Notes: generated from the sequence alone by a model not told the origin. Positions 1 to 64,000 are shown, counted from the first letter of the stretch. The stretch: 64,000 bases of DNA from Planctomycetales bacterium 10988 (GCA_009664345.1 CP043547.1:620001-684000); one strand, 5' to 3'. Numbers and translations: made by a program.

Positions 1-592
<592 letters not shown>

Positions 593-708
593 ATACCTTC
601 TGTTTCATAAGTTGCTTTATAGTATTGACTTGTGAGATTCGCGTGATATCATTTTTGTACCTATTATGACAAAAAAGGTATCTCCATAGTTGACTGGGAG
701 AAACGATC

Positions 709-2233
709 ATGCCCCGAACCTTCAAACTCACTTGGCAACCAGGCAGCTCCGGTCGTAGTGGCCGCTGGCGAAAGAGATACAAAAGAAAGGTGTATTACTT
801 TGATGGTGGAAATGGGAAGTCCGATCGAGCCGCCTACAATGTAGCCCTTGAAGCTTGGGTTATCTTAAAAGCTAAAATTGACCAAGCGACGCCCCGTCCT
901 CATCAAGTGGACTACGAAAACACCATCCAGGAATGGGAGAAAGTGTTTCAATGGTCAAATCGCCATAGAGACATCAGAACTGCAGAAGAGGCTTATAAAA
1001 AATTAGAAACCTTGAAGAAGCGACTGGAGGCTCCTTCACTCAAGCCTCTGCGGAGAGAAGACCGGTTTACTTCTCGTTTTGAGCTTCCGGTGATTGAGTT
1101 GCCTGACAATCTCACGAGTGCCGCATCGAGAATTGCCCTCGAACAGGTTCAATTCGGCTCAAGCCCTAAATTGACAAAAGAAAGAGCAACTGAGATTTTG
1201 CAACTATTGGATGGAAGTCCTGAGAGAATAGCCGGTGAAGTGTGGGCAGATCGTCTCCGCTCAGAAGAACATCGAAAAATTAGTTCCAATGATACACTCT
1301 ACTCCTATGTAGAAGAATACATTCAGCACAAGGAGCAACAATATCAGACTGATGAGTTAACCTCGAATCGTCTCTATGCAATCCAGCTACACCTTTCTTA
1401 TTTCCGAGATTGGCGTGGCAAAGATACTGCCATCTCCGAGATCGACGGAAAAACCCTGATGCAATACAAGTCCCGTTTGTTGGATGAAGTGAAAAAGAAA
1501 AACTGGGGACGAACCACGGCGAGACACTATTTAGTCACCGTTAAAGCGTTCGTGCGGTGGCTCTGGCAGATCGAAGCCATCCCCTCGCGTCCTCGATAGT
1601 AAAGGGGAAGCACTTAAAATCGGACCCAACTCGCCTTCCATTGTGGTCTTCACAAAAGAAGAAATAAATACGCTCTTAAAGGCGGCGACTAACCGTACTG
1701 CTCTCTATCTTTTACTGATGTTAAATTGTGGAATGACACAAAAGGATATCTCAGACCTTAAAGTGGAGGAGGTAGATTGGAACCAAGGTCGAATCACACG
1801 CAAAAGGTCCAAAACTTCACATCATGAAAATGTTCCCACGGTGAACTATCTATTATGGCCAGAGACGTTTCAACTTCTCAAGCAAGAACGAAGTAACAAG
1901 CCAAAAGGTCCAGCACTTTTAAATAGTAATGGAACAACTTTATGTATAGAAACGATTACTTCAAATGGGAAATACAAAAAATCTGACAATATAAAAAACG
2001 CCTATGACCGCTTGCGAAAGAAGGTAAGCATTACCAAACCCCTTAAATCTTTAAAAAAGACCTCCGCAACGCTTCTGCGAGGAAATGAAAATTTTCAAGG
2101 AGTAAAAGGATTATTTCTCGGTCATGCACCGCAAAGTATGTCAGAGAAACATTACACCCAAGCACCAGAGAGGCTACTCGATAAAGGGCTCGAATGGCTA
2201 CGAACTTACTATGATCTTGCGTGTATTGATTAA
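709..2233 (+). pseudogene. Tyrosine recombinase/phage-type integrase, frameshifted
   Basis: The first frame (709-1599, 296 residues) holds the N-terminal arm- and core-binding region. It begins at ATG 709 behind GGGAGAAAC and stops at TAG 1597. The second frame (open from about 1585 to 2233) holds the catalytic domain, with LNCGMTQKDISDL, RITRKRSKT and FLGHAPQSMSEKHYT; the last supplies the His and the nucleophilic Tyr. Removing one C from the CCCC run at 1581-1584 joins the two into one protein of about 507 residues. The usual catalytic Arg I and Arg II positions read Gln/Lys ('GMTQKD', 'LKKTSATLL'), so the enzyme may be atypical even when repaired. It sits beside the tRNA-Pro fragment, as expected for an element integrase. 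The break could be a real mutation or a homopolymer sequencing error. Confidence 0.8.
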
Positions 2234-2301
2234 AATTGATGACATCTTACGGGATTAATAGCTTGGCTCTATGAATTTGTTAGCTGGAGTAAGATCATAA
2301 T

Positions 2302-5300
2302 TTGAGGTTGTTGAAAGTGAGTGACCAGTTCGTGAAGCTTGATCGGAGATTTGCACAATATTCAGATGAGATCCTGTCAGAAAATTTTCTTCTTCAAAGC
2401 TATTCGAATGGTTTCTATCCTCAATCAAACCTTACCTGGGATGATTTGCTTCAGAATCGTATTACAGTAGTTCTGGGAGAACCTGGCACAGGAAAAACGA
2501 CAGAATTCCGAAGTATGGTGGACTTTCTCAAGAAAGAAAAGAATTTTGCTTTTTTTATACGACTTGATAGTCTTATCAATAAAGAACTCCAATCTGTACT
2601 TACTGAAGATGATACACAACTTTTTAATCATTGGCTTCGTTCTAATCATACCGCCACATTCTTTCTCGATTCGATTGATGAATCCAAACTTCTTCGACAG
2701 AGCGATTTTGAAGAAGCTTTGTTAAACTTCAGAAATGGCGTTACCTCATTAGGACTTCAACGTTCCCGGATAATTTTGAGTTCTCGTGTAAGTGAATGGA
2801 AAGCAAAGACTGATAAGGATCGTGTTCTTCAATCCCTTAATATTCCTCTGAAAGATCCGAATGGAACTCCAGAAGGAAATGAATTTCAGGTCGTTCATTT
2901 ATTGCCACTCGACCAGGAGATGATCAAACGACTATTAATTGGAAAAGGCTTTCATGACGTTACTCAAATCATAGAAACCTTTGATAAATGCTTTCTATGG
3001 AAATTTGCGCGTCGTCCAGTCGACGCACTCCGATATGCCAACTCAATTTCAAAGAAGAAAGATTTCAATAACCTAACGAAATTAATAGAGTTTGATATTC
3101 AGGAGCGGCTCCGTGAAACTTCAGAGCGGGAACAAAACGATCCACTTAGCACCAAGCAAGTCATAGAAGGTGCCGAAACTCTCGCCGCTGCCGGAGTGTT
3201 AACCCGACGTGCATCGATTCTTGTTCGGGATGTAGATTCAGAAATCTCTGAGACATCCTTCGACCCAGGGAAATGCCTTCCGAAAAGCTGGGAACCAAAT
3301 CATGTACGCTCTTTGCTGGGAAGGGCTCTCTTTGATCCTGCCTCCAGGGGGGTAATTCGCTTTCATGATCCTCGAGTTCGAGATTTTCTTGCTGCCAAGT
3401 GGTTACAAAATCGGGTGAAACAAGGGTGTCCGCTGACAAGAGTGAAGCATCTCCTATTTACAGAGCTTCCTAACGGGCTTGTAATTCGAGAAGGAATGCA
3501 ATCCGTGATTGCTTGGATCGCATGTGGGACTACACACCTTTCAAAGGAAGCCAGATCCTGGGTGCTAAAAGCCTCTCCAGAACTCTTCTTTTCTCATGGA
3601 GATCCAGGGCTGCTATCTGTTGGATTTCGTAGAAAAATTTTAAAAGCGTATATCGATCGTTACGCCACGAGGCAGCAAACATGGACAAAAACCGAGCTTG
3701 AAAGCTTAGCGAGATTTTCAGATGCTTCACTTGCGGAAGTTTTAAATCAAATAGCAGAAGACCCCACCGTGGATGAAGACTCACGTATCTTGGCAATCTC
3801 AATCGCACGCTACGGCCGGATAGCTGAAGGCATGGAAATGGCTCAGACACTCGCGGTAGATGAAACGCAAAGCCTTTATATTCGCATGGCAGCCGCAGCC
3901 GCCCTGCGAGAAGTGGCTGAGATTGATCGACGTAGGAGTTTCGCACAGTCAGCCGCTAAATTGCCTGATATTCCAGATAAGTTGATCGGACTATTTATTG
4001 CTGCTATTCACCCAGATGTTGTTGGTGCTGACGAAGTAGCATCACTTGTTCAGAAAACAGTCGGCAATGCCGAGGAACTGATGTATCGAGGATCTTGGAT
4101 TTTTGATCATTTTAAAAGAACACTTAATGAGAGCCAGGCAATCGATCTTCTCACTGAGCTTTTACCCTTGGCTGTTACGCCGCCGTTAGTAACCCTGAAC
4201 AATAAAGATACCCATCTTTCGACAAAATATAAATGGGTTGGTCAGTGGTTCCCAGAGTTACTCAACAAAGCAATTAAAAAGAAAGGCCTCTCAGATTCAG
4301 ATGCTAAGACAATTGCCCGTGCATGGGCTTGGCTCGAAGAGCTTGGTGTTTGCACGAATAGATATGTCTCCCTCCCGGATGAGTTTGAAATCGAATCTCG
4401 TCAGCAGACTGTGGTAAGACGTCAGTACTTCTGGCTCAAATACCATGAATACAAGGAGGCTCAGACAAGAGAACTTTTCTCTCCTTCTCAATTTTTAGGC
4501 TTCCGAGGTTATGGTGGCTTCGACGTGACTTTGGAGGATTTGACTTGGCTTCTTAAAGATGTTTCAGAGCAAAAAGAATTCTCTAAACAAAAAATCGCTT
4601 TACTCACTTGCATTGACATCTATCTAAAGTCTGGTAAATCGCGTTCCACTCTAAATCGTATTAAACAAGCTGTTGCTCAAAGTGATCCGTTAAAAGAGCT
4701 TCTTCGGGTAGAAATACGTCAATCTAGGTATTCATATGTGAAGAGAATCTGGATTGAAGTTATTCGATATAAATTTGGAAATAAGTTTTGGTGGGAAGAG
4801 CAACGGTTGAAACTTAAGCATTGGAAGAGGAAAAAGAGATTCCAAATCCATATTTTTAGGAATTTAAGTAACCTTCGAAAAGGCCGAAGTGTAGGGATGT
4901 TGGCAAGCTTAGTTGATGAGGCTGTCGGTGAGAATGGAGGCTTCCAGATCGCTCCCAATACGTGGGATGAACTTCGACGCAAACGAGGTACATGGATAAC
5001 AAAGGCAGTGAGTACTGGATGCAGGCAAGTATGGAATGAATATACACCTATGCTGCCATGTGAGAAGCAATTTCCCAAGACGACAACTGCGGGAGATCAT
5101 GCGGGATTAGCTGGTCTCTCTACCGGAGTTCATTCAGGTGAAATCGACTTGTCAAAATTGTCCCAGATCGAAATCGAGAAAGCAGTACGCTATGCAATTG
5201 TCGAATTAAACGGATTCCCTAATTGGTTTGAAAAACTTGTGGCTCTGCATCCCGAAATTGTACGAAGGGTACTACTCAATGCTATCGAAGGTGAATGGAA

Positions 5301-6579
5301 TTGGCCAAGTGAACACGCGATCTGTGGGGTTCTGCAAAAAGTCCGTTGGAGTGATGAATCGATTCGCAATCTACTGACCAAAAGCCTTGTTGATCGTCTG
5401 GACAAATCTTTCCCCAAAAAATACGAAATATTGCAAACCGTATTGCAATGTTTAGTAGACGCATCAGATGAAGTACTTCGTGAGCTTTCTATAACCTGCT
5501 CCAAGGCGTTAGACGCTTGTAATCAAATAGACCCTTCTTTCACCGACTTATTTGTTATAGAAATTCAACTCAATCCTGAGAAAGGGATATCCCGGCTAGA
5601 AACATTTTCATCAAGTTGCAATCAAGACGTTGATGCGGCTGTGGAGATCATTGCCACCTTAAGCGGGGAGAGCATCGATTCACGTACAAGACTCTTTCAA
5701 CCTTCACCCCCATTCTCTGCCCCCCAGTTAAAGAAGCTTCTACTGGTTTGCAACCGTCTTGTCAAACCTTCCGACGACCTCGAAAGAACTGGTCCCTATT
5801 CGTCAACTCCGCGAGACTACGCTCAGCGATATCGTGATTCGTTGATACACCAAATCGCAGACGTTGAGAAAGATAGGAACCTCTCCGTTCTGCGTTCGCT
5901 CCTACATGAAACCGAACTGGAACACCATAAAGATTACATCTTGGAAAGGATTTCCAGGAGAATGCGGAGTGATAATCGTCTGGGCATCTGGACTGAAGAA
6001 AACATTGTAGATTTCGCGGAAAATTTCGAAAAAGACCCAAGAACGTGTGAAGATTTATACTTGATTCTGTGTGATCGATTGAACGACATAAAGTACCAAG
6101 TTGAGCTATCAGACAACAGCATCCGTGACGAAGTTCGGCTAGACCACGACGAGAAAGCGTTATGTCGCTGGATTGCCCGCAAACTACATGACCAAGCACG
6201 CGGAAGATACATTGCCCCACTTGAAGTTGAAATCGACCAAGGAAAACGGCCTGACATCCGCCCAGAAAATGCTGATATTCCGCCTGTTCCATTTGAAGTG
6301 AAGTGGGCAGAAAGATGGTCTTATAACCAGTTAGTCGAGAGCTTAAACAAGCAGCTTGTTGGTCAATACCTTCGAGCTCATGAAAACCGTTATGGCATCT
6401 TTCTACTGGGTTACATTGACGAAGATGAGAAAAAACGATGGTATGATAAAGGCAGCTCTCGTTTATGCTTCAGGAAGCTCATTGAGAATCTTCAATCAAA
6501 AGCAAATCAACTTGTGGAACAGAATCCCAATATTTATGCAATCAAAGTCATCGGTATTGACTTCCGACCTCCATCTTAA
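2302..6579 (+). CDS. Large STAND/NACHT-like NTPase with C-terminal PD-(D/E)XK nuclease motif, putative defence protein
   Basis: The protein has 1425 residues. Near the N-terminus lie a Walker A motif (GEPGTGKT, residues 59-66) and a Walker B motif (FFLDSIDE, about 120-127). They are followed by an ARM/HEAT-like helical middle of roughly 900 residues with no membrane segments. Near the C-terminus RPDI (Asp 1318), FEVKW (Glu 1332, Lys 1334) and a following helix QLVGQYL fit a PD-(D/E)XK nuclease. NTPase plus repeat sensor plus nuclease is the logic of STAND/NACHT/Avs-type antiphage proteins, although most known Avs proteins carry the nuclease at the N-terminus. The gene lies 68 bp after the integrase and is probably element cargo. 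Start TTG 2302 has a GGAG 12 bp upstream; GTG 2317 is an alternative. Defence function is inferred; no family name is assigned. Confidence 0.72.
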   Translation: MRLLKVSDQFVKLDRRFAQYSDEILSENFLLQSYSNGFYPQSNLTWDDLLQNRITVVLGEPGTGKTTEFRSMVDFLKKEKNFAFFIRLDSLINKELQSVLTEDDTQLFNHWLRSNHTATFFLDSIDESKLLRQSDFEEALLNFRNGVTSLGLQRSRIILSSRVSEWKAKTDKDRVLQSLNIPLKDPNGTPEGNEFQVVHLLPLDQEMIKRLLIGKGFHDVTQIIETFDKCFLWKFARRPVDALRYANSISKKKDFNNLTKLIEFDIQERLRETSEREQNDPLSTKQVIEGAETLAAAGVLTRRASILVRDVDSEISETSFDPGKCLPKSWEPNHVRSLLGRALFDPASRGVIRFHDPRVRDFLAAKWLQNRVKQGCPLTRVKHLLFTELPNGLVIREGMQSVIAWIACGTTHLSKEARSWVLKASPELFFSHGDPGLLSVGFRRKILKAYIDRYATRQQTWTKTELESLARFSDASLAEVLNQIAEDPTVDEDSRILAISIARYGRIAEGMEMAQTLAVDETQSLYIRMAAAAALREVAEIDRRRSFAQSAAKLPDIPDKLIGLFIAAIHPDVVGADEVASLVQKTVGNAEELMYRGSWIFDHFKRTLNESQAIDLLTELLPLAVTPPLVTLNNKDTHLSTKYKWVGQWFPELLNKAIKKKGLSDSDAKTIARAWAWLEELGVCTNRYVSLPDEFEIESRQQTVVRRQYFWLKYHEYKEAQTRELFSPSQFLGFRGYGGFDVTLEDLTWLLKDVSEQKEFSKQKIALLTCIDIYLKSGKSRSTLNRIKQAVAQSDPLKELLRVEIRQSRYSYVKRIWIEVIRYKFGNKFWWEEQRLKLKHWKRKKRFQIHIFRNLSNLRKGRSVGMLASLVDEAVGENGGFQIAPNTWDELRRKRGTWITKAVSTGCRQVWNEYTPMLPCEKQFPKTTTAGDHAGLAGLSTGVHSGEIDLSKLSQIEIEKAVRYAIVELNGFPNWFEKLVALHPEIVRRVLLNAIEGEWNWPSEHAICGVLQKVRWSDESIRNLLTKSLVDRLDKSFPKKYEILQTVLQCLVDASDEVLRELSITCSKALDACNQIDPSFTDLFVIEIQLNPEKGISRLETFSSSCNQDVDAAVEIIATLSGESIDSRTRLFQPSPPFSAPQLKKLLLVCNRLVKPSDDLERTGPYSSTPRDYAQRYRDSLIHQIADVEKDRNLSVLRSLLHETELEHHKDYILERISRRMRSDNRLGIWTEENIVDFAENFEKDPRTCEDLYLILCDRLNDIKYQVELSDNSIRDEVRLDHDEKALCRWIARKLHDQARGRYIAPLEVEIDQGKRPDIRPENADIPPVPFEVKWAERWSYNQLVESLNKQLVGQYLRAHENRYGIFLLGYIDEDEKKRWYDKGSSRLCFRKLIENLQSKANQLVEQNPNIYAIKVIGIDFRPPS

Positions 6580-6620
6580 AAAATATCGTGAGTTAGGAAT
6601 TTCAAAAGTTCAAATAAGCA

Positions 6621-7076
6621 TTAAATCGGGTGGTTGCCGGTTGTTGAGAGGGTTTCTTCCTCCCCGGAATCGGTACGCAAGGTAAGGTAATAGAGGAGAT
6701 CGGGGTGGGTCTCGAAAGTCTTGACGACGGGTTGATAGAGCGGTTGGGACTCTTCGTGGGTGCTCGATTCGTGGCGAGTTAACACCAGGTCGCCAGGCTG
6801 GATGTCCTCGATGTTTTTCAGACCATCGAGGGTGTGAACCTTCGTCCCGGCAGGGAAACAGGCCCAAATGCCTCGGAGGACTCGCAGCCGCTCGGCGAAT
6901 TTGTGAAGTGCTTGAGAGACATCGGCCGCATCATCGAAGAAGCGGATTCCGGTCATCTCCGTCAAGTCGAAGAGCCACTTGGTGACTTTCACCGAGCGGG
7001 CCGCGGCATTGGCTACCGACGCCGTCCCCGCGGTGGCATACGTTACCGCGGCATTGACGGCGGCTTCATAGAGGAA
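6621..7076 (-). pseudogene. Orphan pretoxin-Hint module fragment
   Basis: Read leftward, the fragment begins without a start codon at LYEAAVNAAVTYATAG. It continues through KVTKWL, a Hint N-terminus CFPAGTKVHTLDGLKNIED, and stops just after STTGNHPI. It is a diverged copy of residues of the giant toxin upstream (the CFPAGTKV region near 9238): the DNA at 6691-6852 matches 9072-9240 at roughly 90 percent by eye. The Hint C-terminal half with the closing His-Asn and any toxin domain are missing. GTG 6992 could start a 123-residue product. Displaced toxin cassettes behind the immunity gene are usual at polymorphic-toxin loci and act as recombination donors; this one appears decayed. Confidence 0.78.
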
Positions 7077-7092
7077 GATTTAAAAGTCGGTC

Positions 7093-7974
7093 TTACTTCA
7101 TCGTGCGGTTACTTTCCGAAAAATCAAACTCACCCCGCACCAACCGCATGGGAAGATATTCAGAATCGATCTCAAATCGCATTCCCCGATTGTAAGCGAT
7201 GCCAGCTAAAGCAATGAGTGGGAATGAAAGGAAAGCATCCGAAGAGACACTTTCTGCATTCTCGATATTCCAGTAATCATGATGTGCTTCAAGGGCTTGG
7301 TAGAGCACGTCCTCAAACTCTTGTTCTTCGCCTCGGATTAATAAAGCAAGTAGATGAACGTGAAAAACATCGAAAGCCAAAATGAAGTCCGTTTCAAAAC
7401 CCTGATTGAGCCGAGGATCGGTTGCGTGCTGTGCTTCGATCAACTTCTTGCCAACCTTGGAATCGTTCCTCGCGAATGCCTGAAAAGCAGCGACCTTTTT
7501 TTCTAGATGGGGTGGATGTCGGACGGCTGCTTCAGGTCGAAGAAGGTCTAAATTCATGCGAGTCAATTGAGCAAGCCCACGGGTCCTTCGGCAAATCGCG
7601 TTCAGAAATAAAGCATTCATCCAAGTCGAAAGATTTGTCAGATTATTTCTTTTAAACTTTGAAGTCTGAAATTGAATTGGTTGATCGCCTAAAAGAAGTT
7701 TTTTGTGATCGCCATGGACCAAAGCCAAATCTGCCACCATCGATTCCGCGGAAAGAAATAAACACTCATCCTGAATTCCTGTAAGCTCCGGATAAAAATA
7801 AGAGATACGACAAGCTAAATTGCAGCCCTCTCCATAGATATCGCTGAGGTACTTATAACTATTTTCAGATGGTTCTAATGCGTTTTCTTTATATTCAAGA
7901 ACCAATTCCCAATCTTCAATAATCTCATCTTTGGAAAACTTAAAACCTCGAACGGGTCGGATAATACTTCTCAT
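7093..7974 (-). CDS. Probable immunity protein, Imm49-like
   Basis: This 293-residue, mainly alpha-helical cytosolic protein has no signal peptide. It starts 22 bp after the stop codon of the giant toxin gene and is read in the same direction, the standard position for a cognate immunity gene. The C-terminal signature (FLSFPLIALAGIAYNRG followed by IDSEYLP) resembles Imm49 immunity proteins, which end in a similar 'alpha-helix, Asp/Glu-x-x-YLP' segment. It would bind and neutralise the C-terminal nuclease of the neighbour in kin cells. Position is strong evidence for immunity; the Imm49 name rests on motif recall and is less certain. Confidence 0.68.
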   Translation of the reverse strand: MRSIIRPVRGFKFSKDEIIEDWELVLEYKENALEPSENSYKYLSDIYGEGCNLACRISYFYPELTGIQDECLFLSAESMVADLALVHGDHKKLLLGDQPIQFQTSKFKRNNLTNLSTWMNALFLNAICRRTRGLAQLTRMNLDLLRPEAAVRHPPHLEKKVAAFQAFARNDSKVGKKLIEAQHATDPRLNQGFETDFILAFDVFHVHLLALLIRGEEQEFEDVLYQALEAHHDYWNIENAESVSSDAFLSFPLIALAGIAYNRGMRFEIDSEYLPMRLVRGEFDFSESNRTMK

Positions 7975-7996
7975 CGATGGAATCTTTCTTAATTGT

Positions 7997-10900
7997 TTAT
8001 AGGTGAAAATTATAGATTACAAAATCTTTAAGTGCATTGATACCTCCAGATCGGCGAACTGGGGTTTCTACAGCTAAATACTCAACTTTACCATTTTTAA
8101 GTGCACTGGTAAGCGAGTTAGCTATTTTTCTTTTTGTTTCGCCAGCATCACTCCCGTCATTCTGTGATCTCATGCTCTTGATTGTGGCTTTCAAATACTC
8201 AAGTGAGCCTTGATAGGCACGATCCCCTCCTCCTACTCCACGATCAGTGAATTTACCCCCTGCCCCTTTCGCCTCAACGACAAAGTATTTATCCAGCTTT
8301 TTATCATAGAAAACTAAATCAAGAGTATGAGAGCCAGATCCTTGATAAATTTTTTCAATATGTTTGCCGTATTGTCGAAGCATGTACAAGGTAGCTCCCA
8401 GTTCGCCTAACTTTTCACTTTTACGTCTTCCTTCATCAAGAAATTTGTCCGCAGCTTTTGAATTGCCTACGCTCCTGTAGGCCTTCGATACAATAAGTTG
8501 TGCATTCCTTTGGGCAAACGTACTCCTTAGCTCGGCAAGGTCGTCATCTGTAATGTCGACGTTTGATTTGGTATAGGAAGGCAAAAATTTATTTCGAATT
8601 GTAAAGGTTAAATCTGCAGCTACATCCTCGCCAACATCTTTCCACTCCTCGACTGTCTCGCTGGAGAGATCAGGATTTCTTCGGAAAATGTCATCGAGTG
8701 CTTCCCTAAATTTGGTAATGGCCGTTTCAGAATCCATGCCTCGTTCCAATCTTAGCCTCAACTTATCTACTTCTTTTATACAATCGGTCTCGGAATTGTT
8801 ATGGACCCAGATGCCAGCTTTGCCGACGAAGTAGGTCCTTGTTTCGGAAACAGAGAAATTGTAAGTCGTGAAGGTTTCGCCAGGTTGCGCGAGTTCTGAA
8901 GTGAGCCGGAGTATTTTGGCCGTTTGTCCTTCTGGAAGCGAAAGCGTTTGACCGGGAGTTAGTTGGTCAACTTCGTGGAATTTTTGATGTTCAATCACAT
9001 AGAAGGGGTGATTGCCGGTGGAGACAATCGTCTCCTCTTCGCCCGAGTCCGTGAGAATGGTCACATGATAGAGGAGATCGGGGTGGGTTTCAAAGGTCTT
9101 GATGACGGGTTGATAGAGTGGTTGGGTCTCTTCGTGGGAGCTCGTTTCATGGCGAGTTAACACCATCTCGCCGGGCTGAATGTCCTCGATGTTTTTCAGA
9201 CCATCGAGGGTGTGAACCTTCGTCCCGGCAGGGAAACAGGAAACCGGGGTCTGGTTAAGGATTGGTAATTCGGGTAAGCGGCTTTCGTCGTCGTTACTGT
9301 CATCATTGTTGAGCGGTCGCTGTTTGGACTTTTTCAACATCTCGAGTTTATCGGAAAGGCGTTCCAAGGCGGTGGCGACATCGGTGGCATTTTCAAAGAC
9401 ATTCAGCCCAGTCGCTTTGGAAAGTCGATGAATCCACTGCGTGACTTTAGCCGACTTGGCCGCGGCAGAGACGGCAGTTCCCGCACCTGCAGTAGCATAA
9501 GTCACCGCTATATTCATGGCTGCTTCATAGAAGAGCATGCCCATGACACGACCAGCAAAGTAAAAGTATTGTTCTTCCTCCAGTTGTTCTAGATAGTCAA
9601 AAACCGTGGTAACGACTTCACCTACGACTTCGATTACCAGCTGGGACTCTCGTGAGAGTTTGGGGCTGAGCGTTTCCCACTCTCCGTTCATCATCAGCTG
9701 GAAATAGTCATCGTTACCTAGAATCAGATTCGTATCCTTCGAGATGGCTTCCAAAAATGGCTTTACTTTTTCCTGATAGGTTTCATAGCTGTCAATGACA
9801 TAATTGATCCCTTTTGTCACATAGACTTCAGTTACATAAAGACCGGGGCTAACACTAACGCCCAGGTAATTTTGATTTTTGATTTGCTCGTAATTGTGTT
9901 GAAACCAGCCGACTGTAGCGGTATAGAGTACGTCCCCGACGGTTTCCGCAGCGTAACTAATGGCTGAGCCAGCAGCTTCCAGATCGCCATAGAAGCCATC
10001 GACAAAGAAACCTTCGACCAAGCCTTTGCCAAAGGCGACTACGTTGGTGGCACCTTGCTCAATCACCTGTTGGAAATCAGACAGGTATTGTGCGCGGAGG
10101 GCTTCAACCTCAGAGACGATTGGTTCTTGCTCCGATCCGTCGTGCCAGCGATGAGTGGCTCCCACAACTCTTTGGCTTTGACCATAGACGTCTTCACGAG
10201 CCCCTTCGACAAATTCAAAGATGGGGATTTCGGTAGAGGCATTCTCGATATCGAGTTGGCCGTAAATCGCTTGGTCTAGTCCAGCCGTGTGTTGGGTGCC
10301 ATATTGGTTGGCGAGGATCTCGTCGCTCAGCGAGGCGAGGTATTCAGAGTTTTCCGGTGTGAAACTGCCATCATTGATGGAAGAGTGGAATCCTGCTATT
10401 TCATACCAATGTGCACCAAAGCCAAAGCTTTCTCCAAATTGATCATGATAGAAATCTACATAGAATTCGCTAATGCTGCTGTCGGAGTAATAATGGAAGT
10501 AGGAGGGACCACTGGCTAGGCCGAATCCTCCAGCATAATGGGTCCCATAGCCCGTCCAGTAGCTACAGAAATCGCCATATTCATCATAGCTTTGACCCCA
10601 ACTGAGCCAGCCATAGGCAAATCCCACTCCACCTGCATCATCAAATTCTCCTAGGGAGCCATCCGGGGCGTAGTAGAAATAGTCATGCGAAGAGAGGTCT
10701 GGATTATCTTCCCAGAAGTATTCGTCGGGGTGAAACCATCCCACAAATCTAGCCCAAGAGAGGCTTAGGTCGTCAAGATGTTGGTAAGTCTGGCCTTCCC
10801 CGATTAACGAGGGGTTTTCGTGAATTGGAAAGTAAAGGGGAGCGTCGAATTCATCGGTTGAGGTTGCCTGAGCCCGCTGATTCAGCAGACTATATAGATA

Positions 10901-13900
10901 AGCTTGATTCGAAGTGACGATGCTTTGAGTTTGACTTTGTTCGATTTGAGCGGCTGTGGCGGAATAGTCCAGTGTGCTTTGGGCATTTCCTTGAGCTTTG
11001 GTGCTTTCCGCGCCTGCGAGACCGTTCTCGGTAGCTGCTTGAGCATCGGAAACTGTCTCCGTATAGGTCTGATCGATTTCGGCGACTTCCGCCTCGTAGT
11101 TTGCAAAGGGGGAATCTCCTAAACTATCCATCCCGTCAGAGAATCGCTCTGCTCGATCTTGGGCGGCATCTTGTTGAATCTGTTGGACTTGTTGAGTAAG
11201 GGTGTCTTCTTTCTGCTCCTGGTAACTCATGAAGCTTTCGAGTGAGGATTTTTCACTATCCACATGCGTCTGGACCGCTTGGCTCATCTCCGTGACTGCT
11301 GTTCGATTGGCTTGTTGATCTACATTTTGCCATCGAGCGAAGGCACGCATTTCTGCTTGTGAATAACGATGTTCTGCTTCGGCTAAAGCGTCCTCATAGG
11401 CTTCATCCAACTGATCCTTTGCATCTTGATAGTCAAATGCTTCATCAATGATGCTTTGTTTGAGTGCCTCGGCCAATTTTACTTGGTAATTGGCTTCGAT
11501 TTGGGCACGTAGAAGCCGATAGGCATCCTCCCCGCCCGCGACCTCGTGAATGAAATCGTGTTCCGCTTTGACTCCCGTACGGGCGCTTTTCGAGGCTGCC
11601 TGTGCAGAAGTCATTGCAAGAGTATGTTCAGAGCTGGCTGTCTTGAGTGAGGTCATCCGCTCTTGGGCGGCTACTGATTGGGTGTGGAGATTTCGTTGGT
11701 TGGCAATTTGGTTTGCATTTGCAATTAAATTAGTTGCGGTTTGTGTGGCCCAAGTTGCTTTAGCATCTGCCCGTTGCTGGAAAAAATCTCCCCAGGTATC
11801 GAGCGCCTGTACAAAACCAGGATCGCTGGCTGCTGGCAAGCTGACATAAGTCCAAGGGGTAACCATTGAGGAATGATTAATTTGTGCAGCAAGGAGATGA
11901 ACCTGTTGCGGTAATGCGCTTGTATCATAGTCGTAAGAGAAATGACCAGAGGCATCGGTGAGGATGGTAACATCCGCCTGCATATCGTAATCCAGGTCAA
12001 TCGCTACATTCACATTTGCTAAGCTGGAACCATCAGAACTGATCGATCCTGCGAGTTGTAAAGTAAGCGGATCGTTGGGATCGGGCACAATCCCAAAACT
12101 TAAAATCTCATAATTAAAACTGTTGGGTTCTAGGGTAAAGGTAAAAGAAGCCTCTGGCTGCGAGGCGTCGTCTCCGATATCAACCCAAGCTTTAACCGTA
12201 ACTGGGGTATTGGAGGAGATTCCCTGGCTCAGACCTTGAGGCGTAAACCGGAAGCCGCCTGTAGAATCAGTATACGTAAATCCATCCACCAAACTATCGT
12301 CATTCCAATCAAAGTTAACACGGACCAGCGAAGGCATTGCTCCAAAATCTACTTGACCGATAATTGTTGGATCGAGCGTAATTTGATCCGTAGAAGAAGT
12401 TCCCGTGTCATGGAATAACTGAATCTGCGAGATGGATACATCCGATTCAACGGATTGAAAAAGGGAGCTAATAACTGTTTGATTTTGTAAATATTGCTCC
12501 TTTAGAAAATCAGCGGAGGCAGTAGCTTCGGAAACCTCCTTTATGCCTAATACGCTTGCCAAGGTCAGGGTTCGTTCCTCTTTGGCATAGGTTTTCGTAT
12601 GAGCCTCTTCACGCTCAAGATTTGCTGTCAGCTTTGCCAAGTCAAATTGGAGCGTGGTTAGCGATTGATCTCGGTTTAAGGAATAATTTGCTTCGCTTTC
12701 GAGATAGGATTTGCTTGCAGAGGAAGTGGTCCTCACCCATGTGACAGCTGAGGCCCCTAACTTTCGAGCCAGGTCGATATCAGCCTCAGCAATTCTTTTA
12801 TTATATTCTTCAAGTAATTGATCTTCAGCATCACTTTCAAAATCGTGGAGCGAACCATCCCTTCCTAACTGAGCTAAGGATGTGACATAATCCTTTTTGG
12901 CTGCTCCCAGCTCGAGTGTATGCTCTTTTCTGGCTTGAGCGCTAGCTAGGATGGAATCGTAGTCGGCTCCATGCAGTATTTGTTGATAGCCTTCGGAAAG
13001 GGTACGTAACTGGCTTGCATAAAGATCTGTTTCTGTGCCTGATGCAAGGGTATATTGCTTTGTTGCTTTTGCTGAATCGAAGGTTTTCTTTTGTTCAGCA
13101 ATTCTTGTAGCAAGTTGAAAATCATAATCTGCCTGAGCAACGCTAACTTGATAGCCTACTTCTGCCTCGGCAAAATCCTCCAAGTAGGATTCGTAGAATG
13201 GCTTCATCTCTGCCAACCATTCTTGGTATTTGGTCGATTTTAAGACTTCGAAATCCGAATTTGGATTGCTGCCTGAGGTTGCGTCTTGAATCGCTTGAAG
13301 AGCCTTTTGATTGTGATAATTAAACTCTGCTGTTGCTTGGGAGATAGCAAGCTGTTCGCTGGGACTAGCTAACGAAAGCTGGTAATTACCCTTAGCAATT
13401 AGCTTACTTCTAATCGATTCCGTTATGGCCAACGTGAGGTTGGTTGCATACTGATACTGATTGTTTGCCAGGATATTTCGAAGTGTTTTTTGAAGAGGGG
13501 CGATTTCCTGTTCGTATTGATAATCAAACGTTGTGACTAAGGTCTGGTAGTTCAACTCATGAAGACCTAAATCCAATGCAAAACGATAATCAGCATCTGC
13601 ATAATCGGTTATTTGTGCGAGATGGAAATCACCATGTGCTTTGGAGTATTGAAAGAGCGCTTCATTGATATCCGTTTGTCGTTGGCTTCCAGAATTGTTG
13701 TGATCTATGAAGGCATCATATCTTGCTTGATTGATTTTCGATTGCTTCCAAAGTTGGGATTCGCGATCGAATGCCGCTTGTTCGATTTGAAGCTTGGCTA
13801 AGGCTTCACTATAGTTTGCTTCCGATTGAATATCCGCCAACAGCTGAGTGAGATAAGCACTCTCATAGGCATCGCTATAAGTATTACTCAGTTCCTCAAT

Positions 13901-16900
13901 TGATTCCCGATAGTTCGCTGCTGTACTGATCTCTGTTTGCTGTCGCGTCAACTCGATGTCAGCGATGGCTTCCTCAAGTGAAAATTCATAGTCTGCAATG
14001 CTCTCAGCTAGAGCTCTTTGTTTCTCGGCTTGATCTTGACGAAATGCGGTCAAGGCATCTGCCATCGCAAGTTGATAATTTTTTAGGTCCAAATCGCCAG
14101 GTGGGTTAGCGTTGATTTCAGTGCGAATGTCATCAACTACTTCAAGAGACAGATTTTTTTGATGAAGAGAGAGATCAACGCGATAGTCTCGCTTGATATT
14201 TGCTTGGTCGACCGCTTGTTCTTTCGCCAACTCTGCAAGATAGAGCTTTGAATTTGTATCGATTTCCCGATAGGTTGCCTCGAAATCTCTGCCAAACAAA
14301 GCAATTTGTTTAGACAATTCGAAGTCTGCTTCGGCGAGGGTGGTATCAAGGTTCTTCTTGGCCTCAATCTCGGCTTTGACCGTGTCGAAACGAACCGTAT
14401 CGCGAACAGACCAGGCAGGAGAGGTTGAGAGTGAGCCTTCATCTCGGGGCAGATCGATATCAGCAAGGGCTTCATCGAGCGTGTTTCGAGCGGACTCGAT
14501 CGCCTCATTTTTAGTCTCCGTTGCCTCATTGTGTCGATCAGAAAATTCTGAATGATCATGTTCCCCATCAGGAACATAGTTCGGAACTCCAGAATAGGTA
14601 TGGTAATCGATATCGTGAATAGCCTCATCATATGTAATTCTAGCCGTCGTTTTGCTGAATTCTAATGTGGCATCCCGGACAGAGCTATAATATGCATCAA
14701 AAGCATCTTCCCTGGCTTTCCAAGTATCAAAATTTGAATGATACGTCGCGGTACTCCCCGAAAAGGCCTTCCAAAAAGTTTCTGCACCCTCTGTGGAAAT
14801 TCCTGAGGCAATACCCGCAGCTGCGAACGGAGCATAAGCTACTGCTTCCGTATAATCAAACTCTGCATTAATCGTTTCAAATTGATAGGCATGCTCAAGT
14901 TCTAGCTCCTTGAGGGTTTGGTTTAGGCTGACGACCGCAGTCTCCGTGGTTACCAAATATTCAACTTGAGCAAACTCTTGGCGGTATAATTTAAGCGATT
15001 CTGCACGGTCCTCCGCCTGAGTTCTCTCGGTAGAGGCCAGGTCCGTATAGAAGTTCCCCCAAGCTATCTGTACACCAGTAGCCCAATTTTGGACCTCTGT
15101 TTCATAGTCCGACATAACGTCTATTACAAAGGTTTCGTAAAGTTGAGCTTTTTGGTTTGTAAGTGCTTTGGATGCGGTCGCGTTACTAACCGTCAACGAT
15201 TTTTGCGCGTAGGCTTCAGCAGAATCGTAGCTCAGATCGTCTTGAGCAAGGCTTAGACTCGTCTCCTTTTCAGCTGCCGCGATGCTAACGCTAAAGGTTG
15301 CATTGGCAAGAGCACTCTCAGCGAAATGGAGCACATCTGCATCGAAGATTGCCTTAGCGTAAGTTTCATAAGTTTCTTGAGTCGAGGTACGGAATTCGGT
15401 ATGGGCTGTCGCATAAGCTTGATGAAGGGCATAAAGATCATCCGCATCTGCAATCGATTTATCACGGGTGGCTGCTGCTACGTCTTTGTTGATTTCTTTC
15501 CGCTCTCGGATATAGTCATCATCTCCAACTTGGGTGTCGTCATCTGGCACAGGAACGGAATAGGCAGAGGCATCGGGATCAAAATGAATTCCAAAATATT
15601 CCAGGTTTAAAAGCTTAAGATCTAGTCCGGCCTGGCTTATAGCAATATTATATTTTTCACGCGCCTTACTGGACGAATCTCGATACGTTTTGTAAGCGTC
15701 TTCAAAAGCCGCATTTCGTGTTCCCAACGCTTCTGCGTTGCCCTTCAAACGTGCCAAACGGGCTTCTTGTGTTGTCTTGGTAAGCTTGTGAGCGGCTTCT
15801 GCTTTGGAAGTGATTTGGACTTGATGGGCTTCTGCAACTTTTTGATCTTCAGTGAATTGATGGTCGATCTCCGCGTTACGTGCTTTAAAATTTGACTCGA
15901 CTTGAGCTTTCTCAAAAAGAAATTGTCTGACGGCATTAGCTCGGTCAAAGTCTGCCCGTTTTGTTGCTAATTCGTATTGATAGTTTGCCCAGAAGGTGCT
16001 TCCTTGATCACTCTTCCATTGCAAAGCCGCCTGCTCCGATGCGTCGGCAAGTCCATTCTCAAAGGCCTTGTAAGCATCTGCGATGGCGATCTCGCGTACC
16101 TTTTCGGCTGTTGCAATCTGCTGATCACGTTGCTGTTTGGCCTCTGCTTTTTCAAACTGATAAGATTTAGTTAGGTCTGCTACCTTCTTCTGCCAAGCAA
16201 GATGAGCATCATTTTGATTGGTAATTCCCCAATCGTCATAATTCCACTGAACTTCAGCAAGTTTGGATGCAGCATTTCTTAAGGCTTCGTGGTAGGCTTT
16301 GTAAGCCGCAGAGATTGACTTGTCCTTGGTTGTCTGTGCTTTTTCTACCTCGATCTTTGCATCGTGTATGGCACGATAATAATCGCGATAGGCTGTTTCA
16401 AGCTCTCGTTCAAGACGCTCAAGCTCTTGCTCTAGATGTACCTCATCCCCATAGTTTGCATCAGGGTCATTGTTATATATGGCAAATAACTGACCCTGAA
16501 CATCCGCAATTTCGGATGCAATTTTTGTAACTTTGTCCCACGCCTTATTCTTTTTTTCTACTTGATCATCGTAAGCTTGCTGGTAGGATTCGTTGGCCTC
16601 CTGAACGGCATCGGTGAGTTCCTCACAAGCTTGTTCCACTTCCTCTTGATAGGTTGCCTGGGCTTTTTGAAGGTCTCCCAGATATGCATTCTCGACAGCT
16701 AATTGATCGTTATATTCATCTTCGGCAATTTGAAACTCACCAGGCTTGTCTGGATCGTTTTCATCCCCATGGTAGTATTTCTCGATTCGTTCATCTTCTT
16801 CTTGGTACTCATCTTTGGCCTTCTTCACACTCACTGAGCCACTAGTATCTGTTTCTCCTTCATAAATGTCCCAAGCATCGCTGACTGCTTGATCAAGAGT

Positions 16901-19900
16901 GGCTTCGAGACTCTCAAGTTGGGTTTGATAGTTAACAGTTGCCTCGGGGCTGAATGCTGGGCCGGTCAGCGAAGGAAGTGAAGGAGCGTCTTCGGGAGCT
17001 TCGGGAAGAACAAAGAGAACAGGGGCAGCGGGCCAGACAAAGTCATTGAGCATGAATCCAGCCAGCAATCCATTGTATGAATTAACTAGCGCATCAAGTT
17101 GTGCCTTAGCGGCTGCCTTTCCTTGGTCAGCCGTATTTTTCGCTGCATTGATGTCCTCCTCCAGTTGACCGACCAACCCTTTATCAGCAGGATCCGTTGG
17201 GTCTCCATAAAGCAATTCATCGTAGTCTTTATAGGCAGTCGACGTCTCGGAATTCAGCAATGCTTGGGCATCCTGAAGTGCGGTCTCGGCGATGTCGATC
17301 GCCTCCTGCAACGCAGTATCGTAGTCAAATTCTGGAGTGGTTCCTCCACCCATTACAATGTCCAAGACACCAATTTGTACCGAGTCGGAAACCACAAGGA
17401 TTGGCTCATCTCCTTCGCCATAATCCTCGACTATGACGGATAAGTTAGCGAACCCTGTGAAGTTACTCGTGGCATTGTTGGGCCTGTAGATAACGGTTTT
17501 AAGGTCAGCCAAGATCGCCTCAAGGCTCCCCGAGAAATGAAGCGAAGAGGGCTCCGGATCCGACGGATCTTCGACGGTTGTAGTATTCTCTCCATAGAAG
17601 AAATATCCCTGATCAATAGAGATATCGACTTCGTAATTTTCTGTAGTGTTGTCAGGATCGCTGATGAGAATGGCTTGATAGCCTGAAAATAAAATTGTCC
17701 CTGCTTTTGGGGCTAAAAGATATGGTGGGAGGAAAAGCTCAGGGGCGTCATTGACGGATGCCAATTCATAATAGGGGCTAATCGTTTCACGGATAATCTC
17801 AGAGCCATATTCCCCGTCGTAGGCAGTCACGTCCAAGGTTACGGGACCGTGGTAGTTAGCAAGCGGTGTCAACAATATTTGCGACAATGCCAAATTCACC
17901 GTAGAAATCGTTCCCACCAAAGTGACAGATTGACTTTGATTTCCTAAGATTTGATCAAGCTGGGAGAGATCGCCTTGAACATCAATCTCTGCATAATCGA
18001 GAGAAAAGGTCAAGGAAATTGGCTGGTCTAAACCATCCGCGTCTATCAGCTGGATGGCTGTTTGGCCTTCTAAAAGCAGTGGTTGGTCTTCCTGAAGTGG
18101 ATCCATGGGATCATTCGGAATAGAAGGAATTGAGATCGTTACCGGATCATTGACGCTGCTAAGCGTGGCCAAGGTCGTTGAAACGTTCACCGAGTTACTG
18201 GGTTGATTGCTTGTGGCAGTGAGAGTAAGCTCGATATCCCCATAGTAATTTGCTTGAGGAATAAAAATGGCTTGGGAGAGGGCAGCATTGATTGCAGAGA
18301 TCGTACCTTCCAAAGAGAGTGAATGACTTTCATTTCCCAAGAATTGAAAAAGTTGAGAAGTATCCCCTTGCAGATCAATTTCAGCAAAATCGCTGGTAAG
18401 CGAAACCACAACTACCTGATCGGTGCCATCAGGGTCTTCGAGTTGGATGGCTGCCTCTCCCTGTAAAGTGAAGGATTGGTCTTCCAAAGCCTCAAGAGGA
18501 GTTGCAGGGAGATGGAAAAGGAAGTTATCTTCAACGCTTTGAATCTCGGCAATCGTGGAAGTCAAGGAGGTGACTTGACTCTCTAATCCGCCGTCATAAG
18601 CGGTTATTTCAAGTGCGAGTGGACCATTATAGTTTGGAGAGGGGGTCAGACGAAGGCTGGTCAAGGCTTTGTTGATTTCGAGAACCGTTCCTACTAATGT
18701 AACCGTAAGACTGCCATTTCCTACAATTTGAACTAAACCGGACAGATCCCCCTGGATTTCAATTCCAGCCACTTCATTGCTAAGTGTTAAGGTAACGAGA
18801 GTATGCTCTCCGTTCGCATCGGCCATTTGCAGGGCCGTTGCACCTTCTAAAATAAGGGGAATGTCTTCATCGAGTGAATAAGGAGTTTCTGGCAGATTAA
18901 GGATTTCTGTCGGATAGTTTCCCGGCAACATTACAATTTCAATGAAATCATGATCTACTTGGGGATCAACGCTTGTCTCTGTAGGAAGCTGGCTAGAAAA
19001 AACGTCAAAAATCAAAGAGCCCGTGAAATTAGTTTCTGGATAGTAGACCAAAGTCCCTAGAACTGTATTAATCTCATCTTCTGAGCCAACAATCTGTAGA
19101 TCACCTGTTCCGTCACCTGTGATTATCGTACCTGTCCCGCCAAGGGTGGTATCAACATTAAAAGAGCCGTGAGAGGCTAAAAGTTGAATCGTGATTTGAT
19201 TATCTTCTACCAGCTCTCGAATGGAAGGAAGTCGAAATGGGGTGAATGCATAGGGAACATTTTCTGGAATCAGTAACGTTTCGATATTCCAGTCGATTTG
19301 GGCTGTTTCCGTGCTTGGGAGGCGGAAGGTGTGTTCTACCCAATCACCTACCGCGGTATCATCCACTTGGGTGACCTCGGTGTCATCTTCTGGGATAGTT
19401 ACATCCCCCTCATCCAGCTCCGTCTTTTCTATTGCTTCAAGAGCACGGATGCGAATGGTGCTATAATGGACCTCATCCGAAAAGTTCTCCAAATAAGAAC
19501 CGAGGTCCACATAGAAGAACCTGTTTGGCTGGATCCCTTCAGCCACCGTAATGGTGCCCAAGCTGTTGGTCGGGGAGAGAAATTCAATCTCAAGGGAATA
19601 CTTAGACTGGAAGAAAGGGTAGACTAGAGGCTCATCAGGACGATAAACCGTACTATCCTCCAGGAAGCCTCGGAGGACAAAGGTCTCTTCAAGGGCTTCT
19701 CCCACGGCGTAGTCATCCAGGATCATGCTCATCGAAGCGCTAAGGTTCGAAATCGATGGCCCCGAATTGTCTTCCGCATCCTGGATGGTTATCGGTTCAA
19801 CCTCGTAGGTGGCCCAATCTCCAACGAGAGGCTCATCGACTCCAGGCTGTATACGCACTACACGTAGTTGAACATATTCAAGGCTTTCAGGAAGGGGCCA

Positions 19901-22900
19901 GGTTGACGATTCTCTTGCAAAGGAAGTGTCCGGTGAAGCCGAAAACAGTTCGTCAGCAACCCCATCTAAATCGAGATCGATCTCAATCCTGAAGGTGGCT
20001 CCCTCGGCGTCAGGAACAGTGCCGACATCAGCGTTAATGAGTAACCTGCGCTCTATCTCGCCAGCAGCTAATTGAGAGGATTCGATAAGGCTTACATTGG
20101 TTAGGCTTGGTAGCTCGTGCGTCTCTGTTAATTCATTGGTGAAAGTGACCGCGCTAGTCCAGTCGCTGATACTTTCTTCAAAAGTATTTGTTGCGAAATC
20201 GTAGTACTTTTCAATTGCCCGAAACTTGAGTCCAGGCATCGATTGAAGACTGGTATCGTAAACAAAGTCATAGGTAAAGGAACCATCGTCCAAGGCGTGG
20301 GTATAGTGGGTGAAGGAATCATCTGCGGTTCCATCATTGTCGAAATCGACCTCGATTAGGTATTCATAACCAATCTTGGTTTCGTCGGTGAGTGTTCCGG
20401 AGAAGCGTGCCACTCGCTGGGTCGAAGAATAATAGCGGACGGATTCGGCAGTTAAGTTGCTGATGGTAGGTGCTTCATTTGCTTCTTCTATGTAGTCAAA
20501 AGTGAGATCGGCCCATTCGCCGGTGAGAGGTTCTGCCTGCGTTGCGATGCGTTCGACGGCCCGAATTTGTAGATCAATTTGACCGTGGAGCAGAAGAACC
20601 GTGGGGTCGTAGGTGAAGGTACCGTTTACTTCATCAATGGTGTAGAGAATGTCATCGATCGTGCCATCTTTGCCGAGGTCAATTTCTAAATAATGATTGG
20701 CAGACCATCCTTCAAGGTCCGAAACATTTCCCGTGATGATAGGATTCGAAGTAGCTTTAATGCCCTCAGAAATACTGGAATGCTCGACCAAGTCCAAGTC
20801 GGTGACCACAGGAGCAGTGTTGGCTTCTGGCTGTTCCCGTGTGAAGGTAAAGGCCTGCCATTCATTCGCTACATAATCGCCCAGCGAGGAATCCCACTCC
20901 ACGCCTCGCACAGCCACGGTGATATCGTCACCAGGTTGATAGTCGCCCGTCAGCGTATAGCGAAAACTTTCTCCAGAGAGAACTGTCATGGAGCGGTCGA
21001 TGGTCCCATCATGCCCTTCATCGACTTCAACAAAGGTCAAGAACGCATTCTCGTCGGGATCGGTCAAGGTTCCAGTAATCTCTAAGTCTGCATATTGAAC
21101 ATGATCAATCGTTGGTAATTGATTTTCCATGGAAAGATAAGGAACTTCAATCTCCGTGGACTCGCCAAAAAGTTCTTGAGCATTCGCGGTGTCCCATTCA
21201 TAGGGAATTACATCGAAGGAAAGAGTTACCTCCTGCCCTGGTGTGTTGGCTTCTTGATATTGCTGTTCGAGGAACGGGGTTAGATCGAACGTGAAATAAC
21301 CGTTGTCTACCAAGGTAAATTCATTCGAATCAACGACGTCATTTTCATTGAAATCGATGTGGACATAAGAGGTTTGGGCTCCCTCGGGGTCAATGACAAA
21401 GCCCACCAGTTTGATTTCCCCTTGGTAAGCGCTGCCTTCCTGCTCCCCTTGCAAAGACCAGCTGGTTAAAACCGGAGGGGCATTGGTATTCGGGTCTGAG
21501 TCCGAGAATTCATTGACCGTAAGATTAAAATCATAGGCTCTTGACTTGGCTAAGCCGTCGATCGAATCATCATCGGTAACAATGATCCGAACCGTTGCCG
21601 CACCCGACACTCCTTCTTTTACTTTAAAGGAAAGGTCTCCTGTAAAGAGGTCGATCGTGGGCAGTTGATCAAAATCCGCTTCGGTGAGATTAGGGAGTTC
21701 AGATACAATGGAGGTCATCAATTCCAGCTGTTGCAATTCATTCGCTGGGCCTGCGGAAACGTTGTGAATAAAGTCGGGAACTACGATGGCGCCGGCATTG
21801 GCAGGAACAGCAAAATCCCCTAAATGCTCGAAAGTGGGGGCATCATTCACCGGTTGAATGACCAACGCAAAGGATTGAATTTCCGAAGTGTTGACCCCTC
21901 CAACTTCCGTACCGCCATCATCAGTGACGTACGCTTCGAACTCGACGGTGCCGTAAGCATCCGGGAGGAGTTGGACGAGAAGCGAACCATCTATCTCGAT
22001 CGAAATATCAGAGACCAGGTCGGCACCTGCGGTGATTTGAACGGTGTAACCTTCAGCGATTTGGGAAGTTTCGTATTCCGCTCCGGAGTCGAAGTCTGCC
22101 CAATTCAGGATCGTTACCAATCCATCGACCCCACCATCCTCGGAGATCATTGTCGTCGCAGGCGCGTTCAAAGAAGGTTGTTGATTTGGATGAAAGTGAA
22201 GCGTCAAAGTGATAGGATCAGAATACACCGGCTCGGCATACTCATCTTCCCCCATCAAAACTTCTCTCGCTTTGGCTTTAATCGTAAGTTCAATTTCGCC
22301 TATAAAATCTTCAGGAGGGGTAAACTCCAATTCACCGAAGTCCAGCTGATTGGGAGTAATCAATTCTAGCTGAGAGGTTTCGATGGTCAGGGTGCCATTT
22401 TCATCAGGCGAAAGAGAGCCTAAAAATAAAGAACCTGCAGGTGCCCCTTCGATTACGATTCCTAAAAGTTCCCTATCGGGATCTCCTCCTACCATTGCCT
22501 CCAAGGGGAGTGCAACGATTTGATTGACGGTGTGATTGCTTGTAAGCTCGGTTGCAGATAGAAGCGGGACTTCTGAAATGGGGGTAATCTGAATCGAGAG
22601 AGGAACGGAGACTTCAAAAGCTGGCTGATCGACACCATCTCCAGGATCATCAATTTCCACCAAGAGAGTGTCAGTTCCGTTATAGTCCGTGGTGGGTTGA
22701 TATCGCAGGTTCCCAAAGGCTCCTTGGATTGACGTCAGAATCCCCGAAAAAGTAATCTCCGGAAGCGGATTGTTGAGGCTATCTGTAGGGACATCGAGAC
22801 CTGCATCACTCAAAAGTAGCAGATTTCCTTCTTGAACGCTGAGGGTCACCGTATACACGGTTTCATCGTGATCTACATCTGTGAGAGTTAAACTACTCAG

Positions 22901-25900
22901 GTCGAGTTCACCATCCTCGTCGACAACCAAAGGATCTGCGGAAAGCGTAGGGGCATCGTTGATCGGATCCACCTGAAGCACAAACTCTCTGCTGGTGGTT
23001 AATGCAGTTCCATCAATGGTGTCATCATCCGTCACGGTAACAAGGATAGTTGCCTTTCCATAGGTATCTGGTGCCGTGAGCAAGACCAAATCATAGTGAC
23101 CAGGCTGCCCTTCCTCGAAAGTAGGATCTTCAGAAAACGCAAGATTTCCTTCGGTGAATTCAATCACTTCGATGTCAATTTCAAATGAAGCATGGCTTTC
23201 ATTCGGCCCAAGATGGAGGTTAACTAAAAAGCTTTCGAATCGGTAAACTCCTTCATCTTCATTGATAGTCAGGATTCCACCGGTCGAATCCGTCGCAAGA
23301 TCGAAGGTCGGTGCATCGTTGACAGGGTTGATGAGAATGCCCACTGTCGTAGAGATATCTTGAACATCAATCCCTTCGTTGTTCAAGTCATCACTGAGAA
23401 GAATAGTCAGCGTATCGGTGGTACTATCGTTGAGTTTGCTTTGATACTGGAGTTGAGCAAGGGCTGCCTCGATGGCCGCTTTTGCTCCTGAGACCACAAG
23501 TTCCTGGGCAAACTCGCCTGCCGAGCCAGTGACAAATGACAGGTCAGCAATGGCAGCCAAGAAAAGACTGCCTTTGTTTTCTTCTACCTGTAGGGTCAAC
23601 GTATAATCTGCCGATTCGTTCGCCTGATCGCTAAAAGAAAGCCCTCTCAGAGCAGTCAGTTCATCCTCTGGAACCGAAATACTTGAAGGGACGATCAGCT
23701 CAGGGGCATCATTGACGGGATTAAGCGTTAAGGTGAAAGTTTGAGGATCAGACGTGTCAACTCCTCCTGCGTCGGTTCCTCCATCATCGGTGACATAAAC
23801 TTCAAATTCGACGGTCCCGAAGGCGTGCGCCAAAGGTTTGATGTGAAGATTTCCTTCGCTATCAATGAGTATCCCATCGATTTCATTTAAAATGGAATTG
23901 GAAGGGATGCTAACGAGGTAGGTAGGCGCTTGCGAGGTTTCGTGGATCGAACCTGGGTCGAAAGTTGCCCAATTGGAGATCGTGATGGTTGTGTTTTCCT
24001 CGGCTTCCTCATCAATCGTGATATCAGAAGCAACAAAGGAAGGTTTTTGATTGTTAGAGAACGTCAGCATGATTGAAGTGGTGCTGGACATCGCTACATC
24101 GTTATTGAAGGATTCAATTGCTGTTGCGGTTACCTCCAGTTCGATCTCTCCAACAAAATCAACAGGTGGGTAAAAATAAACAAGTTCTTCCAAGTCCAAT
24201 TGATGATCCATCAGCTCCGGGTCCTGCGAAGTGATCAACCAAGTTCCATCGTCTTGCGGCGATCCCGTAGAGAAAGAGGAGTTTTCAGGAAATCCAGAAA
24301 TGCGAATCTCTAAAGTTTCAGAGTTATCGCTATCATTTAAGCTGCTCTCCAAAGAAAGGGTTACTGGAGAATTGACCAGATGAAAGCTGGGGGCAACTGA
24401 CTCTGTTAGGAAAGGTGCATCGGCAACCCCTTCAACCGTGAGTGTTACATCCGAATCAAAAGTGTAAGTGGTGGGAGGGTTGGTGCCTGAAATACCAGGA
24501 TCGTGAATGGTGATTCCAAGTGTTACCTCACCACTAAAGTCTGGTTCTCCCAAATATTCGAGATTTTCCAAGGCTCCTTGGATTGCTGTGAGATCGCCTC
24601 GAATTTCAATAAGTTGGCTGGGTTCGTTAACTTCCCCCTGATCAAAGTTTAGCCCATTATTGGTCGTCAAGGTAAGCATACCTTGGGACACTTGAAAAGT
24701 GAGCGTATATTCCGTGGTTCCATAGACGGAATCGGCATCCTCAAACGTGAAGCCATCGATAGCAGAACTCAGGTCTTCGAGAATTGGAGATATTGGATTG
24801 TAGTTCAGGATTGGTTGTTGATTGTCATGATAGGTGAGTGTCAACACTAAAGTGTCAGAAGTCGCCTCAACGGGATTGCTTTCTCCATCCATCGATTTGG
24901 CAACAAAGGCAAGTTCAATCGTCCCCGCAAAATCTGTAGGAGGCGTGAAGATAAGCTCATCCGATTCTAATTGTTGATCCAAATCCAGGTGCTGGGAATC
25001 GATCCGCCAAGTGCCTGGAGTTACTTCGGACCCCATTAAAAAGCTGGCTCCAATAGGAACCCCTGTAATCGTGATTTCTAAACTTTCCGAACCATCGGTA
25101 TCAACCAGAGAACTTGCAACCGGAAGTGGAACGGTTTGATTGACGGCAAGATCGAGAGAAGAGGAAGCCAAACTCAGATTAGGAGCATCGGCAACCGGAT
25201 TGACGGTAATAGATAGGTCCGCCAGTTCGACACCGAGAAGTGCGGTTGTGTTGATCTCTCCAGGATCACTGATGGTAACTGTGAGTGCATCCGTTCCACT
25301 AAAATAATCTGTAGGCTGATAGGTTAAATTATTTAGAGCGGCTTCTAACTCAGGTAACGTTCCGCTGAAGGTGAGACTCGGGGAAGGTGTGTCGATCACC
25401 GCTAAAGGAAAGTCGTAATTCGGACTGGCTGGAAGTGTCAGAATTCCCGATTGAACACTGACCGTCATTTCATATTCTAGCTCACTCCCATTGACATCAT
25501 CTACATCGCCGAGAACGAAGCCACTGAGGGAAAGTTCACTTCCTTCATCGAGGCTGAAGGGACCATCATTCGACGTCAGAACTGGTGCGTCGTTGACCGG
25601 CGTAATTTCAAAAGAAAATTGCTGGGTAGAGGTGTTGATACCTCCATTGTCCGTACCTCCGTCGTCTTCAACGATGACTTCAAAAGTGACTTCTCCGAAG
25701 GCATCGGCGACGGACTGATAGGTCAACGTCCCATTTTCGTCCAAATCAATGCTTTGCAAAAGTTCAGAGCCAGACAGAACCGTCAACGTATAGGAGATCG
25801 ATTGAGCGTTCTCATTACTTGGACCTGGCTCAGCTTGTGCCCAACCCTGAAGTTCTTGAACACCACCATCTTCTAAGCTGGAAGGAGGATTACTTGCAGT

Positions 25901-28900
25901 TAATTCAGGAGGATCATTGACGGAATGAACCTGGATTGTAAAGTCTTTGAATGTCGTTAGTGGGGCATCGTTAAAATAATTGTCATCGGTGACGGAAACT
26001 CGAATCTGAGCTACTCCGTGCTCATTGTCCTGCGTGCGAAAGACCAAATCATATTGAGTCTCTCCTCCACCAAGGTCGATTACCTCAATTTGAGGCGGGG
26101 TAGAAAAAGTAACTGTCGATCCCAATAAAACTTCCACATCGATCGTGAAGTTTTGGAGATCGTTTTCGTAAGGTCCTAGATCAATGTTTTGAAGAAAGTT
26201 TTCTACACGGTAGACCTCTTCATTAGGAGTTACTTCATCTTCATGGAGGGTCAAGATTCCACTGGTCGAATCTGTCAGAAGATCGAAAGTTGGGGCATTA
26301 TTGATGGGCGTGAGATTCAATGTGAAAGTTTGAGAATCTGAGGTATCGTTCCCACTATTGATACTGCCTCCGCTGTCTACCACGGTGACTTCAAAAGTTA
26401 CCTCACCAAAGGCGTGTGCCAAAGGTTTGATGTGAAGATTTCCTTCGCTATTAATGACTATCCCATCAACTTCATTCAGGATGGAATTAGGGGAGATGTT
26501 TACAAGATAGGTTGGAGTTTGTGAAGCTTCAGATTCAGCACCAGGGTCGAAGGTAACCCAGTTGGAAATTGTGACGGTTGTGTTTTCTTCTGCTTCTTCA
26601 TCAATCGTAATGTCAGAAGCAACGAAGGAAGGTTGATGGTTAAAGTAATTTAAAGTGATTGTGCTGTTAACAATGGCTTCGTCGTCATTACTCGGTTCCT
26701 TGGAGGTTGCGCTGATGCTCAGCGTGATCACTCCAGCATGCCCTTCGGGCGGGGTAAAGGTAAGTTCTCCCGATTCCAATTGTTGATCAGAAAAACCTTC
26801 ATCTAAGGAAGTAATGAGCCAAGTATCATCGGCTTGTAGCGTTCCGATGGAGAAGACGGAATTTGCTGGAAAACCAGAGATACGGATCTCCAAAGTTTCC
26901 GAACTATCGACTAGCGAGGCGGTAACAGGAAGTGGAACTTCTTGATTGATGGCAAGGTCGAGGGAAGCTGAGGCTGGGCTGAGATTTGGAGCGTCGGCAA
27001 CCGCATTGAGGACAATATCAAAATACTCACTGTCAGAAAGTGGAGAAGTTCCACCCTCTCCCTCATCTTCTATTTCAATTTTAAATTGAAAGGTTCCCGA
27101 TACATCGGATGCAGCGGTGAAGACAAGATCGCCCGTTGTGATACCATCGACGGTTTCAAAAATGATCTCAGGAGGGGTTGAAAAAAGATTGATGTCTCCT
27201 GACAAAACGTTAAGGATCGCAGTTGCGACTTGATCGGATTCGTATTCATTTCCCCAGGAGTCGATGGTTACAAAATTTTCAATCGTTTGCTCGCCAGCAT
27301 CTTCATCAACTTCAATCAAATATCTTCCTGTGGAAGGATCAACAGGAGCATTGATAGTAAAGAGAGGGGCATCATTGACGGGAGTTACATTCAGCGTAAA
27401 GTCGAGCTGTAAACTTTCAGAAATAAAATCAACATCACTGGCAAGTTCGTCAGTTACTGTAATATAAAATTCAATTTCTTGATTGACGTTTTCTTTCAGC
27501 TCAAATTGAAGATTCGCTGATTTATTTACTTGATCGTAGATAAGAAGAAGAGGTGATTCTAGCGGATCAACAACAAACAAATCACGATCGGCTGGATTGA
27601 CTAAATGAACTTCAAATTCAAGTGTTTGATCTGCTTCATATTGATTGCCTGGAGAGATCTCGGTAAGCAACTCGGTGATGGTCTGGGGACCAGCATCTTC
27701 TTCAATTTCAAGTACATAGCGTCCTCCACTTTCTACGAGGGAAGGATCAACCGTTGCTTGAGGAGTGTCATTAATGGGGGTTACATTCAGCGTAAAGTCG
27801 AGCTGTAAACTTTCAGAAATAAAATCCACATCACCAACAAGTTCATCTGCAATCGTAATATAGAATTCGATTTCTTGGTTGACGTTTTCTTTTAGTTCAA
27901 ATTGTAGATTCGCTGTTTTATTTACTTGGTCGTAGGTAAGAAGAAGAGGTGATTCTAGTGGATCAACAACAAACAAATCCCGATCAGCTGTCTCGACCAG
28001 ATGAACTTCAAACGTAAGAGTTTGGTCTGTTTCATACAGATTTCCTGAAGAGATCTCGGTGAGCAAATTGGTGATAGTTTGAGGGCCGGCATCTTCTTCA
28101 ACCTCAAGTACATAACGTCCCCCACTTTGTACGAGGGAAGCGTCGACTGTCGCATGAGGGACATCGTTCACGGGGAGAATGGACAGAGGAAAACTTTCAA
28201 GCTCTGCCTCACCTACACCACCGTAACCATTGTTACCTTGATCAGAAACTTGCACTCTCAAGAAATCTGTTCCAACCGCATCAGGATCGGGGAGGTAAGT
28301 AATCGCTGCGAGTTGAGCGTTTAGTTCCGCCAACGTGCCGGGAGTGATTTCAAGAACACTCTGGGCTGCTTGTTGATCATCTCCTGGTCGGGCGGGTACT
28401 TGAAGTTTTCCTTTGGTTACTTCCAAGGTAACCGTGAAAAAGTCCGTCTCCAGGGCATCCGGATCGGAGATTTGAATTTCAGGTAATAGTTGGGGGGTAT
28501 CCTCGGTCAAACTAAAAGGATTTGCTTCTGTATATTCTTCCGGAAAATGAATTTCAGGCCCTTGATTCGGTGAGTCATAATAATTACTTGAGACATCGAT
28601 CGAGCCAGTACCAGTTTGATAAGGGGTTAAAAAGTCACTGGGAGCGCTGGAAAAATCGTCTGTAATTTCATTGAAGGAGAGTGATGCTTCGTTATCTGCA
28701 TCAAGTAGGAATTCATAAATTCTAAGTTTACTTTCATTCCCAGTGCCAGAAGGATTGGGGGCTGTGGAAGTCACTAAGAGTTCTGGAGTTCGATGCCTCT
28801 CTCCATATTTCATGGTTTGTAGATCGGTGGAAGCGATTTGTATATCTGAGTGATCAGCTAATTCAAAGTCAGTTCCCCATTGTTGAAGGATTCCACTTCC

Positions 28901-30952
28901 TGCTTGTGATTTATAGACACGGATGATTGACCTTAGTCCATCTGCTGTGGTTGTATTTTCAGTCGCGGTGATCACCTCAAAAATACCATCTTCGTCGATG
29001 TCAGAAACAGCAACAGAAATAGCTCCGCGATAGTAAGCTTCCGGAGCTTCAATAAGGTCAACATAAGGCTCGAATTCATCAATAATAGCATCTGTCAGTT
29101 CATTGGTAGAAGGATTATCCATCGGCAAGGGCTCAACTAAGGGTTCGCCCTGAACATAAGCATCTAACAATGCCTTGCCACTAAAGACTCTTACTTTCCC
29201 ATTCCCTCCTTCTGCCGGTGAAATAATGAGGTCTGGATAAATATCCCCATCAATGATTCCAGTACTGACAGTAAGACTTGCCGTATATTGATCTAAAGGA
29301 AACCCATAAAATTCTGCTAAGAGATCCGGTGTAGCTTTTCCATTTGGCGCGCCACTATAAATACGAATAGGAGGAGTGTTTTCTCGATAACCTTCATGAC
29401 CGGCTGAGACGATAAGGTCGGAATATCCATCTTGGTTGATATCGGTCGAGGAGATATTCACTCCATCCCAATGTTCAAACGTAGTAGAAGTTGATGAAGT
29501 TTTATATTCAGCGTAGGCATCAAATTCCCATAACAGAATGGGGGCGTAGTAGGGGTTGCCATTCACATCGAATAGCTGTTGGAAATTACCTCCATCGAAG
29601 ACTCGTATTTTATCAAAGCCTTCATGATTTGCATTGTAAGGATTGAAACCATCGCGGGGTCCAGGGGCGGTCAGTAAGTCTGGAATCCCATCGCGATTCA
29701 CATCTCCCAATGCAACATCAACCCCAATATAACCTGTAATTCCTTCTGTTGGATTTGAATATTCATTGATGTCATAAGGAGTTAAATACAGCCATCTCGA
29801 CAAGTCATCTGCATGAAAAGTACGGACCACCCCGTAACCTGACGCATCTAAGCCTGTAGCTACAAAGAACTCAGAGGCCGGTGCATAAACTTTTGGTTTC
29901 CATTCACCAATGACAGGCACAAAAGTATTGTCTATTGTCGTATCTGTCTCAAATAGCAACTCTGTCAGATTGTCTGAATCGTTCGTAGAATCGCTATCTG
30001 TCAAAACACCGTCAGTATCAATTTTAAAGACAGCGTTTCCATTTCCATCTGTATAATAAGCTCCTAACTTATCCAGCGTATCGGAGGCCCCAAACTTCGA
30101 CCAACTACCAACAATGGGAATTGCGTCAGAACTGTCAGACTCAAAGGAAGTAGAAATTGTGCGTAGGTCTGTACTTGGATTATAGGTGGAGACAGTCTCA
30201 TCCCAAGTTGATAGATCGATATCTAACAAGAAAAAGGTTCCATCACGATAAACACCGATTTCATCACTGTCAGACGAACCGTTCCAGTTTCCTGCAACAG
30301 CAACATCCGTCCCGATTCCTAAAGAGATGACAAGATTGCCATTGTAATAATCCGTGGTGCCTGGCGTGGCCGATTCATCAAGATATTCAAAATTCCCTGA
30401 GCGATTTAAAATAAAGGTTCCATTTCGAAAAACACCGATTTCATCATAACCATCTCCATTCCAGTCTCCGATAATCGGTTGATCGCTCGCATAGCCATAA
30501 ACAACAAACTGGTCACTGTTTTCTAACTCGGTTGTTTCAAAATAGGCATTACCATTCACATCCAACTTCCAAGCTCCCAACGTCGGATCGTTGGAATCGG
30601 AGATAAAAAGACCAAGGCGATCATAGCCTTGAAGGGTATTCTGTGGGTCTGGCGTCGAGTCAAAGTCCTTCCATCGTCCTGCGATCAGCTGTTCACCGGA
30701 CTCTAAAGCCGAACCAAATTGACCAATTAAGAGGGTTTCCTCGTGCCCTAGATTGTCGGCATTGATCGACATATCCAGTAGAAATTGAGAAGTGTCCGTC
30801 TGATAAACCCCTAAGGAATCGCCCGTCATCATCTGGCGGGGTTCGAGTTGCTCGATGGCGAGGTTTTCTGGTTCGCGATTTTTTCGGCGGCGGGCTTGAC
30901 GGTTCTTTTGGACGTACTTCGACCATTGTTTCCACGCGGATTGTTTCGCCAT
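7997..30952 (-). CDS. Giant polymorphic toxin: FG-GAP, cadherin-like repeats, helical stalk, Hint and REase-fold toxin
   Basis: The protein has 7651 residues. The N-terminus is basic, with the planctomycete motif IEQLEPRQMM (about residues 33-42) and no classical signal peptide. In order follow: FG-GAP/VCBS-like repeats (about 60-740, DWNGDGYDE type); tandem cadherin/Ig-like repeats marked by NDAP linkers (about 800-4530); a long Ala/Glu/Tyr-rich helical stalk (about 4540-6160); a beta domain (6180-6375); a second helical segment (to about 6695); a Tyr/Trp-rich patch (6705-6860); and a pretoxin region. A Hint domain runs from Cys 7239 (CFPAGTKV) through TGNHPF to VHNN near 7384. The last ~267 residues carry LDLVF (Asp 7545) and VEAK (Glu 7560, Lys 7562), a restriction-endonuclease-fold active site. 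Expected model: surface display, Hint self-cleavage, delivery of a DNase to rivals. The export route is unknown. An immunity gene follows directly. Confidence 0.85.
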   Translation of the reverse strand: MAKQSAWKQWSKYVQKNRQARRRKNREPENLAIEQLEPRQMMTGDSLGVYQTDTSQFLLDMSINADNLGHEETLLIGQFGSALESGEQLIAGRWKDFDSTPDPQNTLQGYDRLGLFISDSNDPTLGAWKLDVNGNAYFETTELENSDQFVVYGYASDQPIIGDWNGDGYDEIGVFRNGTFILNRSGNFEYLDESATPGTTDYYNGNLVISLGIGTDVAVAGNWNGSSDSDEIGVYRDGTFFLLDIDLSTWDETVSTYNPSTDLRTISTSFESDSSDAIPIVGSWSKFGASDTLDKLGAYYTDGNGNAVFKIDTDGVLTDSDSTNDSDNLTELLFETDTTIDNTFVPVIGEWKPKVYAPASEFFVATGLDASGYGVVRTFHADDLSRWLYLTPYDINEYSNPTEGITGYIGVDVALGDVNRDGIPDLLTAPGPRDGFNPYNANHEGFDKIRVFDGGNFQQLFDVNGNPYYAPILLWEFDAYAEYKTSSTSTTFEHWDGVNISSTDINQDGYSDLIVSAGHEGYRENTPPIRIYSGAPNGKATPDLLAEFYGFPLDQYTASLTVSTGIIDGDIYPDLIISPAEGGNGKVRVFSGKALLDAYVQGEPLVEPLPMDNPSTNELTDAIIDEFEPYVDLIEAPEAYYRGAISVAVSDIDEDGIFEVITATENTTTADGLRSIIRVYKSQAGSGILQQWGTDFELADHSDIQIASTDLQTMKYGERHRTPELLVTSTAPNPSGTGNESKLRIYEFLLDADNEASLSFNEITDDFSSAPSDFLTPYQTGTGSIDVSSNYYDSPNQGPEIHFPEEYTEANPFSLTEDTPQLLPEIQISDPDALETDFFTVTLEVTKGKLQVPARPGDDQQAAQSVLEITPGTLAELNAQLAAITYLPDPDAVGTDFLRVQVSDQGNNGYGGVGEAELESFPLSILPVNDVPHATVDASLVQSGGRYVLEVEEDAGPQTITNLLTEISSGNLYETDQTLTFEVHLVETADRDLFVVDPLESPLLLTYDQVNKTANLQFELKENVNQEIEFYITIADELVGDVDFISESLQLDFTLNVTPINDTPQATVDPSLVESGGRYVLEIEEDAGPQTITELLTEISPGNQYEADQTLEFEVHLVNPADRDLFVVDPLESPLLLIYDQVNKSANLQFELKENVNQEIEFYITVTDELASDVDFISESLQLDFTLNVTPVNDAPLFTINAPVDPSTGRYLIEVDEDAGEQTIENFVTIDSWGNEYESDQVATAILNVLSGDINLFSTPPEIIFETVDGITTGDLVFTAASDVSGTFQFKIEIEDEGEGGTSPLSDSEYFDIVLNAVADAPNLSPASASLDLAINQEVPLPVTASLVDSSETLEIRISGFPANSVFSIGTLQADDTWLITSLDEGFSDQQLESGELTFTPPEGHAGVITLSISATSKEPSNDDEAIVNSTITLNYFNHQPSFVASDITIDEEAEENTTVTISNWVTFDPGAESEASQTPTYLVNISPNSILNEVDGIVINSEGNLHIKPLAHAFGEVTFEVTVVDSGGSINSGNDTSDSQTFTLNLTPINNAPTFDLLTDSTSGILTLHEDEVTPNEEVYRVENFLQNIDLGPYENDLQNFTIDVEVLLGSTVTFSTPPQIEVIDLGGGETQYDLVFRTQDNEHGVAQIRVSVTDDNYFNDAPLTTFKDFTIQVHSVNDPPELTASNPPSSLEDGGVQELQGWAQAEPGPSNENAQSISYTLTVLSGSELLQSIDLDENGTLTYQSVADAFGEVTFEVIVEDDGGTDNGGINTSTQQFSFEITPVNDAPVLTSNDGPFSLDEGSELSLSGFVLGDVDDVNGSELEYEMTVSVQSGILTLPASPNYDFPLAVIDTPSPSLTFSGTLPELEAALNNLTYQPTDYFSGTDALTVTISDPGEINTTALLGVELADLSITVNPVADAPNLSLASSSLDLAVNQTVPLPVASSLVDTDGSESLEITITGVPIGASFLMGSEVTPGTWRIDSQHLDLDQQLESDELIFTPPTDFAGTIELAFVAKSMDGESNPVEATSDTLVLTLTYHDNQQPILNYNPISPILEDLSSAIDGFTFEDADSVYGTTEYTLTFQVSQGMLTLTTNNGLNFDQGEVNEPSQLIEIRGDLTAIQGALENLEYLGEPDFSGEVTLGITIHDPGISGTNPPTTYTFDSDVTLTVEGVADAPFLTESVAPSFHLVNSPVTLSLESSLNDSDNSETLEIRISGFPENSSFSTGSPQDDGTWLITSQDPELMDHQLDLEELVYFYPPVDFVGEIELEVTATAIESFNNDVAMSSTTSIMLTFSNNQKPSFVASDITIDEEAEENTTITISNWATFDPGSIHETSQAPTYLVSIPSNSILNEIDGILIDSEGNLHIKPLAHAFGTVEFEVYVTDDGGTDAGGVDTSDPQTFTLTLNPVNDAPELIVPSSISVPEDELTALRGLSFSDQANESADYTLTLQVEENKGSLFLAAIADLSFVTGSAGEFAQELVVSGAKAAIEAALAQLQYQSKLNDSTTDTLTILLSDDLNNEGIDVQDISTTVGILINPVNDAPTFDLATDSTGGILTINEDEGVYRFESFLVNLHLGPNESHASFEIDIEVIEFTEGNLAFSEDPTFEEGQPGHYDLVLLTAPDTYGKATILVTVTDDDTIDGTALTTSREFVLQVDPINDAPTLSADPLVVDEDGELDLSSLTLTDVDHDETVYTVTLSVQEGNLLLLSDAGLDVPTDSLNNPLPEITFSGILTSIQGAFGNLRYQPTTDYNGTDTLLVEIDDPGDGVDQPAFEVSVPLSIQITPISEVPLLSATELTSNHTVNQIVALPLEAMVGGDPDRELLGIVIEGAPAGSLFLGSLSPDENGTLTIETSQLELITPNQLDFGELEFTPPEDFIGEIELTIKAKAREVLMGEDEYAEPVYSDPITLTLHFHPNQQPSLNAPATTMISEDGGVDGLVTILNWADFDSGAEYETSQIAEGYTVQITAGADLVSDISIEIDGSLLVQLLPDAYGTVEFEAYVTDDGGTEVGGVNTSEIQSFALVIQPVNDAPTFEHLGDFAVPANAGAIVVPDFIHNVSAGPANELQQLELMTSIVSELPNLTEADFDQLPTIDLFTGDLSFKVKEGVSGAATVRIIVTDDDSIDGLAKSRAYDFNLTVNEFSDSDPNTNAPPVLTSWSLQGEQEGSAYQGEIKLVGFVIDPEGAQTSYVHIDFNENDVVDSNEFTLVDNGYFTFDLTPFLEQQYQEANTPGQEVTLSFDVIPYEWDTANAQELFGESTEIEVPYLSMENQLPTIDHVQYADLEITGTLTDPDENAFLTFVEVDEGHDGTIDRSMTVLSGESFRYTLTGDYQPGDDITVAVRGVEWDSSLGDYVANEWQAFTFTREQPEANTAPVVTDLDLVEHSSISEGIKATSNPIITGNVSDLEGWSANHYLEIDLGKDGTIDDILYTIDEVNGTFTYDPTVLLLHGQIDLQIRAVERIATQAEPLTGEWADLTFDYIEEANEAPTISNLTAESVRYYSSTQRVARFSGTLTDETKIGYEYLIEVDFDNDGTADDSFTHYTHALDDGSFTYDFVYDTSLQSMPGLKFRAIEKYYDFATNTFEESISDWTSAVTFTNELTETHELPSLTNVSLIESSQLAAGEIERRLLINADVGTVPDAEGATFRIEIDLDLDGVADELFSASPDTSFARESSTWPLPESLEYVQLRVVRIQPGVDEPLVGDWATYEVEPITIQDAEDNSGPSISNLSASMSMILDDYAVGEALEETFVLRGFLEDSTVYRPDEPLVYPFFQSKYSLEIEFLSPTNSLGTITVAEGIQPNRFFYVDLGSYLENFSDEVHYSTIRIRALEAIEKTELDEGDVTIPEDDTEVTQVDDTAVGDWVEHTFRLPSTETAQIDWNIETLLIPENVPYAFTPFRLPSIRELVEDNQITIQLLASHGSFNVDTTLGGTGTIITGDGTGDLQIVGSEDEINTVLGTLVYYPETNFTGSLIFDVFSSQLPTETSVDPQVDHDFIEIVMLPGNYPTEILNLPETPYSLDEDIPLILEGATALQMADANGEHTLVTLTLSNEVAGIEIQGDLSGLVQIVGNGSLTVTLVGTVLEINKALTSLRLTPSPNYNGPLALEITAYDGGLESQVTSLTSTIAEIQSVEDNFLFHLPATPLEALEDQSFTLQGEAAIQLEDPDGTDQVVVVSLTSDFAEIDLQGDTSQLFQFLGNESHSLSLEGTISAINAALSQAIFIPQANYYGDIELTLTATSNQPSNSVNVSTTLATLSSVNDPVTISIPSIPNDPMDPLQEDQPLLLEGQTAIQLIDADGLDQPISLTFSLDYAEIDVQGDLSQLDQILGNQSQSVTLVGTISTVNLALSQILLTPLANYHGPVTLDVTAYDGEYGSEIIRETISPYYELASVNDAPELFLPPYLLAPKAGTILFSGYQAILISDPDNTTENYEVDISIDQGYFFYGENTTTVEDPSDPEPSSLHFSGSLEAILADLKTVIYRPNNATSNFTGFANLSVIVEDYGEGDEPILVVSDSVQIGVLDIVMGGGTTPEFDYDTALQEAIDIAETALQDAQALLNSETSTAYKDYDELLYGDPTDPADKGLVGQLEEDINAAKNTADQGKAAAKAQLDALVNSYNGLLAGFMLNDFVWPAAPVLFVLPEAPEDAPSLPSLTGPAFSPEATVNYQTQLESLEATLDQAVSDAWDIYEGETDTSGSVSVKKAKDEYQEEDERIEKYYHGDENDPDKPGEFQIAEDEYNDQLAVENAYLGDLQKAQATYQEEVEQACEELTDAVQEANESYQQAYDDQVEKKNKAWDKVTKIASEIADVQGQLFAIYNNDPDANYGDEVHLEQELERLERELETAYRDYYRAIHDAKIEVEKAQTTKDKSISAAYKAYHEALRNAASKLAEVQWNYDDWGITNQNDAHLAWQKKVADLTKSYQFEKAEAKQQRDQQIATAEKVREIAIADAYKAFENGLADASEQAALQWKSDQGSTFWANYQYELATKRADFDRANAVRQFLFEKAQVESNFKARNAEIDHQFTEDQKVAEAHQVQITSKAEAAHKLTKTTQEARLARLKGNAEALGTRNAAFEDAYKTYRDSSSKAREKYNIAISQAGLDLKLLNLEYFGIHFDPDASAYSVPVPDDDTQVGDDDYIRERKEINKDVAAATRDKSIADADDLYALHQAYATAHTEFRTSTQETYETYAKAIFDADVLHFAESALANATFSVSIAAAEKETSLSLAQDDLSYDSAEAYAQKSLTVSNATASKALTNQKAQLYETFVIDVMSDYETEVQNWATGVQIAWGNFYTDLASTERTQAEDRAESLKLYRQEFAQVEYLVTTETAVVSLNQTLKELELEHAYQFETINAEFDYTEAVAYAPFAAAGIASGISTEGAETFWKAFSGSTATYHSNFDTWKAREDAFDAYYSSVRDATLEFSKTTARITYDEAIHDIDYHTYSGVPNYVPDGEHDHSEFSDRHNEATETKNEAIESARNTLDEALADIDLPRDEGSLSTSPAWSVRDTVRFDTVKAEIEAKKNLDTTLAEADFELSKQIALFGRDFEATYREIDTNSKLYLAELAKEQAVDQANIKRDYRVDLSLHQKNLSLEVVDDIRTEINANPPGDLDLKNYQLAMADALTAFRQDQAEKQRALAESIADYEFSLEEAIADIELTRQQTEISTAANYRESIEELSNTYSDAYESAYLTQLLADIQSEANYSEALAKLQIEQAAFDRESQLWKQSKINQARYDAFIDHNNSGSQRQTDINEALFQYSKAHGDFHLAQITDYADADYRFALDLGLHELNYQTLVTTFDYQYEQEIAPLQKTLRNILANNQYQYATNLTLAITESIRSKLIAKGNYQLSLASPSEQLAISQATAEFNYHNQKALQAIQDATSGSNPNSDFEVLKSTKYQEWLAEMKPFYESYLEDFAEAEVGYQVSVAQADYDFQLATRIAEQKKTFDSAKATKQYTLASGTETDLYASQLRTLSEGYQQILHGADYDSILASAQARKEHTLELGAAKKDYVTSLAQLGRDGSLHDFESDAEDQLLEEYNKRIAEADIDLARKLGASAVTWVRTTSSASKSYLESEANYSLNRDQSLTTLQFDLAKLTANLEREEAHTKTYAKEERTLTLASVLGIKEVSEATASADFLKEQYLQNQTVISSLFQSVESDVSISQIQLFHDTGTSSTDQITLDPTIIGQVDFGAMPSLVRVNFDWNDDSLVDGFTYTDSTGGFRFTPQGLSQGISSNTPVTVKAWVDIGDDASQPEASFTFTLEPNSFNYEILSFGIVPDPNDPLTLQLAGSISSDGSSLANVNVAIDLDYDMQADVTILTDASGHFSYDYDTSALPQQVHLLAAQINHSSMVTPWTYVSLPAASDPGFVQALDTWGDFFQQRADAKATWATQTATNLIANANQIANQRNLHTQSVAAQERMTSLKTASSEHTLAMTSAQAASKSARTGVKAEHDFIHEVAGGEDAYRLLRAQIEANYQVKLAEALKQSIIDEAFDYQDAKDQLDEAYEDALAEAEHRYSQAEMRAFARWQNVDQQANRTAVTEMSQAVQTHVDSEKSSLESFMSYQEQKEDTLTQQVQQIQQDAAQDRAERFSDGMDSLGDSPFANYEAEVAEIDQTYTETVSDAQAATENGLAGAESTKAQGNAQSTLDYSATAAQIEQSQTQSIVTSNQAYLYSLLNQRAQATSTDEFDAPLYFPIHENPSLIGEGQTYQHLDDLSLSWARFVGWFHPDEYFWEDNPDLSSHDYFYYAPDGSLGEFDDAGGVGFAYGWLSWGQSYDEYGDFCSYWTGYGTHYAGGFGLASGPSYFHYYSDSSISEFYVDFYHDQFGESFGFGAHWYEIAGFHSSINDGSFTPENSEYLASLSDEILANQYGTQHTAGLDQAIYGQLDIENASTEIPIFEFVEGAREDVYGQSQRVVGATHRWHDGSEQEPIVSEVEALRAQYLSDFQQVIEQGATNVVAFGKGLVEGFFVDGFYGDLEAAGSAISYAAETVGDVLYTATVGWFQHNYEQIKNQNYLGVSVSPGLYVTEVYVTKGINYVIDSYETYQEKVKPFLEAISKDTNLILGNDDYFQLMMNGEWETLSPKLSRESQLVIEVVGEVVTTVFDYLEQLEEEQYFYFAGRVMGMLFYEAAMNIAVTYATAGAGTAVSAAAKSAKVTQWIHRLSKATGLNVFENATDVATALERLSDKLEMLKKSKQRPLNNDDSNDDESRLPELPILNQTPVSCFPAGTKVHTLDGLKNIEDIQPGEMVLTRHETSSHEETQPLYQPVIKTFETHPDLLYHVTILTDSGEEETIVSTGNHPFYVIEHQKFHEVDQLTPGQTLSLPEGQTAKILRLTSELAQPGETFTTYNFSVSETRTYFVGKAGIWVHNNSETDCIKEVDKLRLRLERGMDSETAITKFREALDDIFRRNPDLSSETVEEWKDVGEDVAADLTFTIRNKFLPSYTKSNVDITDDDLAELRSTFAQRNAQLIVSKAYRSVGNSKAADKFLDEGRRKSEKLGELGATLYMLRQYGKHIEKIYQGSGSHTLDLVFYDKKLDKYFVVEAKGAGGKFTDRGVGGGDRAYQGSLEYLKATIKSMRSQNDGSDAGETKRKIANSLTSALKNGKVEYLAVETPVRRSGGINALKDFVIYNFHL
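27360..28170 (-). repeat. Tandem near-identical cadherin-like repeats (132 codons)
   Basis: Two adjacent blocks within the giant gene encode almost the same 132-residue module, starting NDVPHATVD and NDTPQATVD. The DNA repeats with a period of 396 bp; for example, the string AAACTTTCAGAAATAAAATC occurs at 27411 and 27807. Most other repeats in the protein have diverged, so this is a recent in-frame tandem duplication. Confidence 0.85.
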
Positions 30953-31792
30953 TGATTTCTCTTTGAGGGATTGTCATCGAGCGAGGTACTAGAAAAGCAC
31001 GCTATCGATGAAGGGTTAACGCTGGTCCTTGTTAACGTTGTATACGGAATCCGGGATCGACCATTCGGCTGACAGATCGGAATTCCTAAGGTGGGCTAGT
31101 TGGCCCCAAACATCCTGTTTGGCTCTCTGAATGTCTTGTCAGAGATCGGTTTCTTAGAGGATTTAGGAGGAGGATAGTTGCCCTTTGCTGAAGTAACGAT
31201 TTTGACGCTCATAATAAATAGGATACTGATTTCTGCTAGAAATCAATACATAAAATGTAAGTTTTTTTGAGTAAGTCACTACTGTTTACTAGCTAAAGAC
31301 TTGCGTCATCTCTTAGTGAGACTTAGGGCGAGAAATGAGGATCAGTACACCTGTCAATCAGTAGAATTACCCCCTCTATTGGTGGGTGATTTTAATTCGA
31401 GTCTCAAGGATCTGAGCAGATCATCACCAAGCGGAGGTCCGTTTGGATCAAGATTGATCCGTGCGTGCTGAGATCCAACTCGGCTTGAGGGAGCTGAGTC
31501 GGGGAACTTTGGCACCAGACAAAAACCGCTGTATCACGGTCCAATTCGTGCGATACTGCACACAATGATGCTTATTATTTATGGGAGCATCTTTTGGACG
31601 GTAGCCACCGGATGACTCCAGACTTGTTCGTGGTCAAGGAGGTCGGAAGCGATAGCAGGCCACCGACAGGAGTTCGCAAAGGAATGGTGACGGAAGCAGG
31701 AACGCAACCATCGTAGAGCTGGTATAATAGCTTTAGCCGTGGATCGCGCTTGCAGATTGCAGGGAACCATCTCTTTGAAAGAAGGAGCTTTC
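30953..31792. other. Non-coding gap between divergent genes
   Basis: No convincing gene is visible in these 840 bp. The segment must hold the promoter of the leftward giant toxin gene and that of the rightward gene at 31793. Two copies of the palindrome GTTAAC (31015 and 31031, each followed by G and a pyrimidine) lie 63-84 bp upstream of the toxin start and could be a regulator site. The rest is AT-rich with no clear RNA structure. Confidence 0.5.
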
Positions 31793-32953
31793 ATGACTCA
31801 GCAACGAATAGATTTGGTGGGGAAGTACCCAGAGCGAGTGCCAGATGTGGGGATTTCCGGGATCTCGGAAGGGGTTGAGGATGGAGGGGAAGCCAATGAA
31901 GAGGATGATGGTGGAGCCAATGAAAAGGTGTGGGAACTGCTGCTTGATCAGGTGAAGCGGGGGCGAGAGGAGGTTCTGCCGATGATCACGAGTCTGGTGG
32001 CGGGAAGGGATTGCTTGGAGTTCAGAGTGGAGGAAATAGAGGCGATCTTGAAGGGTGCCGAGCGGCTTCTCGACGAGGCACGACACTGGGTGGAAGTGTT
32101 GGCTCGGGCTTCGTTTTTGCCTGTAAATAGTGATGCTAGGGAGCGGCTTGCATGCGGGAACCCGGAGTTTGAGTTCGAGCCGTTTGGGATGTCGGCTCGG
32201 CAGGTGGTTCAAGGCTTGGAGCTTGTTTGCAGGCGATGGAAGGAAGCTCGGGAAAGCTCGTTGCTCTCGGATGGGGAGAATACAGCAGGCCCGAGCGCCG
32301 CAGTGGCTGCTCAGGTCTTGGTTGAGATCACCCGGCTTTCGCAGGGGTTGAAGGTGTTCCAGGCGGTGCTGGAGTTCCGAAGCCCTCACCCGAATATCGA
32401 CTACCGCGAGGCAGACCCTTGGGGGGTCGGGAAGGAGAATGCCACGCACTTCAAAGCTTGGGGCCTTTCTCTCCTCCCTCCGGTGAAGATCGCGACGCAG
32501 AAGCGACCCGATGCCGACGCATTGGTGGCGACGTGGCTTATCCAGCGTACTTCGTCGTTCTCCACCCCCTGTCTTGTCGAGTTCGTGTCGAGGAGTCTGA
32601 GCCCTCGAAAGTTCGAAAATTATCATGCCTTGATCGAGGTGGGGAAGGTTTTTGATCCTCGGCGGAAACACTTCGATTCCAATCACAGGCTGACTTTCAG
32701 CCCCGATGAGGAGTGTGCCACCAGTCTGGTGGGAAGGCACGTATCCGCATCCAGCCCTGAAATAAAGAAACTGATTGAGTTGATTCGGGCGGGTGACAGG
32801 ATTGCCGGAAGGCAGACTTCTTCGGCCTATCAACAGAGTGCCTCGAACGGGCTGCATGCCTTGATCGCCTGTGCGAGGACGTATAGCCAGGGTGACCAGA
32901 TGCTCTATCAAAGCCTCGCCGCCTATCTCGATGCTCGATATTCCTCGATTTAG
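31793..32953 (+). CDS. Hypothetical protein with MYG1/DHH-like motif
   Basis: The product is 386 residues from ATG 31793, preceded by GAAGGAG at good spacing; a longer frame upstream is less likely. The N-terminal half is acidic and helical. The second half contains KRPDADALVATWL and then EVGKVFDPRRKHFDSNHR. This recalls the paired motifs of MYG1/UPF0160 and related DHH-type metal-dependent hydrolases (HADDAL..., DVG..YDP....DHH), but the second His-His is replaced by Asn-His and the family length is not matched. No signal peptide or membrane segment is seen. The gene is followed 206 bp later by a sigma-like gene on the same strand. Function is unknown; the enzyme link is only a motif resemblance. 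Confidence 0.6.
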   Translation: MTQQRIDLVGKYPERVPDVGISGISEGVEDGGEANEEDDGGANEKVWELLLDQVKRGREEVLPMITSLVAGRDCLEFRVEEIEAILKGAERLLDEARHWVEVLARASFLPVNSDARERLACGNPEFEFEPFGMSARQVVQGLELVCRRWKEARESSLLSDGENTAGPSAAVAAQVLVEITRLSQGLKVFQAVLEFRSPHPNIDYREADPWGVGKENATHFKAWGLSLLPPVKIATQKRPDADALVATWLIQRTSSFSTPCLVEFVSRSLSPRKFENYHALIEVGKVFDPRRKHFDSNHRLTFSPDEECATSLVGRHVSASSPEIKKLIELIRAGDRIAGRQTSSAYQQSASNGLHALIACARTYSQGDQMLYQSLAAYLDARYSSI

Positions 32954-33113
32954 AGCGTGTCTCGCTCACACCTCCTCGTCTGCTAATTCTGGCCAGAAAA
33001 CGCGTCAAGTAAGGTGTTGGCGTTGGGTTACCCATCCGTGGTGCCCCGCCGACAGGAACCTTTTCGATGAGAAGGTTTTGCCAGTGTCCTCGCACGAGCG
33101 GGGGCGGTTGTGT

Positions 33114-33153
33114 TTCTTTCGCAGCCGCCTTCGTGGCGGCCTAGCCTGCGAGG
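33114..33153 (+). promoter_or_regulatory. Stable hairpin in leader of sigma-like gene
   Basis: GCCGCC, TTCG-type loop and GGCGGC form a tight hairpin around 33124-33140. Outer bases CGCAG/CTGCG at about 33120 and 33146 can extend it. It ends about 10-20 bases before the ATG at 33160, so it could restrict ribosome access. There is no U-run, so it is not a normal terminator. Confidence 0.3.
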
Positions 33154-33159
33154 TTCACC

Positions 33160-33840
33160 ATGAACACCTTGACTTGTACTGCTGAGACTTCGACTCGTTC
33201 TGCCCTTCAAAATTCCACTCCCTGCTGGCATCCCGAGTTTCTCGCCATGCTGCCGAAGATCGAGAATCACGCCCGGATCGCGTTTCGGTACCTCCAGGGC
33301 GACGACCGCGAAGAAGCGATCCAAGAGGTCCTTTGTCATTGCTGCTCGGCCTTTGCTCGGTTGGTCGAGCGGGGCAAGGCAGGCTCGGCCATCTGGAGCA
33401 CGCTGGCCAAGTACGCCGTGGCCCAATTCCGGACGGGTCGCCGGGTCGGGACTTCGCTGAATGTCCGTGATGTGTCTTCTCCCCATTGCCAACAGCGGAA
33501 GGGTGTCCGGCTGCGAAGCTTGGCTGTCGAAGAAGAACGCGAGGGGTCTTGCTGGAGGGAGATGCTGGTGGAAGACAAAAAAGCTCCTCCGTCGGAGATC
33601 GCCGCCAGCCGACTGGATTTCTCGGCCTGGCTCAAAAGCTTGAGTCGACGTATCCGCCGGATCGCCGTCCAGCTGAGCCTTGGTCGTACCACCGAGGAAG
33701 TCGCTCGCCGGTTCCGACTTTCGAAGGGCCGCATCAGCCAAATCCGCCGAGAACTCGAACGCTCCTGGAAGGCCTTTCAAGGAGAGCTCGGAGGCGAAGT
33801 CTCTGCCTATCCTGCGAAGTCGGCGGTGGCTCCTGCCTGA
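33160..33840 (+). CDS. Sigma-70-like RNA polymerase sigma factor/HTH protein
   Basis: The 226-residue protein has an N-terminal region resembling sigma region 2 (YLQGDDREEAIQEVLCHCC, about residues 45-65). Its C-terminal helix-turn-helix resembles region 4 (TTEEVARRFRLSKGRISQIRREL, about 180-205). The length and arrangement fit the small, divergent sigma-like proteins that are abundant in planctomycetes. It would direct RNA polymerase to a restricted promoter set; targets cannot be read from the sequence. The start is the ATG after GCGAGG at about 10 bases. The GC-rich codon use makes long antisense frames, which are shadows. No anti-sigma gene is adjacent. Confidence 0.65.
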   Translation: MNTLTCTAETSTRSALQNSTPCWHPEFLAMLPKIENHARIAFRYLQGDDREEAIQEVLCHCCSAFARLVERGKAGSAIWSTLAKYAVAQFRTGRRVGTSLNVRDVSSPHCQQRKGVRLRSLAVEEEREGSCWREMLVEDKKAPPSEIAASRLDFSAWLKSLSRRIRRIAVQLSLGRTTEEVARRFRLSKGRISQIRRELERSWKAFQGELGGEVSAYPAKSAVAPA

Positions 33841-34633
33841 ATGGGGCACCCTTCCTTTCGCTGCTTTGATCGACACCTGGGAGGCTCGGGTGGAGCCTCT
33901 TGGGTATTTTTTAGCTATCAGAAGGTGCGAGGGAGACTCTCACAAAAGCAAACGAAAATCGATGGGACGGACCGGATTGGAGGGGACAAGATCGCTTCGG
34001 GCTCCCTTGGCCGGGCGGGGTCACATCTACCCTGGTGGAAAGTTCGCAAGAGTAAGCGAAAACAAACGGTCGATATCTCGACATTTCGAGCCCCGGTAGC
34101 ATACGCAGAGTGTCCACGAACGAGTAGAAAACGACTTGGTCAGAGCCTGATTCTTGAGTCCGGTCTACGAGGAAGAGTAACAGACCATCACTTTTTCCCT
34201 GGTTTTAAGGGGTTTTTGCAGAAAGAAGGGTGTTGGAGGAGCCGGTTCCCCGAAGTGAGGAGCACATATCGACGTCCATAGAAGCCCAACCAGAGGTCAT
34301 CCCACTTCATGGACAGAGCAGAGTGAAAAATTGTTTCCGGACACGGAGTGTCGGGCAATATTGGGCCAACGGTCCCTCCTTTTTTCAATTTATCGTCGCC
34401 TGGGTGACCGAAAAAAAGTACTTAGACCCGCGCGGAGTAAGAGTGGTTTTCTTTCGGAAGGGGTCTAGGGTGCCCTCCCCTTTTTCACCAACCACTCATC
34501 CAGCGTCCCCATTCCAGACTTGAATTCTCACCGAGAAAGCCTTCCCGAACGGCTATGATTAGGTTCGTTCTCCACCTGCCTCTTCGCGGGTGGAGGATTC
34601 CCTTGGCGATCACCATTCAGGTAGAGGGTCAAG
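33841..34633. other. Region without a convincing gene
   Basis: Open frames here (longest about 146 codons on plus) have basic, low-complexity translations and no recognisable domain. A 7-8 bp inverted repeat CTCCACC...GGTGGAG at about 34572-34595 could form a hairpin downstream of the leftward regulator gene, but it lacks a U-run. Confidence 0.45.
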
Positions 34634-35401
34634 TTACGTCTTTACTTCTCGGTAGAGCGCTAAGATGACCCCTACGATCTCTCCAATCTCCACAATTTCC
34701 TCGCCGGGCGTGCTTGCAGGGAGAGGCTTTGATCTTTCAGGTAAATCCTGAATCCGGAGCATTCTTGGTGTCTCCGACCTATCAGAAGCACTCGATTGAC
34801 GTTGGAAGTCACGCGTCGATTCGGCGACCGACTTGATCGTTAGCTTCGGCTTAATTCCAGCATCCTCGACCTTCAGCACCCTGAGTCCCAAGTGGTAGCC
34901 CTCCTCGGATGGGGATCGATAAACACAAATTTTGTTGTGTAGATACAGCGGGGATTTTTGCCAGATCTGTTTGTCACTCTCGATGATCAGAGAATCACCA
35001 GGCTCCACTTGGATCCATTGGACCCATTCAGGGGGGACCACAAGCTGCGCGTTCACGAGATAGACACTTCCCGCCTGCCGTGGTTTACAAAGGGCCGCCC
35101 GCTTCTCGATCAAGTCGAAATGCTCTTCCGGAGGACCTGGCAAGAGGCTACTCGCCATGGGAACTAGCTCGTCGTTTGAAGTTTCTAGCAGGGGGAAGGG
35201 TTCCCCCTTTCCGATCAGGAGCCAGTTTGCATCTACCCCTGTATGTTCAACTAGGGCTTGCAAAAAGCCGAACGAGGGAAGTCGTTGATTATTGACCACT
35301 CCAGAAATGCTGGATTGCGTAATGCCTAAGGCATTTGCAGCCTCCTGCTGTCCTTGCCATTTTTTCTTGAGGATTCTGTGGATACGTTCGCCGGGTGTCA
35401 T
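34634..35401 (-). CDS. XRE-family regulator with S24-like C-terminal domain
   Basis: The product is 255 residues from ATG 35401 (a TTG at 35419 would add six). Residues 1-65 form an XRE helix-turn-helix (NALGITQSSISGVVNNQRLPS, followed by WLLIGKGEPF), as in phage CI-type repressors. The C-terminal half has the LVPMAS start and EPGDSLIIES strand typical of S24/LexA-fold domains. I do not see a clear Ser-Lys self-cleavage pair, so it may sense a signal without self-cleavage. It is divergent from the helicase-like gene at 35605 and has its own strong promoter. Likely a repressor of a mobile-element or lysogeny-type switch. Confidence 0.75.
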   Translation of the reverse strand: MTPGERIHRILKKKWQGQQEAANALGITQSSISGVVNNQRLPSFGFLQALVEHTGVDANWLLIGKGEPFPLLETSNDELVPMASSLLPGPPEEHFDLIEKRAALCKPRQAGSVYLVNAQLVVPPEWVQWIQVEPGDSLIIESDKQIWQKSPLYLHNKICVYRSPSEEGYHLGLRVLKVEDAGIKPKLTIKSVAESTRDFQRQSSASDRSETPRMLRIQDLPERSKPLPASTPGEEIVEIGEIVGVILALYREVKT

Positions 35402-35459
35402 AGGTAGCCAGGTCCTCAAGAAAAAGATTCAGAGAAGGTTGAGTAAAATCTGATTTGCG

Positions 35460-35488
35460 ATAATAATATTCAAAATAAGATAAGTCAA
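35460..35488 (-). promoter_or_regulatory. Sigma-70-type promoter for the XRE/S24 regulator
   Basis: On the minus strand TTGACT (35488-35483) and TATTAT (35465-35460) are separated by exactly 17 bases. The inferred start site lies about 50 bases before ATG 35401. This is the best consensus-like promoter noticed in the window. Confidence 0.6.
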
Positions 35489-35604
35489 GAGATCAAGCAA
35501 ATGGTCTCGGTTCTAAGATGCGGTCTCCCTTCGCGGCCTGGGATGGAGCGAAGAGTTTCTAGGTTTATATCAGGCGTATTCTCCCAACTTGGAGGCTAAA
35601 GGTA

Positions 35605-36681
35605 ATGAGCGACACCCCCACTGGCGAACATTCGATTGAACTTCAGAGGAATGGAAAATGCCTACGAATCACGGATGAGCAGCTCGAAAGGCTGAAAGAC
35701 TTCAAAGTCCCTAGGCACGTCGCGGTAGACGAGCCGGACATCGATCCTCAGGTAAGAAGCGAGAGCATCTCGTTACTGAAATCACCGGAAGGTTTTCGAA
35801 TCGCAAATATCGGCATGGCCCGAGTGCTCGAAGAACGCAGTCGACGAAGGGAAAAAGCAGTTCAAATTAGGGTTCCCCAATATTTCGCTCGCCTTCCGCG
35901 ACCGTCGAACCGGGAGAAATTAAGGTATCCTGCGCTTTGTGATTTCGCTTGTGGTCGGGAGCATGGTTTGATCCAAATTCCAGATGGCTTTGATGAGACT
36001 TTGATTGTCGAGGACCTTGCAACCGCCTATCCAAGGAAAAAGATCATCGTACTTCATTCCAATCAAGAGAGAGTCAAGACAGCTGCCCTCAAAATGCGGG
36101 AAAGATGCACCACGCCCCAGGCTCGGAGAGAAATCCGCTATACATTCGTCGGACAACCGATTCATTTAGGGGAAGACGAAGAGAGCCCTCAAATTATTTT
36201 CTCAACGTATCTCGCGGCAGGAGGTTTGGACTTCAGTACAAGCGATATTGTTCTTTTCCTCGACGCAAAACAATGTACTCATCAACATGCGCAACTAGCC
36301 CTAAGTGCAGTCGATGCCCGATTTCGATTGTTTGGAATTCTTCGAGAAAGTTCGGTGCCATCCCTCTATGAGGAGGCAAGACTCTTCGCTGACTTTGGGG
36401 CGGACCGAATCCATCTACTTGAAGGTGGATTCACCCGACGGCCCATCCATGTCCGGTGGATCGACAATCGGCAAAAGTCCATAAAGCTTCGGAGAGAAAC
36501 CCCAGAGTTTGATTATCGATGTATATGGCATAACGAGCGAAGAAACGTGCAATCGCCAACCTAGCGAAAAGCCTCTCTGAATTCAATCGCTCAAAAGAAG
36601 CCAGGTTTCTCAGTGGTACAATCCTGGTCGATCGGCTGGAGCATGCAATCGCGCTCGGAAAAAAACTCCCTGATTGGCCAC
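35605..36681 (+). pseudogene. Helicase-like gene, frameshifted and cut by IS630
   Basis: The first frame (35605-36564, 319 residues) starts at ATG after TTGGAGG. It contains KKIIVLHSNQERV and IIFSTYLAAGGLDFSTSDIVLFLDA, which resemble the C-terminal lobe of superfamily 2 helicases. No Walker A is visible. From about 36534 a coding-like translation continues in the next frame (RAKKRAIANLAKSLSEFNRS to KKLPDWPLVL), and it breaks at the IS630 left end at 36682. So the gene carries a one-base frameshift and has lost its 3' part. It is divergent from the XRE/S24 regulator, which may control it. The helicase relation is tentative. Confidence 0.5.
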
Positions 36682-36764
36682 TAGTGCTTCGTCAGGATTC
36701 AAAAGTGGGGTTTTCCATCTGGTGGAAAGAGAGGAAACTGCGTGGCACTCAGGGAGGAGATTCT

Positions 36765-37208
36765 ATGCAAAAGAAATACGTGGTTCGACTGTCGAAGAGT
36801 GAACGTGAACGTCTGACAGATGTCTGTAGGAAACTGAAGGGGTCCTCGCAACAAGTGAGGCGTGCTCAGATTTTGTTGAAAGCAGATGTCCGCGGTCCTA
36901 ACTGGACGGACGCCAGGATTGCCGAAGCGTTCGGCTGTCGTGTGCAGACGGTTGAGAACCTGCGGAAGCGTTTGGTCACCGAGGGATTTGAGATTGCTCT
37001 TTCCGGGAAGCCTCGCGAGTCGCCTCCGAGAAAGAAAGTTCTTGACGGAAAACAAGAAGCAAAGGTGATTGCTCTGCGATTGGGAAAGCCGCCGGAAGGC
37101 TATGCGAGCTGGTCGCTTCGCCTGCTGGCAGAACAGGTGGTAGAGCTCGGCCTGGTCGATTCGATCAGTCACGAAACCGTCCGCCAGACCCTTAAAAAAA
37201 CGGGATGA
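36765..37208 (+). CDS. IS630 transposase, N-terminal frame (ORFA)
   Basis: The 147-residue product starts at ATG 36765 with GGGAGGAG upstream. It contains the helix-turn-helix DNA-binding region (TDARIAEAFGCRVQTVENL) and a second HTH (SHETVRQTLKK) of IS630 transposases. The frame ends in an A7 run (37194-37200) and overlaps ORFB by ATGA. The A7 is a typical slippery site for a -1 ribosomal frameshift that would produce the fused active transposase. Confidence 0.85.
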   Translation: MQKKYVVRLSKSERERLTDVCRKLKGSSQQVRRAQILLKADVRGPNWTDARIAEAFGCRVQTVENLRKRLVTEGFEIALSGKPRESPPRKKVLDGKQEAKVIALRLGKPPEGYASWSLRLLAEQVVELGLVDSISHETVRQTLKKTG

Positions 37209-37900
37209 CCCAACGCAAGGTCCAGTACTGGGTGATCCCTCCGGGTGCCGATGCCGAATTCATTGCGTCGATGGAAGAAGTGCTGGATACCTACGAAGAA
37301 CCTTACCACAGCGATTATCCGGTGCTGTGCATGGATGAACAACCCGTTCAGCTTCACCAGGAAATCCGTCGGCCGATCCCGGCCACCCGGAGACATGCTC
37401 GTCGTGTCGACTACGAATACGAACGTTGCGGAACGGCCAGCGTCTTCATGTTCACCGAACCGCTCTCAGGCTGGCGCGAAGTCCGCGTTCGCGATCGACG
37501 TACCAAAGTGGACTGGGCCATGGAAATAAAACGACTTCTGACAACACGGTATCGCTCCGCCCGAAAGGTGATCCTGGTCTGCGATCATCTGAACACGCAC
37601 ACCCAAGGAGCCTTTTACGAAACGTTTCCGGCCGAGGAAGCTCGTCGCTTGGTCAGACGGATTGAATTTCGCCGGACGCCAAAGCACGGAAGCTGGCTCA
37701 ACATTGCCGAAAACGAACTGAGCACGATGACCCGGCAGTGCGTGAGCGGTCGTCGCTTCGAATCCGTCCAGCGCCTGCGAACGGAAACCAAGGCCTGGTC
37801 CGACCCCTCCAATAAAAAACAACGCACGGTGGACTGGCAATTCCAAGTCACAGACGCCCGAATCAAACTGAAGTCGCTCTACCCAAAAAGTAAATCCTGA
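37205..37900 (+). CDS. IS630 transposase, catalytic frame (ORFB)
   Basis: This 231-residue DDE domain lies in the -1 frame relative to ORFA. The catalytic acids are visible as CMDEQPVQ, VCDHLNTH and IAENELS. It overlaps the ORFA stop (ATGA), so it could be made by coupled initiation or, more likely, by frameshift fusion at the A7 run. Confidence 0.85.
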   Translation: MTQRKVQYWVIPPGADAEFIASMEEVLDTYEEPYHSDYPVLCMDEQPVQLHQEIRRPIPATRRHARRVDYEYERCGTASVFMFTEPLSGWREVRVRDRRTKVDWAMEIKRLLTTRYRSARKVILVCDHLNTHTQGAFYETFPAEEARRLVRRIEFRRTPKHGSWLNIAENELSTMTRQCVSGRRFESVQRLRTETKAWSDPSNKKQRTVDWQFQVTDARIKLKSLYPKSKS

Positions 37901-37907
37901 CACAGCA

Positions 37908-38853
37908 CTAGGCTTTGTCTGAAAAGGTTAGGCGATGATTAACTTCAAGTAGCGTTGAATGATCGCCAGTTTGAGCATGCCGGCATAGTTGAGGGCGGTT
38001 TTCTCGAAGCGTGCGAAGACGCGGCGGCATTCTTTCAGCCAGCCGATGACGCGCTCGATGAGGTTGCGGCAGCGGTATTGAGCGGGATCGAACTCGGCCG
38101 CTCGCCGGTTTCGCTCGCTCGATTTGGAGGGGATCACCGGAGTGATTCCCTGCGACTCCAGGAGCTCGTCGATCCAATCTGCTCGGTAGGCTTTATCGCC
38201 CGCCAGCCGCATCGGCCAGGCCAGCGGTTGGCCGCACGAGTCGATCAACTCCTCCTCGGCACGTTCGAGCAACGGCTCCAGCGCGGTGCTCTCATGGGCT
38301 TGTCCGGCAGTGAGATGGAAGGCCAGCGGATGTCCCTGCCCGTCGCACAGGAGGTGGATTTTCGTGGAAAAACCCCCGCGAGAACGGCCTAAGGCGTGGT
38401 CGCTTGGCTCGTGCGGGTCGCTTTTTTGCCGCCGCCTGCCGCACAGCGATGGGCTCGGACGGAGGTCCCGTCGACGCACCACAGTTCGCCCTCGATCGCC
38501 CCGGTATCGAGGTAGGCCGCTCGCAACCGATCGAGAATCTGGTCGAGCGTCCCGTCGGCATTCCAGGCATTGAAGCGGTGATAAATCGTCTGCCACGGGC
38601 CGTACTCCGCGGGGAGGTCTCACCAAGGAGACCCGGTCCGCAAGACCCACAAAATGGCGTTGATCACCTGACGTCGATCCTTCGGCGGCCGCCCGGTCCG
38701 TTGGGGTTGGGGGAACAGATCGTGGATACATTCCCACTGATCGTCGGTCAGTTGATGGCGTGGCATAAGAACCTCCTTGGCGAAAGAAACGGGTTCCTTC
38801 CAGTCTGCAAAAGTGCGAACAGAGATGCAAGTACCTTTTCAGACAGAGCCTAG
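37908..38853 (-). mobile_element. IS5-family element, copy 1 (outer pair), inactivated
   Basis: The ends match each other as inverted repeats (TAGGCTTTGTCTGAAAAGG and, at the other end, TAGGCTCTGTCTGAAAAGG) and are flanked by CTAG on both sides (37908-37911 and 38850-38853). It is nearly identical to the copy at 62574-63519 and lies in the same orientation. It inserted into the CTAG at the right end of the IS630. Confidence 0.87.
37928..38766 (-). pseudogene. IS5-family transposase, copy 1, nonsense mutation in ORFA
   Basis: ORFA should run from ATG 38766 (MPRHQLTDDQW) as in the intact copy. A CGA to TGA change at 38622-38620 stops it after GSPW. The catalytic ORFB frame (FSTKIHLLCDGQG through VIGWLKECRRVFARF) is open. 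Because the fused product needs ORFA, this copy is probably dead unless it is supplied in trans by the copy at 62.6 kb. Confidence 0.82.
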
Positions 38854-39491
38854 CAAGCGAACACCCCGAGAAGCTTGCTGAGTTAAAAGATCTTTTTGAT
38901 AAAGCAGCTGAAGAGTATGGAGTGTATCCACTTGATGACCGTGGAACAGCTCAATTAGCCAGTCCCAAGCCAACCCCTTCCGATCCGAATCGGAAACATT
39001 TTACTTTTTATCCTGGTGCAATCCGCCTACCCGAGACAGCTTCTCCAAACACCAAGAACAAATCGCATTCAATCGTCGCAACCATTGTGATGCCTGAAGA
39101 AGGGGGAGATGGCGTAATTGTCGCCCTTGGAGGACAATCCGCAGGCTATGCATTTTATGTCAAAGATCGAAGACTTGTTTATCATTACAATTGGTTCGAA
39201 GAGGAACGTACAGAAGTGGTTTCTAGTGAATCGCTTCCCGTAGGATAATCAACGGTAAGCATGGAATTTAACTACGCAAGGAAAGGTGAGACTGGGAAAG
39301 GAGGAACGATCAAACTTTACATTGATAGTCAGGAAGTCGGGACCGGCATGATCGAAAAAACTGTCGTCGCTCGCTTTGGTATCGATACCTTTGGCATCGG
39401 TGAAGATAGTGGCTCCCCTGTCGTCAGTACTTATCGGCCTCCGAATAAATTCCAGGGGACAATCGAAAAAGTAGTTTTTGAATTAAAGTGA
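38854..39491 (+). pseudogene. Arylsulfatase C-terminal fragment, truncated by IS and interrupted by a stop
   Basis: Directly after the IS5 element the frame reads ASEHPEKLAELKDLFDKAAE..., continues to a TAA at 39249-39251, and resumes in the same frame to 39491 (MEFNYARKGETGKGG to KVVFELK). It resembles the C-terminal lectin-like part of the intact sulfatase at 58594-61014 (compare DTFGIGEDSGSPV with LDIGEDTGTPI). The stop would be AAA to TAA in the ancestral gene. The catalytic N-terminus is gone. It is a relic, not a working enzyme. Confidence 0.8.
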
Positions 39492-39649
39492 CTTTCTTTT
39501 TTAGTATTGATGAGAATCTAGCGAAATAACTTGCTTGGCACTCACTACAGTCGGTATCTTAACAGTTGCTTGAATAAAGTAGGCCATCAACGGTTGGTCG
39601 TAGATGGTGCCATCCCTCACCCCCTCGCTCCCCACCAAGAGGAACCATT

Positions 39650-40537
39650 ATGGATCGCAAAGAAGCATCCCAATTTGATCAAAAAGTGCTCGATCTGTAC
39701 GACGATTATGCCCATGGGAGGCTCAGCCGTCGCGATTATATTAAAGGGCTAAGTGCGTTTGCTGTCGGCGGATTGACGGTAGAGGCCTTGCTTTCCAGCC
39801 TCAGTCCGAATTATAGCTGGGCTGAGCAGGTGAAATCAGACGATCCGCGAATCACCGCCGAGATGGTGACATACCAATCTCCAAACGGGGCGGGTGAAAT
39901 GAAAGGTCTTTTGGCAAAACCCGCCAAAGGAAACAAATTTCCCGCTGTCCTTGTGATCCACGAAAACCGCGGGTTAAATCCTTACATTGAAGATGTCGCT
40001 CGACGATTAGCGGTCGATGGGTTTCTCGCACTCGCTCCAGATGCCTTGACTCCACTCGGAGGTTATCCAGGCAATGACGATGAAGGTCGCTCGATGCAGG
40101 CCAAACGCGATAGCGAAGAGATGACAGAGGACTTCATCGCAGCGGCTAAATGGCTCGACAAGCATCCGAACTCAACCGGAAAGGTCGGGGCGGTCGGCTT
40201 CTGTTTCGGAGGGGGAATGGTCTATCAATTGGCGGTTCGGATTCCAAACGTGATCGATGCGGCGGTTCCCTTCTATGGTCGGCAACCGGACCTCGCCGAC
40301 GTGCCCAAGATCACCGCCCCGCTTTTAATTCATAATGCCGAACTCGACCGGCGTATCCTGGCCGGGGCCAACCCCTTCGAGCAGGCCCTCGAAGAACACG
40401 ATAAATCCTTCGAAGCTTTTGTTTATGAAGAAGCCAATCACGGCTTTCACAACGACACGACCCCTCGCTACGACGACGAAGCCGCCAAGCTCGCTTGGAA
40501 ACGAACCATCGCCTTCTTCAAAGAAAACCTGATGTAA
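39650..40537 (+). CDS. Dienelactone hydrolase family protein with Tat signal
   Basis: The 295-residue alpha/beta hydrolase starts at ATG 39650 behind AGAGGAACC. The N-terminus carries a twin-arginine motif SRRDYIKGL followed by a hydrophobic stretch (about residues 25-50), so export by Tat is expected. The hydrolase fold shows HENRG (about residue 103), the nucleophile elbow GFCFGGG with Cys 185, and the closing His in [10 protein letters not shown]. Cys as nucleophile is characteristic of dienelactone hydrolases. The physiological substrate is unknown; many Tat-exported planctomycete members are annotated only by fold. An intrinsic terminator follows. Confidence 0.85.
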
Positions 40538-40585
40538 GAAATTTGAAAAAAGAAGCTTTAGGTCGAATCAGTCACTCACAAAAAA

Positions 40586-40623
40586 AGCCCGAAGGTACCA
40601 AACACGGAACCTTCGGGCTTTTC
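40586..40623 (+). terminator. Intrinsic terminator after dienelactone hydrolase gene
   Basis: AGCCCGAAGGT (40586-40596) pairs with ACCTTCGGGCT (40609-40619), followed by TTTTC. An A-run precedes the stem, so it may work in both directions. Confidence 0.8.
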
Positions 40624-40627
40624 ATTT

Positions 40628-40675
40628 AGTAGCGGTGCAGGGACTCGAACCCCGGACACGCGGATTATAATACTA
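40628..40675 (-). other. tRNA 3' fragment, putative second att site
   Basis: On the minus strand a 3' anticodon stem (TCCGC), a variable loop, a T-arm CGGGG-TTCGAGT-CCCTG and an acceptor strand CACCGCT plus A can be read. The D-arm and 5' acceptor strand are missing above 40675. The break is in the anticodon loop, as in the tRNA-Pro fragment at 549. Isotype is uncertain, and no integrase gene is adjacent. Confidence 0.6.
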
Positions 40676-41002
40676 TATGTAATTTGATTATTATCGGGAA
40701 AAAAGCGATGTTTTTGAAATGGTGTCAGTGACCATCTCAAATGGCGACTTTTTAAAAAACTTTTGACACGATTAAAAAAGTTAAAAAATAAGAGTCCCCG
40801 CTGGAAGAACAAGGTAAGGAGAAACCAGTGAGAACCTCTTTTTCGAATCGTTTAAATTTTTTAATGATCGAATTGGCGGAAGTGAAAAAGGGAAGTCGCT
40901 GGAAGGAAAAATCTAAAAAGAACCAGCGACTTCCCCCCCAACATAGATTCACTTCCACCAATCATGACCAGGGATGTCCATTGGCTCTTCGTCATCGTCA
41001 TC
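40676..41002. other. AT-rich stretch without a gene
   Basis: About 330 bp between the tRNA fragment and IS remnants. A short plus frame (40828-41031) has a low-complexity Lys-rich translation and overlaps a hairpin, so it is not called. The only clear element is the inverted repeat at 40891-40934. Confidence 0.45.
40886..40934 (-). terminator. Probable intrinsic terminator, minus strand
   Basis: A perfect 12-bp inverted repeat (40891-40902 and 40923-40934) with a 20-base loop is followed, on the minus strand, by CTTTTTC. It would stop leftward transcripts leaving the IS5-family transposase at 41.1 kb. Confidence 0.5.
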
Positions 41003-41068
41003 TAAACACCTCCCCATTGAAATCGGAGTAGAAGGGGTGAAAAGGTATGGCCTGCCTCTACAGTTTGT
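41003..41068 (+). mobile_element. End remnant of an IS630-like element
   Basis: The sequence AACACCTCCCC...GGAGTAGAAGGGGTGAAAAGGT...GGCCTGCCTCTAC matches the left end of the complete IS630-family element at 51526 with a few differences. The remainder is absent: the IS5-family copy starts at 41070. Confidence 0.65.
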
Positions 41069-41105
41069 TAAGAGCCTGTGGTCAAAACTGCTTTTTGAGT
41101 TATTT

Positions 41106-41489
41106 CTAGGTGATCATGGTACACGCTAAGGTGACAAAAACTTCGTACATCGAGGCTCGGCGTTCCCGGCGGGTGCCGACGCGGCGATACTGTTTGAGCC
41201 ACGAAATCGTCCGCTCCACCGGCCAACGTTGTCCCCCTAGGCCAGCCCCGGAGTCTTGGCCGCGTTGCGGTATTTCTGCCTCGATGCCACAACCTGCCAG
41301 CAAATTCAACAACGGCCCGGAGGTGTAACCGGCATCCGCCCGAATCCGCTTGGGCTTGGTGGGCGGTCGACCTGCCATGCCGCCGAGACGAGGAAAATGC
41401 ACAAGCGAAAGCGGCAGCAAAAAGCCGACGTCGTGTTCGTTCGCGGCCGAGACTTGGACCGCTAGCGGGATACCTTGAGAGTCGGTCAT
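41106..41489 (-). CDS. IS5-family transposase, ORFB (inner copy 1)
   Basis: This catalytic frame has 128 residues from an internal ATG and would normally be read as a frameshift extension of ORFA. DDE-type features include MTDSQGIPLAV, IRADAGYTSG and VERTISWLKQYRRV, with the last Glu in the YREK-like helix. It differs by scattered substitutions from the copy at 53.7 kb. Confidence 0.75.
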   Translation of the reverse strand: MTDSQGIPLAVQVSAANEHDVGFLLPLSLVHFPRLGGMAGRPPTKPKRIRADAGYTSGPLLNLLAGCGIEAEIPQRGQDSGAGLGGQRWPVERTISWLKQYRRVGTRRERRASMYEVFVTLACTMIT

Positions 41490-41494
41490 GACAT

Positions 41495-41884
41495 TCAGTT
41501 TGCTGCCACTGCGGCCTCGGTCGGTCGGGTTGGGGCCGCATTTTCGCCTCCGCAGGGGGCTTTGACGAGCCCGCCGTCGATCAGCACCTCGGCCAGGTCG
41601 AGGCCTCCGGCAGCCCGGAGCCGGGTGAGCAGGCGATGAGCGATCGCCTCGAACAGTCCGAGGGCCTTCCATTCGTTGAGCCGTCGGCGGACCGTCTTCT
41701 CGCTGGCACCCAGCTCGGTGGGGAACTCTCGCCAGCCGATGCCGGTCTTGCACAGAAAGAGGACGCAAGCGAAGACCGTGCGGTTCTGCACTGGCGGCCG
41801 TCCGCCCTTGTGAGAACGTCGATAGGTCGGAAAGAGGGGTCCGATCTGAGTCCATAGTTCATCTGTCAGTAGTCGACTAGCCAT
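41495..41884 (-). CDS. IS5-family transposase, ORFA (inner copy 1)
   Basis: The 129-residue product starts at ATG 41884 with GGAGGGACTC upstream (an upstream in-frame codon would add 18 residues lacking homology). It contains the DUF4096-type N-terminus (LTDELWTQIGPLFPTYR) with GWREFPTELGASEKTVRRRL. Fusion to ORFB by frameshift is expected for active transposase. Confidence 0.78.
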   Translation of the reverse strand: MASRLLTDELWTQIGPLFPTYRRSHKGGRPPVQNRTVFACVLFLCKTGIGWREFPTELGASEKTVRRRLNEWKALGLFEAIAHRLLTRLRAAGGLDLAEVLIDGGLVKAPCGGENAAPTRPTEAAVAAN

Positions 41885-41977
41885 GCGAGTCCCTCCGTGG
41901 AAAAAAGGGTTATTCTCCACATTCAGAGAAATTCGCAAAGATCAGTTCTGACCACAGGCTCTTAGTAGGACAAACTT

Positions 41978-42467
41978 ATGGATGATGAAATCTCGATGTA
42001 TGCTGCAGTGATAGATGGAAATGTAAAGGTGGTTAAGGAACTCCTCTCTAATGACTCTAAACTAATAGAAGAAATAAATGTAAGAGAAGAATTGGCTTCA
42101 TTGGGCCGCGCAGAATGATCACACGGAGATCATGGAAATCTTTGTGAATTCTGGACTTCCTATTGATGGATTTACAAAAGATGGAAGTAGCACTGCATTA
42201 GAGATCGCCGCCGGGCTGGGACGTTTAAAAGCATGTGAATGGCTCATTGCACATGGTGCGGACCTCAATCGAGGTTTGGGAAGGGAGGCAACTCCTATTT
42301 TCAGTGCGATCTACGGAAATTCTTTAGAAATCGTGAGGCTCTTTGTAGAAAAGGGAGCCAAGCTAAATGCTGTCTTTAGTGATAACAACATCGGTGTCAT
42401 TGAATACGCAAAACTTTACGCGAATGCAGAAATCGTTGAATACCTCAAGCAGTGCAAAGAAGCATGA
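41978..42467 (+). pseudogene. Ankyrin-repeat protein gene, frameshifted
   Basis: The gene begins at ATG 41978 (MDDEISMYAAVIDGNVKVV), in one frame to a stop at about 42118. A second frame from about 42093 continues the fold (WLHWAAQNDHTEIMEIFVNSGLPID) to 42467. Together they form about 160 residues with four ankyrin repeats (GLGRLKACEWLIAHGADLN, GNSLEIVRLFVEKGAKLN). One indel near 42080-42092 would repair it. Small ankyrin proteins near toxin-like genes can be immunity proteins, but nothing proves that here. The start is 15 bp from the IS end, so its original promoter may be lost. Confidence 0.7.
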
Positions 42468-42575
42468 GAGTGTTAGATACATTGAGGCGAACCAACTTGT
42501 GTGTAGAAAAAATCAGATGATGTAAACCTAGGGTTGGCTATCTTTTCAGATTTTTCAGTAGTCTAAGGTTTAAAA

Positions 42576-42947
42576 ATGTTCAATGTGAAGATGTATATTC
42601 GAACTGAAGAGGATGCACCGAAAAATAGTGTGCTTAATATTCCGATTGCGGACATTGCCTCGCCGTATAATTTATTCGGTGAATTCTTAACCATCGAGTT
42701 AGGCGATTCAAATCAATGTCTATTTAAAGACCTACCAAAGATTCAGAAAGATATTGAGTTGGGGAAGCTCGACGAATACGACGGTGGTGGGGAAGGATAC
42801 TATTTACTCATCAATTTGGATAGGGTTCAAATTGAAACGATTTATGGTGACCCACAAAGAATGTGTAATCTTGATCCAAAGGGTTTTTGGTGTGTCGTAA
42901 ATGACTGGAGAAAATTTGTCAGGAAGTATGAAGAATCCAAAAGCTAA
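42576..42947 (+). CDS. Small hypothetical protein, possibly immunity-like
   Basis: The product has 123 residues, is acidic and soluble, and has no signal peptide. The ATG at 42576 lies in an AT-rich context without a strong ribosome site. Motifs FLTIELGD, FEDLPKI-like KDLPKIQKDIE and GGGEGYYLLINLDRVQ give an alpha/beta pattern seen in small single-domain proteins at toxin loci. I do not recognise a family. Its neighbour is the ankyrin relic, and both lie between IS elements, which would fit orphan immunity genes left after rearrangement; this is speculation. Confidence 0.55.
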   Translation: MFNVKMYIRTEEDAPKNSVLNIPIADIASPYNLFGEFLTIELGDSNQCLFKDLPKIQKDIELGKLDEYDGGGEGYYLLINLDRVQIETIYGDPQRMCNLDPKGFWCVVNDWRKFVRKYEESKS

Positions 42948-43015
42948 TTGAGGCCATCCTCAAGTCATTAATAATCTTTTCTTTTACACCTTCTATCAAA
43001 AGCAAAGGTATCTAG

Positions 43016-44246
43016 AACTACAGTTGTAGATCGTTCGCCGGGGGTGGTTTTGGTTGTCTGGAGCGGTGGTGGGACTGACGGGCATAGTGCTGATGGCTGC
43101 AGCGCCAGAGGCTCGCTTGAAACACCGAGGCGAGCAGCTCGCCGTGGTTCAAATAGCTCAGAAGCAAGCGTTTCAACTCGGGAGTACTCAGGCGAATCAA
43201 TCCGCCGTTTTTTTCGCGGCCTCGTGCGGCTCGCGGGGCGAGTCGGCAGCACGATCAGCATTGCATGGGCCAACAGGCTCAGGGTGACGTGACGCTGCCA
43301 CCCCTCGAAACTTCGCACCTCGTATTCATCCAAGCCGACTTCCCCTTTCGCCTCCTCGAAGGCTTGCTCGATTCGCCAGCGGCTCCTGGCGAGTTCGCTT
43401 CGGTTGCAGGTCGTGATTGATCTCCAAGCGGGCAAAGCGGGATCGCCGGTCGCCTTTGCTGCCGGGGACGAGGTCGATCGTTCGCCAACGCGAGGCAGGG
43501 ATTTCGTGGGCCAATCGCTCCGCCGTCCGCTGCGAAAAGCCTTGGCTCAGCTTGAGCGTTCGGCTCACCGCCAGGACGTAGTTCTTGCCGTGCTCCTCCA
43601 AAAAACGACGAAGCGTCGAGGCCCCGTAAACCTCATCGCCGGTGACCCACGCGAAGGGAACGCGGGCTTGGATCGCTCGGGCCAGCATCGCCTGAGCCAG
43701 TTCGAGCTTGGTGGAAAAGCCGCGATTCTCGGGGATTCCCGCTTCCCGACACCGCGGGCGGTCCTCGATCCACGCCTTCGGCAGATAGAGTTCGCGGTCG
43801 ATCAAGGCACAGCCTTGCGAACTTGCATACGCCAAGAAAACGCCGATCTGGCAGGTCTCGAGGCGTCCGGCGGTGCCCGAGTACCTCCGAGCGACCCCGG
43901 CACTTTTGGTCCCCTTCTTGAGAAACCCGGTCTCGTCCAAGATCAAAACCGCCTGCGAATCGGCAAGGGCTTCGCAAGCGTAGCTCCGCAAACCATCCCG
44001 CAAGGCATCGGCCGACCACGAGGCCCGACCCGGCAAATGTTGAATCCCATACGGCGTGGCATCGCCGAGCTGTTTGGCCAATTGCCAGGAGCTCTTCCGC
44101 CGGACTTCCGAGGTCAGCCCCCGCAGATACCGCCGAGCACGCTGCCAGGCTTCGCCCCTGGCAAACAGCGGCCGCAGCAAGCTCCCGACCCGCTCCAGCT
44201 CCGCCTCCATCGCCGCCGCGGACACTTCGATCCCTTCACGATTCAT
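43016..44246 (-). pseudogene. IS701-family transposase, frameshifted
   Basis: The intact frame from ATG 44246 gives 306 residues, including ILDETGFLKKG, FSTKLELAQAML and VTGDEVYGAS (DDE-type acids), then runs into unrelated residues after LEINHDL. The correct continuation ([25 protein letters not shown], with the catalytic Glu) is in another frame below about 43405. A single indel near 43396-43410 separates them, so the copy is probably inactive unless this is a sequencing error. Confidence 0.78.
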
Positions 44247-44309
44247 CGCTCTTTCTCCTTACCGAGGAATGAGCAAATGGTACTAAAAAAAGAATCTACA
44301 ACTGTAGTA
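43016..44309 (-). mobile_element. IS701-family element, frameshifted
   Basis: The inverted ends ACTACAGTTGTAGAT are present at both termini, flanked by CTAG at 43012-43015 and 44310-44313. CTAG fits the YTAR target duplication of IS701. Length is 1294 bp, with one transposase gene on the minus strand. Confidence 0.82.
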
Positions 44310-44591
44310 CTAGTGTTCTGGTAACAAAGTCGGCAGGTTGAATGCTATTACGTTTGTCACCAAGGAGTTGAGAGATGATCTATTCCATAGATCGGTGACT
44401 GGAAGTGCTCACCGAGAAGATCGTTCGGCTGACCGACGAATTTTCGATTAAGCACTGCGGGAGCTCAAAGAGCGGTGGGGGACCGAGCTCAGTTTGGTGC
44501 CCCCCGTAAGTCGCTATGAGTGTTGCGATTGAGTTTCAAAAGGGCCTGAGAGGGCCGAGTAAGCCCAAGAATTCGTCCGGCAATAGCCTGC

Positions 44592-44810
44592 TTGCTGGCA
44601 ATTGATGGAAGTGAGGATGGCCCCAGATCGGGACTGGTGTTTCTGCCACCTTACAGCCCCAACTTCAACCTGATCGAACTGGCCTTCGCCAAATTCAAGC
44701 AGCTTGTCCGCAAAGCGATGGAGCGAACAGTCAAAAATTCCACGAACACCACTGCCCTAACGCCATCTATCACAGCGGATACCGCTACACTGATACAAAA
44801 TGCGCTCTAA
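44592..44810 (+). pseudogene. IS630-type transposase C-terminal relic
   Basis: Residues VFLPPYSPNFNLIELAFAKFKQ match the last catalytic block of IS630 transposases (LPPYSP.LNPIE). No matching N-terminal part is visible upstream. The surrounding 44314-44590 looks like degraded transposase sequence without a usable frame. Confidence 0.68.
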
Positions 44811-45187
44811 TAGTTGTTTCCCAAAAGTGCTTTTTGAAATTTTTTCCCCATGAAGAATGATCACTCAAGCATCTATGTTTACAGTATGCATCGACTGCTT
44901 TTCGTAGTCTTCGATATCCCCGAAGCGCTTGACGATTTCTTGAAAGATAGAGCCTTTAGGAATTTCTTTCTCGCTGTTCATAACGGACTCAAAGAGGTCT
45001 TCTGGGAGCACACGCAATACGGTCATCTAGCCTTTTACAGCCATGGACCGTTCGCTAGTCCTCCCTGAAAAAGAGTTGAAACTCCACTATTTTCCGGGTT
45101 TGATGGCTTTCAAGGCGTGAATCGCAGGGTAAACTTTACCAGAATTTTGGGCCTTGACCTTCCAAACCTTGCAAACGGAGGACGACG
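44811..45187. other. Degraded stretch without a recognisable gene
   Basis: A 72-codon plus frame at 44850-45068 has no recognisable domain. The region is bracketed by transposase relics, so it is probably rearranged DNA. Confidence 0.35.
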
Positions 45188-45392
45188 ATGAAGCCGCCTT
45201 TGAACCCGGAGTCGAATCAGCAGAACCCGTTTCGGGTGTCGTTTGAGCAGATTCTCAACCCCGAGCATCCGCTGGACTCAACTCGGCGAGCGGGTCGATT
45301 GGCTGTGGCAGCGTCTCGTCCCGCTCCTCAAGCTCATCGCAGAAACGTTCACCCTCCAGCGACTCCCCACCCCCACTCCCTTTCTCGCTTGA
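45188..45392 (+). pseudogene. Transposase N-terminal relic (IS5/IS1182-like)
   Basis: The frame begins MKPPLNPESNQQNPF and continues FEQILNPEHPL. After a frameshift it reads LGERVDWLWQRLVPLL and stops at 45392. The 'ILNPEHPL..L...ID/VDW' start is typical of IS5/IS1182-type transposases. The catalytic part is missing. Confidence 0.55.
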
Positions 45393-45484
45393 TAAAAACG
45401 AGAAAAAAAGACCTTTTTTCATGGACGACGAAGTAAAGATCACTGCGACCTCTAGAATTCTTCTCTTGTGAAAATAAATGAATA

Positions 45485-45517
45485 GGCCCCGGAGTTAGTC
45501 TCCAAAACTCCGGGGCC
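45485..45517 (-). terminator. Terminator of the ectoine operon
   Basis: GGCCCCGGAGTT pairs with AACTCCGGGGCC over 12 bp with a 9-base loop. On the minus strand the stem is followed by a T-rich tract. It lies 45 bp after the methyltransferase stop, at the end of the leftward operon. Confidence 0.78.
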
Positions 45518-45561
45518 GCGTTCGATTGATTCTGAATTTCTGGTCTCATCAAGGGAACACT

Positions 45562-46329
45562 TTATTCCATCTTTATAGCGGTGAGATAATCGAAGTGATC
45601 CACGAACGCAAGCTGCTCTTTCTCTCGATATTTCACTTGCATCTCCGCCAGTCCAGCTTCGAGCTCGTCCTCTTCAAAGCTCGTCAGGACCGACATGTAG
45701 CAATTCTTGACCATATTGAAATAATGCTGCTTAGGAATGGTGTGCGAATAATCAATCGCATCCCGCTCAACGGTAAAGCCGGCTTCAGTAAGCTGAATGG
45801 TCAACTGATCTGGGTCTGCATGCCAGTTTGCCGCGCGGTCCAAGGCAGCTTGGAAAAGGGGATAATGAACTCTTGGTGGTACGTGAACTAAGAGCAAAAT
45901 CCCGCCAGGTGTGAGTTGCTGATAGAGATTGTGGAAGAGTTTCGAGCGATCCTCAATGTGATGAACCGTCTCTTTGATCAATATCTTGTCGTACTGCGTC
46001 TCACGTTCGGAGTAGGCCATCGCATCTTCCTTGACCTGCACGATCGGGGCATTTTCTTCGATGTTCGATAGCATCTCCGCGAAGGGATCGACCCCGATGA
46101 TCGGCTTGTTCAAAGAGACTTGTTTGAGCATGTCCAGCGAGTACATTCCCGTTCCGCAGCCCAAATCTACAAGCTGATCCTCCGGCTGCAATTGCAACTT
46201 CTCGATCATCCTCGAAGTGAGCGTTCTGACAAACTCCGGGGAATAGTAGAGAAATTTGTCATATTGTTCCCCAAGTCGACCGTAATGCTTTTTGATAACC
46301 GCTTCTTTGTCGATGGTGTGCTTTTCCAT
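45562..46329 (-). CDS. Class I SAM-dependent methyltransferase in the ectoine operon
   Basis: The 255-residue soluble protein has a Rossmann SAM-binding motif LVDLGCGTGMYSLDML (about residues 53-68), an acidic loop GVDPF, and post-motif ETVHHIEDRSKLF / LTPGGILLLVHVP. It starts 32 bp after the ectD stop and ends just before the operon terminator, so it is co-transcribed with ectoine synthesis. Methylation is not a standard step of ectoine or hydroxyectoine synthesis. It may modify the product, make another solute, or serve an unrelated role. The substrate cannot be read from the sequence. Confidence 0.82.
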   Translation of the reverse strand: MEKHTIDKEAVIKKHYGRLGEQYDKFLYYSPEFVRTLTSRMIEKLQLQPEDQLVDLGCGTGMYSLDMLKQVSLNKPIIGVDPFAEMLSNIEENAPIVQVKEDAMAYSERETQYDKILIKETVHHIEDRSKLFHNLYQQLTPGGILLLVHVPPRVHYPLFQAALDRAANWHADPDQLTIQLTEAGFTVERDAIDYSHTIPKQHYFNMVKNCYMSVLTSFEEDELEAGLAEMQVKYREKEQLAFVDHFDYLTAIKME

Positions 46330-46361
46330 GAGTGCTCCAGATTAAAACGAGCTGACCGGGG

Positions 46362-47249
46362 TTACTGAACCGGTTCGATTTCACGTTCCGCCAGATAGTC
46401 TGGTCGAGCAGGTTGGTTGCAGAAAGGATCGACCAAGGCGTTTTCTACCGAATTATAAACGGCAAAGAGATTGATCCGTGGAGTTGGACTCAGATTTCCC
46501 ACGGAGCCATGCATTGTGTTGCATTCGAAGAACACTATCGAACCTGCCGGCCCTTTGGGTGCCACGATGTCACGCTTTTCGGTGAGCAGCTCCAGGGCTT
46601 CCTTAGTAGGAACGCCATACTCCTGACGGCGGAGCGATTGTTGATGGTGGTTTTCCGGCGTCTCGCCGGCACAGCGGATATAAGTCTCATGCGAGCCAGG
46701 AATCAACATCAGTGGACCATTAAACTCATGACTTTCTGTGAGTAGCAGCGAAACACTAATGGCCCGCATGCGCGGCATCCCATCCTCGACGTGCCAGGTC
46801 TCGAAATCTGAATGCCAGAAAAACTCTTTCCCGTTAAGCGCGGGTTTGTAGTTAATTCGTGATTGATGCAAATAGACTTCTGACCCTAGAAGTTGTGTTA
46901 CTCTGCCCAGCAACCGCTCGTCTCGAAATAAATTTTTGTACAAGTCGCTATGTTTGTGCAAACGAAAGATGGACCGGACGATTTCGGAGTTCGGCTCGCG
47001 AATCAATCCAGGTCGTTCCTCCGGCCAAGAAGCGGCCATTGATTTGGCTTCCGTCAAGAGCGAGTCCACTTCGTCCGAAGAGAACAAAGCGGGGGCAAAA
47101 AGAAACCCGTCTTGCTGATACTGAGTGACTTCTTCGCTTGAAAGTGGACCTGAGGCGTCGTTAACCACCGGGTCCACTCGGGGAGTAGCCTCCCATTTCG
47201 TTCCAGTCCTTGAAAAATACGGGTCGGTCTTCATTGTTGCAGTTGACAT
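46362..47249 (-). CDS. ectD: Ectoine 5-hydroxylase EctD
   Basis: The 295-residue Fe(II)/2-oxoglutarate dioxygenase of the phytanoyl-CoA family converts ectoine to 5-hydroxyectoine. It contains the signature FFWHSDFETWHVEDGMPRMR with the Fe ligands His and Asp (HxD), the third His in NTMHGSVGN, and the 2-oxoglutarate Arg in the following SPTPRINLF. Length matches EctD (about 300). It lies between ectC (85 bp upstream) and the methyltransferase (32 bp downstream). Confidence 0.92.
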   Translation of the reverse strand: MSTATMKTDPYFSRTGTKWEATPRVDPVVNDASGPLSSEEVTQYQQDGFLFAPALFSSDEVDSLLTEAKSMAASWPEERPGLIREPNSEIVRSIFRLHKHSDLYKNLFRDERLLGRVTQLLGSEVYLHQSRINYKPALNGKEFFWHSDFETWHVEDGMPRMRAISVSLLLTESHEFNGPLMLIPGSHETYIRCAGETPENHHQQSLRRQEYGVPTKEALELLTEKRDIVAPKGPAGSIVFFECNTMHGSVGNLSPTPRINLFAVYNSVENALVDPFCNQPARPDYLAEREIEPVQ

Positions 47250-47334
47250 GGAGAATCTTTCTTGAACGAGTCAAGGCAGTAAATATCAAAAGTAGTTTTT
47301 AGGTTGAAAGTCTTCCAGTTTCAAAAAGTGATTT

Positions 47335-47718
47335 TTAAGTCAATAGCGGATAGGCCCCTTGATGATCATGGGTCTCCGGTCCGACCAAAGCCGGATTAAA
47401 GACACAGATCATTCGCATCTGTTCCTCCGCTTTCAAAATGTGCTTTTCGTTTCCACTGAGGGCATACATGGTCCCGGCAACAATTTCATACTCTTTTTCA
47501 TTGCTGAGGTCGTGGAGTGTCCCTTTCCCCTCAATGCAATAGACGGCCTCAAGATGATTTTGATAATGCATCTCCGTTACAGTCCCGGCATGAATAATTG
47601 TGTCATGCAGCGAGAAGCCCATGCCATCCCCTTTGAGGAGGAAGCGGCGACTTGACCAGGTATCGGCCTTGGTTTCACGGTCGGTGTCGATGAGATCCTG
47701 AAGAGTTCGAACGATCAT
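47335..47718 (-). CDS. ectC: L-ectoine synthase EctC
   Basis: This 127-residue single cupin cyclises N-gamma-acetyl-diaminobutyrate to ectoine. It begins MIVRTLQDL, contains the conserved GMGFSLHDTII, HYQNHLEAVYCIEGKG and GTMYALSGNEKHIL segments, and ends LVGPETHDHQGAYPLL. These cover the metal-binding Glu/Tyr/His positions of EctC. Length is normal. It is co-directional with ectB (113 bp upstream) and ectD (85 bp downstream). Confidence 0.95.
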   Translation of the reverse strand: MIVRTLQDLIDTDRETKADTWSSRRFLLKGDGMGFSLHDTIIHAGTVTEMHYQNHLEAVYCIEGKGTLHDLSNEKEYEIVAGTMYALSGNEKHILKAEEQMRMICVFNPALVGPETHDHQGAYPLLT

Positions 47719-47831
47719 GATGGAAAGGAAATCCTTTGAGTAAATCAGATAAATTTGCGAGGTAATAAATAGGGTTAGGAAGAGCGAACAAGCCTTCCTC
47801 GACCCTTCATGGATACGATTGTCTCAGTTAG

Positions 47832-49097
47832 TTAATCGGCGGGCACAAGGTCAGGAGCAAGAGTGCTATGGGTACTCTCTTTGAGAATTTCAAGTCCCCT
47901 CTGAAGTTCCTTCGCTGAGATAGTCAGAGGACACAACGTTTTGAGAACCTCATCTTTAGGACCTGCCGTTTCGATCATGAGACCGCGTCGGAAGGCCTCT
48001 TTCGCAATCGTTCCAGCTACTGTCGGATCGGAAAACTGAATACCTTGTATCAAGCCACGACCACGAACTTCAGCATCATATTCCAAGGCTAAATCGAGCA
48101 GCACATCACGAACCTGCTTGGCATCTCGATTCACTTTTCTCGTTAAAGCATCGGTTCGCCAATAATTGTCCAAAGCTGCCGTTGCCGTCACAAACGCGGC
48201 ATTGTGCCCTCGGAAGGTACCATTATGTTCGCCCGGTTCGAAGGCGTCGTATTCCGGCTTTACCAATGTGATCGCCATGGGGAGGCCGTAGCCAGAGAGC
48301 GACTTCGAGAGGCAGACCATATCCGGCTTTAATCCATATGGTTCAAAACTGAAAAAGGGGCCGGTCCGACCACAGCCGACTTGAATATCGTCGACAATCA
48401 GAAGGACCTTATACTTTTGGGCTAAATCAGATAAGGCTTGCAGCCAGCCGCGTGTGGCGACGTTGATCCCACCTTCGGCCTGAACGGTTTCCAGAATGAA
48501 TGCGGCCGGCAAATCCATCCCACTACTGGAATCTTTTAAAAAGCATTCCAACGCGGAGATGGTATCCGCTTCTGTTCCGAGATAATCACAGAAAGGCATG
48601 TGGGTTACGTTATTTAAAGGGACGCCGGCACCTGCCCTTTTTCCGCTGTTTCCGGTTAACGCCAGTGATCCGAGCGTCATGCCATGAAAGCCGTTGGTAA
48701 AGGAAACAACATTGTGCCGCCCCGTTACCTTGCGTGCGACCTTGAGTGCCGCTTCGACTGCATTGGTACCGGTTGGCCCGGTAAACATCACTTTGTAATC
48801 GAGATTTCGCGGCAGAAGAATAACCTCTTCGAAGGTATCCAAAAACTGCTTTTTAGCAGTAGTCGACATATCCAAGGCGTGGACCACACCATCATTTTCC
48901 AGATACTCAAGTAATCTTTTTTTCAAACTACCGGGATTATGTCCATAATTTAATGCTCCTGCCCCGGAGAAAAAGTCAATGTACTCTTCTCCTGCTTCGT
49001 TGAACAACGTGGCTCCTTTGGCAGATTTAAAGACGGTTGGAAACGACCAGCAGTAGCTGCGTACGTTACTCTCCAACCGATAAAAAGTGTCCATCAT
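47832..49097 (-). CDS. ectB: Diaminobutyrate-2-oxoglutarate transaminase EctB
   Basis: This class III PLP aminotransferase of 421 residues transaminates aspartate semialdehyde with glutamate to L-2,4-diaminobutyrate. Visible features: FFSGAGALNYGHNP, FTGPTGTNAVEAALK, FTNGFHGMTLGSLALTGN, the PLP-Asp in LLIVDDIQVGCGRTG, and the Schiff-base Lys 265 in CLSKSLSGYG. Full length for EctB. It follows ectA by 48 bp. No aspartokinase (ask_ect) gene is linked, so general aspartate metabolism must supply the substrate. Confidence 0.95.
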   Translation of the reverse strand: MMDTFYRLESNVRSYCWSFPTVFKSAKGATLFNEAGEEYIDFFSGAGALNYGHNPGSLKKRLLEYLENDGVVHALDMSTTAKKQFLDTFEEVILLPRNLDYKVMFTGPTGTNAVEAALKVARKVTGRHNVVSFTNGFHGMTLGSLALTGNSGKRAGAGVPLNNVTHMPFCDYLGTEADTISALECFLKDSSSGMDLPAAFILETVQAEGGINVATRGWLQALSDLAQKYKVLLIVDDIQVGCGRTGPFFSFEPYGLKPDMVCLSKSLSGYGLPMAITLVKPEYDAFEPGEHNGTFRGHNAAFVTATAALDNYWRTDALTRKVNRDAKQVRDVLLDLALEYDAEVRGRGLIQGIQFSDPTVAGTIAKEAFRRGLMIETAGPKDEVLKTLCPLTISAKELQRGLEILKESTHSTLAPDLVPAD

Positions 49098-49145
49098 AGA
49101 ACGATTCCTTCGCCTTTCCGCAGGGGGGATTCGGTGATTAAGTCG

Positions 49146-49655
49146 TTAACGTAGTGGCCCAATCCGTAGAAGGGGTTCCGACTCATGATCACCAACGGGA
49201 AAATCAGATTCCTTGAAGCCTTCCATTTCGGTCAACGAGACATCGAGAGTCCTCGCTAAGCGTTCGAATAATCTTCGTGAAGCGGTATTCGAAGGCGAGA
49301 CCGTTGCTTCAAGGAAGTGGGTTGTTGAAAGGTCACAATGGGCAACAAGTGCGGTTAACATTTGCAGTCCCAGGCCCTGTCGCCGTAGCGTAGGGCTTAC
49401 GCCCACTTGCCATACAAAAAGTACTTTTGGGCTTGCCGGCGGGTGATATGCGGTCACAAAGCCTACAAGCTGGGAATCAAGTTCAGCAACGAGACAGGTA
49501 TCGGCAAAGTCACGGCAGAGAAGCAGATAGAGATAAGCGGAATTAAGATCCAAGATTCCAGTCGCCTCCACCAACTGCCAGATAGCAGCACCATCCTGAG
49601 GTGTCGGAGTCCGAAGGATTAAACTGGATTGTACTACTTCTTTTTTGTTTGCCAT
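49146..49655 (-). CDS. ectA: Diaminobutyrate acetyltransferase EctA
   Basis: This 169-residue GNAT enzyme acetylates L-2,4-diaminobutyrate at the gamma nitrogen. It contains LRTPTPQDGAAIWQLV, LDLNSAYLYLLLCRDF (substrate region), the acetyl-CoA motif QVGVSPTLRRQGLGLQML, and ATVSPSNTASRRLF. Length is standard for EctA. It is the first gene of the leftward operon; the 233-bp gap to the divergent symporter must contain promoters for both directions. Confidence 0.94.
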   Translation of the reverse strand: MANKKEVVQSSLILRTPTPQDGAAIWQLVEATGILDLNSAYLYLLLCRDFADTCLVAELDSQLVGFVTAYHPPASPKVLFVWQVGVSPTLRRQGLGLQMLTALVAHCDLSTTHFLEATVSPSNTASRRLFERLARTLDVSLTEMEGFKESDFPVGDHESEPLLRIGPLR

Positions 49656-49888
49656 GCCCTCGAGGTTGATTTGGAGTGGTTAAAATTGTTCCGCCAAGTT
49701 GTCGTTCCTCGTATTTATTTTGAAGACAAAAAAAGTCCTCTTCAATCACTTGCCTTGTATTACGAGAGGATAAAAGTATTATGGCCAGCGAGCGGAAGGT
49801 CAATGGCAAAGTATGGTTTTCTGCTGTGAAAATGACGTAAAGCTAACATTAAGTAACAGTTGGAAATCGAAAAAAAGAAAGTTTTAGT
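49656..49888. promoter_or_regulatory. Divergent promoter region, ectoine operon / symporter
   Basis: This 233-bp AT-rich segment separates ectA (minus) from the symporter (plus). Both genes must start here, so it is the likely site of osmotic control. I could not pick out an unambiguous -35/-10 pair with proper spacing in either direction, and no EctR-type regulator gene is linked. Confidence 0.5.
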
Positions 49889-51382
49889 ATGGATATGGTT
49901 ACCGGCAGTTTTCTATTTTTCCTTGGAATTTTCGTATTGATTGGAATTTCTTCCGCTTTATCACGAAAAGAAACCACGGAAGATTATTTACTTGCCGGAC
50001 GGAATGTTCCCCCTTGGTTGGCAGCTCTTTCAGCGGTCGCTACCAACAACAGTGGCTTCATGTTTATTGGACAAATCGCCTATACCTATCGTGTCGGAAT
50101 TGAATCGATTTGGATGATGATTGGTTGGATCGTCGGTGATTTTATTGCTTGGAAATTAGTACACCCACGTGTGAGAATCCATTCGGAAGAAGTCGACGTG
50201 GCAACGGTGCCGGCATTGATGGGGAGTACGCAGAATGGATCAAGGCGATTTGTTGTGGTCCTAGCGGGCTTGATGACGTTTGTACTTTTAGGGGTCTACG
50301 CAGCAGCCCAACTCAAGGCCGGCAGTGCGGCGTTACAAACGCTTTTCGGATGGCATCCGTCGACAGGTGCCATTATCGGAGCCATTATCGTGGTACTTTA
50401 TTGTTTCTCCGGAGGCATTCGTGCTTCGATCTGGACCGATGCCGCACAGTCGTTCGTCATGATCCTCTCGATGATTACCTTATTGATTGCTGCGAGTTTT
50501 GTCGTTGGGAGCCCAGTTGAAGTGTGGATGAATTTAAAATCTCAAGACCCTCGCTTAGTTGAATGGTTCCCCCGCAATCTTGAGTTTGGCTTTGCGATGT
50601 ATTTAATAGGAATGACCTTCGGGGGATTCGGGGCGATCGGTCAGCCCCATATTTTAGCACGGTTCATGGCCATTCGTTCGGTAGATGAAATTCACCAAGC
50701 TCGTTTCACTTATTTTTTGTGGTTTATTCCTTTCTTTCTTGCCAGCATCGCGGTTGGCCTTTATGCTCGCGCTCTGATGCCGGACCTATTGAATATTCCT
50801 CTCACGCAAGGGATGACCGAAACGCAGGCCACCGAACTTGCCATGCCAGAGATGGCACGCCGCCTGCTACCGGATATTCTCATCGGTTTGACTTTAGCTG
50901 GACTGTTTGCCGCAACCATGTCCACCGCCGATTCCCAGATCCTGGTCTGCTCTGGCTCCATCACTCAAGACATAACCCCTCGTTGGAAAGACTCGTACTT
51001 TGCCTCTAAAATCGCCACCTTGGCGGTAACGGGATTGGCATTAGGGGTTGCCCTGTTTGCCGGACAAGGGGTTTTTTCCCTGGTTTTAATCGCTTGGTCG
51101 GCCTTAGGCGCAGGACTTGGACCGGCGTTGGTCCTTCGTCTTTTCCACGTCAAAATCTCTTCATTGACGATGATCCTGATGATGACCGCAGGAGTTGCTT
51201 CCGTCATCGGCTGGAATATCAGTGGATATGATGACGATATCTTTAAACTCTTCCCAGGTATGTTGGCTTCATTCTTGATGTGGCCAATCGGTTCTTTTTT
51301 TGAATCGATGGTTCTACCTCTCTTCGGCCGAAGTTCAGGAGAACAAGAGGAATTCAACAATGGAGAAACCCTCGACTCGTAA
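49889..51382 (+). CDS. Sodium:solute symporter (SSS family), putative osmolyte transporter
   Basis: The 497-residue membrane protein has about 12-13 hydrophobic helices. N-terminal features TTEDYLLAGRNVPPWLAALSAVATNNSGFMF and the later CFSGGIRASIWTDAAQSFVMI and GLFAATMSTADSQILVCSGSIT are hallmarks of the SSS family (PutP-like). It would import a small solute with Na+. Its divergent position beside ectABCD suggests uptake or recapture of ectoines or another compatible solute; the substrate is inferred from context only. It starts at ATG 49889 and no terminator is evident before the IS630 at 51526. Confidence 0.88.
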   Translation: MDMVTGSFLFFLGIFVLIGISSALSRKETTEDYLLAGRNVPPWLAALSAVATNNSGFMFIGQIAYTYRVGIESIWMMIGWIVGDFIAWKLVHPRVRIHSEEVDVATVPALMGSTQNGSRRFVVVLAGLMTFVLLGVYAAAQLKAGSAALQTLFGWHPSTGAIIGAIIVVLYCFSGGIRASIWTDAAQSFVMILSMITLLIAASFVVGSPVEVWMNLKSQDPRLVEWFPRNLEFGFAMYLIGMTFGGFGAIGQPHILARFMAIRSVDEIHQARFTYFLWFIPFFLASIAVGLYARALMPDLLNIPLTQGMTETQATELAMPEMARRLLPDILIGLTLAGLFAATMSTADSQILVCSGSITQDITPRWKDSYFASKIATLAVTGLALGVALFAGQGVFSLVLIAWSALGAGLGPALVLRLFHVKISSLTMILMMTAGVASVIGWNISGYDDDIFKLFPGMLASFLMWPIGSFFESMVLPLFGRSSGEQEEFNNGETLDS

Positions 51383-51525
51383 GGAATTGCTCATTCTTTT
51401 AAAAGTACCTTTTGCTTTAAGGATAGAACTTTTAATTTCCTCTTCCCCTGGATTGGTTATCTAACGCAAAATTGGGCTGGATGGTGCTGAACGCCTTTTA
51501 AATGTGGATGAATTCTCTAACGAAA

Positions 51526-52699
51526 TAACTCCTCCCCGGTGGCGGAGTGGAAGGGGTGAAAAGGTAGGGCCTGCCTCTACCGTTTGTTTATGAGATACAA
51601 ACAACACAAACCAAGAGGTCAGGCCATGAACACGATTATCCCGCTCTCCGACGAGCAACGCAAGCAACTGTTGAACGTTTATCGCTCCGGGACGGATCCT
51701 CGAATGTCTCGGCGAGCCCATGTCTTGCTTCTCTTCGCAGACGGTTGGACATGGCAGCAGATTCGAAAAGCGCTTTTTTGTAGTAACGATCTGATCGATC
51801 GGACTCGGCGACGGTTTCATCATGGCGGAGTGCCAGCGGTGTTGCAACGCTCGGACGCTTTGCCCGCTGCCTCGACGTCCCCTGGCTGGTGGCAGCGGGT
51901 GCTCAAGTGGCTAACGGAAACCACGCCGGGGGACTTTGGGTACTTCCGCTCCTGCTGGTCTTGTGGGCTGTTGGCCGGGCTGCTGGCTTGGGAAACGGGA
52001 GTCCATCGGAGTGCCGAAACGATCCGCCGAGGTCTGCATCGCGAGGGTGATGTCTGGCGGCGTCCTCGGCCGGTGGTCGGGCCGACCGATCCCGATTATA
52101 GCCAAAAACTCCGGGAAATTCGCCACTTGCTCGATCAACTTCCTCCCAGCGAGGTCGCCGTGTTTCAGGATGAGGTCGATGTGAATCTGAATCCCAAGAT
52201 CGGCCCGATGTGGACCCCACGAGGCCAGCAAGCCGCCGTGGCCACGCCGGGCAACAACGAGAAACGTTACCTCGCCGGGTCGCTCTCGTGGCAGACGGGG
52301 CGGCTTTTCGTCAGCCCTCCACAGCGACGTCGCAACGCCGATTTGTTCCTGTCGCACCTAGCGGAACTTCAGCAACGGCTGCGGAGGTATCGCGTCATTC
52401 ATGTGCTCTGCGACAACGCGAAGTTTCACAACTGCCGCAAAGTCCGGCAGGCATTGCAGCAGCGGCTCGGCCGTATTCGCCTTCACTTTCTGCCGAAGTA
52501 CGCCCCGGAAACCAACCCGATCGAACGAGTCTGGTGGCACCTGCACGAGACCATCACCCGTAACCACCGCTGCGAAACCCTCGAGGAGCTTCTCCGCCAA
52601 ACATGCAGTGGCTAAATATAAACAACAACTATTATCAAGACATGAAAAACACCTTCGCCAAAGTTGGATAAACTTCACTCCGCTACCGGGGAGGAGTTA
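51526..52699 (+). mobile_element. IS630-family element, complete
   Basis: Inverted ends are TAACTCCTCCCCGGTGGCGG (left) and, reverse-complemented, TAACTCCTCCCCGGTAGCGG (right). TA borders fit IS630 targeting. One transposase gene lies inside. A related end remnant occurs at 41003. Confidence 0.85.
51626..52615 (+). CDS. IS630-family transposase
   Basis: The product is 329 residues from ATG 51626 (AGAGGTCAGG upstream). It has an N-terminal HTH (RRAHVLLLFADGWTWQQI) and a DDE domain with FQDEVDVNLNPKIG, VLCDNAKFHN and NPIERVWWHLHE. It is a single frame, unlike the two-frame IS630 at 36.7 kb, to which it is only distantly related. The stop comes soon after the last catalytic block, within the inverted-repeat-proximal region, so it appears complete. 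Confidence 0.88.
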   Translation: MNTIIPLSDEQRKQLLNVYRSGTDPRMSRRAHVLLLFADGWTWQQIRKALFCSNDLIDRTRRRFHHGGVPAVLQRSDALPAASTSPGWWQRVLKWLTETTPGDFGYFRSCWSCGLLAGLLAWETGVHRSAETIRRGLHREGDVWRRPRPVVGPTDPDYSQKLREIRHLLDQLPPSEVAVFQDEVDVNLNPKIGPMWTPRGQQAAVATPGNNEKRYLAGSLSWQTGRLFVSPPQRRRNADLFLSHLAELQQRLRRYRVIHVLCDNAKFHNCRKVRQALQQRLGRIRLHFLPKYAPETNPIERVWWHLHETITRNHRCETLEELLRQTCSG

Positions 52700-52969
52700 G
52701 TTAGTTGTTTGAAGGTGTTGATCAATGACGATATAAGGAATTTTTGTATTCCCCCAATTCTAATGATGAATTGGAACGTGTTCCCTAGCGTGACGGTCGT
52801 TGCTAAGTCCAGTACCTGTCAAGTTGAGGCCTATGTGAGAAAGGGCGACATATTCAGCTATCGTTAAATCCCTGCTATTCCCGATAGTCGAGGCAAATAG
52901 CTCTTCAGGATCGACTTTCATCTCTATCAGCGAATGTGAAGTGAAATTGAGATTTGGTGATTTTTTCGA
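52700..52969. other. Intergenic, no gene seen
   Basis: This stretch lies between the IS630 right end and the stop of the leftward BFN gene. A short plus frame crosses the IS border and is not credible. No terminator-like hairpin was found. Confidence 0.4.
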
Positions 52970-53374
52970 CTAATCGCCGATGGCTTCACGGAGAACTTCT
53001 TCGTTCACATAGATGGGAAGAGGTGGGCTACAGGTGACCGCAACTGCAATCGCGTCAGAGGGCCGCGCGTCTATTTCGATGAGTTCGCCATTCTGTCGCA
53101 CGCGTAGAGATGCAAAATAAGTGTGGTCCCGGAGTTCAGTGATTACCATGTCTTGGAACTCGCCGCCCATCTGCTCGACGGCACGCACCATGAGATCATG
53201 GGTGAGAGGACGTTGCGCTTGAAAACCCTTCACTCGACGGTCAATGCTGGTCGCTTCAAACAGACCAATGACGATCGCAAACGAGCGTGAGCCATTGACT
53301 TCCCGCAAATAGATCGCTTGCTGCTCGTTCACTTCGCTGATAATAATTCGAGCCAATTCCATCTGGACCGTCAT
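52970..53374 (-). CDS. Bifunctional nuclease-domain (BFN/DUF151) protein
   Basis: The product is 134 residues from ATG 53374, with GGGAG about 11 bases upstream (a TTG two codons earlier is possible). It shows the BFN pattern: LREVNGSRSFAIVIGLFEATSI, the PLTHDLM segment, and the ending IDARPSDAIAVAV...PIYVNEEVL, highly conserved in the family. Related proteins have been described as having RNase and DNase activity, but most bacterial members are untested. It is cytosolic. It lies between IS630 and IS5 elements without an evident operon partner. Confidence 0.88.
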   Translation of the reverse strand: MTVQMELARIIISEVNEQQAIYLREVNGSRSFAIVIGLFEATSIDRRVKGFQAQRPLTHDLMVRAVEQMGGEFQDMVITELRDHTYFASLRVRQNGELIEIDARPSDAIAVAVTCSPPLPIYVNEEVLREAIGD

Positions 53375-53694
53375 TCGCAAATCTCCCAGCTACCACTAGT
53401 CAGGTGTACTTCGCTGCTAAGGAACCTTGGCTATCTAGCAGCAATTCAAAACCAATTATACTTCCTTTCCTCCTCGATAGACTAGAGGGAGAAGATAGAT
53501 CCCCCCATTTTTCCCTTTCCGAACGATACTCGGCGAGTAAGTCCCACAAATATGAAGGATTCAGAGGATTAAATGTTTTTTTAAGTTTTCATAGCTGGGC
53601 TCGAAGGTCCTCTTCGTTAGAACAAATGATAACCTTCTTATACCGGCATCATTTTTTTAAGAGCCTGTGGTCAAAACTGCTTTTTGAGTTGTTT

Positions 53695-54078
53695 CTAGGT
53701 GATCATCGCACAGGCCAGGGTGACAAAAACTTCGTACATCAAGGCTCGGCGTTCCCGGCGGATGCCGACGCGGCGATACTGTTTCAGCCACGAAATCGTC
53801 CGTTCCACCAGCCAGCGTTGTCGCCCCAGGCCGGTCTCCGATGCTTGGCCGCGTTGCGGTATTTCTGCTTCGATGCCACAGCCTTCCAGCAAATTCAACA
53901 ACGCCCCAGAGGTGTAGCCGGCATCCGCCCGAACCCGTTTGGGCTTGGTGGGCGGTCGACCTGCCATGCCGCCGAGACGAGGAAACTGCCCAAGCGAAAG
54001 AGGCAGCAAAAAGCCAAGATCATGTTCGTTCGCCGCCGAGACCTGCACCGCTAGGGGAATGCCTTGGGAGTCGGTCAT
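53695..54078 (-). CDS. IS5-family transposase, ORFB (inner copy 2)
   Basis: This 128-residue catalytic frame starts at an internal ATG; normal expression would be by frameshift from ORFA. It contains VRADAGYTSG and VERTISWLKQYRRV. Compared with the copy at 41.1 kb it has scattered substitutions, so the two insertions are not the result of a very recent duplication. Confidence 0.75.
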   Translation of the reverse strand: MTDSQGIPLAVQVSAANEHDLGFLLPLSLGQFPRLGGMAGRPPTKPKRVRADAGYTSGALLNLLEGCGIEAEIPQRGQASETGLGRQRWLVERTISWLKQYRRVGIRRERRALMYEVFVTLACAMIT

Positions 54079-54083
54079 GACAT

Positions 54084-54473
54084 TCAGTTTACTGCCACTG
54101 CGGCCTCGGTCGGTCGGGTTGGGGCCGCATTTTCGCCTCCGCAGGGGGCTTTGACGAGCCCGCCGTCGATCAGCACTTCGGCCAGGTCCAGGCCTCCGGC
54201 GGCCCGGAGTCGGATGAGCAGATGAGCCGCGATCGCCTCGAATAATCCCAGGTCATTCCAGGCGTTCAGCCGTCGGCGGACCGTCTTCTCGCTGGCACCC
54301 AGCTCGGTGGGGAACTCTCGCCAGCCGATGCCGGTCTTGCACAGAAAGAGGACGCAAGCGAAGACCGTGCGGTTGTCCACCGGAGGCCGTCCGCCCTTGT
54401 GAGAACGTCGATAGGTCGGAAAGAGGGGGCCGATCTGAGTCCAGAGTTCGTCTGTCAAAAGTCTGCCAGCCAT
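54084..54473 (-). CDS. IS5-family transposase, ORFA (inner copy 2)
   Basis: The 129-residue product starts at ATG 54473 with AAGGGGACTC upstream. It has the same DUF4096-type N-terminus as the other copy (LTDELWTQIGPLFPTYR) and GWREFPTELGASEKTVRRRL. Confidence 0.78.
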   Translation of the reverse strand: MAGRLLTDELWTQIGPLFPTYRRSHKGGRPPVDNRTVFACVLFLCKTGIGWREFPTELGASEKTVRRRLNAWNDLGLFEAIAAHLLIRLRAAGGLDLAEVLIDGGLVKAPCGGENAAPTRPTEAAVAVN

Positions 54474-54530
54474 GCGAGTCCCCTTCGTGAAAAAAAGGTC
54501 ATTCTCCACATTCGGAGAAATTCGCAAAGA

Positions 54531-55022
54531 TCAGTTTTGACCACAGGTTCTAAGGGACTGACCGCAAACAATTAACTTCACACCATGGGCATGAAGTTTC
54601 TTTAGTAAAGATATATTGGGATTTTTCTCTGTCGAATACTTCAAGCGATAGGCTTTATTGTTAAGTATATTCAAGGTTGCGTCCCCATGAAAAACGACCG
54701 CAATTTCTACTTTTACCGGTTCTTTACCGGCCCCCGCATAAATATTTAGATATCGAGCCACTTTATCAAGAGAGCTATTTAACTTGTTTGGGTCATCATT
54801 GTTTGTTAAATCAACCAACAGCTTGGAGCCAGAAAGCGGTTGATAGCTTGCATTGGGTAAGGAAAAAACTCCGCCGTGCTCTTGAATAGCCGGGTAGATA
54901 CGCTCATTTGTGGCGTTTACTTTAGGCGGAAGAAAGAGGTGGAATGTTTTGAACATCTGAGGTGTGATCAATAAAATTCCACAAAAGAAACCGACGACAA
55001 CATGCAGGGGGCGTTGCATCAT
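54531..55022 (-). pseudogene. DsrE-family protein, 3' end lost to IS insertion
   Basis: The protein begins with a hydrophobic signal-like segment (VVVGFFCGILLI). It then shows the DsrE-type pattern VEIAVVFHGDATLNILNNKAY and ends its own sequence at LHAHGVKLIVCGQSL. The last residues (RTCGQN) come from the IS5 end. The conserved Cys is kept but the terminal helix is missing, and no rest of the gene is seen on the other side of the IS. DsrE-like exported proteins are of unclear function; the product may be unstable. It lies 115 bp after the glycosidase-like gene, on the same strand. Confidence 0.75.
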
Positions 55023-55137
55023 AGGTCCTATCTATGTGTGAGAACACTGAATTAAACTTTTTCTACAAAGAAGACGAGTCTCTTTGCTCTGCATGAATAT
55101 ATTTAAAATACCGATACCTTACCTCGCGAGACGTAGT

Positions 55138-56325
55138 TTAATCTTGTAACCATTGAATTTTGCTCTTTCCATGTTCAACATCAAGCCAAACAGAGGCATG
55201 TTCGAATCGCCTGGTAAATTCATATCCATTCCGAGTCGCACGGCCCTGAGGCGGACCAAGTGGTTTATCAAACTCAGGATACCATCGATTCCAGTTTGTC
55301 TTGTTATCCGCCGAATAACCGTCACAACGGAAGTAGCTATATTGTTCTGCACAGATGAGAAAGGTCGCCAAACAATAAAGCATTTCTTTCCTCGCCTCTT
55401 CGTCTGTTTCGATCATCTTGATTTGGTCGTCGATATCTCGAATTGTCGATAATTTGTTGTCACTTTGTTGAGGCACTTGATAGGCTGTCGAAAAAGCGAT
55501 GATCTTTCCATCGTTACCTGCTTTTTGCACCGCTTCAATTCCTTTGGAAGCGTACTCGGCGTAGGTGGTGTTTCCAATATTGTGGAAAAAGTTTTCCAGG
55601 TACGAACCATCAAAATAATTCATATACTCTAAACCGGCCTGAGGAAAACGAGCACGGATGAGATTCGCTACCAAAATTTTATCTTCACCAACAGCTTTTC
55701 TAGTACGTTCCATCAATGTCAGATAACCCTCTTTGACGGCGAGCTTTTTTTCAGCTCCAATTTGCGATTTTAAATATCCATTTTCCAAGGCTTTTATATT
55801 CCCGTCAATAAACAATCCATCAATGGCGGGCTGTTGTGTCATGGTTAGACAACTATCAATCCACCAATTCCGAACATCAGGATTTGACAAGTCATAAGCG
55901 GGAACGCGGTTGCGAACAAGTTTGTTACTGCCGGAATTGAGATCGACTAGGAGTCCACCGTCAATTCGATCAAGCTTTTCATTCGAAGCGTAGTTAGAAT
56001 AATGAACAAAAACATTTCGATAGCATAAAATCTTAGTCGCAGGATTTAGCTGTTTGATCGCCTTCGCGGCTACCAATGTACCCGCTTCCACACTCCCATG
56101 GTCGAGATGTCCAGTTGCTTTTTCGAAGGTAATCAGCGGGAATTGAGAAATAAAGCTCAATTCTTCTGCGTTGAACGAAGTGGCCTTTCGAATATGCATA
56201 TATAAAGGAACTGTGTCCCAACTGAAACTCGGATATCGATCTTCTAACTCGCTCGCAGAAGTTTGGTTGGCCGGAGAGAGGATCATATTGAAGAGAACGA
56301 TTAGAATAACTGTTGAACGAATCAT
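55138..56325 (-). CDS. Putative glycoside hydrolase, GHL15-like TIM barrel
   Basis: The 395-residue product has a signal peptide (STVILIVLFNMILSPANQTSA). The remainder fits a TIM barrel: SFISQFPLITFEK, ATKILCYRNVFVH, WWIDSCLTM, DGLFIDGNI (candidate catalytic Asp), LEYMNYFDGSYLENFF (candidate Glu). This pattern recalls the 'hypothetical glycosyl hydrolase 15' group (GHL15), known from fold prediction with few tested members. It is probably periplasmic or extracellular polysaccharide degradation, in keeping with the nearby sulfatase. The family link is by eye. Confidence 0.7.
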   Translation of the reverse strand: MIRSTVILIVLFNMILSPANQTSASELEDRYPSFSWDTVPLYMHIRKATSFNAEELSFISQFPLITFEKATGHLDHGSVEAGTLVAAKAIKQLNPATKILCYRNVFVHYSNYASNEKLDRIDGGLLVDLNSGSNKLVRNRVPAYDLSNPDVRNWWIDSCLTMTQQPAIDGLFIDGNIKALENGYLKSQIGAEKKLAVKEGYLTLMERTRKAVGEDKILVANLIRARFPQAGLEYMNYFDGSYLENFFHNIGNTTYAEYASKGIEAVQKAGNDGKIIAFSTAYQVPQQSDNKLSTIRDIDDQIKMIETDEEARKEMLYCLATFLICAEQYSYFRCDGYSADNKTNWNRWYPEFDKPLGPPQGRATRNGYEFTRRFEHASVWLDVEHGKSKIQWLQD

Positions 56326-56708
56326 AGAAAAACCTCCGAAAAAGGAAAAGTGGATTGATCCATTTTATGAGTATAGAAACGATTATTATAACCCCTCCGA
56401 GAAGAGAGGAGTTGCTATAATAACTTTTCTGTGAACTCGAAAACAGTCTTTCTGTTGCTTGATATTTATCATGCCTTATCTATTGTTATTGTAAATTCAG
56501 GAGGCTTTGGTTAAAGGAAGCACGTCGTGAAACAAGGAAATGATAAGGTTCTTCTCCTTGAGTCACCATCCCATCCTCATCAAAGCTTTAATTGAAGCAG
56601 TAGGGCAAGTAGAGGCTTGGAAGAATTCAATATTCTCTCCTGTTCAATGATACACACGTTTGTGTTTCATATTCATCTGGAGACTTGGCGCTGTGCGAAA
56701 GGAATACC
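56326..56708. other. Intergenic region between divergent genes
   Basis: The 383-bp AT-rich gap between the GHL15-like gene (minus) and the lactonase-like gene (plus) should carry both promoters. No clear RNA structure or gene was found. Confidence 0.4.
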
Positions 56709-57506
56709 ATGACAAAAAGTTCAAGTCCATTTGAAACAATCGACAGACTCTATGTTTTGAATGCGGGGATCGCGATTGCTCCAGATCGTTCTGTTTATTC
56801 TCCTGGAAAGACGGAGAAAGGGAAACCGATCAGCCTTTGTTGCCATGCTTACTTGATACATCGGAAGGGAAAGTGGATTCTGTGGGATACTGGGATTGAA
56901 GATGCTCTATTCGAGGAGTCCGGGGGTAAAGTTATTGCTCATAATATACGCGGAATCGTAGTTCGTACTATCCGTGAACAGTTGGCAGAAATCGGGCTCC
57001 AACCTGAGGATGTCGGAACGGTTCTTCTCTCTCATGGACATTTCGATCATATTGGAAATGCAACGATGTTTCCTCATGCGACTTGGTATTTGCAGAGTAG
57101 AGAATACGATGCAATGTTCGGTCCTGATTTTCAAAAGCATGGATATACTCCTGCACTTTATCATGTTCTCAAGCAAGCTAAGGTTGAACAAATAGAAGGG
57201 GACGTAGACTTGTTTCAGGACGGTTCGGTGAAAGTAATCTTTACCCCAGGACATACTCCTGGGCACTGTTCGCTGTTGGTGCATTTGTCAAATAGCGGTC
57301 CGATTTTACTTTCCGGGGATGTGGCACATTTTCAGTTTAATTTAGAGAACCGTTGTGTACCGACGATGAATAGTAGTGTCGAGGAAAGTTTACATTCGAT
57401 GGACCGCGTTGCCACACTTGTTCAAGAAGAAAATGCAAAACTTTGGATCAATCACGACTTTACACAAACCGCAACCATACTACATGCCCCTGCCTTTTAT
57501 GATTGA
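56709..57506 (+). CDS. Metallo-beta-lactamase-fold hydrolase, AHL-lactonase-like
   Basis: The product is 265 residues from ATG 56709, with AAAGGAAT upstream (an upstream GTG/TTG-type start is less likely). Zinc ligands are visible: HGHFDH (His 109, His 111, Asp 113, His 114), TPGHTPGH (His 186), the bridging Asp in LLSGDVAHF, and a final His in WINHDF. The N-terminal YVLNAGIAIAPDRSVYSPG and CHAYLIHRKGKWILWDTG resemble the AiiA/AttM group of N-acyl-homoserine-lactone lactonases. It has no signal peptide. Quorum quenching is possible, but other lactones may be the substrate. Confidence 0.82.
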   Translation: MTKSSSPFETIDRLYVLNAGIAIAPDRSVYSPGKTEKGKPISLCCHAYLIHRKGKWILWDTGIEDALFEESGGKVIAHNIRGIVVRTIREQLAEIGLQPEDVGTVLLSHGHFDHIGNATMFPHATWYLQSREYDAMFGPDFQKHGYTPALYHVLKQAKVEQIEGDVDLFQDGSVKVIFTPGHTPGHCSLLVHLSNSGPILLSGDVAHFQFNLENRCVPTMNSSVEESLHSMDRVATLVQEENAKLWINHDFTQTATILHAPAFYD

Positions 57507-57558
57507 TCTATAAACCCGATCTTCTATGATCAATGCCTTCGATAAATAAATTTTTCTA

Positions 57559-58230
57559 TTATTCGGTCTCCGCTTCCGTGGAATTTTCTACACTTGAATT
57601 GCTCTCTTCCGAAGCTGAAGCAATTTCACTGATTACCGATCCTCGGCGGACAAACGAAATGCCTTGTTGAGATTTGGTGTCGATCATGACGGCTTCGATG
57701 ATCGGTTCGGTAACCGGACGTTCTGCAAACCACTCGACTAGAAAGTTGGCACCGCTTCCCCCTGTTGCATCCTCGCGGTCGACAAGTACTTCGGTGGTTT
57801 CCAGTGGAGAAAGACGGACCTGTTTTTGAAAATATGATTTGACCTCCTTTCCTTTGGTATCATAGTATCGCACGGACTTTATAAAAATATTATCTTTCGT
57901 GCTGGTATTTCTCACACTCAATGTGATTGTCAAAAGGTGGGGTTCGCCGTTGCCATGATAAACATGGGAATAGGCTGGAACGTAAACCTCTTGCCCAGTC
58001 GAAGGCCGGGCGTCTAGATGATAATGATCTTTGAAAGGGACCATTTCGGTCACGTCGGTTTCTTGTGGTGGTCGATAGTGGAGTGAACTTTCAAAAGTCT
58101 CCATTCGTTGATTGAGATATAACCCGTAAATAGTCAACGGGATAATGAAAAGAAAAACAATGCCTGCAAACAAATATTTCAATTGCCGAATAAAAGTATC
58201 GACTTCACCAGGAGTAAGCTGCTTCTTCAT
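57559..58230 (-). CDS. DUF3124 membrane-anchored protein
   Basis: The 223-residue product has one N-terminal transmembrane segment (LFAGIVFLFIIPLTIYGLYL, about 20-39); the rest is probably periplasmic. The core LTITLSVRNTSTKDNIFIKSVRYYDTKGKEV and DATGGSGANFLVEWFAE is the DUF3124 signature. The tail is acidic and low complexity. Function is unknown. It is convergent with the lactonase-like gene (53 bp between stops) and divergent from the sulfatase gene. Confidence 0.85.
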   Translation of the reverse strand: MKKQLTPGEVDTFIRQLKYLFAGIVFLFIIPLTIYGLYLNQRMETFESSLHYRPPQETDVTEMVPFKDHYHLDARPSTGQEVYVPAYSHVYHGNGEPHLLTITLSVRNTSTKDNIFIKSVRYYDTKGKEVKSYFQKQVRLSPLETTEVLVDREDATGGSGANFLVEWFAERPVTEPIIEAVMIDTKSQQGISFVRRGSVISEIASASEESNSSVENSTEAETE

Positions 58231-58593
58231 TATCTCTTTCTGTTCGATTTATCAAATTTGGAATTCTTAATTCACAAAAGAGAAGGTAGAGATCTCTTTA
58301 AATTTGTCGAGTTGGTTTAACCGGATTTGTCGCTATTTAAATTTAACTGTAATGAAACGGAGATCTTTCAGTCTTTAATAAACTATAAGACGCATAACTC
58401 GGATAGGGAGGGTTTGAATCTACATCTATTTTTTATGGAGTTGAATCGAAGGATTAATTGACATCCAAATATTGAAAGAGTAACTTGACTCCTGTTTCTC
58501 TGTTGATGAAACAACCGAGAACGTTCATCGCATACGTGATAAAGAACGATCGAGAAGACCGTTAACCTCTTCAAATACTTCTGGAATGGAACG
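58231..58593. other. Intergenic region upstream of sulfatase
   Basis: The 363-bp AT-rich gap between the divergent DUF3124 and sulfatase genes probably contains both promoters. Short frames inside it have no recognisable content. Confidence 0.4.
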
Positions 58594-61014
58594 ATGTTCA
58601 GAACCACCTTTCGATCTATTTTACTGCTTTTACTTCCCTTCGGCTTCATATCGGTATCGACTGCCGAGACCCCTGGAGATTTTAACAGGACAATCCTTCC
58701 GATTCCCGAACCTTCTTTTCATGGGAAGATCGGCCTGCGTCCTTCTGATTCTACCAAAGATTTTCCCGCAGCGGTCAAGGCTCCTGAGGATGCTCCGAAT
58801 ATTTTATTGATCCTTACCGATGATGTCGGCTTTGGAGCAAGTAGCACGTTTGGCGGACCGATTCCCACGCCTACCTTTGATCGTGTCGCCAATAACGGAC
58901 TTCGTTTTAATCATTTTCATACAACCGCTTTATGTTCTCCGACAAGAGCCGCCTTGCTGACAGGACGAAATCATCACAGTGTGGCTACGGCATGTATCAT
59001 GGAATGTGGAGTTGGCTTTCCCGGGTACGATACTTTAGTTCCAAAAAGCAAGCGGGGTTTGGGAACCATCCTCAAGCATAATGGTTACAATACCGCTTGG
59101 TTTGGAAAAAATCACAATGTCCCGGATTGGCAGACGAGTCAATCTGGGCCGTTCGATCTTTGGCCGGTAGGTTTAGGGTTTGAATATTTTTACGGATTCA
59201 TCGGTGGGGATACGAATCAATGGTCACCGGCGATCGTCGAAAATACGACTCCTCTTGAACCTCCTACTGGAGACCCGAACTATCACTTTGATGTCGATCT
59301 CGCGGATCATTGCATCAAGTGGATTCGGATGCAGAACGCGGTTGCCCCGGAAAAACCGTTCTTTGCTTATTACGCCCCCGGTACCGCCCATGCTCCGCAT
59401 CATGCGCCCAAAGAATGGATCGCGAAATTCAAAGGGAAATTCGATCACGGTTGGGATCAACAACGCGAGATGACCTTCGCGAAACAAAAAGAAATGGGCA
59501 TCATTCCGAAAGATGCCAAGTTGACCGAACGTTCTCCGGGCATTGCCGCTTGGGATTCCTTGAATGCTGATGAAAAGAAAGTTTACGCCCGGATGATGGA
59601 GGTTTATTGTGCCGCGCTGGCCCATTGCGATCATCAGATGGGACGTGTGATCGATACTATTGAAGAAGTCGGGGAGCTTGATAATACCTTGATCATCTTC
59701 ATTCAAGGGGATAACGGGGCATCTGCCGAAGGAAGTCCTCAAGGCTTGCTCAACGAGATGACCTTTTTCAATAATATCAAAGAACCATTCTCGGAAGTAT
59801 TACGACGCATGGATGAACTCGGCAGCCCGATGACCTTCAATCATTATCCGATTGGCTGGGCTCATGCAATGGATACGCCGTTCCAATGGACAAAGCAGGT
59901 TGCCTCTCACTTCGGAGGGACTCGAAATGCTTTGGCAATTTCTTGGCCAAGGGGAATCAAAGGAAGCGGACAGGTACGCTCGCAGTTTCATCATGTGATT
60001 GATATTCTCCCGACGATCTTGGACATCACAGAGATTCCACATCCGGTGATGGTTGATGGAGTTGATCAAGCCCCCATCGAAGGGGTCAGTATGAAGTACA
60101 CCTTCGACGATCCCGATGCCCCATCCAAGCGAGAAACCCAATACTTTGAAATGTTTGCCAATCGGGCCATTTATAACGACGAATGGATTGCCGCGACGAC
60201 CCCGACGACGCCGCCTTGGGTGAGCGTAGCAGAGCCGGTTGATCCCATCGATGGCTATCAGTGGGAACTTTATCACGTTCAAAAAGATTTTTCTCAAACG
60301 AATAATCTTGCGAAAAAGGAACCACAAAAGCTAAGGGACCTTCAACGGCTTTTCTACATTGAAGCGGTCAAGTTTGATGTTCTTCCGATTGACAATAGTA
60401 AGGTAGAACGACTCGACGTTCGTAACCGTCCTAGCAATATCCTTGGCCTCAACGAATTTACTTACTACGATGGTTTGATTCGTATTCCGGAAGGTTCCGC
60501 ACCCGACTTGAAAAACAAATCTTTTGGGATCAGCGCCGTGGTGGAGATTCCTGAAGGTGGGGCGGAAGGGATGTTAATGACCCAGGGTGGACGTTTTGCT
60601 GGAGTCGGCCTTTATCTCCTAGAAGGGAAACCTGTCTTTCAATACAACCTCTGTGGAGTCGAACGTTACACAGTTGTCGGCGAACAACCACTTTCCCCAG
60701 GAAAACATGTAATCACGCTCGACTTTAATTACGATGGCGGCGTTGGCGGAAGTGGCCAAGCCACACTCACTATCGATGGGGAAACGGTCGACAGTAAGAA
60801 GATTCCTCGAACGATCGCCTTTCGTATGTCTCTAGATGAAACGCTCGATATCGGAGAAGATACCGGCACGCCGATCAGTGAAGATTATCAAGTTCCATTT
60901 AAGTTTACAGGGAAGTTGCTCAAAGTCACTGTCAGTCTGGCGGACCATAAATTGACGGAAGAAGAACTTCAAAAATATCGCGAAGGTAGAATTCATTCCG
61001 CTCTCGCTCAATAG
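58594..61014 (+). CDS. Arylsulfatase, exported
   Basis: The 806-residue sulfatase has a Sec signal peptide (SILLLLLPFGFISVSTAE). The N-terminal alkaline-phosphatase-like domain shows ILLILTDDVGFG (metal Asp pair) and the active-site signature CSPTRAALLTGR, with Cys 114 to be converted to formylglycine by a separate maturase. Further features are WFGKNHNVP and FIQGDNGASAEGSP. The last ~170 residues form a lectin-like beta domain. It hydrolyses sulfate esters, probably of algal or host polysaccharides, as expected from the many planctomycete sulfatases. The C-terminal domain matches the relic at 38.9 kb. A terminator follows. Confidence 0.92.
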   Translation: MFRTTFRSILLLLLPFGFISVSTAETPGDFNRTILPIPEPSFHGKIGLRPSDSTKDFPAAVKAPEDAPNILLILTDDVGFGASSTFGGPIPTPTFDRVANNGLRFNHFHTTALCSPTRAALLTGRNHHSVATACIMECGVGFPGYDTLVPKSKRGLGTILKHNGYNTAWFGKNHNVPDWQTSQSGPFDLWPVGLGFEYFYGFIGGDTNQWSPAIVENTTPLEPPTGDPNYHFDVDLADHCIKWIRMQNAVAPEKPFFAYYAPGTAHAPHHAPKEWIAKFKGKFDHGWDQQREMTFAKQKEMGIIPKDAKLTERSPGIAAWDSLNADEKKVYARMMEVYCAALAHCDHQMGRVIDTIEEVGELDNTLIIFIQGDNGASAEGSPQGLLNEMTFFNNIKEPFSEVLRRMDELGSPMTFNHYPIGWAHAMDTPFQWTKQVASHFGGTRNALAISWPRGIKGSGQVRSQFHHVIDILPTILDITEIPHPVMVDGVDQAPIEGVSMKYTFDDPDAPSKRETQYFEMFANRAIYNDEWIAATTPTTPPWVSVAEPVDPIDGYQWELYHVQKDFSQTNNLAKKEPQKLRDLQRLFYIEAVKFDVLPIDNSKVERLDVRNRPSNILGLNEFTYYDGLIRIPEGSAPDLKNKSFGISAVVEIPEGGAEGMLMTQGGRFAGVGLYLLEGKPVFQYNLCGVERYTVVGEQPLSPGKHVITLDFNYDGGVGGSGQATLTIDGETVDSKKIPRTIAFRMSLDETLDIGEDTGTPISEDYQVPFKFTGKLLKVTVSLADHKLTEEELQKYREGRIHSALAQ

Positions 61015-61043
61015 TGAACACGCTTTATCTTTTATTGAACATG

Positions 61044-61093
61044 CTGAAGTAAGTTGGACCTTTTTTAAAGAGGCTAGCTTACTTCAGTTTTCT
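61044..61093 (+). terminator. Intrinsic terminator after the sulfatase gene
   Basis: CTGAAGTAAG (61044-61053) pairs with CTTACTTCAG (61078-61087), followed by TTTTCT. Confidence 0.78.
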
Positions 61094-61142
61094 ATAGAGG
61101 CAATTTCTATTTAAACGTTTGTTTGTGTGTAGAAAGTGAGCT

Positions 61143-61391
61143 ATGGATTTTCTTGATATTTTTGCTCTCTTCATTCTCCTAGTACTCGCTTCCACGGCGA
61201 TCGGTGTAGCACTTCTTCTTGGATATCTGCCGGGAAAAATCGCCAGGGATCGGGCTCATCCGCAGGCGGACGCCGTCAGTGTTTGTGGGTGGCTTGGCCT
61301 TTTGACAGGTGGTCTATTGCTCCCGATCGCTTACATTTGGGCCTATCTTAAAGTGCCGAGCTTCACTCAGGAAGTGGAGGTGAAATCGTGA
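61143..61391 (+). CDS. DUF3302 small inner-membrane protein (YiaW-like)
   Basis: The 82-residue product has two transmembrane helices (about 6-28 and 48-68). The loop PGKIARDRAHPQADAVSVCGWLGLLTGG is the DUF3302 signature. In E. coli the homologue yiaW precedes the HlyD-type gene yiaV; the same order occurs here, and the stop overlaps the next start (GTGA). It probably forms a membrane unit with its partner. Function is unproven. Confidence 0.85.
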   Translation: MDFLDIFALFILLVLASTAIGVALLLGYLPGKIARDRAHPQADAVSVCGWLGLLTGGLLLPIAYIWAYLKVPSFTQEVEVKS

Positions 61392-62515
61392 TTGTTTTTC
61401 TGACACTTCTATATGTTGGTTTGTTGTTTTTATTGAAAATTCTCGGAGTGATCCGCTTCAATTTAGCTTGGAAGCTTTCACCGATTGCTTGGTTTCTCTT
61501 TTTAAATATCGCACTCTTTATTCCTATGCAGTGGGGGGCTCCTTCTGGTCCGGTGGCGGTCTTTCGCAATGTGATCGAAATCGTTCCAGCAGTTTCAGGG
61601 CAGGTCGTCGAGGTTCCCGTCGAGCCGCTTAAAGAGGTGAAAGAAGGGGAAACTCTTTTTCAGATCGACCCTGCCCCTTTTCAACAAGAAGTCACCCGAT
61701 TAGAAGCTGCACTCATCGATGCGGAACAGCAGCCAGCTTTACTTGCGGCCAATGTCAAAATTGCTGAAGCAACGCTAGCCAAAGCAAGTGCGGAGAAAGA
61801 ATTAGCCGACCGTGATCTTACTCGCAGTGAAGAATTGGTGCAGCGAGATGCCGTTTCCGAACAAGAATACGAAGACGATCAGCGTACCGCCGTGGTTGCG
61901 GATCGTTCCTTGGAAGAAGCTAAAGCTCAACTCGAAAAGGCAAAACTCGAACAATCCGCGCTGACACATGATGGAGTCAACACCGCAGTTGCTCAGGCGA
62001 AAGAGCTACTGGCCGACGCCCGGTACAATCTGGATCATGCCACCGTACGGGCTCCAGCCAATGGGACCGTTCAGCAACTTGCCCTCCGCCCCGGAGCCCG
62101 TGTTGCCGCCTTGCCGCTGCGTGCCGCCTTGGTTTTCGTCGATACAAACCGAACACGTATCTCGGTTGCCATCAATCAAAATCAGCTTCGCTATGTAAAA
62201 CCAGGCCAAAAAGCGGAGGTCGTCCTAAAATATCAACCGGGAATGACGCTTGAGGCAGAGGTTGTCGGAATTACTCCCGTTACCTCTGGTGGTCAGGTCC
62301 AGAGTTCGGGAGTCGTCGAAGACCTAACTCCTAAACAACTCAAATCGGAACCCTATCAAGTCGTCCTCGCACTTACCGACGATCGGCTGAAAGAGAATGA
62401 CCTTCCCGGCGGAGCAGTGGGGGTCGCCGCGATTTATACAGAACGCGTAACGTTCACCCATGTCATTCGACGGGTCATGCTCAGGATGCAAGCCTGGATC
62501 AATTATGTCTTTTAA
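61388..62515 (+). CDS. HlyD/EmrA-type membrane fusion protein (YiaV-like)
   Basis: The 375-residue product starts at GTG 61388, overlapping the DUF3302 stop by four bases, so translation is coupled. It has an N-terminal membrane segment pair (IVFLTLLYVGLLFLLKILGV and FLFLNIALFIPMQW), then the biotinyl-lipoyl half IVPAVSGQVVEVPVEPLKEVKEG, a helical hairpin rich in Ala/Glu (about 95-200), and the return strand ATVRAPANGTVQQL. It is a periplasmic adaptor of an efflux or envelope system. No outer-membrane or ABC partner is linked. Confidence 0.87.
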   Translation: MIVFLTLLYVGLLFLLKILGVIRFNLAWKLSPIAWFLFLNIALFIPMQWGAPSGPVAVFRNVIEIVPAVSGQVVEVPVEPLKEVKEGETLFQIDPAPFQQEVTRLEAALIDAEQQPALLAANVKIAEATLAKASAEKELADRDLTRSEELVQRDAVSEQEYEDDQRTAVVADRSLEEAKAQLEKAKLEQSALTHDGVNTAVAQAKELLADARYNLDHATVRAPANGTVQQLALRPGARVAALPLRAALVFVDTNRTRISVAINQNQLRYVKPGQKAEVVLKYQPGMTLEAEVVGITPVTSGGQVQSSGVVEDLTPKQLKSEPYQVVLALTDDRLKENDLPGGAVGVAAIYTERVTFTHVIRRVMLRMQAWINYVF

Positions 62516-62593
62516 ATAGAAATACGCCCCTGGACGGATCACTGGATCAGAAGACTTTAGTGAGGCGAACGACCTAGGCTTTGTCTGAAAAGG

Positions 62594-63090
62594 TTAGGCG
62601 ATGATTAATTTCAAGTAGCGTTGAATGATCGCCAGTTTGAGCATGCCGGCATAGTTGAGGGCGGTTTTCTCGAAGCGTGCGAAGACACGGCGGCATTCTT
62701 TCAGCCAGCCGATGACGCGCTCGATGAGGTTGCGGCGGCGGTATTGAGCGGGATCGAACCCGGCCGCTCGCCGGTTTCGCTCGCTCGACTTGGAGGGGAT
62801 TACCGGAGTGATTCCCAGCGACTCCAGGAGCTCGTCGATCCAATCTGCTCGGTAGGCTTTATCGCCCGCCAGCCGCATCGGCCAGGCCAGCGGTGGGCCG
62901 CACGAGTCGATGAAATCCTCTTCGGCACGTTCGAGCAACGGCGCAAGCGCGGTGCTCTCGTGGGCTTGTCCGGCAGTGAGATGGAAGGCCAGCGGATGTC
63001 CTTGCCCGTCGCACAGGAGGTGGATTTTCGTGGAAAAACCCCCGCGAGAACGGCCTAAGGCGTGGTCGCTTGGCTCGTGCGGGTCGCTTT
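62594..63090 (-). CDS. IS5-family transposase, ORFB (outer copy 2)
   Basis: The catalytic part begins in the -1 frame after the slippery AAAAAAG (63093-63087 on the minus strand). It reads SDPHEPSDHALGRSRGGFST, VHLLCDG-like IHLLCDGQG, LAGDKAYRADW and VIGWLKECRRVFARF (catalytic Glu in the last). It would be made as a frameshift fusion with ORFA. Confidence 0.78.
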
Positions 63091-63432
63091 TTTGCCGCCG
63101 CCTGCCGCACAACGATGGGCTCGGACGGAGGTCCCGTCGACGCACCACAGTTCGCCCTCGATCGCCCCGGTATCGAGGTAGGCCGCTCGCAACCGATCGA
63201 GAATCTGGTCGAGCGTCCCGTCGGCATTCCAGGCATTGAAGCGGTGATAAATCGTCTGCCACGGGCCGTACTCCGCGGGGAGGTCTCGCCAAGGAGACCC
63301 GGTCCGCAAGACCCACAAAATGGCGTTGATCACCTGACGTCGATCCTTCGGCGGCCGCCCGGTCCGTTGGGGTTGGGGGAACAGATCGTGGATACATTCC
63401 CACTGATCGTCGGTCAGTTGATGGCGTGGCAT
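63055..63432 (-). CDS. IS5-family transposase, ORFA (outer copy 2)
   Basis: The 125-residue product starts at ATG 63432 with AAGGAGG upstream. It has the DUF4096-type N-terminal domain (LTDDQWECIHDLFP, GSPWRDLPAEYGPW) and a CVDGTSVRAH segment with the first catalytic Asp. In the sister copy at 38.6 kb the Arg codon of PWRD is a stop. Confidence 0.82.
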   Translation of the reverse strand: MPRHQLTDDQWECIHDLFPQPQRTGRPPKDRRQVINAILWVLRTGSPWRDLPAEYGPWQTIYHRFNAWNADGTLDQILDRLRAAYLDTGAIEGELWCVDGTSVRAHRCAAGGGKKATRTSQATTP

Positions 63433-63704
63433 AAGAACCTCCTTGGCGAAAGAAACGAGTTCCTTCCAGTCTGCAAAAGTGCGAACAGAGATGCAAGTAC
63501 CTTTTCAGACAGAGCCTAGCCTGCGGAACCTCAATCTCAGCTGAAGTCTTGGCCCTTCTATAAGGCATATCCTTCCGCATTCATCAAGTGCGATGTGCTT
63601 TTCACACGTATTACTGTGATCTCTTTGCCCCCCCTTGCCTGCTATTAGTCCTGACCAATCTATTTTGGACAATTATATTGATCCGGCACGCTAAATATCC
63701 ACCA

Positions 63705-63812
63705 TCTATGTGTCAATATACGTGGTGGAAGCCGGTTAGCTATGCTGGTGGGTTTTAGCGAGGAGAAGCCTCGATTTGATCTTCTGACCGGGGATCATGT
63801 CGAGGCTTTTTT
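63705..63812 (+). promoter_or_regulatory. Structured leader with terminator upstream of DUF1257 gene
   Basis: The leader can form a hairpin CCACCA/TGGTGG (63709-63714 with 63723-63728). It then forms a full intrinsic terminator: GCCTCGA (63768-63774) pairs with TCGAGGC (63800-63806), followed by six T. It ends 52 bp before the ATG at 63865. A terminator between promoter and gene suggests attenuation, but it may instead close an unseen short upstream transcript. Confidence 0.45.
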
Positions 63813-63864
63813 GTGTTTATGGGTGAGGTCAGCATTCAAGTCAACTGAAACAAAGGAGAAGAGA

Positions 63865-64000
63865 ATGTCACATATTGTGGAAATACAGACGGAAGTTCGA
63901 GATGTGAATGCGCTGCGGGCGGCGTGTGAAAGGTTGCGATTGCCGCTGCCTGTGAAAGGGAATATTTAAGTTGTTTAGTGGTGAAGTGGAAGGTTTGGGG
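63865..64000 (+). CDS. DUF1257 (Ycf35-like) protein, partial, apparent frameshift
   Basis: The start is ATG 63865 with AAAGGAG eight bases upstream. It reads MSHIVEIQTEVRDVNALRAA, a typical DUF1257 N-terminus, up to a stop at 63967. The expected continuation KLFSGEVEGLG is in the next frame from 63968, and runs off the window. An extra or missing T in the TTT at 63965-63967 would explain it: sequencing error or true frameshift. DUF1257 proteins are common in planctomycetes and related to plastid Ycf35; function is unknown. Confidence 0.7.

What the first reader, a model, noticed from the sequence alone, without database searches (positions are those of the whole stretch)
2302..6579. NTPase with C-terminal nuclease: candidate unclassified antiphage protein
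A single 1425-residue gene directly behind an integrase has an N-terminal P-loop (GEPGTGKT, LDSIDE), a ~900-residue helical repeat middle and a C-terminal Asp...Glu-x-Lys nuclease motif. This reverses the usual Avs domain order (nuclease first). It lacks any partner gene, so it would be a stand-alone sensor and effector.
Basis: partly seen in the sequence, partly recalled or inferred. Interest (0 to 1): 0.65.

Follow-up and report, generated by a model that had tools for sequence, protein, structure and literature searches.

The report
Divergent HyoA-like NACHT–nuclease antiphage protein
This is one large bacterial immune-receptor-like protein, related to human inflammasome proteins, that carries its DNA-cutting part at the tail end; it belongs with an already catalogued antiphage family (HyoA-like), so it is a new distant member rather than a new system.

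Summary
An intact 1425-aa ORF (TTG start) lies at 2302-6579(+), 68 bp behind a tyrosine integrase that is frameshifted. AlphaFold2 and fold comparison give a NACHT module (residues ~1-440; NLRC4 Z 17.9), a helical-repeat middle (~441-1240) and a C-terminal PD-(D/E)XK nuclease (~1260-1425; BamHI Z 8.4; D1318, E1332-x-K1334).

It is not unclassified. NCBIfam NF058534, "NACHT domain-containing antiphage protein HyoA", matches end to end (1-1429/1430, 954.9 bits, E 7.8e-287), though below the equivalog cut-off of 1200. PADLOC 2023 and Pfam give only weak P-loop/NACHT matches.

Relatives are patchy across many phyla, plasmids and prophage contigs. They keep the Walker and nuclease residues, have no conserved neighbour gene, and in some loci sit beside defence genes (Shedu, Septu, restriction). 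In two relatives the nuclease alone is replaced by a nucleoside-phosphorylase domain, which points to an exchangeable C-terminal effector.

Best reading: a stand-alone NACHT sensor whose C-terminal nuclease is switched on by phage infection. This is a new member of a known kind. Antiphage activity was not tested here.

The parts
2302..6579 (+). HyoA-like NACHT - helical repeat - PD-(D/E)XK nuclease protein, 1425 aa, TTG start
   Evidence: ORF; NCBIfam NF058534 full length, 954.9 bits, E 7.8e-287; 95 homologues of more than 1250 aa aligned
2302..3621 (+). NACHT/STAND NTPase module with helical and winged-helix parts, residues ~1-440 (Walker A 59-66, Walker B 120-127, R162, P239; position 356 is His in most relatives, Asp here)
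   Evidence: AF2 pLDDT 86.8 for 1-1200; VIA Z 17.9, rmsd 6.0, 388 residues to NLRC4 8fw2_A; conservation
3622..6021 (+). HEAT-like alpha-helical repeat middle, residues ~441-1240, presumed sensor
   Evidence: AF2 almost entirely helical to residue 1200; Foldseek hits to Avs4, CAND1, importins; most divergent part, median identity 17-21% against 29-34% for the flanking domains
6079..6576 (+). C-terminal PD-(D/E)XK nuclease, residues ~1260-1425 (E1284, E1308, D1318, E1332-x-K1334, Q1351, Y1356)
   Evidence: AF2 pLDDT 92.3, pTM 0.87; VIA matches to BamHI, BglII, Can2, McrC, FokI, HamA, Avs4 nuclease; residues kept in 92-95 of 96 rows
709..2233 (+). tyrosine integrase, split by a frameshift near 1590 into two ORFs, probably inactive
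   Evidence: Pfam PF13102 and PF00589; frame analysis; homologues in single open frames of 536-576 codons
551..590 (+). 40-bp duplicate of the tRNA-Pro(GGG) 3' end next to the integrase, a probable attachment-site scar
   Evidence: identical 40 bp inside the intact tRNA-Pro gene at 5.66 Mb of the same chromosome

Best explanation
It is a stand-alone STAND/NACHT immune receptor of the HyoA-like kind. In the resting cell the NACHT module (residues 1-440) holds nucleotide and keeps the protein inactive. The long HEAT-like helical region recognises a phage product or a cell state caused by phage. Binding lets the NACHT module oligomerise, which brings the C-terminal PD-(D/E)XK domains together and switches on DNA cleavage (phage DNA, host DNA or both), stopping phage production, probably by abortive infection. 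The domain anatomy and the conservation of both active sites are shown here; the modularity of the C-terminal effector is shown by two replacements in relatives. Sensing, oligomerisation, DNA as substrate and abortive infection are inferred from HyoA's curated name and from NLR, Avs and bNACHT mechanisms.
For: Full-length match to NCBIfam antiphage HyoA and a weaker one to EruA. NACHT fold closest to NLRC4/NLRP3/NOD2, with Avs4 the top Foldseek hit. PD-(D/E)XK fold with catalytic residues kept in 92-95 of 96 rows. Two relatives (L054 Gemmataceae, L088 Myxococcus) keep NACHT and helices (37% and 31% identity to this protein in NACHT) but carry PNP_UDP_1 (E 8.2e-15 and 7.7e-16) instead of the nuclease, as expected for an exchangeable effector. 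The middle is the fastest-diverging part, as expected for a sensor. Patchy spread: 4 of 196 related genomes including its own, 2 others full length; also plasmids, viral contigs and a tree mixing phyla. Defence neighbours in some homologue loci: Shedu SduA_C beside the close relative L047 and Mrr_cat beside L052; SIR2 plus ATPase, type III restriction and TIR on plasmids; Septu, type III methyltransferase, PD-T4-6 and mad genes. No conserved partner gene.
Against: Score is below the HyoA equivalog cut-off (954.9 against 1200) and identity to the nearest homologue found is only 34%, so functional transfer is uncertain. No activity was tested, and the HyoA/EruA source paper was not found in the held library. 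Only a minority of 130 neighbour proteins hit PADLOC strongly and many neighbours are housekeeping genes, so defence-island association is modest. No solved structure is detectable by sequence. The C-terminal nuclease fold matches have only middling Z (best 8.6).
Confidence: 0.8

Rival explanations
1. It defends chiefly against plasmids or conjugative elements, or serves one mobile element against another, with the same NACHT-to-nuclease switch.
For: Many homologues lie on plasmids, 30 of 60 records predicted conjugative, in viral contigs and by integrases; this copy is behind a (broken) integrase and a tRNA-Pro scar.
Against: The curated family name is antiphage. Defence genes travel on mobile elements anyway, so location does not name the target.
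Confidence: 0.12
2. It is a decayed, non-functional remnant in a mobile-element graveyard.
For: The neighbouring tyrosine integrase is frameshifted, the serine recombinase upstream looks split, and a related NACHT fragment of 485 aa lies elsewhere in the genome.
Against: The 1425-codon frame is intact and the family-wide NTPase and nuclease motif residues are present.
Confidence: 0.06
3. It is a housekeeping DNA repair or chromosome protein.
For: Helical repeats plus a nuclease also occur in repair proteins (general knowledge); weak Foldseek rows to FANCI/FANCD2 and ATM.
Against: No match in 192 of 196 related genomes; mobile, patchy spread; NACHT fold; effector swaps to PNP_UDP_1.
Confidence: 0.02

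Closest known systems
HyoA (NCBIfam NF058534, NACHT domain-containing antiphage protein)
   Same: Aligns over model positions 1-1429 of 1430; proteins that pass the HyoA cut-off share its length, N-terminal NACHT and C-terminal nuclease motif
   Different: 954.9 bits, below the equivalog cut-off of 1200; lies in a deep sub-clade whose members straddle that cut-off (L048 1212.9 and L052 1206.6 above; L045, L046, L047, L049, L061 below)
EruA (NCBIfam NF058535, NACHT domain-containing antiphage protein)
   Same: Homologous over most of the length, residues 47-1368
   Different: Far weaker, 179.2 bits against a cut-off of 1000
Avs4 (AVAST; PDB 8dgf)
   Same: STAND NTPase, long helical part and PD-(D/E)XK nuclease in one chain; top Foldseek hit E 5.6e-8, VIA Z 9.2 over 313 residues
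   Different: Avs4's nuclease is N-terminal: this protein's nuclease aligns with Avs4 residues 1-154 and its NTPase with 195-524. No significant sequence match in the PDB
bNACHT proteins, e.g. bNACHT25/32 (PMC12169576)
   Same: NACHT module and PD-(D/E)XK DNase effector
   Different: They have effector - NACHT - sensor order with an N-terminal effector (PMC12169576); here it is NACHT - helices - effector
Inflammasome NLRs (NLRC4, NLRP3, NOD2)
   Same: NACHT module fold, Z 12-18
   Different: They use leucine-rich repeats and N-terminal adaptor domains (general knowledge); no nuclease

Membership tests
HyoA equivalog (NF058534) | full-length match to the model | tested here: met
   residues 13-1423 to positions 1-1429 of 1430, E 7.8e-287
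HyoA equivalog (NF058534) | score at or above the curated cut-off of 1200 bits | tested here: not met
   954.9 bits; so a HyoA-like relative, not certified as HyoA
HyoA equivalog (NF058534) | antiphage activity | not testable with these tools
   needs plaque assays
EruA equivalog (NF058535) | score at or above the curated cut-off of 1000 bits | tested here: not met
   179.2 bits
NACHT/STAND NTPases | Walker A and B with NACHT fold including winged helix | tested here: met
NACHT/STAND NTPases | Pfam NACHT model (PF05729) at gathering score | tested here: inconclusive
   16.4 bits against 26.7: sub-threshold by sequence, while the fold match is strong
PD-(D/E)XK nuclease superfamily | D...(E)xK motif on the restriction-endonuclease-like fold | tested here: met
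   D1318, E1332, K1334, Q1351 conserved; fold
PD-(D/E)XK nuclease superfamily | nuclease activity | not testable with these tools
   needs biochemistry
Avs / AVAST | N-terminal effector followed by STAND NTPase and C-terminal sensor | tested here: not met
   the nuclease is C-terminal
bNACHT (PMC12169576) | N-terminal effector, central NACHT, C-terminal sensor | tested here: not met
   NACHT starts at the N-terminus, nuclease at the C-terminus
PADLOC 2023 defence systems | convincing profile match | tested here: not met
   only short P-loop matches, best E 3e-5

The most novel reading that the evidence does not exclude
The HyoA-like proteins are a broad class of STAND immune receptors with reversed polarity: NACHT switch first, helical sensor in the middle, and an exchangeable effector at the C-terminus (nuclease in most, nucleoside phosphorylase in some). 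The sensor would lie between switch and effector and activation would have to travel through the repeat. The window protein belongs to a deep, untested sub-clade of it.
Probability: 0.5. Interest if true: 0.5.

Novelty: new member of a known kind. Interest (0 to 1): 0.35.

Why it matters
The family is already catalogued as antiphage, so one more member is modest news. What adds value is that the described STAND/bNACHT architecture puts the effector at the N-terminus (PMC12169576), while here it is at the C-terminus and is swapped for a phosphorylase-type domain in two relatives. That makes it testable how a NACHT switch activates an effector about 800 residues away. It also extends the family to a divergent planctomycete branch.

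Tried and rejected
Pfam, PADLOC and the PDB by sequence gave no classification. The first viral-contig scan with the single protein found nothing; the alignment found 4 loci. Paper searches for HyoA and EruA found only an unrelated AIEC regulator also called EruA and an unrelated mouse paper; the main text of DefensePredictor (PMC13092281) names neither. A conserved partner gene was sought by clustering 908 neighbours of 96 loci: the largest cluster covers 8 loci and is rarely adjacent. Foldseek alone on the nuclease model was weak (best E 8.6e-3); VIA realignment of the same hits gave the clear restriction-endonuclease series. A housekeeping role was rejected on patchy occurrence.

Full report
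Observation. The ORF at 2302-6579(+) is intact, 1425 codons, with a TTG start. The window is bases 620001-684000 of a 6.65-Mb single-contig genome. A genome of the same order, G011, holds a full-length homologue that is also found as a Pirellula contig (L047), so the window is of planctomycete kinship.

Identity. NCBIfam NF058534, 'NACHT domain-containing antiphage protein HyoA', matches residues 13-1423 to positions 1-1429 of 1430 with 954.9 bits (E 7.8e-287). The curated equivalog cut-off is 1200 bits, so the match is below it. EruA (NF058535) matches with 179.2 bits. Pfam gives only sub-threshold P-loop and NACHT matches and PADLOC 2023 only P-loop scraps. In a tree of 92 homologues the protein sits in a strongly supported 16-row clade (SH-aLRT 100) of Verrucomicrobiota, Planctomycetota, Pseudomonadota and others. 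Within that clade some members pass the HyoA cut-off (L048 1212.9, L052 1206.6) and others do not (L045 1143.7, L046 1110.5, L047 1122.1, L049 1086.2, L061 1039.4), so the cut-off is not a natural border there. I therefore call it HyoA-like, not HyoA.

Structure. AF2 of residues 1-1200 (56-row alignment) has mean pLDDT 86.8. Its first ~500 residues align to NLRC4 with Z 17.9, rmsd 6.0, 388 residues, followed by other NLRC4, NLRP3 and NOD2 chains. The Foldseek top hit is Avs4 bound to portal (E 5.6e-8), then NLRC4 and HEAT-repeat proteins; TM-scores are low, as expected for a long flexible solenoid. AF2 of residues 1225-1425 (58 rows) has pLDDT 92.3 and pTM 0.87. Foldseek alone was weak, but VIA alignment lists BamHI, BglII, Can2, McrC, FokI, HamA and the Avs4 N-terminal nuclease region, with Z from about 5 to 8.6. 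Z values near 8 are modest on their own. The agreement of fold family, motif order (E1284, E1308, D1318, E1332-x-K1334, Q1351, Y1356) and conservation in 92-95 of 96 sequences makes the assignment firm.

Modularity. L054 (Gemmataceae) and L088 (Myxococcus) keep NACHT and helical region but end in a PNP_UDP_1 phosphorylase/nucleosidase domain (E 8.2e-15 and 7.7e-16). HyoA homology in L054 stops at model position 1246. Between L047 and L054 identity is 52%, 32% and 43% over NACHT and the two helical halves and 27% in the columns of the nuclease, where the two are not homologous. Across the set the helical middle is the most divergent part (median identity 17-21% to the window protein, against 29% for NACHT and 34% for nuclease). 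This fits a switch - sensor - effector order. That the middle is the sensor is inference.

Distribution and context. A match was found in 4 of 196 related genomes counting its own, in 60 plasmid records, most of them partial matches, in 4 viral contigs, and in 2 Acinetobacter phage-labelled records whose surroundings look chromosomal. In genome contigs, 322 of 389 candidate stretches encode a relative and the best 80 were kept. Clustering 908 neighbours of 96 loci found no recurring adjacent family, which supports a single-gene system. Defence genes occur beside some homologues: Shedu by L047 and Mrr_cat by L052; SIR2 plus ATPase, type III restriction and TIR on plasmids; Septu, type III methyltransferase, PD-T4-6 and mad genes. 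Many neighbours are housekeeping genes, so this is supportive rather than strong, and no background rate was measured.

Local setting. The integrase 709-2233 is split by a frameshift near 1590, while homologues lie in single open frames of 536-576 codons. A 40-bp exact copy of the 3' end of tRNA-Pro(GGG) lies at 551-590; the intact tRNA gene is 5 Mb away. Upstream lie pieces of a serine recombinase and transposase-like ORFs (named from the sequence, not by a profile search). On the other side, in opposite orientation, are an Imm49 immunity gene and a 7651-aa surface-toxin-like ORF.

Mechanism and limits. Shown: anatomy, conserved active sites, exchangeable C-terminal domain, lack of a partner, patchy and mobile distribution. 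Inferred: phage sensing, NACHT oligomerisation, DNA cleavage and abortive infection, from the curated family name and from Avs, bNACHT and NLR precedents (PMC12169576). The experimental basis of the HyoA name could not be read, since its paper was not found in the held library.

Verdict. New member of a known kind, interest 0.35.

Noticed in passing
window 7997-30952 (-) and 7093-7974 (-): A 7651-aa repeat-rich surface protein ORF with a Hint-like region near its C-terminus, followed by an Imm49 immunity gene (PF15575, E 7.2e-34): looks like a giant polymorphic toxin and immunity pair.
   Followed up: partly
window 6621-6992 (-): Short orphan ORF with a pretoxin HINT domain (PF07591) closely resembling the Hint region of the giant ORF, probably a leftover toxin-tip cassette between the HyoA-like gene and Imm49.
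   Followed up: partly
window 551-590: 40-bp exact copy of the 3' end of tRNA-Pro(GGG), whose intact gene lies at about 5.66 Mb; the end of the upstream recombinase reading frame reads into it.
   Followed up: partly
L030:7384-8838 (genome 381.4-382.8 kb): A 485-aa NACHT fragment closest to EruA (140.8 bits), cut short next to transposase-like ORFs; a second, truncated NACHT protein in the same genome.
   Followed up: partly
L054:9926-14416 and L088:9875-14428: HyoA-like proteins whose C-terminal nuclease is replaced by a PNP_UDP_1 phosphorylase/nucleosidase domain.
   Followed up: yes
L126:8010-11933 (viral contig): HyoA-like protein of about 1308 aa lacking the nuclease motifs, with an unidentified C-terminus.
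   Followed up: no
L134:12581-14568 (genome about 618.6-620.6 kb): Serine-recombinase-like gene that appears split into two overlapping ORFs, just upstream of the window's integrase.
   Followed up: no
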